64,000 bases of DNA, taken from Candidatus Saccharimonadota bacterium (lineage in GTDB: Bacteria > Patescibacteriota > Saccharimonadia > Saccharimonadales > Saccharimonadaceae). Location of the stretch: NCBI GenBank assembly GCA_017545525.1, contig JAFWMT010000002.1, positions 1 to 64,000 of the forward strand, in the 5' to 3' direction. Positions 1 to 64,000 of the stretch are shown piece after piece (the stretch's first letter is position 1; each line of letters opens with the position of its first letter). A model generated the notes under the pieces. It was not told the DNA's origin. It worked only from the letters and a program-made list of their open reading frames with translations, and did not search any database. A program made the position numbers and the translations under genes.

Positions 1-226
1 AGCAGATGAAACAATTACAGTAGACGACGATATTATCCTCTATGGTAAATTCTCTAAAAAAGCAGTCCCAGTTATTCCAGATACTGGTGTTAACAGCCAA
101 AATGAAAATTCTTCATCTTCTAACCAAGCTGACTTAATAATTATTTCGACAATCAGCATCCTAAGCTTAGTTGCTATCACTATCGCTGATCGTCTCTATC
201 GTCGACATCGTATCTCGAAGTTTTAA
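1..226 (+). CDS. C-terminal end of a PDTG-type surface protein (partial)
   Basis: Only the last ~74 codons are present; the reading frame enters at base 2 and ends TAA. The visible part holds VIPDTG, a short Ser/Asn-rich stretch, one hydrophobic helix (about 20 residues of I/S/L/V/A) and a basic tail RLYRRHRISKF. This order (motif, membrane helix, positive tail) is that of Gram-positive LPXTG sorting signals, with PDTG in place of LPXTG. The same tail type occurs on the LRR protein ending at 46815 and the 310-residue protein at 31803-32735. Anchoring by a sortase is inference; no sortase is visible in the window. Confidence 0.75.
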   Translation, partial: ADETITVDDDIILYGKFSKKAVPVIPDTGVNSQNENSSSSNQADLIIISTISILSLVAITIADRLYRRHRISKF

Positions 227-241
227 GCCTTTCTGTAACCT

Positions 242-273
242 AAAAAATCCCGAGCTATTTGCTCGGGATTTTT
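242..273. terminator. Bidirectional intrinsic terminator
   Basis: An 8-bp stem (TCCCGAGC / GCTCGGGA) with a 5-base loop, an A-run on the left and a T-run on the right. It lies between the convergent PDTG protein gene and gatB and can serve both strands. Confidence 0.9.
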
Positions 274-281
274 GTTACAAT

Positions 282-1694
282 TTAACTCAACTTTTTCCTT
301 AAGATCTCTTGTACTGCCGACGGGTTCGCCTTTCCGTGCGACTCTTTCATCACTTGCCCGACTAAGAAGCCAATCACTTTTTCCTGCCCTGCTTTAAAAT
401 CTTCTTGCGCCTTCTTCGTTTCTGGTTTAGCCAACACTACATCTACTATCGCTTCAAGCGCTCCTAAATCATTCTCCTGTATTAGACCTAATTCCTTCGC
501 AATATTTTTCGCGCCTCTTCCCTTCATCTGCGGATCAAATAATCTTAAAAATACCTCTTTCGTCGCCGTAGAAGATAATTCCTTCTTTTCATTCATCTCC
601 GCCAATTCGTTTAAATCTTTCGCCGTCGGCAAATCGTTCAAATATTCTGCCGATTTCTCCTCCGATAACAATACTGATGCGAATAAGTTCGAAATAATTT
701 TAGCAAATTTAGATTCAACTTCATCTAATTTTTTCATTAAACTCGGATAGTCTAATAGTATTTCCAAAATATCATCCGCAATCTTACCTTTGAATTTTTC
801 GCGATAATCTTTCGGCATCAAAGGCAATTTCGCCGATTCGGTTTCAATAAATACATCTGACAAATTGATTGGCGGCAAATCTGGCTCCGGCATATAGCGA
901 TAATCTTTTGCCTCCTCCTTCGATCGTTGCCCCGTTGTCTTCCCCGTCGCATCATTCCAGCCACGCGTCTCCTGCACCACCTTCTCGCCAGATTCCAATA
1001 TTTTAGTTTGTCTAGCGATTTCATATTCTACTGCTCGCTCAACCGAACGGAATGAGTTCAGGTTTTTTACCTCCGTCCTCGTTCCCAACTTATCCGCACC
1101 TTCCGGCGCCAGTGAAGTGTTAATATCAAACCGCATATTACCATTGTACAAATCCCCGTAAGTTACCCTCGCATAGCACATCAATCTCCAGAGCTCCTTG
1201 CAATAATCATGCGCATCTTTCGCCGAATGGATATCTGGCATCGACACGATTTCAATTAACGGCGTATCAACTCGGTTTAAATCGACTAGTGAATAAGTAT
1301 CAAAATGCGTTAATTTTCCTGCATCGCCTTCTAGGTGGGCATGTTCAATTCTGATTTTCGTTCCTGACGGTAATTCTACATAACCTGCCCCAATAATTGG
1401 TTGATAAAACTGAGTAATTTGGTAGCCTTTCGGCGAATCAGGATAAAAATAGTGTTTACGGTCGAACCGTGACGAAGCATTTATCTTACAGTTCATTGCT
1501 CGCCCCGCTCTAATTGCTAGTTTAATCGCTTCGCCATTTAATCTCGGCAACATTCCCGGTAAAGCATAATCAACCGGCGAAACACAAGCATTCGGCTCTT
1601 TCCCCCTCGCGTCATTATCTACTTCCGAAAATAGTTTCGTCTTTGTGCACAGTTGGACGTGACATTCGATTCCGATAGTTGGGATATATTTCAT
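282..1694 (-). CDS. gatB: Asp-tRNA(Asn)/Glu-tRNA(Gln) amidotransferase subunit B
   Basis: 470 residues, full length for GatB. It holds the tRNA-binding and kinase-like part of GatCAB, which phosphorylates and then amidates Glu-tRNA(Gln) or Asp-tRNA(Asn). Family signatures include GIECHVQL near the N-terminus, the SSRFDRKHYFYPDSPKGYQI core, the RFDINTSLAPEG stretch, and a C-terminal YqeY-like helical tail ending EILRKKL. Its ATG overlaps the stop of the upstream membrane/HEPN-like gene by 4 bases (ATGA), and gatA and gatC lie just beyond, so translation is probably coupled. No Gln or Asn tRNA synthetase is seen in the window, consistent with the indirect pathway. Confidence 0.97.
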   Translation of the reverse strand: MKYIPTIGIECHVQLCTKTKLFSEVDNDARGKEPNACVSPVDYALPGMLPRLNGEAIKLAIRAGRAMNCKINASSRFDRKHYFYPDSPKGYQITQFYQPIIGAGYVELPSGTKIRIEHAHLEGDAGKLTHFDTYSLVDLNRVDTPLIEIVSMPDIHSAKDAHDYCKELWRLMCYARVTYGDLYNGNMRFDINTSLAPEGADKLGTRTEVKNLNSFRSVERAVEYEIARQTKILESGEKVVQETRGWNDATGKTTGQRSKEEAKDYRYMPEPDLPPINLSDVFIETESAKLPLMPKDYREKFKGKIADDILEILLDYPSLMKKLDEVESKFAKIISNLFASVLLSEEKSAEYLNDLPTAKDLNELAEMNEKKELSSTATKEVFLRLFDPQMKGRGAKNIAKELGLIQENDLGALEAIVDVVLAKPETKKAQEDFKAGQEKVIGFLVGQVMKESHGKANPSAVQEILRKKLS

Positions 1695-2110
1695 ATTGCT
1701 CCTAAATCCTTCAACGCTTGTTTATAAACTTCTAAAGCATTCGACGCTTGCTTATAACTTACTTCCAAATCTGTTTCATGGGCAATTGCATTTCGCAATT
1801 TATGCGCTCGCCAAACCGCATTTAAATTCGTAAATCTACTACCCCCCTTCTTCAACCTGTCCCCCATCGTTTTTCCAGGTATACCCATTTCTATCATCGC
1901 CTTATCCAATAATTTATCACCATTAATAATTGCAACTTGAAAACTTGCCGGATTATCGGCTTTTAATTTATTTTCAATCTCTAAAAATCTTGATTGATAA
2001 GCTTCGACGTTGAAATGGTGTCCGCGTTTTCCAGTTAATAAAATTGCCACAAAAATCAAAACCGCTACAATTAAAATGGCCAAAATAAACGTTACCACTC
2101 CTCCGTCCAT
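1691..2110 (-). CDS. Membrane-anchored HEPN-like protein inside the gatCAB operon
   Basis: 139 residues. An N-terminal hydrophobic helix spans about residues 5-26, followed by a basic GKRGHH turn and a soluble helical domain. That domain contains R106-NAIA-H111, an Rx4H motif of the kind found in HEPN nucleases, on a predicted helix followed by a second Tyr/Ala/Leu-rich helix. It is wedged between gatA and gatB with stop/start overlaps on both sides (TAATG with gatA, ATGA with gatB), so it is co-translated with the amidotransferase. Function unknown. The HEPN assignment is an inference from one motif and helical content; it could instead be an inert four-helix scaffold. No cognate antitoxin (MNT-type) is adjacent. 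Confidence 0.7.
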   Translation of the reverse strand: MDGGVVTFILAILIVAVLIFVAILLTGKRGHHFNVEAYQSRFLEIENKLKADNPASFQVAIINGDKLLDKAMIEMGIPGKTMGDRLKKGGSRFTNLNAVWRAHKLRNAIAHETDLEVSYKQASNALEVYKQALKDLGAI

Positions 2111-3585
2111 TAGTTTTTACCTCCCTCATTATTATCATTTAAGACTTTACTAAATTCAATTAAACTCTTATCACTTCGTCTCGGACCAATTAATTGTAGC
2201 CCAACTGGCAAACCATTTTTCGTTTTTCCAGCTGGAATTGCTAGTCCAGGTACCCCTGCGAGGTTTAATGAAACACTCATTACATCTTCAAGATACATTG
2301 AGACCGGATCATTCACTTTCTCGCCAAGCTTAAATGCTGGATTCGGCGAAACTGGCGTTAAAATAAAGTCGCATTTTGAGAAGGCTTTTTCATATTCTTT
2401 TATAATCAACGTTCGCGCTTTCGCTGCTTTTAAGAAGTACGCATCGTAAAATCCAGACGACAAAACGAAATTACCAATCATAATACGCCTTTTATTTTCC
2501 GGCATAAATCCTTCGCTTCGCGTATCGATATAAAGCGAATCCAAATCTTTAGTCTTTTCCGACCTAAAACCATAACGTACCCCATCATAACGTGATAAGT
2601 TCGACGCCACTTCCGCCGGCACAATAATATAATATGCCGCTAGCGCATATTTCAACGCTGGCATCTCGAGCTCGACAATTTCATAACCTTTCGATTTCAA
2701 TAAATCAATTTTATTTTTCAACGCCAATCGAATTTCCTTATCTACCGACTCGTTATCAAAATCCTTGACAATGCCAATGCGAGACGGTTTAACGGATGCG
2801 GCGTGTTCTGTAGACCTTGAAGACTTGGCCTGAGCGGCCTGGAGCGTGTCTGAAGGACATGCTGCATCCGTTAAACCATCTCCGGCGTTATAGTAATCTG
2901 GTAACGTAGTCATATCTTTCGGATCTCGTCCCGAAGCAACCGACATTAACAAATCCATGTCTTCTGGCGTTTTGGTAAAGAACCCAATACAATCTGTCGA
3001 TGAGGCCATCGCTACCACTCCATATCGCGAAATACATCCGTAGGTCGGCTTTAATCCATATACGCCGTTAAACGATGCCGGTTGTCGAATTGAGCCACCT
3101 GTGTCTGTTCCAGTCGCAAACTCCACAATGTCAAGCGCTACCGCTACCGCCGAACCTCCTGATGAGCCACCCGCGACTCGTTCACGATCATATGCATTTA
3201 AGGTCGGTCCGAAATAGGAGTTCTCCGTCGACGAGCCATGCGCAAACGCATCCAGATTCGTTCGCCCAATCATAATTGCTCCTTCGTCTTCCAGCTTTTT
3301 TACGCTCGTCGCCATGATTGGTGATTTAAAACCCTCTAGAATATGTGCCGATGCAGTCGTTTCTCCTTCTGGAGACAAGAAATTATCTTTTAAAGCATAC
3401 GGTACGCCCGCGAGTTTGCCGACTTTCTCGCCTCGTTTTATCTTCTCATCAATTTCGCGTGCTTTCTTCAGCGCCCCTTCTTCATTTAGAAAAGTAAAAA
3501 TATTGTAATCACTAAAATGTTTCGCTTTTTCCAAAGCGTCCCTAACTAATCTTTCTGCCGTAACTTTTTTATTTGCTATCTTCAT
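2110..3585 (-). CDS. gatA: GatCAB amidase subunit A with a palindromic in-frame insertion
   Basis: 491 residues, amidase-signature family; releases ammonia from glutamine for GatB. The catalytic Ser-Ser-Lys triad is visible as K66 (PYALKDNF), S141 in AGGSSGGS and S165 in GTDTGGSIRQP, with the same 75- and 24-residue spacings as in known GatA. Unusual: residues ~236-269 (GDGLTDAAC through ASVKPSR) fit no GatA segment and coincide exactly with a 102-bp inverted-repeat element, after which conserved sequence resumes (RIGIVKDF). The catalytic core precedes the insertion, and the frame is kept, so the enzyme is probably active. The start overlaps the gatC stop as ATGA. Confidence 0.97.
   Translation of the reverse strand: MKIANKKVTAERLVRDALEKAKHFSDYNIFTFLNEEGALKKAREIDEKIKRGEKVGKLAGVPYALKDNFLSPEGETTASAHILEGFKSPIMATSVKKLEDEGAIMIGRTNLDAFAHGSSTENSYFGPTLNAYDRERVAGGSSGGSAVAVALDIVEFATGTDTGGSIRQPASFNGVYGLKPTYGCISRYGVVAMASSTDCIGFFTKTPEDMDLLMSVASGRDPKDMTTLPDYYNAGDGLTDAACPSDTLQAAQAKSSRSTEHAASVKPSRIGIVKDFDNESVDKEIRLALKNKIDLLKSKGYEIVELEMPALKYALAAYYIIVPAEVASNLSRYDGVRYGFRSEKTKDLDSLYIDTRSEGFMPENKRRIMIGNFVLSSGFYDAYFLKAAKARTLIIKEYEKAFSKCDFILTPVSPNPAFKLGEKVNDPVSMYLEDVMSVSLNLAGVPGLAIPAGKTKNGLPVGLQLIGPRRSDKSLIEFSKVLNDNNEGGKN
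2781..2882. repeat. 102-bp palindromic element inserted in frame in gatA
   Basis: Terminal inverted repeats of 19 bp with one mismatch (2781-2799, GAGACGGTTTAACGGATGC, against 2864-2882). The inner part is a weaker palindrome around a GGCC-TGAGC-GGCC centre. The length is exactly 34 codons, so the reading frame is preserved. On the gatA strand it encodes a low-complexity Ala/Ser/Lys stretch. In form it resembles the Rickettsia palindromic elements (in-frame, protein-coding, hairpin-forming), but no sequence relation is claimed. Confidence 0.85.
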
Positions 3586-3869
3586 AATACTTTCGGCACC
3601 TTTATCTGATTATCTTTTGCTTCTTTGGTAAGTGCGAGTAATTCTTCTCTTGTCGCATCTTGTTCCAAAATTTCATCATCTCGCCAGACATTTTCCATTT
3701 CAAAAACTTGATACGTCGGCTCAATATTTTCCGTATCTAATTTATCTAATTGCGAAATATATTTAATAATATCTTGCAAATCTTTACCTAATGACTCCAC
3801 TTCTTTTTCACTAAGCTTAAATTCCGATAAATCGGCCAAATGCAAAATATCCTCGCGTTTAATCTCCAT
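3582..3869 (-). CDS. gatC: GatCAB amidotransferase subunit C
   Basis: 95 residues, typical for GatC, the small linker that wraps round GatA and GatB. Family pattern: I..I..LA.L..SE.E...LG.DL..I..Y..QL..LDT..I.PTYQV......WRDDE near the centre, then a C-terminal amphipathic piece ending KVPKVL. First gene of the gat cluster; it has its own promoter. It stops at a TGA inside the gatA start (ATGA), which also shows UGA is a stop here. Confidence 0.95.
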   Translation of the reverse strand: MEIKREDILHLADLSEFKLSEKEVESLGKDLQDIIKYISQLDKLDTENIEPTYQVFEMENVWRDDEILEQDATREELLALTKEAKDNQIKVPKVL

Positions 3870-3882
3870 AGTTTAAATTATA
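3870..3882 (-). promoter_or_regulatory. gatC leaderless promoter -10
   Basis: On the minus strand TATAAT (3882-3877) is followed by 7 bases and then the gatC ATG. Transcription would start on or within a base or two of the A of ATG; no Shine-Dalgarno is present. Confidence 0.7.
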
Positions 3883-3886
3883 ACAC

Positions 3887-5527
3887 TTATTTTACGTTCT
3901 TAAATAATTTTGTCTTGATATATTTAAAAATCGGTTTAGCCTCTTTCAGATTCAGGAAATAACTAGCGATAAGATATGCAATAACAGAAATTGCGGAAAT
4001 TAGTAAGAATTTCGGGATGGTAATTACGAGCGAATTATCTGTCGCCATCAGTGGTATAAACTTAGTCATTGAAAAAGCCACACATCCGGTTATTAGAGTT
4101 GCAAACAGCATCCTCATTACCGCCCGCCAGAAAGCCTTGTTTAATATTTCATTCCCAGAGCGTCTTTGTAAAATTGTTAGTAAAATAATCACTTCAAAGA
4201 TTGCGCCAATCGACTGTGCTATGCCTAGTCCATCTACGCCGAAACCAGAAATCGTAAATAGAATCATTAGAGCAATCGTCGAGCCAATTGCAATAATCGA
4301 AACCCAAAACGGCGTTTTTGTATCTTGATATGCGTAGAATCCGCGCGAAGCAATATGGAAAACAGACTTCGCGAAAATTGCCACACATAAAGTCCCGAGA
4401 ATTGAGGCGATCGTCCCGTTGCTATCGTTATTGCCAATATTAGAAATAAAGCTTGTAACATAACCTCGTCCGAAAAAGGCAATCACCGACACTGGCAAGG
4501 CAATCCAAATAATTGTGCGCAATGCTTGTCTAAATGTCTCATTAAATTTGCTTTTGTCACCGTCGCCCAGCTCTTCCGTTAATTTTGGGAAAAATGCCGT
4601 CGAAATTGCTACACCAATTAAGCTAACCGGTACTGTATGCAAAGTCGTCGCTTGGTCAAATGAACGTACCGCTCCCGCTCCCATACGCGAAGATAAATTA
4701 GTGCTAACTAACGAGTTAACATAGTCAATTCCCTGGTCAAGCGAACGTGGCGGCAATAATCTCAAAATGGTTCTAAAGCCTTGATTACGCCAATAAATTT
4801 TAAAGTCATAGTCGAATCCTAGCCCGAACAGTCCAATCAAAGCGACAATTAATTGCATAATCGCTCCGAGGATTACACCCAGCGCTACGCCCATAATCCC
4901 ACCTTCGAAAATTTGTACGCCGAAAAGACTAATCCCATTCGTAAAGCAAGTAATCCCGATAATTATTCCTATATTATATATCGCCGGCGCAAACGCATAA
5001 AAGACAAACCGACCTACCGCTTGTTGCATTGAAGTTAATACTGTTGCAATGGAAAATAGAAATGGATTAATCGCAATTACACGCGTCATGTTAATTGCTA
5101 AAATCATTCCCGATTCATCTAATCCTGGACTAACCACATAGCGAATCAAAGGGTCTGCAAAAATCATAATTAAAATACTAGCTAGAAAAGTAAGTAATGC
5201 TAGCAAATTAATCAAACTAGACGACATTTCCCAAGCTGATTTTTTGTTACCAGACGCTAACCTTTGGTTAAAAACTGGGATAAACGAAACAGCTAGTGCC
5301 CCTGAAGTTAGAATGAAAAACATAAAATCTGGAATTGTGAAAGCCGCCGTATAAGCATCAATTCCGGTTGGATAAGTTCCGAGATAGTATGAGTTTAATA
5401 ATCGGTCGCGAAATAATCCTAAAAGTGCCGATATTAAAGTCGAAGATGCCAAAACAATCGCCGCCGATTTAACCGACAACTTCATGTTCGCCAGTGCCAC
5501 AACTGATCGAAACCGAAACTTTCGCAT
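3887..5527 (-). CDS. murJ: Lipid II flippase MurJ (MVF/MOP superfamily)
   Basis: 546 residues, strongly hydrophobic, about 14 membrane helices. Recognisable family stretches are the N-terminal RD.LLNSYYLGTYPTGIDAYTAAFTIPDFMFFILTSGALAVSFIPVF and, mid-protein, YVNSLVSTNLSSRMGAGAVRSFDQATTLHTVPVSLIGVAISTAFFPKL. It would flip undecaprenyl-linked peptidoglycan precursor to the outer leaflet. It works in one pathway with the FemX-like ligase and class A PBP encoded divergently, and with UppS at 28667. It has its own promoter directly before the ATG and ends 17 bases before gatC. Confidence 0.95.
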   Translation of the reverse strand: MRKFRFRSVVALANMKLSVKSAAIVLASSTLISALLGLFRDRLLNSYYLGTYPTGIDAYTAAFTIPDFMFFILTSGALAVSFIPVFNQRLASGNKKSAWEMSSSLINLLALLTFLASILIMIFADPLIRYVVSPGLDESGMILAINMTRVIAINPFLFSIATVLTSMQQAVGRFVFYAFAPAIYNIGIIIGITCFTNGISLFGVQIFEGGIMGVALGVILGAIMQLIVALIGLFGLGFDYDFKIYWRNQGFRTILRLLPPRSLDQGIDYVNSLVSTNLSSRMGAGAVRSFDQATTLHTVPVSLIGVAISTAFFPKLTEELGDGDKSKFNETFRQALRTIIWIALPVSVIAFFGRGYVTSFISNIGNNDSNGTIASILGTLCVAIFAKSVFHIASRGFYAYQDTKTPFWVSIIAIGSTIALMILFTISGFGVDGLGIAQSIGAIFEVIILLTILQRRSGNEILNKAFWRAVMRMLFATLITGCVAFSMTKFIPLMATDNSLVITIPKFLLISAISVIAYLIASYFLNLKEAKPIFKYIKTKLFKNVK

Positions 5528-5542
5528 ATATAATATATTATA
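5528..5542 (-). promoter_or_regulatory. murJ leaderless promoter in a perfect 14-bp palindrome
   Basis: TATAATATATTATA (5529-5542) is a perfect palindrome holding a -10 hexamer on each strand. The minus-strand copy (5542-5537) lies 9 bases before the murJ ATG. No ribosome-binding site is visible. Confidence 0.55.
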
Positions 5543-5592
5543 GCTAAAGTTTGAGTTTTTTTAAATGATTTTTCAAATTTTCTTTGACGTTG

Positions 5593-5604
5593 TATAATAA
5601 AAAC
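5593..5604 (+). promoter_or_regulatory. femX leaderless promoter -10
   Basis: TATAAT at 5593-5598, then 6 bases, then ATG at 5605. This decides the start: an upstream TTG reading (5584) would place the start codon ahead of the -10 element. Confidence 0.7.
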
Positions 5605-6666
5605 ATGAATTTTGAACTCATTTCTTCAGACGAATTTAGGAAATATGCCGACCAAAGTCCTTATCGTTCTTTTACTCAAACTCCCGAAATCGCTAAGTAT
5701 CGCGAATCGGAAGGCTGGACCATCTATTATTTTGCCGTGAAAGAGAAAGAAAAAATTTTGGCCGCCGCCGCCGCGTTCGCGAAACCAACTTTTCTCGGGA
5801 AATCGATTTATGTTGTTCCGGGTGGTCCCCTGCTCGACCTCGAGGATACGAAACTAACTAATTTCTTTTTTAAGCATCTAATTTCTTTTGCAAAAACACA
5901 TAACGGCTACGCTCTTCAAATTAGTCCATATTACGAATTAATTGAACGTGACCGTAATGGCGAAGTAGTGGAAAATGGTTTTCATCATGAAAAAGCAGTA
6001 AAAAATCTAGAACGTTTCAAGTTTAAATTATGTTCCGATGCTAGTCAACCGAGGTATCTTTTTGTTTTAGACCTTAATAACCGTAATGCTGAAGAACTTT
6101 TTTCAGATTTCAAACGTAACACTAGAAATCATATTCGAAAAGCCGAAAAACAGGGCGTCACCATTCGCGAACTACAAAAAAGTGAACTAAACTATTTTAA
6201 GGATATTACCGAATCTACGTCTCTACGTCGCAATTTTTCTGACCGCCCGCTCAGTTATTATGAAAAAATTTATGACCTTTTTCATGATCGTGACGAAGTT
6301 AAATTTATTTTAGCCGAAGCCGAAATTGACGGGAAGAAGACTCCGCTTTCCGCTGCTATGTTTATGCTCTATGGTAACGAAATTATTTATCTCTTTTCTG
6401 GCTCTGACCAAAAATACATGCGTGACTACAATGCTCAATATTTAATCCAATGGCACATGATTAAATATGCCGCTGAACATCATTTTAAATGTTATAATTT
6501 CTACGGTATTCAGGGATTACCTGACCCGAGCTCGAAAGATTATGGTATTTATGATTTTAAAAAAGGTTTTGGTGGGCGCGTAGTCGAATTAATCGGGACT
6601 TACGAACTTCCTTTGAACACCTTTTATTATCTTCACGAATTTTTGAGTAAATTTAAAAAACATTAA
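5605..6666 (+). CDS. FemX/FemAB-type peptidoglycan bridge aminoacyltransferase
   Basis: 353 residues from the ATG at 5605. FemABX family (tandem GNAT folds) that moves amino acids from aminoacyl-tRNA to the lipid II stem peptide. Seen: N-terminal SPYRSFTQTPEIAKYRE, the IYVVPGGPLLD strand, then in the second GNAT domain LFSDFKRNTRNHIRKAEKQGV, ESTSLRRNFSDRPLSYYEKIYDLF and YLIQWHMIKYAAEHHFKCYNFYGIQG followed by DYGIYDFKKGFGG. The length is slightly under typical FemX (~400), and the coiled-coil arm of staphylococcal FemA is short or absent. Adjacent PBP and MurJ support a cell-wall role. The substrate amino acid cannot be told from sequence. Confidence 0.9.
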   Translation: MNFELISSDEFRKYADQSPYRSFTQTPEIAKYRESEGWTIYYFAVKEKEKILAAAAAFAKPTFLGKSIYVVPGGPLLDLEDTKLTNFFFKHLISFAKTHNGYALQISPYYELIERDRNGEVVENGFHHEKAVKNLERFKFKLCSDASQPRYLFVLDLNNRNAEELFSDFKRNTRNHIRKAEKQGVTIRELQKSELNYFKDITESTSLRRNFSDRPLSYYEKIYDLFHDRDEVKFILAEAEIDGKKTPLSAAMFMLYGNEIIYLFSGSDQKYMRDYNAQYLIQWHMIKYAAEHHFKCYNFYGIQGLPDPSSKDYGIYDFKKGFGGRVVELIGTYELPLNTFYYLHEFLSKFKKH

Positions 6667-6694
6667 TTTTAATGGTTTTTCTAACTAAATAGTG

Positions 6695-6707
6695 TATAAT
6701 ATAACGT
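6695..6707 (+). promoter_or_regulatory. PBP gene leaderless promoter -10
   Basis: TATAAT at 6695-6700 followed by 7 bases and the ATG at 6708. No good -35 hexamer and no Shine-Dalgarno. Confidence 0.65.
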
Positions 6708-9449
6708 ATGGGAAAAAAGAAATCCGAAGTGATTTTGCCGTCTAAGAAGAAGGCTAAAAAAACTTCTAAAAAAACTGCGAAGAAATCTAATCTTAATTTA
6801 TATTCAAGTTTAGCTTATAAACATCGAGCTAAAAAGGAAGCCAACGCTCGTCGTCGAGCTGAAGAATTGGCTAAGTTGCCGAAAGAGCCAATCAAGCGCT
6901 TTTTTGCCCGACTTCATCCTAAACGCGTCTTTAAATGGTGGTTTTCTTGGCGTGGCCAAAAAGCCATCTTAAAGTTTTTTGCCGCTTGTATTTTAATTAT
7001 CATTATCTTCATCGGCGGATTATTCCTTTATTATAAAAAGGATCTTGATGAAATTCGTCTCGATGAAATGACGATTTCTGAGACCGTTAATACTTATCTT
7101 GACCGTAATGGTGTGGTGCTTTGGAAAGATACTGGTAATAATGATTACCGTCTCGTAGTAGATGCAGATGAAATTTCTCCTTACATGTACCAAGCAACTA
7201 TCGCCATTGAGGATAAAAACTTTTATAACCATATTGGAGTTGATTTTGGTGCTTTAATTCGTGCGACTTTTTCGACTTTAACTGGCCATGGCGTCCAAGG
7301 TGGTTCTACCCTGACCCAACAGTTAATTAAACAAGTTTACTTTTCTGATGAAGCCGCGGCCGAAGACCGTGGTGGTCTGCAACGTAAAATTAAAGAGTTG
7401 ATTCTCGCCATTGAGCTCGAAAAGATGTACTCGAAAGATGAGATTTTAACTATGTATCTAAACCAATCTCCTTACGGCGGTCGTCGTAATGGGGTCGAAT
7501 CGGCTGCTCAGACTTACTTTGATAAGTCAGCAAAAGATTTAACTTTAGCTGAATCTGCTTTGCTCGCTGCTATTCCGAATAATCCGGGCGTCCTGAACCC
7601 ATACAATGTCTACGGTAATGATATGTTGGTCGAACGTCAACACAAAGTTCTCGACGACATGGTTTCAGCTGGCTATATTTCGGCGGAGGAAGCTGAAGAG
7701 GCAAAAAAAGTTGCTATTTTAGACACGATTCAACCCGAATCTAGCCAATATGCTAACGCTCTCGCTCCGCATTTCGTTCTGTCCGTAAAGTCCCAACTTG
7801 AAGAAAAATATGGTATCCAAACTATGCGTGCAGGTGGCTGGACAATCAAAACTACGTTAGACTATCGTGCTCAAAAAATCGCTGAGGATGCGGTTGCTGT
7901 AGGCATGAGCCACGCTTACAAAAATCATAGTGATAATCTCGCCTTAGTTTCAGTTGATGTTGAAACCTCTCAAGTTGTCGCCATGGTTGGCTCTTCTGAT
8001 TTCACCAATCCTACTTATGGCGAGTTAAATGTTACGACCGATTCTCTCGTTGAACCGGGTTCCTCGATTAAGCCGATTCTTGATTATTCTCCGCTCTTTA
8101 TGCAACGTGATGGGATTAATTACGGTCCAGGTTCTATCTTGAAGGACGAAAACATCAATCGTATTTATTGTGCTGGCTATTCTGGTAGTTGTGCCCTCAC
8201 GAACGCAACCGGTAGTTTTTATGGTCCAGTTACCATTCGCTTTTCGCTCGGTCATTCCTTAAATATCGCTGCCGTGAAAGCTCTCTATATTAACGGTATT
8301 GATAATTCGCTTGAAGTTGCTCATGCGCTTGGCGATATATCTTATTGCGAAGGTCGTGACAGCTACGGCCTTTCCATTGCAATTGGTTCTGGTTGTGGTG
8401 TCAAAATGGTTGAGCATGCGAACGCCTACGCTTCAATCGCCCGTGGTGGTTCCTATAAAGAATTAGCTTACGTTCTTGAAATTAAGAATTCTTCTGGCGA
8501 AGTAATTGATGCTTGGACCGATTCAGAAGCTACGCGCGTAGTCGACGAACAGGTCGCCTACATGATTTCAAACATCTTAAGCGATGGTAGCGCTCGCTTC
8601 GGTATTTACGCGGCTGGTGGTTCTCAAAGTGCCGGCTATGTTATCCCGGGCGTCTGGACCGCAACTAAAACCGGTACTACTACAACCGCTAACGCTGCCG
8701 TAACTAAAGATTCGCTCATGGAAAGTTATTCTACCGCTGTTTCTACGCTCGTCTGGAACGGTAATCATGATGGTAGTGGCCTCACTTCTAATACTCATGA
8801 TATCGCTCGCTATACCGTTGCTGAATATATGGGCCGAGTTCACTCCGAAGTTTACGAACCAGATGGTCGTTGGCACCCGGGCGATCAACCCGCGAGGCCC
8901 GCTGGTATTAAAACCCTAACCGTTAATGGTAAAACTGATATTTGGCCAAGCTGGTTTGACGCTGCGAAAAATTCAGGCGTTTCTAAAGAAACTCTAACCT
9001 TTAACCGTTACAACCATCTTCTTGCCGCCGAATGTACCCCAGCAGATTACAAAATTGAAGTTGAAGTTACTAAAGTTACTGATCCTATGACCGGAAAAGA
9101 CAACTATAATGTCCCAGAACCGTATGATAACGAAAATAGTGATACTTGTGACTATGATCCTCCGCGTCTCTCAATCTCTATTAGTGGCAATAACATTGTT
9201 GCTACCATCAGAAAAGGTACTTACGACATCTCTGGGTATACGCTCTACATTAATGGGGTTGAGCAAAGTGGCATTTCGCTCGGCGCAGATGGCGTCATCC
9301 ATGGTTACACCTTAAAGGGCTCTGATACTTCAATCAGATTTGATGTTTCTGACACGGCCGGATATGTCGCTTCGGACGAATTTACTCGCAAAGCGGTTGA
9401 CGACAACGACAGTAATGCCAATAATCAAAACAAGAAGACTACGCCTTAA
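6708..9449 (+). CDS. Class A penicillin-binding protein (transglycosylase-transpeptidase)
   Basis: 913 residues. Residues 1-85 are an extremely Lys/Arg-rich cytoplasmic tail, TM about 86-109, then a GT51 glycosyltransferase domain with E168 in AIEDKNFYNHIGVD and GGSTLTQQLIKQ near 198-209. A transpeptidase domain follows with SxxK as S452-S-I-K455, SxN as S517-L-N519 and KTG at 654-656 (TATKTGTTTT). The last ~170 residues carry a Pro/Asp/Tyr-rich extension with two Cys (EC..., DTCDYDPP) and an Ig-like end. It polymerises and cross-links glycan strands outside the membrane. The stop shares bases with the convergent PIN-TRAM gene (TTAA). Confidence 0.96.
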   Translation: MGKKKSEVILPSKKKAKKTSKKTAKKSNLNLYSSLAYKHRAKKEANARRRAEELAKLPKEPIKRFFARLHPKRVFKWWFSWRGQKAILKFFAACILIIIIFIGGLFLYYKKDLDEIRLDEMTISETVNTYLDRNGVVLWKDTGNNDYRLVVDADEISPYMYQATIAIEDKNFYNHIGVDFGALIRATFSTLTGHGVQGGSTLTQQLIKQVYFSDEAAAEDRGGLQRKIKELILAIELEKMYSKDEILTMYLNQSPYGGRRNGVESAAQTYFDKSAKDLTLAESALLAAIPNNPGVLNPYNVYGNDMLVERQHKVLDDMVSAGYISAEEAEEAKKVAILDTIQPESSQYANALAPHFVLSVKSQLEEKYGIQTMRAGGWTIKTTLDYRAQKIAEDAVAVGMSHAYKNHSDNLALVSVDVETSQVVAMVGSSDFTNPTYGELNVTTDSLVEPGSSIKPILDYSPLFMQRDGINYGPGSILKDENINRIYCAGYSGSCALTNATGSFYGPVTIRFSLGHSLNIAAVKALYINGIDNSLEVAHALGDISYCEGRDSYGLSIAIGSGCGVKMVEHANAYASIARGGSYKELAYVLEIKNSSGEVIDAWTDSEATRVVDEQVAYMISNILSDGSARFGIYAAGGSQSAGYVIPGVWTATKTGTTTTANAAVTKDSLMESYSTAVSTLVWNGNHDGSGLTSNTHDIARYTVAEYMGRVHSEVYEPDGRWHPGDQPARPAGIKTLTVNGKTDIWPSWFDAAKNSGVSKETLTFNRYNHLLAAECTPADYKIEVEVTKVTDPMTGKDNYNVPEPYDNENSDTCDYDPPRLSISISGNNIVATIRKGTYDISGYTLYINGVEQSGISLGADGVIHGYTLKGSDTSIRFDVSDTAGYVASDEFTRKAVDDNDSNANNQNKKTTP

Positions 9450-10132
9450 CGGCCGTTTACGATTTTAGCGAAAATCATTTTACCAGCCGAAGTTTCGTGA
9501 AACCTTACAAACTCAATGGTTAGAGTTTTGCCGATTTTGTTCCCTGCTTTTTCCACTACTACCATAGTGCCATCAGGAAGATGCCCAACTCCTTGTCCAC
9601 GGTTTGAACCTTTTTCGGTAATTTTGATGTTCATTTTTTCGCCAGGTAAAAATTCTGTTCTTACTGCGAGCGCAAGATCATTAAGATTTAATACCTCAAT
9701 TTTTTCTGCTTCCGCGACTTTGATTAAATTATAATCAAGCGTTAACACTGCTCCTTTATTTTCCTTAGCAAATTTCAAAAGCTCTTCGTCGACTTTTTTA
9801 TTTCCCTCTCCATCGTCTAATATTTCCGTATTTACTTCTATCACGCGTTCCAGTTCCGCAACGTTATTTAACCCAGTTCTCGCACGGCTGCGTTTATCGC
9901 CATCTTTCCCATCTGCAAGTAATTGTAGTTCCCTTAATACACTTTTTAAAACGATTAAATTCCCGTCTATAAATCCAGTTCTCGCCACATTCAAAATTCT
10001 TCCATCGATTAACACCGACGTATCAATATAAATTTTGCGCATTCCACTTCGCATTGGTTTATATTTTCTCAAAACTAAAACAGTTGTTTCTATTAAAATT
10101 AAAAGACAAATAATTAGTATTAAAAATTCCAT
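9446..10132 (-). CDS. Membrane-anchored PIN-TRAM domain protein (YacL-like)
   Basis: 228 residues: one N-terminal TM helix (about 2-24), then a PIN nuclease-fold domain (IYIDTSVLIDGRI..., LRELQLLADGKDGDKRSRARTGL, TLDYNLIKVAEA) with several of the acidic metal-site residues present. A C-terminal TRAM domain follows (LPGEKMNIKITEKGSNRGQGVGHLPDGTMVVVE). The family is represented by Bacillus YacL, usually with more TM helices; this one is shortened. It follows the split phosphoketolase by 7 bases on the same strand and is probably co-transcribed. Nuclease activity is inferred from the family. Confidence 0.88.
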   Translation of the reverse strand: MEFLILIICLLILIETTVLVLRKYKPMRSGMRKIYIDTSVLIDGRILNVARTGFIDGNLIVLKSVLRELQLLADGKDGDKRSRARTGLNNVAELERVIEVNTEILDDGEGNKKVDEELLKFAKENKGAVLTLDYNLIKVAEAEKIEVLNLNDLALAVRTEFLPGEKMNIKITEKGSNRGQGVGHLPDGTMVVVEKAGNKIGKTLTIEFVRFHETSAGKMIFAKIVNGR

Positions 10133-10139
10133 ACTACGG

Positions 10140-11312
10140 TTATTTTATCAAATCTGTACCATATTGTATAGCGTGCAGATGATTCTGCTCTAAAATTGCC
10201 TCATATTTTAAGGCTAAATCGCTGCGTTTTTCTACTTTCGCAATGTCAATCGCAATATCATATCTCGAAGCAGCGTTTTTTCTTAACATTTCAAACGGCG
10301 TCGTAGTTGAACCTTCTTCATTAAATCCGTGCACGCGTAATCTCCGTCTTTCCGTATAGTTTTCCAAAATATTTTCCAAGGTTTCCGGATAACCATGAAA
10401 GTTGGCTAGAATTGGTTTGTCTGGAGTAAATAATTCTATGAATTTTTCTTTTGTTAATTTATTTCTCGTCGTACCAATCCCACGATACGATAATGAATTA
10501 ATATAAACAAATCTAATTTTAATTTCCGGTAGATCCGCTTTTAAAATTTTTATCGCTTCTATTGTTTCATGTGCAACGATATCTCCGCAAGCCGCAAAAA
10601 CATAATCCGGGTTTTCGTCAGAAATGAATTGATAAATTGATGCTCCACCATTTACGAATTCGAAATTCGCGTGGTGCGAATCGATATAACGTGGGCGAGG
10701 ATTTTTGTCAAAGGTCGTAAGATTTACCGCATTTTCTGCATCAATCATGAAACGATAAGTTTCTTCCGCTGCCATATCATCAATCGGGAAAATACAGTTT
10801 GCTAAATTCGAGGGGACCGAAAGTAGGGTTGAAATTAGAGCTGGCGATTGGTGCGTAAAGCCATTATGGTCTTGTCGCCAGCAAGTCGAGGTCGAAAGCA
10901 AATTAATCGCCGGCATTGGCTTACGCCAGTCAACTCTTTTAGATTGTTTAATAAATTTCATTTGTTGCAAAAGTTGCGCTGTAATAATAGGATAAAAGGC
11001 TTCATAACTTCCCATCATTGCTTTTTCACCGTTCATCAAATGCCCTGTCATGACCGAGAATAAGACGTTTTCCGACAGCATTTCAATAATTCTACCGTCA
11101 TCTGCTTCCGGCAAATCCCAAGTTTTTTGAATTAAATCTCCCCACGCTCTTTTTTCTACTTCAAAAATCTGATCAAATTTATTTGAAGTGGTTTCGTCTG
11201 GCGAGAAGAAATAAAAAGTCGGGTCTTTTTTAAATTCTTCGGTTAGAAGCTCTCCGATTTTCAAAGCTGGTGAATATAATTCTTCTCCAGGGCGCTCCAC
11301 TTTATCTACCAT
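10140..11312 (-). CDS. xfp: Phosphoketolase, C-terminal half (split gene)
   Basis: 390 residues matching the middle and C-terminal part of xylulose-5-P/fructose-6-P phosphoketolase: FFSPDETTSNKF, DGRIIEMLSEN, MGSYEAFYPII, CWRQDHNGFTHQSPA, YVFAACGDIVAHETIEAIKIL, FTPDKPILANFHGYPETL and VHGFNEEGSTTTPFEM. Several invariant stretches are loosened relative to canonical enzymes (SEHNCQGWLEGY-type region reads SENVLFSVMTGHLM). It begins at an ATG inside the last codons of the N-terminal half (10-base overlap), with a purine-rich GGGGAAGAAG directly before it. The frame is +1 relative to the upstream gene, and its own frame has a TGA just before the overlap. So it is either a translationally coupled two-subunit enzyme or a +1 slip on GGGG. 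Confidence 0.88.
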   Translation of the reverse strand: MVDKVERPGEELYSPALKIGELLTEEFKKDPTFYFFSPDETTSNKFDQIFEVEKRAWGDLIQKTWDLPEADDGRIIEMLSENVLFSVMTGHLMNGEKAMMGSYEAFYPIITAQLLQQMKFIKQSKRVDWRKPMPAINLLSTSTCWRQDHNGFTHQSPALISTLLSVPSNLANCIFPIDDMAAEETYRFMIDAENAVNLTTFDKNPRPRYIDSHHANFEFVNGGASIYQFISDENPDYVFAACGDIVAHETIEAIKILKADLPEIKIRFVYINSLSYRGIGTTRNKLTKEKFIELFTPDKPILANFHGYPETLENILENYTERRRLRVHGFNEEGSTTTPFEMLRKNAASRYDIAIDIAKVEKRSDLALKYEAILEQNHLHAIQYGTDLIK

Positions 11313-12246
11313 CTTCTTCCCCTTTCAAAACATATTTAAATAGTTCTTTTGGCTGGTAGCTCTTCAGCCACTCTTCCAATTTTTTCAATTCTTCTTCGTC
11401 GGTCTTCGGATTTTTCAGTGGTATTTGATGCGCCTCATGATAACGATTTGGTCCGCCATAACCCTTTTTCGTCTGCATAATATAAAATGGCGCTTCAATC
11501 GTTTCGTCGCTCAACACTTCCTGAAACTTTTCCGTATCTTCGCCGTCTACCATTATCGGCGTAAACCCAAACCCTCTAATTAATTCTTTTAATTCCCGCT
11601 CCGATTTCCTAGCATAAATTGATGGTGCCGAAATTTTATAACCATTTAGATGTAAAATTGGTAAAATCTTGCCGTTTTTGGCACTAGCCAGTAAATCGCG
11701 CAAATTTAGCGAGTCAATCGCTGTCGCCGTCTCAAGCTCCCCGTCGCCAATTAAAACCGCGGTTATTTTTTCCGGGTGTCCGAGCGAAATGCCGTAGGCG
11801 TTTGCCAGTGCATACCCGAGTTCCCCGCCCTCCGTAATTACGTTCGGAGTAATTGGACTAGCATGGCTAGGAAATCCATCTGGCCAGGAAAAATTTCGGC
11901 AAAGATATTCTAGCCCTTCTAAATCTACGCTAGCTTCGCGGTCTACTTTTTTCAGTTCTCCGTCAAGCCAAAGATTTGCGTTTAGCGCCGGAAAACCATG
12001 CCCAGGCCCAAGTACAAAACTAAAGTTTTGATCATTCCGGTAGACGCTTTTTAAATTCGCGTAAGCGACATTAATACCATGGCAAGTTCCCCAATGCCCT
12101 AATAATCTCGGTTTAATATCGTTATATGTCAATTCTCTTTCCAATAAAAAATTATCTTGCAAAAATAATTGCGCTACACACAGATAATCGCATGTTTTGA
12201 TGCGTTTTTTAATTTTCTCAATCTCAGCAATGCCCACCGCACCCAT
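11302..12246 (-). CDS. xfp: Phosphoketolase, N-terminal TPP-binding half (split gene)
   Basis: 314 residues. It contains the phosphoketolase N-terminal signatures: LLGHWGTCHGINVAYANL, LGPGHGFPALNANLW, WPDGFPSHASP, GELGYALANAYG, the TPP motif GDGELETA... with ILHLNGYKISAP, and the KKGYGGP / HEAHQIPL end. Together the halves total 704 residues against ~790 for single-chain enzymes; the missing part lies around the junction (the RMG-NPHANGG linker is not found). The reaction would split xylulose-5-P to glyceraldehyde-3-P and acetyl-P, linking to the rpe/rpiB/gap/eno genes elsewhere in the window. Confidence 0.9.
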   Translation of the reverse strand: MGAVGIAEIEKIKKRIKTCDYLCVAQLFLQDNFLLERELTYNDIKPRLLGHWGTCHGINVAYANLKSVYRNDQNFSFVLGPGHGFPALNANLWLDGELKKVDREASVDLEGLEYLCRNFSWPDGFPSHASPITPNVITEGGELGYALANAYGISLGHPEKITAVLIGDGELETATAIDSLNLRDLLASAKNGKILPILHLNGYKISAPSIYARKSERELKELIRGFGFTPIMVDGEDTEKFQEVLSDETIEAPFYIMQTKKGYGGPNRYHEAHQIPLKNPKTDEEELKKLEEWLKSYQPKELFKYVLKGEEDGR

Positions 12247-12258
12247 ATTACAACTATA
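12247..12258 (-). promoter_or_regulatory. Phosphoketolase operon leaderless promoter -10
   Basis: TATAGT (minus strand, 12258-12253), 6 bases, then ATG at 12246. Divergent from the FISUMP gene, whose -10 (TATAAT near 12308) lies about 60 bases away. Confidence 0.55.
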
Positions 12259-12322
12259 CCATAAGCAACATTAAAATTAAAGAGTTGCCATACATAAAAA
12301 ACAGGAGTATAATAAAACTATT

Positions 12323-14233
12323 ATGCTAAAGGTTTGTCGGAGTTTGACTTTCGTGCTAATCGGTTTGACAACCATTTCTTTCTTTGCTCTTTCCTCTTCT
12401 CCCGCCTCCGCAGACGACACCGTAGTAGATGATGTTGTAATTAATGTTCCTATTTCTTGTACCATGAGCAGTAGTGGAGAGAATTCACATACTGCTACAG
12501 TTCCTAATAATACCACTCGTTCTGATATTGGTACCACTACAGTCAATGCCTTTTGTAATGACACAGGAGGCTTTGCTATTTATGCTATAGGCTATACGGA
12601 TGAGACTTATGGTAAAACAGTACTAGCTAGTGCTACGCTAGGTAGCACTAAAGACATTGCCACTGGTACCGCTACAAGCGGTTCTACTTCTAACTGGGCC
12701 ATGAAACTCACTAATACAGGTACTACCTATCCTGTAACTATCCAGAATAGTTTTAATTCCTATCATAGTGTACCAAGTGCTTATACTTTAGTCGCTAGTC
12801 GTACTTCCGGTACTGCTGTAGGTACTGGTGCCACTGGTGCTACTTTTACTACTACTTATAGAGCTTTCATTTCTTCTACTCAACCAGCTGATACTTATAC
12901 TGGTAAGGTTAAATATACTATGGTACATCCGAACAACATTGGTGCTCCAGCTACTCCATTAGCTTCTACCGCTTGCCCTGCTAATAAAATCTGCTATGCT
13001 CCTAATGCTTACGGCGTTGTAGGTTCTATGGATTCCATTAATACTACTAAAATTACTTCTTCTGCCACGGCTGGAGTACAAGATGCTGGTAGTAATGCCG
13101 AATATACTTTAATCGCTCCAAACTATTCTAGAGCCGGTTATGGCTTTGCAGGTTGGTCTACTGACTTTGAAGTTACAAATTCCAGTACTATCTATGGCCC
13201 CAATGAAACCGTTACTACTGGCAATCTTGGTACTAATGGCATGATTCTATATCCTGTCTGGGTCGCTTCTACTGGTACGCTTCAGAACTGGGATGGTTGT
13301 AGATCGCTCACTACTGCTCCTACCGCTACTAGGGCTACTTTAGCTAGTATGACAGCTCTAACTGACGCTAGAGATGGTAATGTTTACACCGTAGCTAGAC
13401 TAGCTGATGGTAACTGTTGGATGACAGAAAATCTAAGGCTAAACGCAGATGCTACAGGAGGAGATCAGAACAAAGCTTTGTCCCAAGGTTATGGCTCTTA
13501 TTCTGGCTCTGGAACTAATTATGGGAACTTTATTGGACTAGCGGAATCTGAAAATACTAACTTTAATAACACAACTCCAAATAGCATCTATAGTTCAGAT
13601 GGAAGCACTAAGATAAACATTAATTCATCAGGCAACCCAACTTTTCGTATTCCTCGTTATAATAGCAATAATACTAATAGAAGCTTAACTGCTAATTATA
13701 ATAACAATAGTACGACTTATTATTCATGGTACGGTTATGGTAATTATTATAATTGGCCAGCAGTTATCGCTAATACTAACTATTATGGTACAAATAATAC
13801 ACCAGTAACTAATACCTCTCTTTGTCCTACTGGTTGGAGACTACCTCAAGGTGGCGATAAAACTAGAATAGAATCAAATCAAGATAATGATTTTTGGACT
13901 TTAATTGTGACTAATCTAAATGGTGGGGCTAATCCTGCTAATTATGATAGTCAGACACGACCATATTATACTGGTACCACTGAAGGCACTCCTGTTTCTA
14001 AACTCGTCAGAAAGTTTCCTAACAATTTTGTTTATTCCGGCAGCTGGAATGTCGCTCAGCCCTACTCTCGTAGCTCGCTCGGGAACTATTGGTCGTCTAC
14101 AGCGAACAGCAACCTCGACGCCTACTATCTGTCTTTCAGCAGTTCAAGCGTCTACCCAGGGGCGAGCATCTTCAATAAGAACAAGGGGCTCTCCGCCCGC
14201 TGTATGACATATGGCGGCGGCTACTTTAACTAA
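12323..14233 (+). CDS. Secreted FISUMP-domain surface protein, candidate DGR target
   Basis: 636 residues. Signal peptide about 1-30 (hydrophobic core then SPASA|DD). Residues ~35-200 form a Thr/Ser-rich beta domain; ~215-313 a Listeria-Bacteroides (Flg_new) repeat (RAGYGFAGWSTD ... ILYPVW); ~325-630 a fibrobacter-succinogenes-major-paralogous (FISUMP, C-type-lectin-like) domain with DGNVYTVARLADGNCWMTENLRL, SLCPTGWRLPQGGD, LGNYWSSTANSN and GLSARCM. There is no C-terminal anchor. The codons for residues ~572-630 switch abruptly to G/C-ending with many AGC/AAC/GAC/TAC codons, unlike the AT-rich rest. The protein is likely a surface or host-contact adhesin. Confidence 0.88.
   Translation: MLKVCRSLTFVLIGLTTISFFALSSSPASADDTVVDDVVINVPISCTMSSSGENSHTATVPNNTTRSDIGTTTVNAFCNDTGGFAIYAIGYTDETYGKTVLASATLGSTKDIATGTATSGSTSNWAMKLTNTGTTYPVTIQNSFNSYHSVPSAYTLVASRTSGTAVGTGATGATFTTTYRAFISSTQPADTYTGKVKYTMVHPNNIGAPATPLASTACPANKICYAPNAYGVVGSMDSINTTKITSSATAGVQDAGSNAEYTLIAPNYSRAGYGFAGWSTDFEVTNSSTIYGPNETVTTGNLGTNGMILYPVWVASTGTLQNWDGCRSLTTAPTATRATLASMTALTDARDGNVYTVARLADGNCWMTENLRLNADATGGDQNKALSQGYGSYSGSGTNYGNFIGLAESENTNFNNTTPNSIYSSDGSTKININSSGNPTFRIPRYNSNNTNRSLTANYNNNSTTYYSWYGYGNYYNWPAVIANTNYYGTNNTPVTNTSLCPTGWRLPQGGDKTRIESNQDNDFWTLIVTNLNGGANPANYDSQTRPYYTGTTEGTPVSKLVRKFPNNFVYSGSWNVAQPYSRSSLGNYWSSTANSNLDAYYLSFSSSSVYPGASIFNKNKGLSARCMTYGGGYFN
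14036..14232 (+). other. Candidate DGR variable region (VR) at the 3' end of the FISUMP gene
   Basis: The base composition jumps to clearly GC-richer sequence at about 14036 and stays so to the stop. The segment encodes the C-terminal lectin-fold surface (NYWSSTANSNLDAYYLSFSSS ... ARCM) and is dense in NNC codons (AAC, AGC, GAC, TAC, CTC, ATC, TTC). That is what adenine-directed mutagenesis of AAC codons would give. The position (3' end of a C-type-lectin-like domain) is that of known DGR variable regions. No reverse transcriptase or template repeat lies in this window, so this remains a candidate. Confidence 0.5.
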
Positions 14234-14246
14234 CCATTCTCTAAAA

Positions 14247-14345
14247 AGCGTATATAATATATAGTGAGTTACTTACGCTATATCTAGCGCACCACATCTA
14301 GCGTATACCACCATATCTAGCGTTCTCCCGAACACTTCCCGAACA
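14247..14345. repeat. Hairpin plus short direct repeats downstream of the FISUMP gene
   Basis: A 6-bp stem AGCGTA (14247-14252) / TACGCT (14274-14279) is followed by three copies of A(T/C)ATCTAGCG beginning at 14280, 14294 and 14313, then CCCGAACA twice (14327, 14338). This is the only non-coding sequence between the convergent FISUMP gene and uvrB. A hairpin just behind a VR is a known feature of DGR targets; the small repeats are unexplained. Confidence 0.6.
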
Positions 14346-14350
14346 AAAAG

Positions 14351-32788: not shown

Positions 32789-33817
32789 CTAGATAGCCAG
32801 CCTAGAACGTCGTTCCTTACGCTTCCTACTTCTCATTATACTCCAAATAATGACGATTGTCAATAGGATTATGGTTATTAAGATAAATGGTAGAGGGTTA
32901 ATGAAAATAACCTTTTCAATGGTTTGCGAATTTTCGCCAGCTGTAACTGTCCAGGTGACTTTATAAATTCCGAAAGACGGCGTTTCTTCCCAAGTGTCTG
33001 AAACCGCCAATTCCGTTTCAGGTATAACTGAAACTCGTCCTCCTCCTCCTGTTGAAGTCGTTTCATAATGCCCTCCACCTAAAATTCCATCTATTCTTAA
33101 GACTCCCGTCGCACTAATATCTATATTCCCTTCGTTCTTTATCTTTGCTGAAGCACTAATCTTATTTGCGCCACCACTTTCAGTCGCACCCTGGATAATA
33201 TTTAAATCAGAAACTTCTGCTTTTAAAATTACATCCCCTTCATTTGAACGTCCATAAATTACCATCCCTGGGCTAGCCTCAGTTCTAATCCCGCTTTCCG
33301 TAGTCGTGGCAGTTAAAGTATGTGCAAAAAGTACCGCATATTGACCACCAGCTGGGATATTATCGGGCGTAGAAATCTTATATTCTATATCGATCGATTC
33401 TTTAGGTGGAATATCAAAGGTCGGTTTGTCGACATAATTACCGTTTGAATCTTTAATTTTAATCCATCTCACTATTTGGGTGAAGTTGTTTTCTTTGTTA
33501 AAACCTAATTTATAAACATTTTCTTCTTCAGAATAAACGTAAGAATATGGCGCTGCATATACTTCGATTTTCATATCGTTATCACCGTCATTCGCCACAG
33601 TGATTTTATCTTTATATTCCGAATTAGAAGAAATCTGTAAAATTTTACTTACTGGCATCAAGCTGATACTCGCACCAGTCTTTACCGCTTCACTAGATTC
33701 ACTCGTCTCGCTCTCTTCTTCGCCTTCTGCATACGCTCCTGGATTATAGTTTATTCCGAAGAAAACCAAACCGAGTATTACGACTAAACTTATAACCTTT
33801 ACAATATTTTTTTTCAT
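32789..33817 (-). CDS. Exported DUF916/WxL-interacting-like membrane protein
   Basis: 342 residues: signal peptide ~1-30, Glu/Ser-rich spacer, a beta domain SISLMPVSKILQISSNSEYKDKITVANDGDNDMKIEVYAAPYSY, a second beta domain after ~200 (SASAKIKNEGNIDISATGVLRI ...), then a C-terminal TM helix ~310-330 and a basic tail RSRKRKERRSR. The layout (two Ig-like domains, TM, cationic tail) matches the DUF916 family of Gram-positive surface complexes, though identity is only suggestive. AGGAGG precedes the ATG. tRNA-Leu lies 30 bases upstream on the same strand. Confidence 0.6.
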   Translation of the reverse strand: MKKNIVKVISLVVILGLVFFGINYNPGAYAEGEEESETSESSEAVKTGASISLMPVSKILQISSNSEYKDKITVANDGDNDMKIEVYAAPYSYVYSEEENVYKLGFNKENNFTQIVRWIKIKDSNGNYVDKPTFDIPPKESIDIEYKISTPDNIPAGGQYAVLFAHTLTATTTESGIRTEASPGMVIYGRSNEGDVILKAEVSDLNIIQGATESGGANKISASAKIKNEGNIDISATGVLRIDGILGGGHYETTSTGGGGRVSVIPETELAVSDTWEETPSFGIYKVTWTVTAGENSQTIEKVIFINPLPFILITIILLTIVIIWSIMRSRKRKERRSRLAI

Positions 33818-33847
33818 TTACCTCCTTTTTCACCCCAAATGCAGTTT

Positions 33848-33938
33848 TGGTGCGCCCGACTGGATTTGAACCAGCACAGCCGTAAATGTGGCCACTACCA
33901 CCTCAAGGTAGCGTGTCTACCAATTCCACCACAGGCGC
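33848..33938 (-). tRNA. tRNA-Leu (anticodon GAG)
   Basis: Class II cloverleaf with long variable arm. Acceptor GCGCCTG / CGGGCGC, D-arm GGTGGAATTGGTAGACAC, anticodon stem CTACC-TTGAGGT-GGTAG giving GAG, T-loop TTCAAAT, and CCA encoded. Confidence 0.96.
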
Positions 33939-33966
33939 ATACTATTATTATATCATAAATCTAAGG

Positions 33967-35703
33967 CTACGGAGTCTTATTTTTTGTAGTTTTATTTACC
34001 GCCCATTCTGTTACATCTGAAAAACGATCAAGTGCTGTCACCAATCTAATATCATTATTATATGTTCGTACATTTCGGTTATAATAATAGGTCAGATTTG
34101 GCTGGTAAAGCCCAATCGCCGGCACCCCAGTTACCCAATATTCTAGGAAGCTTTCATATTTTTTTATTCTAAGCGAAGTGTCTAAAGTGTCTCGGGCGCC
34201 TAGTAATAAATCATCTACTAAAGCATTACGGTAATTTGAAAGATTTAACCCCGACGTTGAAGCTTGAGACGAATGATAATATGGCAAAAGATCTGGGTCT
34301 GCGCCTAGCTCAACTTCGTAGATTAAAATATCATAACTCTTTCGCGAAATAATATTATTAATAAACTCTTGATTCTCCTCATAAGTTGAAACATTTACTT
34401 CAAATCCTAAATTTCTCAATTCTTCTGCAATCGATTCAGCAATCCCCGGCAAATATCCAGAATTCACCGTTGCTACATTTAAGCTTAATTTATTCTCCCC
34501 AGCCAGTTCACTAATTCTTGCCTTCGCCGTCTCAAAATCATAACTAGGAATTTCTGGGTAATTTTCGATTTGAATTTGGGAGTTTAAAAGCGGATAATCG
34601 AGCGCCAAAGTATCTGGTGCTGATTCGCGTATTTTTTCTAAATTAAGTCCCATCCGAATTGCTGACCGCATTTCCGTATTTTTCATAGATTCACTTTTCG
34701 TATTAAAGAAAAGAAATGCTCCTGAATTTAAACTTGATTTTTTCACATTGAACTGGCCAGTGGCAATTTTCTCAGCTTCTGGGCCAGAAAGTTCCGCCGT
34801 TGCCGTTACCGAGCCGGCATTAATCGCAGATATAATTTCATCTTGATTAACATAAGTATGAATTGCGAACCCTCCCAGCATCGGCATTCCCTTGTAATAA
34901 TTTTGATTGGCTGATAAATAGATCACTCTTTCATTATTATTTGTTCCATTCTGAATTGCATTTAACGAGAACGCGCCAGAAGTAATTGGCGTGTTTGAAA
35001 AATCATCTTCAACTAACGCTTTCGGATCGGCATCTTCCAAAGCGTGCTTCGGTACAACTGGTATTACTAATGCAGTAATAAAATCTGCGTATGCCGTCGG
35101 TAACGTAAAAACGACTTCGCCATTTTCATTTTCTGAAACTTTCACATTTGATAAATTCGCATCATAAATCGAATTAACTGCCGGATTTTTAATCAATTCC
35201 ATTGTAAAAATTACATCTTCATTCGTGATGGGCTCGTCGTCGGACCACTTCAAGCCTTCTTTTAACTTCATTGTCCAAATCTTTCCATTTTCACTTGGCG
35301 AAATTGACTTCGCCAAGCCAACTCCGGGATGTCCAGAGCGGTCAATAGTTGCTATGGTTGCAAACATTAATCGGCTCAGTACTTTTTCACTACTCGTAGT
35401 AGCGAACAACGGGTTCATTGAGCTAACCTCCCCAAGCGTCGCCTCAGTGTAAGTTCCGCCTGAAGTAAATGTCGTTTCAGCATAAGAACTGCCGAACCAG
35501 AACGCCTGGGTTGTTGCAATCATAATAAGCGCCACTACCAAGAGACCCCATTCCAAAATCAGTAAACGGATATTCGCAATATGCGAAACTCGTTCGATCA
35601 AGTTTTCTTTGATATGTTCTTTACTCTCTTCACTTGCCTTTAAAGAAGCCTTAGAAAACTTCCTTAAGAATTTTTGCCCACGCTTTTTCAAAGTATTTTT
35701 CAT
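33967..35703 (-). CDS. Membrane-anchored peptide-binding protein (SBP family 5)
   Basis: 578 residues. A ~45-residue charged cytoplasmic N-terminus and one TM helix (~52-70) replace the usual lipoprotein signal. The rest is an OppA/DppA-type domain: GEVSSMNPLFATTSSEKVLSRLMFATIATIDRSG, MKLKEGLKWSDDEPITNEDVIFTMELIKNP, and near the end SYDILIYEVELGADPDLLPYYHSSQ. It would capture oligopeptides for an ABC importer. No permease or ATPase genes are adjacent, so a transport role with those partners elsewhere is assumed. It follows secG by 3 bases. Confidence 0.88.
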   Translation of the reverse strand: MKNTLKKRGQKFLRKFSKASLKASEESKEHIKENLIERVSHIANIRLLILEWGLLVVALIMIATTQAFWFGSSYAETTFTSGGTYTEATLGEVSSMNPLFATTSSEKVLSRLMFATIATIDRSGHPGVGLAKSISPSENGKIWTMKLKEGLKWSDDEPITNEDVIFTMELIKNPAVNSIYDANLSNVKVSENENGEVVFTLPTAYADFITALVIPVVPKHALEDADPKALVEDDFSNTPITSGAFSLNAIQNGTNNNERVIYLSANQNYYKGMPMLGGFAIHTYVNQDEIISAINAGSVTATAELSGPEAEKIATGQFNVKKSSLNSGAFLFFNTKSESMKNTEMRSAIRMGLNLEKIRESAPDTLALDYPLLNSQIQIENYPEIPSYDFETAKARISELAGENKLSLNVATVNSGYLPGIAESIAEELRNLGFEVNVSTYEENQEFINNIISRKSYDILIYEVELGADPDLLPYYHSSQASTSGLNLSNYRNALVDDLLLGARDTLDTSLRIKKYESFLEYWVTGVPAIGLYQPNLTYYYNRNVRTYNNDIRLVTALDRFSDVTEWAVNKTTKNKTP

Positions 35704-35706
35704 AAT

Positions 35707-35934
35707 CTATGCTGGAATTAATAATAACCCTAAAATTGATAAAACGAAAATCACCACACATACAACCGTCGCAATAAACAACGATTTTTCTAATCCCCTT
35801 CTTGTCGTATAGAGTTCACCCGAGCTACCGAATCCTGCTCCGAGCGAAGCCCCGCGTTGCTGTAATAAAATCAAAAGAATCGACAAAATTGCTGATACAA
35901 ATACAACTACTTCTAGAAAACTTCCTATGTTCAT
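35707..35934 (-). CDS. secG: Protein translocase subunit SecG
   Basis: 75 residues from the ATG at 35934. Two TM helices with the SecG pattern ILLQQRGASLGAGFGSSGELYTTRRGLEKSLFIATVV between them. An in-frame ATG 8 codons upstream overlaps the uvrC stop, but AGAGGAG is 7-8 bases before the inner ATG, which is therefore chosen. Part of SecYEG. Confidence 0.9.
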   Translation of the reverse strand: MNIGSFLEVVVFVSAILSILLILLQQRGASLGAGFGSSGELYTTRRGLEKSLFIATVVCVVIFVLSILGLLLIPA

Positions 35935-35954
35935 GAAATAACTCCTCTGTAATT

Positions 35955-37208
35955 TCATTTTAGCATATTTTTTCTTTTCAGTAAAGAATGATAAGTGATT
36001 GCAAATCGGTGCGCCTCTTCGTCAATCCGTGCGATTAATCGTGCAACATGCGAACCATCCGGCAGTTCTAAAGACCCTTTTGGAATCATTAACTTAACTT
36101 TCGCATTTCGAGTGTGATCGCCCGACTTATCACGCCCGATTACTGCAATTCCTAATGGTTCAACTAAAGGTAGAATGGCGTTTACTTGGGTGATTCCACC
36201 ATCCAAAATCATCAAATCTGGCAGTTCCCACTCTTTGTGTTTCAACCTTCGCGTAATTACCTCAACCATACTTTTCAAATCATCATTTCTCGATGTACGG
36301 ATTTTAAATTTTCGGTATTCGCTTCGCGCCGAAGCTCCATTAATGAACACCACCATACTTCCGACTGTATTCTCACCCGATTGATGCGAAATATCATATC
36401 CTTCAATTCTCCGTGGCGGATTCGCCAAACCCAATAAATCTTGCAATTCTTTTAAAGCCTGGTCGGACGATATGTCTAAAAACTCTTTATCTGAAAATAC
36501 GATTTTCTTTTTTAGTTCTTTTAACCCAAATAGTTGGTCTCTCGCCTCTGCTGCTAACTCAAAGTTTCCCTTTTCCGCCTCTTCTCGCATATTCTTTTCT
36601 AGTTCTTTTAACAATTTTTCCCTTCCACCTTCGAGATATCGAATTAATTTGCGCAAGTTTCTTTTGTAATCTTTCTCTGTCATGCGCCCAATCTCAATCC
36701 CTGGCGTCAAACCTAAATCCGTATCTAGGTTTTTTCTTCCCGTATAAGGTTTTACATAGTACGGAAAAACTCGCCGAAGCATCCTCACTGCCCTTTCAAC
36801 CGACGATTTGCCATAAAATGGCCCGACATAAGTCGCCCCATCATCAACTGGATTTCTCGTAAAACTAACGTACGGGATTTTTTCGTTCATTGTGATTCTC
36901 ACATAAGAAACTGTCTTATCATCGCGTAGCAGTATGTTCCATTTCGGCATATAGCGTTTGATCATTTCCGACTCTAGAAACAATGCGTCCATTTCCGTAT
37001 CTACTACAATCCAGTCCGTATCGGCAATTTCGCGTACCAAAGCTTCAGTTTTCGGGTCCTTTTTAGATTTTTGGAAATATTGTCTCACGCGGTTTTTTAA
37101 AACCGCTGCTTTCCCGACATAAATAATCTCACCCGCTGCATTTTTATGAAAATAAACTCCCGGAGAAACCGGGAGTCTATTTAGTTTTTGTTTTAAAGTC
37201 TCATCCAT
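35955..37208 (-). CDS. uvrC: UvrC-like excinuclease lacking the C-terminal HhH domain
   Basis: 417 residues against ~600. N-terminal GIY-YIG nuclease (LPVSPGVYFHKNAAGEIIYVGKAAVLKNRVRQYF, 3' incision), the UVR coiled coil (GNFELAAEARDQLFGLKEL) and the RNase H-like 5'-incision domain (RIEGYDISHQSGENTVGSMVVFINGAS, DLMILDGGITQVN, DEEAHRFAITYHSLLKRK). It ends where the tandem helix-hairpin-helix would start. Cleavage on both sides is plausible, but binding of bubble DNA would be weakened. Own leaderless promoter. Confidence 0.93.
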   Translation of the reverse strand: MDETLKQKLNRLPVSPGVYFHKNAAGEIIYVGKAAVLKNRVRQYFQKSKKDPKTEALVREIADTDWIVVDTEMDALFLESEMIKRYMPKWNILLRDDKTVSYVRITMNEKIPYVSFTRNPVDDGATYVGPFYGKSSVERAVRMLRRVFPYYVKPYTGRKNLDTDLGLTPGIEIGRMTEKDYKRNLRKLIRYLEGGREKLLKELEKNMREEAEKGNFELAAEARDQLFGLKELKKKIVFSDKEFLDISSDQALKELQDLLGLANPPRRIEGYDISHQSGENTVGSMVVFINGASARSEYRKFKIRTSRNDDLKSMVEVITRRLKHKEWELPDLMILDGGITQVNAILPLVEPLGIAVIGRDKSGDHTRNAKVKLMIPKGSLELPDGSHVARLIARIDEEAHRFAITYHSLLKRKNMLK

Positions 37209-37220
37209 CTTTTAATTATA
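37209..37220 (-). promoter_or_regulatory. uvrC leaderless promoter -10
   Basis: TATAAT (37220-37215, minus strand), 6 bases, then ATG at 37208. Confidence 0.65.
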
Positions 37221-37255
37221 GCACACTTATCCAAAAATGTCAAGTCTACCTCTGT

Positions 37256-38566
37256 CTAATCATTATCTTCTGGCAAACTATACATGTTGGTCATGATTTC
37301 TTGAATCATTTTCGAAAAATCTGTGTATTCAACTGGCTCAGAGATATTTACATTGGTCGGATAACTGAAGCCCAAATCAATTGTGACGCTTGCTTTATCT
37401 TCATATACATCCGATTCTAGATATAACCTAGTAAATTCCTTATTTCCGTTTACTTCTGTGTAAAGAGTTGGTAGTTTATTTAGTTTTTCTGCTAATTCCT
37501 CACCATCGAGTGTTACATTTTCTTCTATATCCAGACATTCATATAAATCGTCAGTCAATCCTGTATTTTGAACAGAGTTGACGAAATTAGCAAAGTTTTC
37601 GCTATCGATTCGTACGATGTAAACCGGATTTCCTTTGCTTGGGATTAATACTCCTTCTGTAGTTGAGGATACAAATGGATATTTTCGATATAATTCTGCC
37701 GTACTGTTGCTGTTTTTGTTGACATTAGAAACTAAATCAGTCATGCAACTAATCGTACTATTTTCCGTATTGAAGTTTTCCGAAAGGGACGCCAGTTCTT
37801 CCGTTGAAATTCTCAACCAAACTCCATCTATTCCCTTTACGATACCACCATAAGTGTTTTTTATGGTTTTAATTTCAGACTCACTAATTGTTTCGGTTTC
37901 GAGACAATCTTCGTCTTCACAGTCAGTTACTAATGATGAACTACCACCACCCGTCAACAATTTGATGAAATCATCATCTTCCAATAAATCTTTTACGCCA
38001 TCGAGCTTAAAATATAAATCGCCATCTGTTGCGTAAACTTCGGCAAATTTGACTGAAAAATCTTTGTTTTGCTTCGAGGTTACAGTCAAGACTGCTGAAG
38101 AAGTATTAATTGTCGAACCCGTAACGATATCTGATTCAAAATTAATATTCACTCGCGAAATTGGCAGTGTCTCATCATGCATCAAAATATCTATACTACC
38201 ATCTATTGCCGCATTGTCTGGTATACTGCCGCTCATTAATTTATCCATCGCTTCCGCAACCGCATCTTCACTATTTCTTGGCATCATTAAAGCTGCCGCG
38301 ATACCTGCGCCAATTAATACAACCAATGCTATAATAATCCCGACAATCAACCCAGTTTTACTTTTTTTCGGCGCCACAGGTTCAGTAGCTGCTTGCTCCA
38401 TTGGCCGTGCCATCGGGTCGCTAACTGGTGCGGCCCCCGTCGAGTTAGCAACTTCAGGCGTGACTGGAGCTGAAGTCGGAGCTTGAGTTGCTCCGGTGTT
38501 TGTTGCCGGCGTTTCTGCCGGTGTTGGTTTGAGGGGATTTGGCATCTCCCCCGGATTCTCGTTCAT
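37256..38566 (-). CDS. Single-pass membrane protein with Pro/Thr/Ala-rich cytoplasmic N-terminus
   Basis: 436 residues, not recognised. Residues 1-70 are a disordered Pro/Ala/Thr-rich segment, then KKSKTG, a TM helix (~73-93) and an extracellular domain with alternating beta segments. That domain has Cys in TDCEDEDCLETE, a single Cys in STISCMTDL and one in LYECLDIE. It is acidic overall. The build resembles bacterial DUF-type surface lipid/penicillin-resistance proteins, but no specific family can be named. AAGGAG precedes the ATG. Divergent from eno. Confidence 0.7.
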   Translation of the reverse strand: MNENPGEMPNPLKPTPAETPATNTGATQAPTSAPVTPEVANSTGAAPVSDPMARPMEQAATEPVAPKKSKTGLIVGIIIALVVLIGAGIAAALMMPRNSEDAVAEAMDKLMSGSIPDNAAIDGSIDILMHDETLPISRVNINFESDIVTGSTINTSSAVLTVTSKQNKDFSVKFAEVYATDGDLYFKLDGVKDLLEDDDFIKLLTGGGSSSLVTDCEDEDCLETETISESEIKTIKNTYGGIVKGIDGVWLRISTEELASLSENFNTENSTISCMTDLVSNVNKNSNSTAELYRKYPFVSSTTEGVLIPSKGNPVYIVRIDSENFANFVNSVQNTGLTDDLYECLDIEENVTLDGEELAEKLNKLPTLYTEVNGNKEFTRLYLESDVYEDKASVTIDLGFSYPTNVNISEPVEYTDFSKMIQEIMTNMYSLPEDND

Positions 38567-38626
38567 AAATAACTCCTTACTTTTAATACTTATTTTTATT
38601 TTAACATAAGTTTTTTAAAATTGGTA

Positions 38627-38641
38627 TATAATAATATATAT
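38627..38641 (+). promoter_or_regulatory. eno leaderless promoter -10
   Basis: TATAAT (38627-38632), 9 bases, ATG at 38642. An in-frame upstream GTG-type start (38621) would lie ahead of the -10 and is rejected. Confidence 0.65.
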
Positions 38642-39922
38642 ATGGATAATTATACGATTAAAGATATTAAAGCTAGGCAAGTGCTAGATTCAAGAGGTAA
38701 CCCAACAGTTGAAGCTGAAGTTATGCTTGAGAACGGTGATTTTGGGCGGGCCATTGTTCCTTCTGGAGCTTCTACCGGAACAGGCGAGGCTTTAGAGCTT
38801 CGCGATGGTGATAAAACTCGTTTTAACGGTAAAGGCGTTTTAAAAGCAGTTTGGCATGTCAACTCAGCTATTCGTGATGTCCTTGTTGGTAATACTTCTG
38901 AACAAAAAATCGTTGATCAACTCATGCTCGAACTCGACGGTACCGAAAATAAATCCAGCCTAGGTGCCAATGCAATTTTAGCGGTTTCGCTTGCTAATGC
39001 AAAAGCTAATGCTAAAACCATGAAAATCCCTTTTTATAAATATATTGCTGAACTTGCGGGTACAACCGACGAAATGTCTATTCCGATGCCGATGATGAAC
39101 GTGATGAATGGGGGCGAGCATGCGAGCTGGGCGACTGATTTTCAGGAATACATAATTATTCCAAAAGGCGCAGGCAATATCAATGATGCTGTACGTTTCG
39201 GCACAGAAGTTTTCCATGCTTTAAAAGAAGTTTTGGAAGAACGCGATTATCCAACTACGGTTGGCGATGAAGGCGGCTATGCTCCGAAGGTTCGCGACGG
39301 CAATAACGAACCGCTTGAATGTATTAAATTGGCCGTCGAAAAAACAGGACTTAAATTTGGCGAGGATATTGCTATGGCGATGGATATTGCAGCCAGTGAA
39401 TTCTATGACGAAGATCACTATGTGTTAAAGACTAACGGCGACTGGAAATCTGCTGACGATATGATTAACTGGTATACTTGGATTATCGATAATTATCCAG
39501 TCGTTTCAATCGAAGACGGCTTAGCTGAAAATGATTGGGAGAATTGGCGAATTATGACTGAGCGCTTTAAGAATCGTATTCAGCTAGTCGGAGATGATTT
39601 GTTTGTTACTAACACTAAGTTATTAGAAAAAGGCATTAAAGAAAATGTCGCCAATGCCATTTTGATTAAACCGAACCAAATTGGTACTTTGTCCGAAACC
39701 ATCGACGCTGTCTTAATGGCTAAAAAAGCAGGTTATAAAACCATTATGTCGCATCGTTCTGGCGAAACTGAAGACGTTTCTATTGCTCATCTCGCCGTTG
39801 GCCTCGGCACTGGCCAAATCAAAACCGGTTCCCTTTCTCGTAGCGAACGCATCGCCAAATACAACGAGCTTATCCGCATTGCCGATTCTAATTCACGTCT
39901 TGGACTTTATCATCCATTTTAA
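38642..39922 (+). CDS. eno: Enolase
   Basis: 426 residues from ATG 38642. 2-phosphoglycerate to phosphoenolpyruvate. Seen: IKDIKARQVLDSRGNPTVEAEV, VPSGASTGTGEALELRDGD (the usual SGASTG-.-EA.ELRDGD loop), MPMMNVMNGGEHA, VGDEGGYAP (catalytic Glu), SIEDGLAENDWENW and GDDLFVTN (Mg ligands), IKPNQIGTLSET (Lys), SHRSGETEDVSIAHLAVGLGTGQIKTGS. Convergent with the LOG gene, sharing TTAA as overlapping stops. Confidence 0.98.
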   Translation: MDNYTIKDIKARQVLDSRGNPTVEAEVMLENGDFGRAIVPSGASTGTGEALELRDGDKTRFNGKGVLKAVWHVNSAIRDVLVGNTSEQKIVDQLMLELDGTENKSSLGANAILAVSLANAKANAKTMKIPFYKYIAELAGTTDEMSIPMPMMNVMNGGEHASWATDFQEYIIIPKGAGNINDAVRFGTEVFHALKEVLEERDYPTTVGDEGGYAPKVRDGNNEPLECIKLAVEKTGLKFGEDIAMAMDIAASEFYDEDHYVLKTNGDWKSADDMINWYTWIIDNYPVVSIEDGLAENDWENWRIMTERFKNRIQLVGDDLFVTNTKLLEKGIKENVANAILIKPNQIGTLSETIDAVLMAKKAGYKTIMSHRSGETEDVSIAHLAVGLGTGQIKTGSLSRSERIAKYNELIRIADSNSRLGLYHPF

Positions 39923-40632
39923 TTTTCCTTTGCTAACGCACTTGCTTCACGAAAGCCATCATAAAAGTTTTCGGAAATTTTTGGATGTCCGATCCTATTT
40001 GCCGCTTCTACGATTTCTGAAAGCGTGTCCGTAATCGTAAAAATAGAGACGTCTTTCGCACTAATTAATCCTAATCCAATCATTTTACCAATCATTTTAT
40101 CGAATCCCTTCCAGTAGTTTTTCCCGACTAGGAAGACTGGCATAGTGGGCATTTTCTTTTCTTGCATCAAACAGAGAATCTCCGAGATTTCGTCCATCGT
40201 TCCAAATCCACCCGGGAAAAAGACAAAAACTTTTGCTGCCATTGCTAGCGAAACTTTACGTGCAAAGAAATATTCAAAAGTTAAACAATCGGTTAAATAC
40301 GGGTTGGGGTGTTGTTCGTGTTGGAGCGTAATATTTAGTCCAATCGTTCTTCCGCCAATTTCATAAGACCCTCGAGATGCGGCCTCCATAATCCCCGGCC
40401 CTCCGCCTGTGATTACGGCATGCCCGTTTTCTGCAAGCATTCGCCCAAGATTATAGGCAATCTTACAATATTTTGAATCTTGGGGTAATCTTGCTGAACC
40501 GAAAATTGTGACACCTTGTGGGAATGAACGCACAATCTGCAACCCTCGACTTAAATCCTTTGCGTAGGCATTCGCTCTTTCGAGATCAGCAATTGATAAC
40601 TTTTTTAATAGTTCTTCTTCTCTTTGTAACAT
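39919..40632 (-). CDS. LOG-family (lysine decarboxylase-like) nucleotide phosphoribohydrolase
   Basis: 237 residues, Rossmann-like LOG family (TIGR00730 type). Motifs: VTIFGSARLPQDSKY, ITGGGPGIMEAASRGSYE and PGGFGTMDEISEILCLMQ (the PGGxGTxxE catalytic signature). Members hydrolyse nucleoside 5'-monophosphates to base and ribose-5-P. Being last in an operon with rpiB, rpe and a PfkB kinase, it could feed ribose-5-P into that set. AAGGAG before the ATG. Confidence 0.9.
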   Translation of the reverse strand: MLQREEELLKKLSIADLERANAYAKDLSRGLQIVRSFPQGVTIFGSARLPQDSKYCKIAYNLGRMLAENGHAVITGGGPGIMEAASRGSYEIGGRTIGLNITLQHEQHPNPYLTDCLTFEYFFARKVSLAMAAKVFVFFPGGFGTMDEISEILCLMQEKKMPTMPVFLVGKNYWKGFDKMIGKMIGLGLISAKDVSIFTITDTLSEIVEAANRIGHPKISENFYDGFREASALAKEN

Positions 40633-40640
40633 ATTTCTCC

Positions 40641-41603
40641 TTATATTTTTTGGATTGGCATTGGGTGTAACATTTCCTCACCCGTCAAAATACCTTTGTT
40701 TGCTCCGAGTTTTGCAACCACCGCCGTTGAATTCGCCGAGGCGAAAATTAACGAATTTTTAAAAGTTTTACCTTTCGCCAATGCTGCTAAAAAGCCCGAA
40801 CCGAAAGCATCGCCCGCTCCCGTCGCATCCTTTACCTTCTGGTCCTCATAGATGCCAAATCGATAAGCCTCCTGACCATTTCCGGCAATTCCTCCCATCG
40901 CTCCATCTGTGATAATTACTGTCTCGACGTAATTATTTAATTTATACAGAAGTTCAGTTAAAACTACTCCGCTCACAATTTTCATCGCTTCAGCTTTATT
41001 TACATTTAATATATCTACATATTTTAACAATTTGATTAATTCCTTAGTACTTTCTAATTCCCTCACTCCTGGGTTAAACATTACTTTCGCGCCGATTGTC
41101 TTTGCCTTTTTAAAGAAACGCTCAATCGTGTCCATATCTCCGCGCAAAGTCGTTGCATAGAGCCAATCCGGATTAATTAAGTCTAAATCTTTTTCATCAA
41201 AATTGCCAAATTGCTCACTAGCTCCGCGACAAGTTAAAATCGTTCTTTCGCCAGATTTTGAATCTAATAAAACCACCGACGTCCCGGTCCCACGTCGTTC
41301 TAGAAAATTTACATAACTATCGTCAATGCCTTCAGAATCCAATGCTCTAATAATTGCTGCTCCCGCCGGGTCGCGTGATAGATTGCCCAAAAAGATGGCC
41401 TCATGCCCGTGTCTTGCGAACGTAATTGCCGAATTCACTCCACCACCCCCAACCTCGTATGAAATGCGGTCAATATCTACTTTCGAACCAACTAATACTT
41501 TACCAAAAATCGCCGTCTCACCAATTTCAGTCGGGACCAAATCATCATGGTCAATTAAATAAATATCTTGTAATCCTGAACCTAGCGAAACGATCCGTGC
41601 CAT
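40641..41603 (-). CDS. PfkB-family carbohydrate kinase
   Basis: 320 residues, ribokinase fold. N-terminal substrate lid with YEVGGGGVNSAITFARHGHEAIFLGNLSRDPAG; C-terminal signature VKDATGAGDAFGSGFLAAL (anion hole and catalytic Asp). PfkB members phosphorylate ribose, fructose, adenosine or related sugars; the substrate is not decidable from sequence. Given rpe, rpiB and LOG as neighbours, ribose or a nucleoside is a reasonable guess. Its ATG overlaps the rpe stop (TAATG). Confidence 0.9.
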   Translation of the reverse strand: MARIVSLGSGLQDIYLIDHDDLVPTEIGETAIFGKVLVGSKVDIDRISYEVGGGGVNSAITFARHGHEAIFLGNLSRDPAGAAIIRALDSEGIDDSYVNFLERRGTGTSVVLLDSKSGERTILTCRGASEQFGNFDEKDLDLINPDWLYATTLRGDMDTIERFFKKAKTIGAKVMFNPGVRELESTKELIKLLKYVDILNVNKAEAMKIVSGVVLTELLYKLNNYVETVIITDGAMGGIAGNGQEAYRFGIYEDQKVKDATGAGDAFGSGFLAALAKGKTFKNSLIFASANSTAVVAKLGANKGILTGEEMLHPMPIQKI

Positions 41604-42259
41604 TACAATACCACTCCGTTTTTATCAATTTCTGCTACTAAATTCTGGAAGGCTTCCGCCGGATTTTCAGCCTGCGAAATCGCCGAACCTACATTAATTA
41701 CGTCTACGTCCGCGTGTGCGATTGCCCGTACATTCGTCATATTCGCGCCGCCGTCCCAACCGATTTCTAGTTCCGGCTTCATATTTCGTACTAACGGAAT
41801 TTTTTCCATCTGCATCATATCAGCTGGCGAGCCTTGAACTCCAAGTTGTCCTGCAAAGATTAAAACATGATCTGCTGCTTCAATATAGGATTTTACATGT
41901 CCAGGAAAAGTTGTAGGCAGCAGTGCTACACCAACTTTAATCCCAGCTTCTTTCAAAATCTGGAAACTCGGCAACAAATCCTCACTCGCTTCCGCATGTA
42001 AAATACAAAGCGAGGGGCTTAATTTCAAAATCGTATCAAGATATTCCGAAGGCTTTGCGACCATTAAATGCAAATCAGCTTCCCAGTTTTTCGGCCACCA
42101 GATATTTGTAATATCTAAAGTTTGGGCTGGAGTAAACATACCGTCCGTTACGTCAATTTGTACTCTTCGTGTAAAAACATTAATTCGTTCCGCTTGCAGA
42201 CGATAATCTTTTTTATTATCCGTGAGAATTGTCGGCACGATTGATACGGTTCTAATCAT
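41603..42259 (-). CDS. rpe: Ribulose-phosphate 3-epimerase
   Basis: 218 residues, TIM barrel. Seen: VPTILTDNKKDY, VQIDVTDGMFTPAQT (metal-site Asp), ADLHLMVAKPSEYL (His), CILHAEAS, KVGVALLPTT, and EIGWDGGANMTNVRAIAHADVDVINVGSAI (catalytic Asp and phosphate loop). Slightly divergent (WDGG for the usual VDGG). It supplies xylulose-5-P, the phosphoketolase substrate. Overlaps rpiB by 8 bases. Confidence 0.9.
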   Translation of the reverse strand: MIRTVSIVPTILTDNKKDYRLQAERINVFTRRVQIDVTDGMFTPAQTLDITNIWWPKNWEADLHLMVAKPSEYLDTILKLSPSLCILHAEASEDLLPSFQILKEAGIKVGVALLPTTFPGHVKSYIEAADHVLIFAGQLGVQGSPADMMQMEKIPLVRNMKPELEIGWDGGANMTNVRAIAHADVDVINVGSAISQAENPAEAFQNLVAEIDKNGVVL

Positions 42260-42701
42260 AATCTTCCCTTTCGTCTAAACGATTAATCCGCCTCACTCGG
42301 CGTTCAAGATTTGTAAAGTTAGTTTCTAAAAATGTAGTAATAATTTCGCGCATCAATTCTTCATTCATAAAATGCGCTGATAAACACAATATATTTGCGT
42401 CATCATGTTCCCTAGCTAGCTTTGCCGATTCAGCATTATCACAATGTGCTGCCCGGATTCCTTTAAAACGATTTGCTTGGATAGTTACACCATGTGCTGA
42501 GTCGCAAATTAGAATTCCTAGCGACCCACGATTTTCGCGTACGGCCTTCGCTACGGCAATAGCCGGATCGTTAAAATCATCCCCTTCGGCATATTCATAG
42601 GCGCCTTCATCTTCTACGTCGTAACTTTTTTCCGCTAAAAATTTCAGCATTTCCTGTTTTTTTTCAAATCCTCGGTAGTCCGCACCAATAAAAATCTGCA
42701 T
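42252..42701 (-). CDS. rpiB: Ribose-5-phosphate isomerase B-like protein
   Basis: 149 residues from the ATG at 42701, which overlaps the gap stop (TAATG). RpiB/LacAB family: MQIFIGADYRGFEKKQEMLKFL and ICDSAHGVTIQANRFKGIRAAHCDNAESAKLAREHDDANILCLSAHFM. The active-site Cys of the usual CGTGIG loop is kept, but the glycine-rich loop reads CDSAHG. The ring-opening His/Asp positions at the N-terminus are partly changed (GADYRG for GADHAG). Isomerase activity is likely, though the altered loop makes substrate choice uncertain. Confidence 0.88.
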   Translation of the reverse strand: MQIFIGADYRGFEKKQEMLKFLAEKSYDVEDEGAYEYAEGDDFNDPAIAVAKAVRENRGSLGILICDSAHGVTIQANRFKGIRAAHCDNAESAKLAREHDDANILCLSAHFMNEELMREIITTFLETNFTNLERRVRRINRLDEREDYD

Positions 42702-43705
42702 TAGTGACCTTTCCCAAAATCTACGGCTAATTCTACTAATCGATTCGAATAGCCCCATTCATTATCATACCAAGCCACAATCTTGATCATGTTTCCACCC
42801 ACGACATCAGTTAATGGCAAATCTACGATACAAGAATGCGGATCGCCGATAAAATCAGATGAAACCAATTCTTCTTCTGTCACACCGATGATGCCCTCAT
42901 AATATGGCTCGTTTGCCATGCGTTTAAACAACTCAATTAATTCTTCTTTTGTAGTATTTCGTTTAATGATTGCAGTAATATCCGATAACGACACTACTGG
43001 AGTAGGAACCCTTACCGATAAACCATTAAATCTATCTTTCAAACTAGGTATTGCGAGCGCCGCCGCTTTTGACGCTCCAGTTGTTGTCGGAACAATATTT
43101 TCCGCTGCCGACCTCGCTTCACGCAAATCCTTTGCCGGTGCGTCCAAAATTCTTTGTGAACCAGTATACGAATGTACCGTCGTCATCATCGCTTTATCAA
43201 TACCAAATTCATCTTCCAGAACTTTCATAATTGGTGCAATACAGTTCGTTGTGCAAGAAGCATTTGAAATAATCTCATCCGATTCTTCTAATACCTCTTC
43301 GTTTACCCCGAGCACAACTGTTTTTGCTCCTTCACCTTTCGCCGGCGCCGAAATTATTACTTTCTTCGCTCCAGCTTTAATATGCGCACGGGCATCTTCA
43401 GGTTTCGTAAAGAAACCGGTCGATTCAATCACGACGTCGACATCTAAATCCTTCCATGGCAATTTCGCCGGTTCTTTTTCAGCATAAATTGGAATTTCGC
43501 GCGTATTAACGATAATTGAATTTTCTGTCGATGAAACTTTTTTATCATAAGTGCCATAAGACGAATCGTGCTTTAGAAGGTGCGCTAAAGTTTTTGCGTC
43601 CGTAATATCATTAATTGCTACTACCTGGACATCGTGTCTTTCCAACAAAATTTTCAATGCATTCCGACCGATTCTGCCAAAACCATTGATTGCTACTTTT
43701 ATCAT
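42701..43705 (-). CDS. gap: Glyceraldehyde-3-phosphate dehydrogenase, type I
   Basis: 334 residues. Rossmann start VAINGFGRIGRNALKILLE, catalytic C151 in SNASCTTNC, TGSQRILDAPAKDLREARSAAENIVPTTTGA, WYDNEWGYSNRL near the end. First gene of the gap-rpiB-rpe-pfkB-LOG operon. TATAAT lies ~30 bases upstream with AGGAGG before the ATG. It oxidises the triose made by phosphoketolase. Confidence 0.98.
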   Translation of the reverse strand: MIKVAINGFGRIGRNALKILLERHDVQVVAINDITDAKTLAHLLKHDSSYGTYDKKVSSTENSIIVNTREIPIYAEKEPAKLPWKDLDVDVVIESTGFFTKPEDARAHIKAGAKKVIISAPAKGEGAKTVVLGVNEEVLEESDEIISNASCTTNCIAPIMKVLEDEFGIDKAMMTTVHSYTGSQRILDAPAKDLREARSAAENIVPTTTGASKAAALAIPSLKDRFNGLSVRVPTPVVSLSDITAIIKRNTTKEELIELFKRMANEPYYEGIIGVTEEELVSSDFIGDPHSCIVDLPLTDVVGGNMIKIVAWYDNEWGYSNRLVELAVDFGKGH

Positions 43706-43792
43706 TTTACCTCCTAATTCTACTTGTGCCCATTATATCATGCTTATGACAAATTTAAAAGAAAAATCCATTATTAAATATCTAAATAAATC

Positions 43793-43820
43793 TTGACATA
43801 ATAATATATTTTGTTATAAT
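43793..43820 (+). promoter_or_regulatory. Consensus promoter of the LRR surface-protein gene
   Basis: TTGACA (43793-43798), 16-base spacer, TATAAT (43815-43820): the closest match to the sigma-70 consensus in the window. A leader of ~55 bases with AAAGG follows. Confidence 0.85.
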
Positions 43821-43881
43821 CAAAAATGACTATGGTTATCTAAAAAACCAAAATGTAAAATAAAAAGCGAAAGGTCATACA

Positions 43882-46815
43882 ATGCTAATTATCCATCAAC
43901 ATAAAAGGTTGTTGCTATCTACTATAGTAGTAGTTGCGACGACAATTTCTGTATTAGGGCTAGTTGTGAATAAAATTGTCAGAACAAATAGCGCCAGCGC
44001 AGTAACTTACGATATTCCAACAGGATATACTACGATTACTGACCGTAATTTTTATGATTGTGTAGCTAATGCCTATCTTGGCCTTCATCCTGGCGCAGAC
44101 ATCTCTAATGGCTTAACTGACGGACAATTAACGGAAATTACTCAGCTAAATTGTAACAAGAATGAATACACTTCCAATGAAAACAAAATTTCCGATACCA
44201 CCGGTATTGAGAAGATGACAGGATTAACACGACTAGAATTAGTTTATAATCATATTTATAACATAGACCTTTCTCATAACACGGCATTGAACTATGTTGA
44301 CTTGAGCCAAAATTATATTACGACTATGAATCTCTCTCAAAACACGGCTATAGTCGAATTCTATGCTTTCTATAATAATCTTACAGGTTTAGTCCTTCCT
44401 AATTCTGCGACTTTAACTAAACTTGACGTTAATCATAATGCATTTACATCACTAGACGTTTCCAACGCTACAGGCTTAACCGAACTCCAAATCTATAATA
44501 ATCAACTTGATTACATAGATCTTTCCCATAACACAGCCTTAACTAGACTTACTGCTAGTAGCAATAGATTCTCTTCCATAGATGTTTCCCACAACACATC
44601 CCTAGTTATGCTTAACGTCTATAATAACAAATTATCTTCTATAGATGTTTCCCGCAACACTGCTCTAGAAAGACTTATTATTAGTAATAACCAACTTACC
44701 TCAATAGACCTCTCCCATAACACAGCTTTAGCCAATCTTAATGTGAGCGGCAATCAACAGCTCACTTCTCTCGACGTTTCCCATAATACCAATTTATCAG
44801 AGTTACACGTTTACGGCACTCAACTTTCTTATCTCGATGTCACTCATAACCCAATGTTAAATAGATTATACGCAGAGAATATTTTAATTTTGAGCAATCT
44901 AGATATTATGTCCGTTTACCCAACAATTAAGATTGGCTTAGCAGGATTAAAGTTCCTTCAATCAAGCCATTCAGTTAGTGATACGGATAATTATACTTAC
45001 GATAGCATAAATAAGATTGTTACAGTCAACAACCCAGCTGGCACTAATGGGTATATACAGTTATCCTCGACCGTCGGTAGCGGAACATATAAACTTATTA
45101 TCCCTAATTTCTTAATCTTTGATACCAATGGCGGAACGGGCACTATTGAAACTTTATTGTGTAATTTAGAATATGGTTCTGCAGGATGCGATATCACTTT
45201 ACCAGAAACAGTGCCTACTCGCGACGACTATCAATTCCTAGGTTGGGCAGACTCGGCGGATGCTACTAGTGCAGATTATCAAGCGGGCAGCACCATTTCA
45301 TTAAGTACAAGTAAATCTATTTATGCAATTTGGTCCCCAATTTATACTTTGGACTTCAACCTAAACGGCGGCAACGGCACATTTGAGTCGCAGACTTGTT
45401 ATCCTATTACAACTGACGGTGATTGTTCTATCAATATTCCTAGTGCTGAACCAACGAAAGAAGACTATCATTTCCTAGGTTGGGCAGACTCGGCAGATGC
45501 TACTAGCGCGAGTTACGCTCCTAACGCCTGGATGACACTCTCCGTCGATAAAACAATTTATGCCGTTTGGGCACCTATTTATACGTTGTCTTTCGATTTA
45601 AACAACGGTACGGGTACTTTCGCGCCTCAAACCTGCCATCCCAACGCTACTAGCGGTGAATGCTCTATCAATTTATCAAATGCCTCTCCTTCAAGAAATG
45701 GTTATAATTTTGCAGGTTGGATTGATACCGATACACCTATTGAAATTATTTACGCTGCTGGATCAACCGTAACTCTCAACGGAGACAAAACACTTTATGC
45801 ATCATGGTCGAAAATCATTACAACGCTAACATTAAACTTCGATTTAAATGGAGCAGAAGGTGCAATTAGCGATGTAACTTGCGGCATAGACATAGATAAC
45901 CCGACCTGCACAACCAATATTCCGAATACCGAGCCAACTAGAAATGGCTACACTTTCCTCGGTTGGGCGAATGCTAGTACGGCCACAGCACCAGATTATG
46001 CTGCCGGGACGGAAGTGATATTAAACAGTAATAAAACGTTCTACGCAGTATGGGAAATTATTTATACAACATTAACGCTAGGCTTTAACCTGAATGAGGG
46101 CGAAGGCACTATAAATAACGTAAATTGTAACATAGATATAAACCACCCAACTTGCAATGTTAATATCCCAAATACCGAGCCAACTAGAAATGGCTACACT
46201 TTCCTCGGCTGGGCGAATGCTAGTACGGCCACATCACCAGATTATGCCGCCGGAGCAGAAGTGACATTAGATAACAATAAGACACTTTATGCTATATGGT
46301 CAAAAATCATCACGACGCTAACGCTAAACTTCAATCTAAATGGTGCAGAAGGCACAATCAATAGCGTAATTTGTAATATAGACATAGACAATCCTACTTG
46401 TATAGTCATTATTCCAAATATTATTCCAACCAGAAATGGCTACACTTTCCTCGGCTGGGCAGATACCAATACGGCTGAAGAAGCGGATGATGATTATGTG
46501 GCTGGAGCCGAAATCACATTATCCGAAAGTAAAATACTTTATGCGGTGTGGGAAGAAAATCAGGTTGAACCTGAGCCGGAAGAGCCAGATGACCCAGTCA
46601 ATCCAGAACCAGTCGATCCCGAAGAACCAGAAGAGCCAGGCGAAGATGATATTGTAGTGCCAGATACATCTGTAACTCCAGATACTGGCATTAACACCAA
46701 AACAGAAGATAACAGTGCAGCCATAGTTCTTTACGGTTTACCTGCTACCATAATCGCTCTTGCTGCTGGATTGTACATTCGCCATAGTCGTAAGGGCCAC
46801 CTCAAATTCGATTAA
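43882..46815 (+). CDS. LRR and Cys-paired Flg_new repeat surface protein with PDTG tail
   Basis: 977 residues. Signal/TM ~10-33 ending SASA|VTYD. LRRs ~110-335, about ten units of the type L-DVSHNT-L--L-V--N-L-S. Six Listeria-Bacteroides (Flg_new) repeats at ~410-485, 487-563, 567-642, 647-724, 728-806 and 810-890, each with (Y)xFLGW and a C-x8-C pair (427/436, 506/515, 585/594, 667/676, 749/758, 831/840). A Pro/Glu spacer 893-925 follows, then VVPDTSVTPDTG, a TM helix ~945-965 and RHSRKGHLKFD. Modelled on internalins, an adhesin for the host bacterium or mucosa is a reasonable inference. Repeats 4 and 5 share near-identical DNA (45924-46010 and 46171-46256), indicating recent duplication. 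Confidence 0.88.
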   Translation: MLIIHQHKRLLLSTIVVVATTISVLGLVVNKIVRTNSASAVTYDIPTGYTTITDRNFYDCVANAYLGLHPGADISNGLTDGQLTEITQLNCNKNEYTSNENKISDTTGIEKMTGLTRLELVYNHIYNIDLSHNTALNYVDLSQNYITTMNLSQNTAIVEFYAFYNNLTGLVLPNSATLTKLDVNHNAFTSLDVSNATGLTELQIYNNQLDYIDLSHNTALTRLTASSNRFSSIDVSHNTSLVMLNVYNNKLSSIDVSRNTALERLIISNNQLTSIDLSHNTALANLNVSGNQQLTSLDVSHNTNLSELHVYGTQLSYLDVTHNPMLNRLYAENILILSNLDIMSVYPTIKIGLAGLKFLQSSHSVSDTDNYTYDSINKIVTVNNPAGTNGYIQLSSTVGSGTYKLIIPNFLIFDTNGGTGTIETLLCNLEYGSAGCDITLPETVPTRDDYQFLGWADSADATSADYQAGSTISLSTSKSIYAIWSPIYTLDFNLNGGNGTFESQTCYPITTDGDCSINIPSAEPTKEDYHFLGWADSADATSASYAPNAWMTLSVDKTIYAVWAPIYTLSFDLNNGTGTFAPQTCHPNATSGECSINLSNASPSRNGYNFAGWIDTDTPIEIIYAAGSTVTLNGDKTLYASWSKIITTLTLNFDLNGAEGAISDVTCGIDIDNPTCTTNIPNTEPTRNGYTFLGWANASTATAPDYAAGTEVILNSNKTFYAVWEIIYTTLTLGFNLNEGEGTINNVNCNIDINHPTCNVNIPNTEPTRNGYTFLGWANASTATSPDYAAGAEVTLDNNKTLYAIWSKIITTLTLNFNLNGAEGTINSVICNIDIDNPTCIVIIPNIIPTRNGYTFLGWADTNTAEEADDDYVAGAEITLSESKILYAVWEENQVEPEPEEPDDPVNPEPVDPEEPEEPGEDDIVVPDTSVTPDTGINTKTEDNSAAIVLYGLPATIIALAAGLYIRHSRKGHLKFD

Positions 46816-46821
46816 TAAGTA

Positions 46822-46850
46822 TAGACTTTTTCAAGAGGGTATGATATAAT
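46822..46850 (+). promoter_or_regulatory. rpsL-rpsG promoter and leader
   Basis: TAGACT, 17 bases, TATAAT (46845-46850), then an ~80-base leader. The leader has a possible TTTCAGC / GCTG..GAAA hairpin, and AGAGGAA stands 6 bases before the rpsL ATG. Confidence 0.65.
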
Positions 46851-46938
46851 AAGTTAAAGAGTTTCAGCTTGGATTTTATTGCTGTAAGAAATTCAGGCAC
46901 CATATATTATATATTAACTATAGTAAAGAGGAATTTTA

Positions 46939-47352
46939 ATGCCAACTATTAATCAGTTGATTCGTAAGCCTCGCAAAAAGGCTTATAAAAAATCGAAATC
47001 TCCTGCACTTGGTTCAATTATTAATACTTTAAAAACCAAGCGTTATGAGAAAGCTGCGCCATTGAAACGAGGCGTTTGTATTAAAGTAACAACTAAAACT
47101 CCGAAGAAACCGAACTCAGCGATGCGTAAAGTTGCGCGTGTGCGTTTAACTAACGGTCAGGAAGTTTGGGCTTACATCGGCGGCGAAGGCCATAACCTTC
47201 AGGAACACGCGGTTGTATTAGTGCGTGGCGGACGTGTGCCGGATCTTCCAGGTGTACGTTATCACGTTGTGCGTGGGACGCTAGATTTACAAGGCGTTCA
47301 GGGTCGCAAGCAAGGTCGCTCAAAATACGGGGCGAAGAAGGAGGATAAGTAA
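46939..47352 (+). CDS. rpsL: 30S ribosomal protein S12
   Basis: 137 residues. [98 protein letters not shown]. The decoding-centre KPNS and PDLPGVRYH loops are intact, and Lys at the streptomycin-resistance hot spot (TPKKPNS) is wild type. Directly abuts rpsG. Confidence 0.98.
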
Positions 47353-47829
47353 ATGCCTAGAAAAACTACTAAATCCTTAGAAAGAAAAGTCAATCCTGAT
47401 CGCAAATATCAGTCGATTTTAGTACAGAGATTAATTAACAAATCGATGCTAAACGGTAAAAAACAAGTTGCAGAACGTGCTGTTTATTCAGCTATTGAAG
47501 GTGCTGCGAAGAAATTAAAATCTGAAAATCCAGTCGAAGTTCTCGAAAAAGCTATTTCGAACATTTCACCAGATTTCGAAGTTAAATCTCGCCGTGTGGG
47601 TGGTGCAAACTACCAGATCCCATTTTCAATTTCTGGTCATCGCCAACTTCACTTTGCCTTTTCCTGGCTTGTCCAATCCGCTCGTGCGCGTAAAGGCATG
47701 CCATATGCGAAAAGATTAGAAGCAGAAATTGTTGACGCCTATAACGAAACTGGTGCCGCCTTCAAGAAGAAGGAAGATTGCCACCGTATGGCTGAAGCAA
47801 ACCGCGCCTTTGCTCATTTTGCAAGATAA
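47353..47829 (+). CDS. rpsG: 30S ribosomal protein S7
   Basis: 158 residues. MPRK-----ERKVNPDRKYQSILVQRLINKSMLNGKKQVAERAVYSAIE, VEVKSRRVGGANYQIPF-type centre and KKEDCHRMAEANRAFAHFAR end. AGGAGG-like GGAGGAT precedes the ATG inside the end of rpsL. fusA and tuf, usual next genes, are absent; a large palindrome and tig on the other strand follow. Confidence 0.98.
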   Translation: MPRKTTKSLERKVNPDRKYQSILVQRLINKSMLNGKKQVAERAVYSAIEGAAKKLKSENPVEVLEKAISNISPDFEVKSRRVGGANYQIPFSISGHRQLHFAFSWLVQSARARKGMPYAKRLEAEIVDAYNETGAAFKKKEDCHRMAEANRAFAHFAR

Positions 47830-47848
47830 ATCATATTATTATCTTATT

Positions 47849-48038
47849 ATTATCTTATTAGGACATTTCTAGGAGCATAATGAGATTTAGACCGGATTTG
47901 TTTGTGTAATTTTTACAACTCAACAATGAAAAAATCTCCCCTAGCCCGAAGGGCGAATAAGGAGATTTTTTCTTGCCTTGCGTTGTAAAAATTATATACA
48001 AACAAGTCCCGCTCCTGGAAATGTCCTAATAAGATAAT
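47849..48038. repeat. 190-bp nested palindrome between rpsG and tig (element A)
   Basis: Outer arms: TTATCTTATTAGGACATTTC plus TAGGAGC (from 47849) pair with the mirror sequence ending at 48038, one mismatch in the first 28 bases. Middle arms around TTTTTACAAC / GTTGTAAAAA also pair, with ~16 extra bases on the left side. The core GAAAAAATCTCC (47928-47939) / GGAGATTTTTTC (47961-47972) plus GCCC-GAA-GGGC is a strong bidirectional terminator. The right end touches the tig stop codon. No coding potential. Confidence 0.88.
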
Positions 48039-49315
48039 TATTTATTTGCTTTAACTAGAAAATCCAACGTCTTTTCAATAATCATGCGATTTTTAATATC
48101 CATTTTCACATTTGGATCTTTTAAGGATTTCAAAGCATCCGGAGATTTTTTATAAACATCTTTCAACTCCGCGATTTTTCCTGCTACTAAATCATCCGCA
48201 ACTGTGATTTTTTGCTCAACCGCTAAAGTCTGCAAAGCAAGCGATGCTTTTACGCGCATTTCCGCAATTTTTCGAGCTTCCTTTTCCCAATTTTCCAAAG
48301 TCTCGTGATTGCGCTTTAAAAATTCCTCGAAACTAAGTCCTTGTGACTGCGCATTGCGAGTCATATCTTCACGGATCATTCTCATCTGGTCATCAATCAA
48401 GATTTCCGGCGCCGGTACTTTCGATTTTTTCACTAATGCATTAACTAAATCGTCTTTGAATTTTTCTTCCGTTCGATGTTCATTCTGCATCTTTAAGTTC
48501 TTTTCAATATCTTTCTTGAGTTCACTTAAATTCTTGAATGGCCCACAGCTCTTCGCCATCTCATCATCAATTGGCGCCTTTGTTACTTCGTTTACTTGCT
48601 TTAACAAAACCTCGAACACGGTCTTCTCCCCAGCAAGCTCTTTAGCTCCGTAGTCTTTCGGGAAAGTCAATTTTAGTTCGAACTTATCTCCAGGCTCATG
48701 CCCAACAATTCCATCTTCGAATCCAGGAATAAAAGTTTTCGAACCAAGCACTAATTTATAATCTTTTGCCGAACCGCCCTGAAACGCTTCGCCATCTTTC
48801 TTTCCTACGAAATCAATAATCACTTCATCAGTTAATTTTGCGGCTCTTTTGATTGCCTTCTTTTTTGCAAGTGAACTAGAAAGATTTTCTAAAACATCTT
48901 TAATTTCTTTTTCGGTAACTTTTACTTCTGGTTTTTTCACCCCAAGATTTTTATAATCTCCAAGTTTAATTTCTGGGACAATATCCGCCGTCGCAGTGTA
49001 TTCCGCCATTTCATGCGGAACATATTTCGTTACATTCACGCTCGGTAGAACCAACGGTGACTTCTCCTCTTTTTTAAACGCTTCAATTACTGTTGAACGT
49101 ACCGCAAAATCAATCGTCTCCGCATTCAAATCATTTTCCGGAATAAATTTCTTCGCCACTTCCGCCGGTACTTTACCTTTTCTAAAACCTTCAACCTTAA
49201 TTTCTTTCGCTAATTTTTCTAAAGCTTTTTCTTCGGCTGGCTTTAAGTCTTTCGCGTCGAGCGTTACCGTAATTTCTACGCGCGAATCAGACAGTTTTTT
49301 AAACTTGGTTTTCAT
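48038..49315 (-). CDS. tig: Trigger factor
   Basis: 425 residues. N-terminal ribosome-binding domain with the GFRKGKVP signature (EIKVEGFRKGKVPAEVAKKF), a PPIase (FKBP) domain around VIIDFVGKKDGEAFQGGSAKDYKLVLGSKTFIPGFEDGIVGHEPGDKFELKLTFPKDY, and a long helical C-terminal chaperone region. Folds nascent chains at the exit tunnel. TATAAT lies upstream, and TAGGAG stands 6 bases before the ATG. Its 3' end merges into palindrome A. Confidence 0.96.
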   Translation of the reverse strand: MKTKFKKLSDSRVEITVTLDAKDLKPAEEKALEKLAKEIKVEGFRKGKVPAEVAKKFIPENDLNAETIDFAVRSTVIEAFKKEEKSPLVLPSVNVTKYVPHEMAEYTATADIVPEIKLGDYKNLGVKKPEVKVTEKEIKDVLENLSSSLAKKKAIKRAAKLTDEVIIDFVGKKDGEAFQGGSAKDYKLVLGSKTFIPGFEDGIVGHEPGDKFELKLTFPKDYGAKELAGEKTVFEVLLKQVNEVTKAPIDDEMAKSCGPFKNLSELKKDIEKNLKMQNEHRTEEKFKDDLVNALVKKSKVPAPEILIDDQMRMIREDMTRNAQSQGLSFEEFLKRNHETLENWEKEARKIAEMRVKASLALQTLAVEQKITVADDLVAGKIAELKDVYKKSPDALKSLKDPNVKMDIKNRMIIEKTLDFLVKANK

Positions 49316-49361
49316 AATAACTCCTATATATTATATATATTATACCACAATCTAGAAAAAC

Positions 49362-50954
49362 TTACGACTGCTGGGCGACAAATTTCTTTAGACCAGTATC
49401 GCGAAAATGCGTCAATGTAAATTTCGAAGTCGCGCCGAGTTTTACGTCCGGATTTAAAATATTATTAGGATCGAAGATTTTCTTGATATCTTCATAAAGA
49501 TTTTTTTCCGCTTCCGGCATGCTCGCGTTCGTTACGACTGCTTTTAATCTTCCTTCTGGCGTCCCGCCCGCGAGTTCTCCGCTCTGACGGTCAATTACGT
49601 ATGCTCCTGCCTTTAAGAAAGTCGTTGCTTTTTTATTAAAGTCTTCATCTTCTAAATTAAATTTCGGTCTTAAACTATAAATCGAACTCGAGAACGAACC
49701 AAAAATTTCCAAATCTAAATCGAGCTTTTTACCTAAGATTTTTAAATCGCTCAAGAAACTGCCAATATTCCATTCTGGCAAATAGAAATCCGTCAGAATC
49801 GGCACCCGCTCGCCACTACGAATATTTTTCAAATAATTCACCAAAGAATTTTCAAATTCATTTATAGTCGCTTTATTTTCCGTCGATTCGAAAATAAACT
49901 TTGTATTACGCGGGAACTTCGTTTTCAGCCCCATAATTTTCTTGACCGCCCAGCTTGCTCGTTCATCAAAACTCGCGAAAACTACGTATCCATCTTCCAA
50001 TTTTTTGATAATTCCATCTAGATTCTTCCCTGACTCACGCGCTTCCATAATAATTTTCAAATCATAAAGATTTAATTTCCGCGGTTTTAATGTTTGTACA
50101 GTCTCCATAAATTTAACTGCCGAGCCAACTTCTTTAAAAGTCGCTACTACTCGCGTCATATGTGAACGTAGCGGCACTGCTCTTAAAATTACTTCCGAAA
50201 TTATTCCCAGCGTGCCCTGCGCTCCGAAGAATAACGGCATCAAATCAATCGTTTCACGTTTTTTAACGTCCTTAATTTTTCCATACCCGACTAGACTCTT
50301 TCCACCTTCAATTTCCGAAATTACTTTTTCTTTATCTTTTAACAATTTTGATATCTTCTGATAAATATTTCCTTCAACCGTCTTCTCAACTGCCTTTTTC
50401 GCTACTGCATATTTTTTCAAACGGTTAGTTTGCAAACAATCACCATTTGCTAGCACTACTTCTATCCGCTCTACAAAGTTAGAAATCCCACCATATTTGC
50501 CAAAACAATCGTCCATCGGACAGTTCGAAATCAGCCCGCCGATTGTCTCCGCGTCATGTCCTTCAATCGGAATGGTTAAACCCGAAACCGAAAGCGCTGT
50601 ATTCAATTCTTTTAAAGTGATTCCCGATTGTACTCGTACTAACCGTTCGCGCGGATCAATTTCTAGCAACCGATTCAATTTTTCAGTCGAAATTACAATC
50701 CCACTCGATAAATCCGCCCCACCTTCGTCAAGTCCCGAGCCTCGCGCTGTAATCGAAACCGGGATATCCTTTACCGCCAATTGGTTAAAAAACCGCATTA
50801 ATTTCCGAATGTCGTCGGTCGATTCCGGAAAAGCCACAAATTTCGGTTTAATTTTTAGGACCGAGCGGTCAGTCGCATATTCTTCTAAAATCTCCGGAGT
50901 ATCAAAAACATTACCAATAATAAGCTGATTCAAATATTTCGCAATTTTCCCCAT
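49362..50954 (-). CDS. FAD-linked oxidase, GlcD / D-lactate dehydrogenase-like
   Basis: 530 residues. FAD-binding PCMH domain: KFVAFPESTDDIRKLMRF, VSITARGSGLDEGGADLSSGIVISTEKLNRLLEIDPRERLVRVQSG, GGLISNCPMDDCFGKYGGISNFVERIEVVLANG; then the FAD-oxidase C-terminal domain to about residue 505 (KIFDPNNILNPDVKLG). No Fe-S domain is fused. Members oxidise D-lactate, glycolate or similar 2-hydroxyacids. The electron acceptor is not apparent, and no respiratory genes are in the window. -10 TATAAT lies 10 bases before the ATG. Confidence 0.88.
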   Translation of the reverse strand: MGKIAKYLNQLIIGNVFDTPEILEEYATDRSVLKIKPKFVAFPESTDDIRKLMRFFNQLAVKDIPVSITARGSGLDEGGADLSSGIVISTEKLNRLLEIDPRERLVRVQSGITLKELNTALSVSGLTIPIEGHDAETIGGLISNCPMDDCFGKYGGISNFVERIEVVLANGDCLQTNRLKKYAVAKKAVEKTVEGNIYQKISKLLKDKEKVISEIEGGKSLVGYGKIKDVKKRETIDLMPLFFGAQGTLGIISEVILRAVPLRSHMTRVVATFKEVGSAVKFMETVQTLKPRKLNLYDLKIIMEARESGKNLDGIIKKLEDGYVVFASFDERASWAVKKIMGLKTKFPRNTKFIFESTENKATINEFENSLVNYLKNIRSGERVPILTDFYLPEWNIGSFLSDLKILGKKLDLDLEIFGSFSSSIYSLRPKFNLEDEDFNKKATTFLKAGAYVIDRQSGELAGGTPEGRLKAVVTNASMPEAEKNLYEDIKKIFDPNNILNPDVKLGATSKFTLTHFRDTGLKKFVAQQS

Positions 50955-51066
50955 CCTGCTAATGATTATACCACAAAAATTTTAGCCAAAGCATTATTCT
51001 TTTTAAATGTCTATGTTATAATAAAATTGTGGAAAATAATCAAATGCGATAACCTCAAAATAATGA

Positions 51067-51561
51067 TATATTGGCTTCATCGTGAGAGGTTCCGACTCGG
51101 CCAAATTTCTAGAAGAAAAGTTAGAGATTTTGGGGCTAAATTATAAAGAAAAGGAAGAATTTATCGTTTATTGGTTGCCAAAGCTAGAATCGCATAATTA
51201 TAATTACATTTATTTTGCTACGGAAGAAGAAATTGAAAAGGAAATGCCTCTTGAGTTTTCAGTCAAGCCAGATACTTTAATTAGAATAAGAATGATATTT
51301 GAAGGATTAGATGATTTTAAAGAAGTGAAGGAGCAAACGCTCACGCCTGCTCCGGAACGTAATGGCTTCACTGTTGTAGAATGGGGCGGAACGGATTTGA
51401 CCGTACGAGATAATTGGTATAATACAAAATGTTGGGGATTTAACAGCCGAAGTTATAGAGGTAAATTACGATTTTTTTTGTGTTTTTACCGCAAAAATGG
51501 CATAAAAATAACCCTCTATTTCGACGAGGGATTTAACAGGCATTTACGGATTACGAAATAG
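51067..51561 (+). pseudogene. 5'-truncated remnant of a YWLP/VEWGG-family surface protein gene
   Basis: The frame reads IGF-VRGSDSAKFLEEKLEILGLNYKEKEEFIVYWLPKLESHNYNYI ... PDTLIRI ... ERNGFTVVEWGGTDL. This matches the C-terminal half of a common Clostridia/Bacteroidetes secreted family that normally begins with a KPVIYLYP domain. The homologous frame continues upstream of the only possible start (GTG 51082) to a TGA at 51064, so the first half has been lost. Beyond VEWGGT the last ~50 codons read into the 170-bp repeat. No Shine-Dalgarno or good promoter. Probably a decayed, horizontally acquired fragment. Confidence 0.7.
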
Positions 51562-51592
51562 TTGAAAATTATTTTATAACCTGAATGGTGGG
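51423..51592. repeat. ~170-bp imperfect direct repeat, left copy
   Basis: Aligns with 52881-53048 over its whole length (for example GGGATTTAAC-G-CGA, GGCATAAAAAT, CCCTCTATTT-GACGAGGG, ATTTAACAG-CATTTAC-GATTA), with many substitutions. It ends at TGGTGG, which in the right copy is the CCA end of tRNA-Val. Confidence 0.8.
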
Positions 51593-51743
51593 GCCTAGTT
51601 CGCCAGGTATTAACAGTATACAAGGAGAACATACAGGAAAAACTGCAGAACTATACCATTTAAACATATAGATTCGGCTTTTTGTCATGATATAATAGGA
51701 TCAGAAAAGCATTAGAATACAACGATTAGATAACAATAAGTAT

Positions 51744-52853
51744 ATGGTAGGCGAAAAGGTTAACGAGTTTTCAAAAGAAAATCCTGTTGAGGATCAAGAT
51801 TTTGAGTACCCGCCATTTGATTTAGAGAAAGCTAAAGAACAAGTAGCGCAGGCAAAAATCTTGTCATCGGCAGAAGATATTTCTGATGACGAATTAAGGC
51901 AAAAAGTATTAGACCAAGAAGACGCAATAAAAAAACGCCAAGAAAAAATGAAGCGAGACGAAGAAGTCGCAAGACTTGCAGATGAAGCAGAAGCGAGGCT
52001 TGGTCGCAACTTGTCGCAAGTAGAGCTACAAGATTTAGCGGAAAGCTATGATGCTTGGCTAAAAAATCCAAATAAAGAATCAGAACAATCGCCGGAAAAT
52101 GAAAATCATAAAATCGAAGATAGCGTTCCGGAATTTGATTCAACATTATATGCTAATGAAAGTGAATGGCGCGCCGCGAATTTCGCCAGTTCGGAACAGA
52201 GAAGACAGAGTGCGGCTGAACCCTTAGCTGAGCAACAGCCAATTACAGAAGAAGTAATGTTGCCGACAGCTGAAAAACCTAAACTAGAAGAAATTATGGA
52301 AGAAACGGCTGAAGATGATGATTTGCAAAATAATGCCAAAGCGGAAAATGGTCTAGAATTACTTTCGGAAAATGAAATGCAAAATGTAATTGGATTATTA
52401 AATAGTTCTGAATTAAACGTCGATCAGATATTTATGATTTCGCGAGGCTCTAGATCGTCAGAAGAATCAGCAACGGTCTTAAAAAGAATGTTCCAAAATA
52501 TGACCGAGCGTTCTGGCGCTATGCTAAACGAATTACAAAATGGTCGTAATCTTGGCGAATTGGAGGCGTTTGAATCCGTCTATGAGGACGATATGAATAA
52601 AAGTTTTGGCTATTCTATGCAAGCATTAAAAAACTTAAGAGAAAAAGCTAGAATGCTACCAGCGTCAATGGCTGAAGGTTTCGTTTTTCAATTACAACAA
52701 GTCGAAAATAATTTATTAGCCGTGAACAACCTTGTGACGAGAAGACATAATCCAAACACTAGAGATAAAAATCCACCTGTCCCAAAAGAAAAACTGGTAA
52801 CAGACGAGCGAGAAGCGGAAGAATATGTAGATAAGTCTGAATTTGGATTATAA
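51744..52853 (+). CDS. Uncharacterised acidic coiled-coil protein
   Basis: 369 residues, highly charged, no signal peptide and no TM helix. Residues ~25-115 and ~225-330 are predicted helical (KAKEQVAQAKIL, DEEVARLADEAEARLGRNLSQVELQDLAESYDAWL; later SFGYSMQALKNLREKARMLPASMAEGFVFQLQQVENNLLAVNNLV), separated by a Glu/Ala/Ser-rich linker. There are no Cys residues. Not recognised; a structural or partner-binding role is possible. A TATAAT near 51690 gives a ~45-base leader without clear ribosome-binding site. It lies between the two 170-bp repeats, next to tRNA-Val, as cargo of a small element might. Confidence 0.6.
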   Translation: MVGEKVNEFSKENPVEDQDFEYPPFDLEKAKEQVAQAKILSSAEDISDDELRQKVLDQEDAIKKRQEKMKRDEEVARLADEAEARLGRNLSQVELQDLAESYDAWLKNPNKESEQSPENENHKIEDSVPEFDSTLYANESEWRAANFASSEQRRQSAAEPLAEQQPITEEVMLPTAEKPKLEEIMEETAEDDDLQNNAKAENGLELLSENEMQNVIGLLNSSELNVDQIFMISRGSRSSEESATVLKRMFQNMTERSGAMLNELQNGRNLGELEAFESVYEDDMNKSFGYSMQALKNLREKARMLPASMAEGFVFQLQQVENNLLAVNNLVTRRHNPNTRDKNPPVPKEKLVTDEREAEEYVDKSEFGL

Positions 52854-52880
52854 TAAGACTAAAGAACAATACGCCGCCTA

Positions 52881-53048
52881 TTCAAAACATAGGGATTTAA
52901 CCGGCGAAAATATAGAGTTAAAATATAGTCTTTCGCGTGTTTTTGTCGTAAAAATGGCATAAAAATGGCCCTCTATTTTGACGAGGGATTTAACAGACAT
53001 TTACAGATTATGAAATAGATAAAAATTGTTTTATAAACCGTTTGGTGG
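52881..53048. repeat. ~170-bp imperfect direct repeat, right copy, abutting tRNA-Val
   Basis: Diverged second copy of the 51423-51592 repeat. Its frame equivalent to the surface-protein remnant is broken by stops. The last bases form the 3' CCA end of the tRNA gene. Confidence 0.8.
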
Positions 53049-53119
53049 ATCTTACTGGATTCGAACCAGTGACCTCACGAATGTGAATCGTGCGCTCTAG
53101 CCAACTGAGCTAAAGATCC
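53043..53119 (-). tRNA. tRNA-Val (anticodon CAC)
   Basis: Acceptor GGATCTT / AAGATCC, D-arm AGCTCAGTTGGCTAGAGC, anticodon stem CACGA-TTCACAT-TCGTG giving CAC, T-loop TTCGAAT, CCA encoded. Confidence 0.96.
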
Positions 53120-53132
53120 TAATAAAATATGT

Positions 53133-53144
53133 TATAATTATAAC
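53133..53144 (+). promoter_or_regulatory. prfA leaderless promoter -10
   Basis: TATAAT (53133-53138), 6 bases, ATG at 53145. Confidence 0.65.
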
Positions 53145-54182
53145 ATGGATTTAGAAAAATTAAAAACTGAACTCGGTGAGATTGAGTCTTTTTTGGCGAC
53201 GCCTGATGCTTATAATGACTCTAATTTTGCAGTGAAAGCAAAGCGAGCTTCTCTTCTACGCGAAATTATCGATTTAGACGCTAAAATTAACCATTTGAAA
53301 ACAAGCCAGGCCGAAGCGGAAGTTCTTTTAGACGATCCTGAACTTGGCGAAATCGCGAGAGAAGATCTTGTGTCGTTAAAAAACGAAATCGAAACCGCAA
53401 GCAGTAAACTAGAAGAACTTCTAATTCCCCGCGACCCGGAAGATGATAAACCTGCGATTATTGAAATTCGTGCTGGCGCTGGTGGGGATGAAGCCAGTCT
53501 TTTTGCGGGCGAACTTTACCGCATGTATGCAAAATACGCCGAAAATCATGATCTTAAAACCGAGCTGATTAGCAAAAACGAAAATGAAGCGGGCGGAATG
53601 AAGGAAATCATTTTCAAAATTTCTGGAGACAACGCCTATGGTCAACTAAAGTTCGAAGGCGGCGTTCATCGTGTCCAACGAGTTCCAGTAACCGAGTCCC
53701 AGGGCCGTATTCATACTTCAACCGCCACTGTCGCAGTTCTTCCTGAAGCCGCCGAAGAAGATTTAGAAATTAACCCCGAAGATTTACGCATTGACATTTA
53801 TCGTTCGGGCGGGCATGGTGGCCAGGGCGTCAATACGACCGATTCCGCCGTCCGTATCACCCATCTCCCGACTGGCCTCGTCGTAGCGATGCAAGACGAA
53901 CGTTCCCAACAACAAAACCGTATTAAGGCCATGAACATCCTGCGCTCTCGCTTACTTGAACGCAAAAAAGAAGAGGATATGAAAAATGCTTCTGAGGCCA
54001 GGAAGTCGTTAATCGGTACCGGTGACCGTTCTGAAAAGATTCGCACTTATAATTTTCCCCAAGATCGTATCACTGACCACCGCATTCATTATTCTCGTAG
54101 TAATCTACCTGCCGCTATGGATGGCGACATCGACGATTTAATTGCCGAACTAGTAAAGCATGAACGCAGCCTCGCAGAATAA
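53145..54182 (+). CDS. prfA: Peptide chain release factor 1
   Basis: 345 residues. Codon-recognition motif [12 protein letters not shown] (PxT type, reads UAA/UAG), and the catalytic [28 protein letters not shown] with GGQ. The N-terminal helical domain is slightly short. prmC, which methylates the GGQ Gln, starts inside its last codons. Confidence 0.97.
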
Positions 54183-54834
54183 GACAGTATATCAAGATTT
54201 TTACGGTCGGGATTTTTTAGTTACGCCCGACGTACTGATTCCCCGTCCCGAAACTGAACAGCTTATTGATGCGGTTTTGAATCTTGCCGGGAAGCCTTAT
54301 CTTCCGGGCGTAAAGCCATCTCGTAACGTTCTACCTGAACATCCCAAAATCTTAGACGTCGGTACTGGTTCCGGCTGCATTGCGGTCACTTTAGCAAAAT
54401 TATTACCTAATGCTAGAGTTTATGCTTCCGACGTTTCTAAGCCAGCTCTAAAAGTCGCTAAAAAAAATGCCGAAACCTACGGCACCCCTATATCTTTCAT
54501 TATATCACACTTGCTTGAAAAAGTCAAGTTTACCCCTGATTTGATTGTGGCTAATCTGCCTTATGTTGATAAAGATTGGGGCTGGCTCGATCGAGAATCT
54601 CTCTCTTCTGAACCAGCCCTCGCTCTCTATGCTGACGATCATGGACTTGCTCTAATTAAACAACTAATTGTCCAATCTTCTACTCGCAAAGTCCCTCGTC
54701 TTATTCTTGAGGCCGACCCCTGCCAACATCAAACCATCATTGATTTTGCTGAATCCAATAACTATCAGTTGAACGAAACTAGAGGTTTTATTCTAAATTT
54801 TACTTATTGTTATAACCCTCAAGCGTCACATTAA
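54160..54834 (+). CDS. prmC: PrmC/HemK release-factor glutamine methyltransferase, shortened
   Basis: 224 residues against ~280. It begins 23 bases before the prfA stop, in another frame, so it is coupled to it. Only the SAM-methyltransferase domain is present: [69 protein letters not shown], and the catalytic NPPY motif, which reads N-L-P-Y here ([15 protein letters not shown]). The N-terminal RF-binding helical domain (~80 residues) is missing. A ~15-residue segment [16 protein letters not shown] before motif I is extra. Overlaps the convergent htrA by 35 bases. Confidence 0.93.
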
Positions 54835-56059
54835 CGGCAATTTCTTTTCCTTCACGGATTACCGTTAGTTGCACCGTATCACCAGGTTTATATTCACCAA
54901 TCAAATCTGACAACGTGCCGGCTGCTCCGACTTTTACTCCATTTACCGCCGTTACGATGTCTTTGTCTTTTAGTCCTGCTTTCGCCGCTGGCGAATCTTT
55001 GACGATGGCCGAATAAGCTGAAGAACTATATAAATATGCGCCCGCGTTAACCGGCAAATTATTGGCTTTTGCTAATTCTGGCGTAATCGCAACCGTATAC
55101 ACGCCAAGATAAGCTCGCTTCGCCTTCCCTGTTTCAACTAGTTGTTTCAGCATTCCCTTAACCGAAGAAATCGGAATCGCGAAGCCCATATTTTCCGCCG
55201 TTGAGGAAGTTGCAGTATTAATACCGATTACCTCACCGGCTGCATTGACTAAAGGTCCGCCCGAATTACCCGAGTTAATTGCTGCATCGGTTTGAATCAT
55301 ATCTGACAAGGTTTCTGTATTGTAGCCAGAGCCATCCGAAGCGGTTACTGAACGTCCTGTGCCCGAAATAATCCCAGCCGTCACGGTATTCTGATATTCA
55401 CCAAGAGCGTTGCCAATTGCAATCACTTGCTGACCAACACTGATTGTTTTTGAATCTCCGAGTGTCGCCGCAGTTAAATCACTCACGCCGTCAACTTTCA
55501 AGAAGGCCACATCATTTAAAGGATCAGTCGTTACTACTTCGACGTCTTCATAAGTTGTCCCGTCATCTAAAATAACTGTTACTTTAGTTGCCCCGTCAAT
55601 TACGTGCTTATTCGTCAAAACATACCCGTCACTTGTCACGATAATACCAGTTCCTGCCGCCGCTGAATCATAGCTCTGGCCGAAAAGGTTAGTCGATTTA
55701 GTCGAAGTCACAATCGAAACTACGCTTTTTGAAACTTTTTCCGCAATTTCAGCAATTGAGCCTTCTGTAAAGTTCGCTGAGTTGCCGTCTGTGCCGGAAT
55801 TTAAAAACGTAATTGGCGTCGAAGATTTTTCATAGCCCAACCAGCCCAGCGCCAGTCCGCCACAGCCACACACTAAAGCAACTATCGAAAGCGCAATCGC
55901 TGCCTTATTCCCCCCGTTTTTCGGAACAACGCTAGGCGCTTCGTTCTTAACTTCCGGAGTCTCTTTCGCCTCCATTTCCTTTACTTCTGGCTGTTTTGGT
56001 AATTCATTAATTACCTCTTTTACTTCCGCTTCAACAATTTCGCCCTTTTTTTCGCTCAT
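54800..56059 (-). CDS. htrA: HtrA/DegP-like serine protease with one PDZ domain
   Basis: 419 residues: Glu/Pro/Lys-rich cytoplasmic N-terminus, TM helix ~54-76, trypsin-like domain with His in LTNKHVIDG, Asp in TDPLNDVAFLKV and Ser in DAAINSGNSGGPLV, then one PDZ domain (YSAIVKDSPAAKAGLKDKDIVTAVNGVKV). Extracytoplasmic quality control. Typical of Gram-positive HtrA. AAGGAGG before the ATG; 11 bases after the multipass membrane gene. Confidence 0.95.
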   Translation of the reverse strand: MSEKKGEIVEAEVKEVINELPKQPEVKEMEAKETPEVKNEAPSVVPKNGGNKAAIALSIVALVCGCGGLALGWLGYEKSSTPITFLNSGTDGNSANFTEGSIAEIAEKVSKSVVSIVTSTKSTNLFGQSYDSAAAGTGIIVTSDGYVLTNKHVIDGATKVTVILDDGTTYEDVEVVTTDPLNDVAFLKVDGVSDLTAATLGDSKTISVGQQVIAIGNALGEYQNTVTAGIISGTGRSVTASDGSGYNTETLSDMIQTDAAINSGNSGGPLVNAAGEVIGINTATSSTAENMGFAIPISSVKGMLKQLVETGKAKRAYLGVYTVAITPELAKANNLPVNAGAYLYSSSAYSAIVKDSPAAKAGLKDKDIVTAVNGVKVGAAGTLSDLIGEYKPGDTVQLTVIREGKEIAVNVTLEGYNNK

Positions 56060-56070
56060 TTTTTACCTCC

Positions 56071-56853
56071 TTAGATATTAAATATTGGGTTACTAAATCC
56101 TATTACGATAATTCCGATTAACACCGCTCCGAACACAACCGGTCCGACGATGTGTCGAAAACGAAAATCGTCTTGATATTTAATCATCGCTTGTCTTGCA
56201 TAATTATAAACAAAAGCGAAGATTGTCAAGATAATTGCCACTTGCGGGATTCTTACACCGGTCGCTCCGAAAGTATAGACGATTGACCAAGTCTGGCACA
56301 GCCAAGCTATTTCCGCAAAGACTAATCCGCAAACCAACGTTGTTAGAGTAAAATCTTTATCATCGCTTTGTACTAAGATGTGACGACTAGCCGCATAGCC
56401 GATTAGAAATGCCAATAAAACTGCAACAATAGGGTTCAAATTAGCCGCTAAAATCGCTGTTGCCGACATTCCCATAAATACCGCGATTAAAGATTGCGCC
56501 ATAGTCGCTTTTTCGGACGAAAGTGGTTTGATAAATAATAGCCAGACCGAATAGAAAATCATGAGAATAAAATCAACCGGCAAAAAGTTCGTTCCCGCAT
56601 AGTAGGTTAAAATTACTACGCTTAAGCCTACGATAATATCTACTAAATTCGATTTTATATTGAGCCAAAGGTATCTCGCTCTAACCGCAAACACTCGCCA
56701 TTTTGAAATTAAAACTAGCAATATCCCGAGTACCGGGCTGCCCGATAAGACCGTAACTAGTACCGCGCCCACACCAAGGAGCAAATTAAGAAAAATATGT
56801 ACTAAATTACTTACGATATTTCTAGATTTACGTGCTAATACATAATCTGCCAT
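56071..56853 (-). CDS. Multipass membrane protein of unknown function
   Basis: 260 residues with about eight hydrophobic helices and short, mostly basic loops (SKWRVFAVRARYLWLNIKSNLVDI, YQDDFRFRHIVG). No motif recognised. The inner ATG (56853) is preferred because an ATG two codons upstream is only 3 bases after the -10. Likely co-transcribed with htrA, so an envelope role is possible. Confidence 0.75.
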   Translation of the reverse strand: MADYVLARKSRNIVSNLVHIFLNLLLGVGAVLVTVLSGSPVLGILLVLISKWRVFAVRARYLWLNIKSNLVDIIVGLSVVILTYYAGTNFLPVDFILMIFYSVWLLFIKPLSSEKATMAQSLIAVFMGMSATAILAANLNPIVAVLLAFLIGYAASRHILVQSDDKDFTLTTLVCGLVFAEIAWLCQTWSIVYTFGATGVRIPQVAIILTIFAFVYNYARQAMIKYQDDFRFRHIVGPVVFGAVLIGIIVIGFSNPIFNI

Positions 56854-56868
56854 ATACATAATATTATA
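56854..56868 (-). promoter_or_regulatory. Leaderless promoter -10 of the membrane-protein/htrA operon
   Basis: TATAAT (56868-56863, minus strand) with 9 bases to the ATG at 56853. Confidence 0.55.
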
Positions 56869-56901
56869 TCAGAATATTTAATTATAACTTAAAAATAATG
56901 T

Positions 56902-56913
56902 TATAATAGAAAA
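56902..56913 (+). promoter_or_regulatory. lepB leaderless promoter -10
   Basis: TATAAT (56902-56907), 6 bases, ATG at 56914. Confidence 0.65.
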
Positions 56914-57582
56914 ATGGAAGCAAAATTTTTCCAGAAGCATCCTTTACTAAAGGACTTATTAAGCCTCTGCGGGTTTATTATTGCAATTGTACTCGGTACG
57001 CTTTTTTTAAACACATACATTTACCGTTCTTATAATGTCGTCGGTAGTAGTATGGAAAATACTTTGCACGAGAATGACCGTGTCATTGTTAATCGCGCCG
57101 CTGTTTCTTGGGCGCATTTTACTGGCAATGAATATGTTCCTGAACGTGGCCAAATTATTGTTTTTCTTAATGAAGACGAAGAAAAAGCAGCAGAATATAA
57201 AGCTAGTGGCGTGAAAAACCCCGTCACTTGTTCCGTCCCGTCCAATATTAATGACCAATATATTATTAAACGCGTCATTGCTTTTCCGGGCGAACGAGTG
57301 ACCGTTAAAGATGGCGTTATGAAAATTTATAACGAAGAATATCCAGACGGCTTTGTCTATGATGAGGGTTATCGAGTTTCCGAAAATGACGGGCCGAAAG
57401 AATATACTTCTGGCGAAGTTAATCTAACCGTCCCCGAGGGGGAGCTCTTCGTCTCTGGTGATAATCGCGAAGGCTCAAATTCATGGGACTCGCGTAACGG
57501 ACTCGGAACAATCCCCTACTGCCGCATTATCGGACCAGTTATTTTAAGATTATTCCCGCTTGATAAAATCAGAACTTTCTAA
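56914..57582 (+). CDS. lepB: Signal peptidase I
   Basis: 222 residues: one N-terminal TM helix (~15-35), catalytic Ser in VGSSMENTLHENDRVIVNR, Lys in YIIKRVIAFPGERVTV, and box E SGDNREGSNSWDSRNGLG. Removes signal peptides from the exported proteins encoded around it. The stop overlaps the convergent rmuC stop (CTAA). Confidence 0.96.
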   Translation: MEAKFFQKHPLLKDLLSLCGFIIAIVLGTLFLNTYIYRSYNVVGSSMENTLHENDRVIVNRAAVSWAHFTGNEYVPERGQIIVFLNEDEEKAAEYKASGVKNPVTCSVPSNINDQYIIKRVIAFPGERVTVKDGVMKIYNEEYPDGFVYDEGYRVSENDGPKEYTSGEVNLTVPEGELFVSGDNREGSNSWDSRNGLGTIPYCRIIGPVILRLFPLDKIRTF

Positions 57583-58706
57583 ACTTCGCCAATCATTTTC
57601 ACCGAATCAGCTTCTGGCAATTCTTCAACATCTTTTAGTTTTCGTTCAATTTGACGAGAAGTAGTTTTCGCTGACTCAATCTTATTCGCCGATTCTTGCA
57701 ATTTCTTTTGCACACCTTCGAGCAATTCCGAGAATTTCCCAAACTGTGTTTTTACTGCTCCAAGTGTTTGCCAAACTTCTGCCGAACGTTTTTCAATCGC
57801 TACGGTTCTAAAGCCCATCAAAAGTCCCGAAAGCATTACTGGCAAAGTTGATGGTGAAGCGATGGTTATATTATATTTTTGACGAATTTCTTCCGACAAA
57901 CCTGCAATTCTGATAATTTCTGCGTATAATGATTCGGTTGGCACAAACATAATCCCGAAATCTGTCGTTTTCGGCGGGTCAATATACTTCGTAGAAATTT
58001 TCTTCGCTTGTTCCTTTACGTCCGACGCCAAAGCCTTTTGGTAGGCCGTAATTTCGGTTTTATTTCCTTCGTCGTAAGCCGCAATTAGTCGCGAATAATT
58101 CTCAACCGGGAATTTCGAGTCAATTGGGAGATAGACGTCCGTCTCTTTTCCTGGCATCTTTACCGCAAATTCTACGCGATCGTTCGAACCATGCTTTGTA
58201 ATAATATTCTCCTCATATTGTGATTTGTTCAAAGTATCTTCAATAATCGCTCCGAGCTGCACCTCGCCGTAAATTCCACGCGTCTTCACTCCTTCCATCA
58301 CTTTTTTCAAATCGCCCACACCTGTTGCCAAATTTTTCATTTCACCGAGACCCTGATAAACTTGCGTTAGCTGGTTCGAAATTGATTTAAAACTCTCATT
58401 AAATCTTTTCTCTACCGAAGCTTTCAATTTTTCATCCACCGTTTCGCGCATTTCTTCCAGTTTCTTTTCATTCCCGGTTTGTAATCTTTCCAAATTTTCC
58501 GAAATTTCTTTGCGGTTCTCGCGAAAGTTTCGGTCAATCGCCGGATTGATTTTCCCCACTTCCCCCTCCATCCGGATTAAACGTTCTTCCAAATTTTTAA
58601 AATCCGCATTCTTTCCTTTATCGCTACTTTTTCGTATCAAAAGAATCAGAATTGCTACTAATAAAACAATGATTACCCCCCCCATTACACCTAAAAACAT
58701 ATCCAT
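57579..58706 (-). CDS. rmuC: DNA recombination protein RmuC homologue
   Basis: 375 residues from the ATG at 58706: TM helix ~5-25, a long coiled coil (~35-125), then the RmuC nuclease-like domain (GVKTRGIYGEVQLGAIIEDTLNKSQYEENI, EFAVKMPGKETDVYLPIDSKFPVENY, DFGIMFVPTESLYAEIIR) and a second coiled coil. A longer reading to 58835 would cross the tRNA-Thr gene and is rejected. Its role is thought to be limiting DNA rearrangement; the mechanism is unknown. Confidence 0.92.
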   Translation of the reverse strand: MDMFLGVMGGVIIVLLVAILILLIRKSSDKGKNADFKNLEERLIRMEGEVGKINPAIDRNFRENRKEISENLERLQTGNEKKLEEMRETVDEKLKASVEKRFNESFKSISNQLTQVYQGLGEMKNLATGVGDLKKVMEGVKTRGIYGEVQLGAIIEDTLNKSQYEENIITKHGSNDRVEFAVKMPGKETDVYLPIDSKFPVENYSRLIAAYDEGNKTEITAYQKALASDVKEQAKKISTKYIDPPKTTDFGIMFVPTESLYAEIIRIAGLSEEIRQKYNITIASPSTLPVMLSGLLMGFRTVAIEKRSAEVWQTLGAVKTQFGKFSELLEGVQKKLQESANKIESAKTTSRQIERKLKDVEELPEADSVKMIGEV

Positions 58707-58756
58707 AATAAAAAAATTATAGCATGTCTTCCTCAAATATGCTATAATTATCCTAT
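58707..58756. promoter_or_regulatory. Symmetric divergent promoter of rmuC and tRNA-Thr
   Basis: ATTATAGCAT (58716-58725) and ATGCTATAAT (58739-58748) form a perfect 10-bp inverted repeat that places a TATAAT on each strand. Start distances are 9 bases to the rmuC ATG and 8 to the first base of tRNA-Thr. Confidence 0.6.
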
Positions 58757-58832
58757 GCCGTGTTAGCTCAGTTAGTAGAGCAGCCGCCTTGTAAGCGGCA
58801 GGTCGTCGGGGCAGAGCCGACACACGGCTCCA
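58757..58832 (+). tRNA. tRNA-Thr (anticodon TGT) with non-canonical T-loop
   Basis: Acceptor GCCGTGT / ACACGGC, normal D-arm AGCTCAGTTAGTAGAGC, anticodon stem GCCGC-CTTGTAA-GCGGC giving TGT, encoded CCA. The T-stem GTCGG / CCGAC is perfect, but its 7-base loop is GGCAGAG instead of TTCRANY: T54, T55 and A58 are lost and C56 is kept. The other three tRNAs in the window have normal T-loops. Confidence 0.88.
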
Positions 58833-58899
58833 CAAGTGAAAATGAAAGAGAATATTTATGTTCTTTTTTTTGTTTTCCGAGTAGAGCTTGTATGTATGT

Positions 58900-59068
58900 A
58901 GAAAACTATTAAATAAATTTTTCGAAACATGTAAAATTTCTCATATAAAAATTACAACTAGCACGGATTTTTGAGAAAACTGTAATTTTCGAAAAAATCC
59001 GCCTGCCGTTGTAATTTTTATCTTGATGAAATTTCACCCAGTTGAGAAAAATTATTTAATAGTTTTCT
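58900..59068. repeat. ~169-bp nested palindrome at the rubrerythrin 3' end (element B)
   Basis: Outer arms AGAAAACTATTAAATAA (from 58900) and its complement ending at 59068. Middle arms ATAAAAATTACAAC / GTTGTAATTTTTAT pair. The core CGGATTTTT (58964-58972) / AAAAATCCG (58993-59001) encloses a further TTTTC/GAAAA hairpin. The right arm contains the last three rubrerythrin codons and stop. It has the same layout as element A, and both have a GTTGTAA...TTA-type middle arm. Confidence 0.87.
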
Positions 59069-59601
59069 GCTTTAATTTCAAAGTAAGCTTTCGGATGATT
59101 GCAAACCGGACAAACTTCAGGCGCTTCTTTCCCGATAACAATGTGTCCACAATTTCGGCAAACCCAAATCGTATCCCCATCGCGTGAAAATACGATTTTC
59201 TCTTTTAAGTTAGCTAGCAACTTACGATATCTTTCTTCATGGTGTTTTTCAATTTCCGCTACTCCCTCGAATTTCTTCGCTAATTCTTCGAACCCTTCCT
59301 CACGCGCCGTTTCCGCAAATCCTTTATACATATCCGTCCATTCATAGTTCTCGCCTTCTGCTGCGGCATTCAAATTTGTATCCGTTGGTTCGACTGACCC
59401 GCCGTGAAGTTCTTTATACCACATCTTCGCATGCTCTTTTTCGTTTAAGGCCGTCTCCGCGAAAATCGCCGCAATTTGTTCGTAACCATCTTTTTTCGCT
59501 TGCGATGCAAAATAATCGTATTTATTTCTCGCTTCCGACTCGCCCGCGAACGCTTTCTTTAAATTTTCTAAAGTTTTTGTCCCCTCATATTTAGTTTTCA
59601 T
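59056..59601 (-). CDS. Rubrerythrin
   Basis: 181 residues. Ferritin-like diiron domain with E-x6-Y and ExxH ligands ([43 protein letters not shown]) and a C-terminal rubredoxin knuckle [27 protein letters not shown]. Reduces hydrogen peroxide in anaerobes and microaerophiles. AAGGAG before the ATG; 24 bases after the SDR gene. Confidence 0.97.
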
Positions 59602-59625
59602 ATTTTCTCCTTATGTTATTAACTA

Positions 59626-60387
59626 TTAAATAGCCGTGTAGCCTCCGTCTACCGGCATAATTAATCCAGTTACATACGACGCTTCTTCCGAAGCCAAAAA
59701 TACTACCGCCGCGTCTAGCTCGCCGGGTTTTCCATATCGCTCCATTGGCACATGTGTCTTTGCAAATTCCTGGAATCTTGGCGTGTCCAGAACTTCCTTT
59801 GTCAGCTCCGTCTCGAAATATCCAGGACAAATTGCGTTACAAGTAATTCCAGAGGTCGCGAGTTCCGCCGCCACTGCCCTAGTAAAGTTCACTACTGCGC
59901 CTTTTGAAGCATGATATGCTACTGTATGAATTTCAGTATTCCCCACTAGCCCATACATCGAAGCGATGTTGATAATTCTTCCGTAGCCATGTTTCTTCAT
60001 GATTTTTCCAAATGCGCGGGTCATTTTAAACACACTCGTTTCGTCAGTCGCAATCGTAAAGTCCCACTCTTCATCTGACATTTCCAAAACCCCTTTATCT
60101 TTAGATGAGCCAGCACAGTTTAAAAGAATATCTACTTTTTTAAAATCTTTTTCTACTGCTTTCGCGACTTCATCAATGTTTTTACTCGCCGTCACGTCGC
60201 ATTTATACGCTACGACTTTTTTCGCCCCTGCTTCGAGTAATTTCGGTTTAAATTCCTCAAGTCTTTCTACTCTTCGAGCTAAAATTGCTAAACTCGCTCC
60301 CTGTCTCGCCAGCGCTAGGGCCATTTGTTGACCTAACCCCGATGACGCCCCCGAAACGACTGCAACTTGTCCCTTTAAATTAAACAT
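59626..60387 (-). CDS. Short-chain dehydrogenase/reductase (FabG/gluconate-5-dehydrogenase-like)
   Basis: 253 residues, classical SDR. NAD(P) motif VVSGASSGLGQQMALALARQGA, NCAGSSKD, catalytic Ser in NIASMYGLVG and Y-x3-K as YHASKGAVVNFTRAVAAELA, then NAICPGYFET and the SDR C-terminus YVTGLIMPVDGGYTAI. ARR after the first strand suggests NADPH. The substrate is not determinable; no fatty-acid synthesis genes are nearby. AAAGGAG before the ATG. Confidence 0.9.
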   Translation of the reverse strand: MFNLKGQVAVVSGASSGLGQQMALALARQGASLAILARRVERLEEFKPKLLEAGAKKVVAYKCDVTASKNIDEVAKAVEKDFKKVDILLNCAGSSKDKGVLEMSDEEWDFTIATDETSVFKMTRAFGKIMKKHGYGRIINIASMYGLVGNTEIHTVAYHASKGAVVNFTRAVAAELATSGITCNAICPGYFETELTKEVLDTPRFQEFAKTHVPMERYGKPGELDAAVVFLASEEASYVTGLIMPVDGGYTAI

Positions 60388-60445
60388 TTTTCACTCCTTT
60401 CGTTAACTCTATTATACACGAAATATGTTAAAATGGATTTAAAGT

Positions 60446-61138
60446 ATGAAGAAAATAGCTCAAACTATTAAAACTAAATCTGACCAGCCTACGCGTAGCA
60501 AAATCATTATTCGTTCTGGCTATTTATTTATCGCTACTAACTTTCTTCTTGGTGTTTTTAATATTATCGTCGGTCTTATCTCCGGCTCAATTGCCATTAC
60601 GTCTGATGCTGTCCATAGTTTTATTGATTCTGTTTCTGGCTTTTTGATTATTATTAGCGAAAAGCTCGCCAGTCATCATAAATTAACTGCGCACCGCGCC
60701 AAAATTGAACGTCTTACGACTATTTTAATAGCTCTGATTATTATTTTTGCCGGTATCCATATTATCGTCGAAGCAGTCGAAAAAATTATCGTTGCCGAAA
60801 CTCCTAGCTATTCAATTCCGGTTATCATCGTTCTAGTTGCTTCTATTGCCATGAAATATCTCCTCGCTAGTTATCTTAAACGCTCCGGGAAGGAACAAAA
60901 TTCTACTGTCCTCATCGCTTCTGGCGCGGAGACTATGAACGACACTTGGATTTCGGTCGCAGTACTCGCCTCGGCGCTCTTTTATCTGATTACTAAAATA
61001 AACATAGAAGCTTACGTTAGCATTAGCATCGCACTTATCATCATTAAAATCGGTCTTGAATTCATTTTTCCGCACATTTCCCATCACCATCACCACCATC
61101 TCGAGACCGACCCCGACCACGATCATTGTGGCAAATAA
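60446..61138 (+). CDS. CDF-family cation efflux protein, shortened, with His-rich tail
   Basis: 230 residues. Six TM helices with the CDF signature SGSIAITSDAVHSFIDSVSGFLIIISEKLASH (site-A Asp pair) and the second pair SGAETMNDTWISVAVLASALF. The ~80-residue cytoplasmic dimerisation domain is replaced by HISHHHHHHLETDPDHDHCGK, a probable metal-binding tail. Exports Zn, Mn or Fe by proton antiport. The -10 (TTAAAAT) is about 12 bases before the ATG. Confidence 0.9.
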   Translation: MKKIAQTIKTKSDQPTRSKIIIRSGYLFIATNFLLGVFNIIVGLISGSIAITSDAVHSFIDSVSGFLIIISEKLASHHKLTAHRAKIERLTTILIALIIIFAGIHIIVEAVEKIIVAETPSYSIPVIIVLVASIAMKYLLASYLKRSGKEQNSTVLIASGAETMNDTWISVAVLASALFYLITKINIEAYVSISIALIIIKIGLEFIFPHISHHHHHHLETDPDHDHCGK

Positions 61139-61139
61139 A

Positions 61140-61484
61140 TTATTTAGCTAAACGCTCCATCATCACAAAACCATCATAATATTTTTGCATTCTTTTGGGA
61201 TCAGTCTGCCAGGAGTTATGGTTGAAAAAATAATCACAAAATTCTTCTCTAGCAATTAAAACCTCTCTTAATCTAGGCGGATTTTTTATGTTTGCGTTAA
61301 TTGTAAAATCAAATAATTCTAACGCCCTATCAATTGCGACGTTCGCTCGTTGCTTATTCCCCTTGGCGGTCCACTTCAACGAGCGCGAAACTTCGCTGCC
61401 GATATTGCCCATCTGATAGGCAATTGAATATTCCCCCCATTTCTCCTTTAAATCTTCACCACGAATATAATTTATTTTATCCAT
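61140..61484 (-). CDS. Small helical protein of unknown function
   Basis: 114 residues, predicted all-helical (GEYSIAYQMGNIGSEVSRSLKWTAKGNKQRANVAIDRALELFDFTI ... REVLIAREEFCDYFFNHNSW). Not recognised. It follows a 41-residue ORF by 15 bases; together they look like a small cassette of toxin-antitoxin size, but nothing specific supports that. Confidence 0.65.
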   Translation of the reverse strand: MDKINYIRGEDLKEKWGEYSIAYQMGNIGSEVSRSLKWTAKGNKQRANVAIDRALELFDFTINANIKNPPRLREVLIAREEFCDYFFNHNSWQTDPKRMQKYYDGFVMMERLAK

Positions 61485-61499
61485 TTCGCCACTACCGAC

Positions 61500-61625
61500 T
61501 TAATTCTCCACCGCAATCAATTCACGCTCTATGTCCACTACGGCCTTTATGGTGTTTTCATCAATAAAGTTAGTCGATGTTTTAATTAAATCATTTTTAG
61601 TAATTGGCGCATCTAAAATTCTCAT
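61500..61625 (-). CDS. 41-residue small protein upstream of the helical protein
   Basis: MRILDAPITKNDLIK ... DIERELIAVEN: charged, with a C-terminal helix rich in Glu/Ile/Val. A -10-like TACAAT (61637-61632, minus strand) is 6 bases before its ATG, the leaderless pattern of other first genes here, which supports it as real. Likely co-transcribed with the 114-residue gene; it resembles in size and start an antitoxin/adaptor. Function unknown. Confidence 0.55.
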   Translation of the reverse strand: MRILDAPITKNDLIKTSTNFIDENTIKAVVDIERELIAVEN

Positions 61626-61641
61626 AAATTTATTGTACCAC

Positions 61642-61662
61642 AAAAAACTGCCCTCTGGGCAG
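61642..61662 (-). terminator. Terminator after tRNA-Leu (TAG)
   Basis: Minus strand CTGCCC-AGA-GGGCAG followed by TTTTTTG, 22 bases past the tRNA 3' end. Confidence 0.85.
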
Positions 61663-61683
61663 CCAAGTCAAGAAATATTATTT

Positions 61684-61768
61684 TGGTGCTCGGAACAGGA
61701 TTTGAACCTGCACGCTTGAAGGCATATGCTCCTAAGGCATACGTGTCTACCAATTCCACCATCCGAGC
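61684..61768 (-). tRNA. tRNA-Leu (anticodon TAG)
   Basis: Class II: acceptor GCTCGGA / TCCGAGC, D-arm GGTGGAATTGGTAGACAC, anticodon stem TATGC-CTTAGGA-GCATA giving TAG, T-loop TTCAAAT, CCA encoded. Confidence 0.96.
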
Positions 61769-61795
61769 GTAAACTCATTATAACATACTCTCGCT

Positions 61796-61829
61796 AAAAA
61801 AGCGAGACCTTCATGCTGAATGTCTCGCT
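61796..61829 (-). terminator. Terminator after the PNTG membrane protein gene
   Basis: Stem AGCGAGAC / GTCTCGCT with an inner TTCA / TGAA extension, then a T-run on the minus strand, 12 bases past the stop. Confidence 0.88.
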
Positions 61830-61840
61830 AATTTAACTTT

Positions 61841-62317
61841 TTACGCTTCTCTTTTTGCTAAAACTGCCGAAGAAAGATAAGTTACTAACATACCAGCCAT
61901 CAAGGCGATAGGAAGCATCTCTTCCGGACCAGTATTTGGCATCGGCTTTTTATTAGTAGTTTCCGCCGCTTTACTCGAGCTAGTAGTACTAGTTTCTGTC
62001 TTCGTCGTAGTAGTCGTTGTACTCTTTTCGGTCGATAAAGTCCCGAGGTTAGAAGAATTACTTTCAGTCTTTTTCTCTTCCGTACTCTTCTCTGAACTTT
62101 TCTCTGTACTATTTTTCTCAGTTTCTACTTTCGTTGAATCGTCTACGCTCACTTCGCTGATAGTTGTATTAGTTGTCGAAATGTTGTTGCGAGCAGATTT
62201 TTTCGTCGCTACCACAATAATTGCAATGATTAAAATCAAAATAATCACGACTAAAACCGTCGCTATCGCGATAATCTTTCGGCGTTCTTTCTTTTCAGTT
62301 TCTCCCTGATAATACAT
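61841..62317 (-). CDS. Small Ser/Thr-rich membrane protein with PNTG sorting-type tail
   Basis: 158 residues from the ATG at 62317 (AAGGAG 9 bases upstream). Short cytoplasmic Lys/Glu-rich head, TM helix ~15-37, ~75 residues of low-complexity Ser/Thr/Glu/Lys, then KPMPNTGPEE, a second hydrophobic helix and LAKREA. The PNTG-helix-charged end is a further variant of the PDTG tails. It may be a spacer or stalk at the cell surface. Confidence 0.75.
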   Translation of the reverse strand: MYYQGETEKKERRKIIAIATVLVVIILILIIAIIVVATKKSARNNISTTNTTISEVSVDDSTKVETEKNSTEKSSEKSTEEKKTESNSSNLGTLSTEKSTTTTTTKTETSTTSSSKAAETTNKKPMPNTGPEEMLPIALMAGMLVTYLSSAVLAKREA

Positions 62318-62365
62318 AATCAAAAACTCCTTATACTTCCATTATATCACACTTTTGCTAAAAAA

Positions 62366-62890
62366 TCAAGCTAAAAACCGGTAAATCGAGATATTAGCCT
62401 GAGCATATTTCCTGGTATCCGTCAATTTTAAGTCTGGAATAACAGGGGCAGAACCCGGATGGGATAGCACTAATATCCCACCATCTTTTAAATATTTAGT
62501 CAAGCTCAAAACTCCATCAATCTCAAAACTATCATATGGTGGATCCGCAATTATCACTCCGAACTCTTTATCTGTTGTAAATTTTTTTGCATCTGTGGTT
62601 ACGATTTTAGCTTCCAACCCCATTTTCTCTAGATTTCTTTTTATTACCTGGCTAATTTTAGGATTTTTCTCGACAAAAACTACCTCTTTAGCTCCTCTAG
62701 ACAAAGCCTCAATCCCGAGCGCTCCGCTGCCTGAAAAGGCGTCTAAAACCGCTGCTCCAGGTAAAAAGTTTTGTATCATATTAAAAAGTGCTAGCTTTTC
62801 TCTTGCCCCCATTGGGTGGACTAGTTTAGAACGTGGCGACTCAATTATTCGCCCCCGATAAATTCCAGATGTGATACGAATGTTTTCCAT
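62366..62890 (-). CDS. rsmD: 16S rRNA (guanine(966)-N2)-methyltransferase RsmD
   Basis: 174 residues: RITSGIYRGRIIESPR, RPMGAREKLALFNM-type region (HPMGAREKLALF), SAM motif VLDAFSGSGALGIEALSRGAKEVVFVEK and catalytic IIADPPYDSFEID. Its ATG overlaps the recG stop (TAATG), an order (recG-rsmD) seen in many bacteria. Confidence 0.96.
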   Translation of the reverse strand: MENIRITSGIYRGRIIESPRSKLVHPMGAREKLALFNMIQNFLPGAAVLDAFSGSGALGIEALSRGAKEVVFVEKNPKISQVIKRNLEKMGLEAKIVTTDAKKFTTDKEFGVIIADPPYDSFEIDGVLSLTKYLKDGGILVLSHPGSAPVIPDLKLTDTRKYAQANISIYRFLA

Positions 62891-64000
62891 TAGTTTAATG
62901 TCGTTATTTGTTGATATTTTGTAATCCCTTCCATCAACTCTCTATATTTTAACATATTTTCGGGTTCTTTCAAAAACCTCTCTACATCTTTTTGTGCTCG
63001 GTGAATCAACTCCGTATCAGATAAACTCGCAATCCTTAAGTCTAATGCCCCATGCTGCAATACTCCGTAAATTTCGCCCGGACCTCTTAATTTTAAATCT
63101 ACTTCCGCCAGATAAAAACCGTCCGAGGACTTTTCTAACTCTCTTAACCGTCTCGAAGGCGAAATTTCGCCAGCAGTCAAGAGATAACATTCTGACGCTA
63201 CCGTTCCACGCCCCACTCGTCCTCTTAATTGATGGATTTGGGCGAGACCATAACTCTCCGCATTTTCAATCGCAATTAGAGTCGCATTCGGTACATCTAC
63301 CCCGACCTCAACTACGGTAGTTGAGACTAAAATCTGAGTTTCGCCCCTAGAAAATCGCTCCATAATTTCATCTTTTTCCGCCGGTTTCATTCGTCCGTGC
63401 AAAAACTCAATTTTCGCCTTCGGGAAGTCGTTTTTGAGCTTCATCCATCTCGATTTTACAGAGGTAGTTTCGGTTCTCGGATCATCATCAATTGCCTTAC
63501 AAATCCAATAAATCTGGTTTTTCGCCCCTAAAGTCGCTTGAATTTTTGGGTACAATTTCTCTCTTATCTCAATTTCTTTCAAAATCGTAGTTGTTATCGG
63601 CTGTCTACCCCGCGGTAGCTCGTTCAAAATCGAAACATCCAAATCTCCAAAAACTGTTAATTGCAAAGAACGCGGAATCGGCGTTGCTGTCATCGCTAAA
63701 AGATGCGGAGCTAATCCAGGTGGCGATTTTAAAACCAATTTTTGTCTCTGTTCCACCCCAAAACGATGTTGTTCATCAATCACCACTAGCGCTAAATCTT
63801 TAAATTCGGTATCATCAGTCAAAAGCGCGTGCGTACCAATCACCATATCTATTTCGCCATTTCGAATTTTCGTCTTTAACTCCGCTTTTTTCTTTGTCGC
63901 CCCAGTCAGAAGCGCAACTTTTATCCCGAAGGACGCTAATAACTTCGAAATTCCTTCATAATGTTGGGAAGCGAGAATCGCTGTTGGTGCCAGTAATGTT
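62890..64000 (-). CDS. recG: ATP-dependent DNA helicase RecG (C-terminal part, runs off the window)
   Basis: About 370 codons visible; the open frame continues to the window end. Seen: APTAILASQHYEG and LLTGATKKKAELKTKI with MVIGTHALL (motifs Ia-Ib), VIDEQHRFGVEQRQKL (DEQH box), MTATPIPRSLQLTVFGDLDVSILNELPRGR (motif III and TRG region), FLHGRMKPAEKDEIMERF, STTVVEVGVDVPNA (motif V) and HQLRGRVGRG (motif VI). Rescues stalled replication forks. The N-terminal wedge domain lies outside. Confidence 0.97.
   Translation of the reverse strand, partial: TLLAPTAILASQHYEGISKLLASFGIKVALLTGATKKKAELKTKIRNGEIDMVIGTHALLTDDTEFKDLALVVIDEQHRFGVEQRQKLVLKSPPGLAPHLLAMTATPIPRSLQLTVFGDLDVSILNELPRGRQPITTTILKEIEIREKLYPKIQATLGAKNQIYWICKAIDDDPRTETTSVKSRWMKLKNDFPKAKIEFLHGRMKPAEKDEIMERFSRGETQILVSTTVVEVGVDVPNATLIAIENAESYGLAQIHQLRGRVGRGTVASECYLLTAGEISPSRRLRELEKSSDGFYLAEVDLKLRGPGEIYGVLQHGALDLRIASLSDTELIHRAQKDVERFLKEPENMLKYRELMEGITKYQQITTLN

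What the first reader, a model, noticed from the sequence alone, without database searches (positions are those of the whole stretch)
14036..14345. Candidate diversity-generating retroelement variable region at the 3' end of the FISUMP gene
The codons for the C-terminal lectin-like face abruptly become GC-rich and are dominated by NNC triplets (AAC, AGC, GAC, TAC, CTC, ATC, TTC), the footprint expected if AAC codons of a template repeat were mutagenised at adenines. The segment lies at the very end of a C-type-lectin-like domain, as known variable regions do, and is followed within 20 bases of the stop by a hairpin. DGRs are established as common in CPR bacteria. The reverse transcriptase and template repeat are not in the window, so remote or neighbouring machinery is assumed.
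Basis: partly seen in the sequence, partly recalled or inferred. Interest (0 to 1): 0.72.

Follow-up and report, generated by a model that had tools for sequence, protein, structure and literature searches.

The report
Orphan DGR variable region, machinery missing
The end of this bacterial surface-protein gene carries the marks of a known protein-scrambling system (a diversity-generating retroelement) that many sister species possess, but this genome appears to lack the scrambling machinery, so the segment looks like a leftover or an import and not an active system.

Summary
The last ~68 codons of the 636-aa FISUMP gene (12323-14233, +) switch abruptly to GC-rich, C-ending codons (34 C: 16 T, against 95:327 upstream, p=2e-10). 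It is the most extreme stretch among 3,183 gene windows tested. The claimed hairpin is no better than shuffled sequence.

The DGR reading is right in kind but not as proposed. The window lies in a Saccharibacteria genome of the Nanosyncoccus genus. 96 of 174 congeners carry reverse transcriptase hits. I recovered 50 TR/VR pairs from the genus, with 93% of mismatches at TR adenines. The window segment (14027-14203) aligns end to end with the TR of Ca. Nanosyncoccus alces and has the C-terminal position and codon footprint of verified VRs. Internal copies of the same domain lack that footprint. The fold model's best structural match is the T. denticola DGR variable protein.

The host genome has no RT, no Avd-like gene and no TR. 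Nearly all its contig breaks are explained by repeats or rRNA. Its paralogues' VRs differ at third codon positions too, unlike actively rewritten VRs. Best account: an orphaned VR, left over after DGR loss or imported. Such leftovers are already described in T. denticola.

The parts
12323..14233 (+). FISUMP (TIGR02145) surface-type protein gene, 636 aa, hydrophobic N-terminal segment
   Evidence: ORF; NCBIfam TIGR02145 45.9 bits over cut-off 41.65, residues 469-628; no Pfam hit
13316..14215 (+). C-type-lectin-like domain (300 aa modelled)
   Evidence: AlphaFold2 on 74 locus sequences, pLDDT 89, pTM 0.89; best VIA-align match 2y3c T. denticola variable protein 1, Z 7.9, then Legionella Lcl C-terminal domain, Z 7.3
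14027..14203 (+). DGR-type variable region: part that aligns without gaps to the template repeat of Ca. Nanosyncoccus alces (G001)
   Evidence: 70% identity, E=3.3e-15; identity 0.76 at TR non-A and 0.53 at TR A positions; AAY codons keep third base 18/24 but positions 1-2 only 23/48
14027..14230 (+). GC-rich, C-ending codon tract (whole shifted segment up to the stop)
   Evidence: 34 C: 16 T third bases vs 95:327 upstream, p=2.1e-10
14234..14350 (.). intergenic tail with short ATCTAGCG direct repeats; no hairpin better than shuffles; no IMH identified
14351..16432 (-). convergent uvrB; no RT, Avd or TR follows the target gene
   Evidence: ORF table; own-genome searches

Best explanation
The segment is the variable region (VR) of a DGR target gene, by descent. 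Shown: it is homologous to TR/VR pairs of congeneric DGRs, lies at the C-terminal end of a C-type-lectin-like domain, and keeps the DGR codon pattern (positions 1-2 free, third base retained). Inferred: in an ancestor or a donor, an error-prone RT copied a GC-rich, AAC-rich template RNA, misread its adenines, and the cDNA replaced the 3' end of the gene. Because a TR is non-coding, its composition does not follow host codon usage, which explains the abrupt GC3 shift. In the present genome RT, Avd-like gene and TR are not found, so the segment is best read as an orphan VR, fixed after loss of the DGR or brought in by recombination. The protein is probably a displayed binding protein with a frozen (or selection-only) binding face. 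Six paralogues carry similar segments at different stages of decay.
For: (1) 50 TR/VR pairs in congeners: 991 of 2,777 TR adenines changed vs 73 of 7,827 other bases. (2) The window VR aligns to the G001 TR over 177 bp without gaps; AAC codons became NNC in 14 of 18 cases. (3) Verified VRs have the same C-ending fraction (median 0.69) as the window (0.66-0.68), while 49 internal copies of the same domain have 0.38 and none reaches the window's log odds ratio. (4) Against paralogue C9, differences at codon positions 1+2: 3 flip from 52:86 upstream to 48:18 in the VR (p=3e-6); pN triples while pS does not rise. (5) No RT: PF00078 at E<=10 and genus RT profile both empty, with controls at 1e-214 to 1e-219; no Avd-like; no TR by BLAST or TR pattern. 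(6) Contig ends are 16S/23S pieces, exact 141-bp overlaps, or FISUMP paralogue repeats, leaving one unexplained junction, C4 end/C7 start. (7) Paralogue VRs grade from 0.68 to 0.31 C-ending, as expected of erosion.
Against: No cognate TR is known: identity at non-A positions to the best TR in the genus is only 0.76, so the A-specific signature is indirect. The VR footprint is not eroded (0.68), which would be odd for an old relict and asks for recent loss or import. The assembly is 96.4% complete, so a cassette of about 3.5 kb could hide in the one unexplained junction or on an unassembled element. C3 does not show the codon-position flip significantly (p=0.15).
Confidence: 0.7

Rival explanations
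1. Active VR: a DGR RT and TR exist in the living organism, in an assembly gap or on an element lost from the bin, and act in trans on this gene.
For: The window VR is as C-rich as verified VRs. A 77%-complete bin without RT (JAFOJM, apparently the same genome as G029 because a contig length coincides) still shows two targets freshly rewritten from one TR: 25 VR differences, none at third positions, against 54 third-position differences upstream, so missing RTs can be an assembly effect.
Against: This assembly is 96.4% complete and nearly all contig ends are explained. The window VR and its paralogues differ at 21-25 third positions, so they were not rewritten recently from one shared TR. No TR anywhere.
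Confidence: 0.14
2. Not DGR at all: an ordinary surface lectin whose exposed loop residues evolve fast by selection, with an unrelated local GC-rich tract.
For: No machinery in the genome; paralogue VRs carry ordinary synonymous divergence.
Against: Internal copies of the same domain lack the signature (median 0.38 C-ending). Verified VRs in congeners have it, with the same boundaries. The TR of a sister species aligns end to end. Selection on amino acids does not predict retained third bases C at AAC sites.
Confidence: 0.09
3. Cassette shuffling: the variable end is exchanged among the seven paralogues by gene conversion (antigenic-variation style), independent of a retroelement.
For: The family is mosaic: about 480 bp of the N-terminal part of the window gene is about 95% identical to paralogue C6c, then drops to about 50%. 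Several paralogues share repeats that break contigs.
Against: No other paralogue carries the window VR; own-genome BLAST finds at most 70-84% identity there. Shuffling explains neither the GC3 shift nor the position 1-2 bias.
Confidence: 0.07

Closest known systems
[quoted passage not shown]
   Same: VR-bearing C-terminal C-type-lectin target, no RT and no TR in the genome, relatives with intact DGRs; the fold model's top structural match is T. denticola variable protein 1 (2y3c)
   Different: There the VRs match known TRs of the same species at nearly all non-A positions; here the best TR is from another species and matches 76% of non-A positions
Patescibacteria/CPR cellular DGRs (DGR clade 2 of Roux et al. 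2021, PMC8144416); Ca. Nanosyncoccus alces DGR on contig NZ_PRLM01000005.1
   Same: FISUMP-type C-terminal VR, AAC-rich GC-rich TR, same genus
   Different: The window genome lacks the RT, accessory gene and TR. RT clade placement was not tested here
Nostoc all3226 remnant variable protein (PMC7517822)
   Same: Remnant VR homology without a nearby RT
   Different: Cyanobacterial, other target family

Membership tests
Diversity-generating retroelement (complete, active system) | DGR-type reverse transcriptase in the genome | tested here: not met
   PF00078 E<=10: none; genus RT profile: none, positive controls E 1e-214 to 1e-219. Assembly 96.4% complete
Diversity-generating retroelement (complete, active system) | Template repeat nearly identical to the VR except at adenines | tested here: not met
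   Own-genome BLAST with the VR and with a congener TR finds only FISUMP paralogues; TR pattern absent
Diversity-generating retroelement (complete, active system) | Accessory (Avd-like) protein | tested here: not met
   Profile of five congener accessory ORFs: none in own genome; that profile is diverse, so weak
Diversity-generating retroelement (complete, active system) | Population variation at the VR | not testable with these tools
   No reads and no second strain of the species
DGR variable region (target gene, by descent) | C-terminal position in a C-type-lectin-like domain | tested here: met
   VR ends at the stop; model pLDDT 89, top match 2y3c Z 7.9, rmsd 4.7, 170 aligned
DGR variable region (target gene, by descent) | Homology to a DGR TR or VR | tested here: met
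   177 bp ungapped to the G001 TR beside its RT, E=3.3e-15
DGR variable region (target gene, by descent) | Differences concentrated at template adenines | tested here: inconclusive
   Against the best heterologous TR: A identity 0.53, non-A 0.76; AAY positions 1-2 23/48 vs other codons 59/70, p=4e-5. No cognate TR to settle it
DGR variable region (target gene, by descent) | IMH / downstream cis element or hairpin | tested here: inconclusive
   No hairpin better than shuffles; no IMH identified
FISUMP domain family (TIGR02145) | Curated model score over cut-off | tested here: met
   45.9 bits vs 41.65

The most novel reading that the evidence does not exclude
Some Nanosyncoccus species keep fresh, un-eroded VRs without owning a DGR because they repeatedly import VR segments or whole target genes by recombination from DGR-bearing siblings, living off diversity made elsewhere. 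Seventeen other genomes checked (two of them under 90% complete) also lack any DGR RT, and at least eleven of them carry terminal VR-like segments with a strong footprint.
Probability: 0.2. Interest if true: 0.72.

Novelty: new member of a known kind. Interest (0 to 1): 0.46.

Why it matters
It shows that a codon-composition footprint can reveal DGR-made variable regions in genomes that no longer hold the machinery, with a built-in control (internal copies of the same domain lack it). It suggests that DGR loss or VR transfer is frequent among small episymbiotic Saccharibacteria, whose surface proteins presumably decide which host cell they attach to. It also gives a simple test (third-position differences between targets of one genome) to tell actively rewritten VRs from orphans.

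Tried and rejected
Hairpin after the stop: not better than shuffles. Remote RT in the genome: two profile searches empty. TR in the genome: BLAST and pattern empty. Hidden cassette at contig ends: ends explained by 141-bp overlaps, rRNA and FISUMP repeats; only C4 end/C7 start is left, and C7 start looks like a mobile element. Phage source: no related protein in viral contigs. DGR at the place syntenic to G001 (beside the GDTLIEVMLAVGIFSM pilin-like gene, C9): no RT or Avd match in that stretch. Single-sequence fold was useless. PDB sequence search with the domain profile: none. Foldseek alone gave no significant match; the VIA Z of 7.9 is modest.

Full report
OBSERVATION. The gene at 12323-14233 (+) encodes 636 aa with a FISUMP domain (TIGR02145, 45.9 bits, cut-off 41.65). 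From about 14027 to the stop its codons change sharply: 34 end in C and 16 in T, against 95 and 327 before (p=2.1e-10); GC3 is 0.71 against 0.24. Among 3,183 windows of 57 codons over 40 genes of the 64 kb, the only two that reach this value lie in the same segment. G-ending codons are enriched as well, so the shift is not limited to NNC. The hairpin after the stop is not better than shuffled sequence (z -0.49 and -1.27).

WHERE IT IS. The genome (720,812 bases, 9 contigs, 96.4% complete) belongs to the same genus as G001. The window's genome carries seven related FISUMP genes.

ACTIVE DGRs IN THE GENUS. RVT_1 is over its cut-off in 96 of 174 congeners. Loci around these RTs contain a target gene with a C-terminal VR, an accessory ORF, the RT and a TR. 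In 50 TR/VR pairs, 991 of 2,777 template adenines are changed (36%) but only 73 of 7,827 other bases (0.9%). These are typical DGRs.

THE WINDOW SEGMENT COMPARED. The G001 TR, used as query in the window's own genome, hits first the window VR (14027-14203, 70%, E=3.3e-15). The 177-bp alignment has no gaps. Identity is 0.76 at non-A and 0.53 at A positions. At TR AAY codons positions 1-2 are kept in 23 of 48 cases but the third base in 18 of 24; at other codons positions 1-2 are kept in 59 of 70 (p=4e-5). In verified VRs the C-ending fraction is 0.69 (median), in internal copies of the same domain 0.38 (p=2e-10 for the log odds ratios), and no internal copy of 49 reaches the window's value. Several multi-domain proteins show it only in the last domain (L081, L082, L083, L077). 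This argues that the footprint comes from the DGR and not from the fold. The RT-less relatives were found by similarity to the window gene, a bias to keep in mind.

FOLD. A model from 74 locus sequences has pLDDT 89 and pTM 0.89. VIA-align ranks T. denticola variable protein 1 first (2y3c, Z 7.9, rmsd 4.7, 170 aligned), then the Legionella Lcl C-terminal domain (Z 7.3) and many C-type lectins. Foldseek alone gives nothing significant, so this is moderate support for a C-type-lectin-like fold.

MACHINERY. The own genome has no RVT_1 match even at E<=10, none to a genus DGR RT profile (the same profile gives E=1e-214 to 1e-219 in three control genomes), no match to the accessory profile and no TR. 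I checked the contig ends: exact 141-bp overlaps (C4 start/C5 end; C1 or C6 start/C8 end), a 95-bp overlap (C5 start/C6 end), a tandem repeat (C1 end/C2 end), 16S and 23S/5S pieces, and FISUMP paralogues sharing a repeat (the 16S piece at C2 start is read by eye). Only the C4 end/C7 start junction is unexplained. A hidden DGR is therefore unlikely but not excluded.

ACTIVE OR NOT. Two targets in one genome that are rewritten from one TR should differ only at codon positions 1-2. This is seen in JAFOJM (25 differences, 0 at third positions, while the upstream parts differ at 54 third positions) and nearly so in G147 (15+12: 4). In the window's genome the pairs with the window gene differ at 21-25 third positions in the VR. 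So the window VR shares no recent TR with its paralogues. Against C9, codon positions 1+2: 3 are 48:18 in the VR and 52:86 upstream (p=3e-6); against C5 43:23 and 60:86 (p=0.002); against C3 not significant. The C-ending fraction falls from 0.68 (window) through 0.51-0.52 (C5, C9, C3) and 0.40 (C6b, C7) to 0.31 (C6c), as erosion of old VRs would give.

OTHER RT-LESS GENOMES. Seventeen further genomes checked with the RT profile are also empty (two of them, G029 and G087, are under 90% complete), and eleven of them carry terminal VR-like segments with strong footprints. The TR pattern occurs in 21 genomes, nearly all of them with an RT (G109 is the exception). Orphan VRs thus seem common in the genus, either because DGRs are lost often, because VRs move between species, or in part because bins are incomplete.

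KNOWN GROUND. Leftover VR genes without RT and TR are described in T. denticola (PMC4891356) and a remnant in Nostoc (PMC7517822). Patescibacteria have their own DGR clade (PMC8144416). I therefore file this as a new member of a known kind.

CONCLUSION. The segment is a DGR variable region by descent (about 0.85), most likely without machinery in this genome (overall 0.7).

Noticed in passing
L073:5173-5397, L074:1592-1827, L075:6461-6656, L077:5177-5418 and other RT loci: In 46 of 47 DGR loci with the main RT type the TR lies on the strand opposite to the RT (45 of them downstream of it, tail to tail), so it is inverted relative to the usual target; three loci with a second RT group have the TR upstream on the same strand.
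   Followed up: partly
window 12442-12922 and L016: About 480 bp of the N-terminal part of this gene is about 95% identical to paralogue C6c, then falls to about 50%: mosaic exchange of N-terminal cassettes.
   Followed up: partly
window 15816-15943: A GC-rich palindromic element lies in frame inside uvrB; related copies occur at six other places of the genome, one inside a gene that looks like ileS (C1:37939-37980). It resembles protein-inserted palindromic repeats of Rickettsia (from memory, not tested).
   Followed up: partly
L087 and L092: Two targets in one bin without RT differ at 25 VR bases, none at third codon positions, although the gene bodies differ widely: one DGR acting on two genes.
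   Followed up: partly
L252:1-7000: C7 start carries genes of element type (putative primase/helicase-like), cut by the contig end; possibly a mobile element.
   Followed up: no
L234 (G109:C13:21358-21411): One genome without an RT hit has a TR-like sequence with 3 mismatches to the TR pattern.
   Followed up: no
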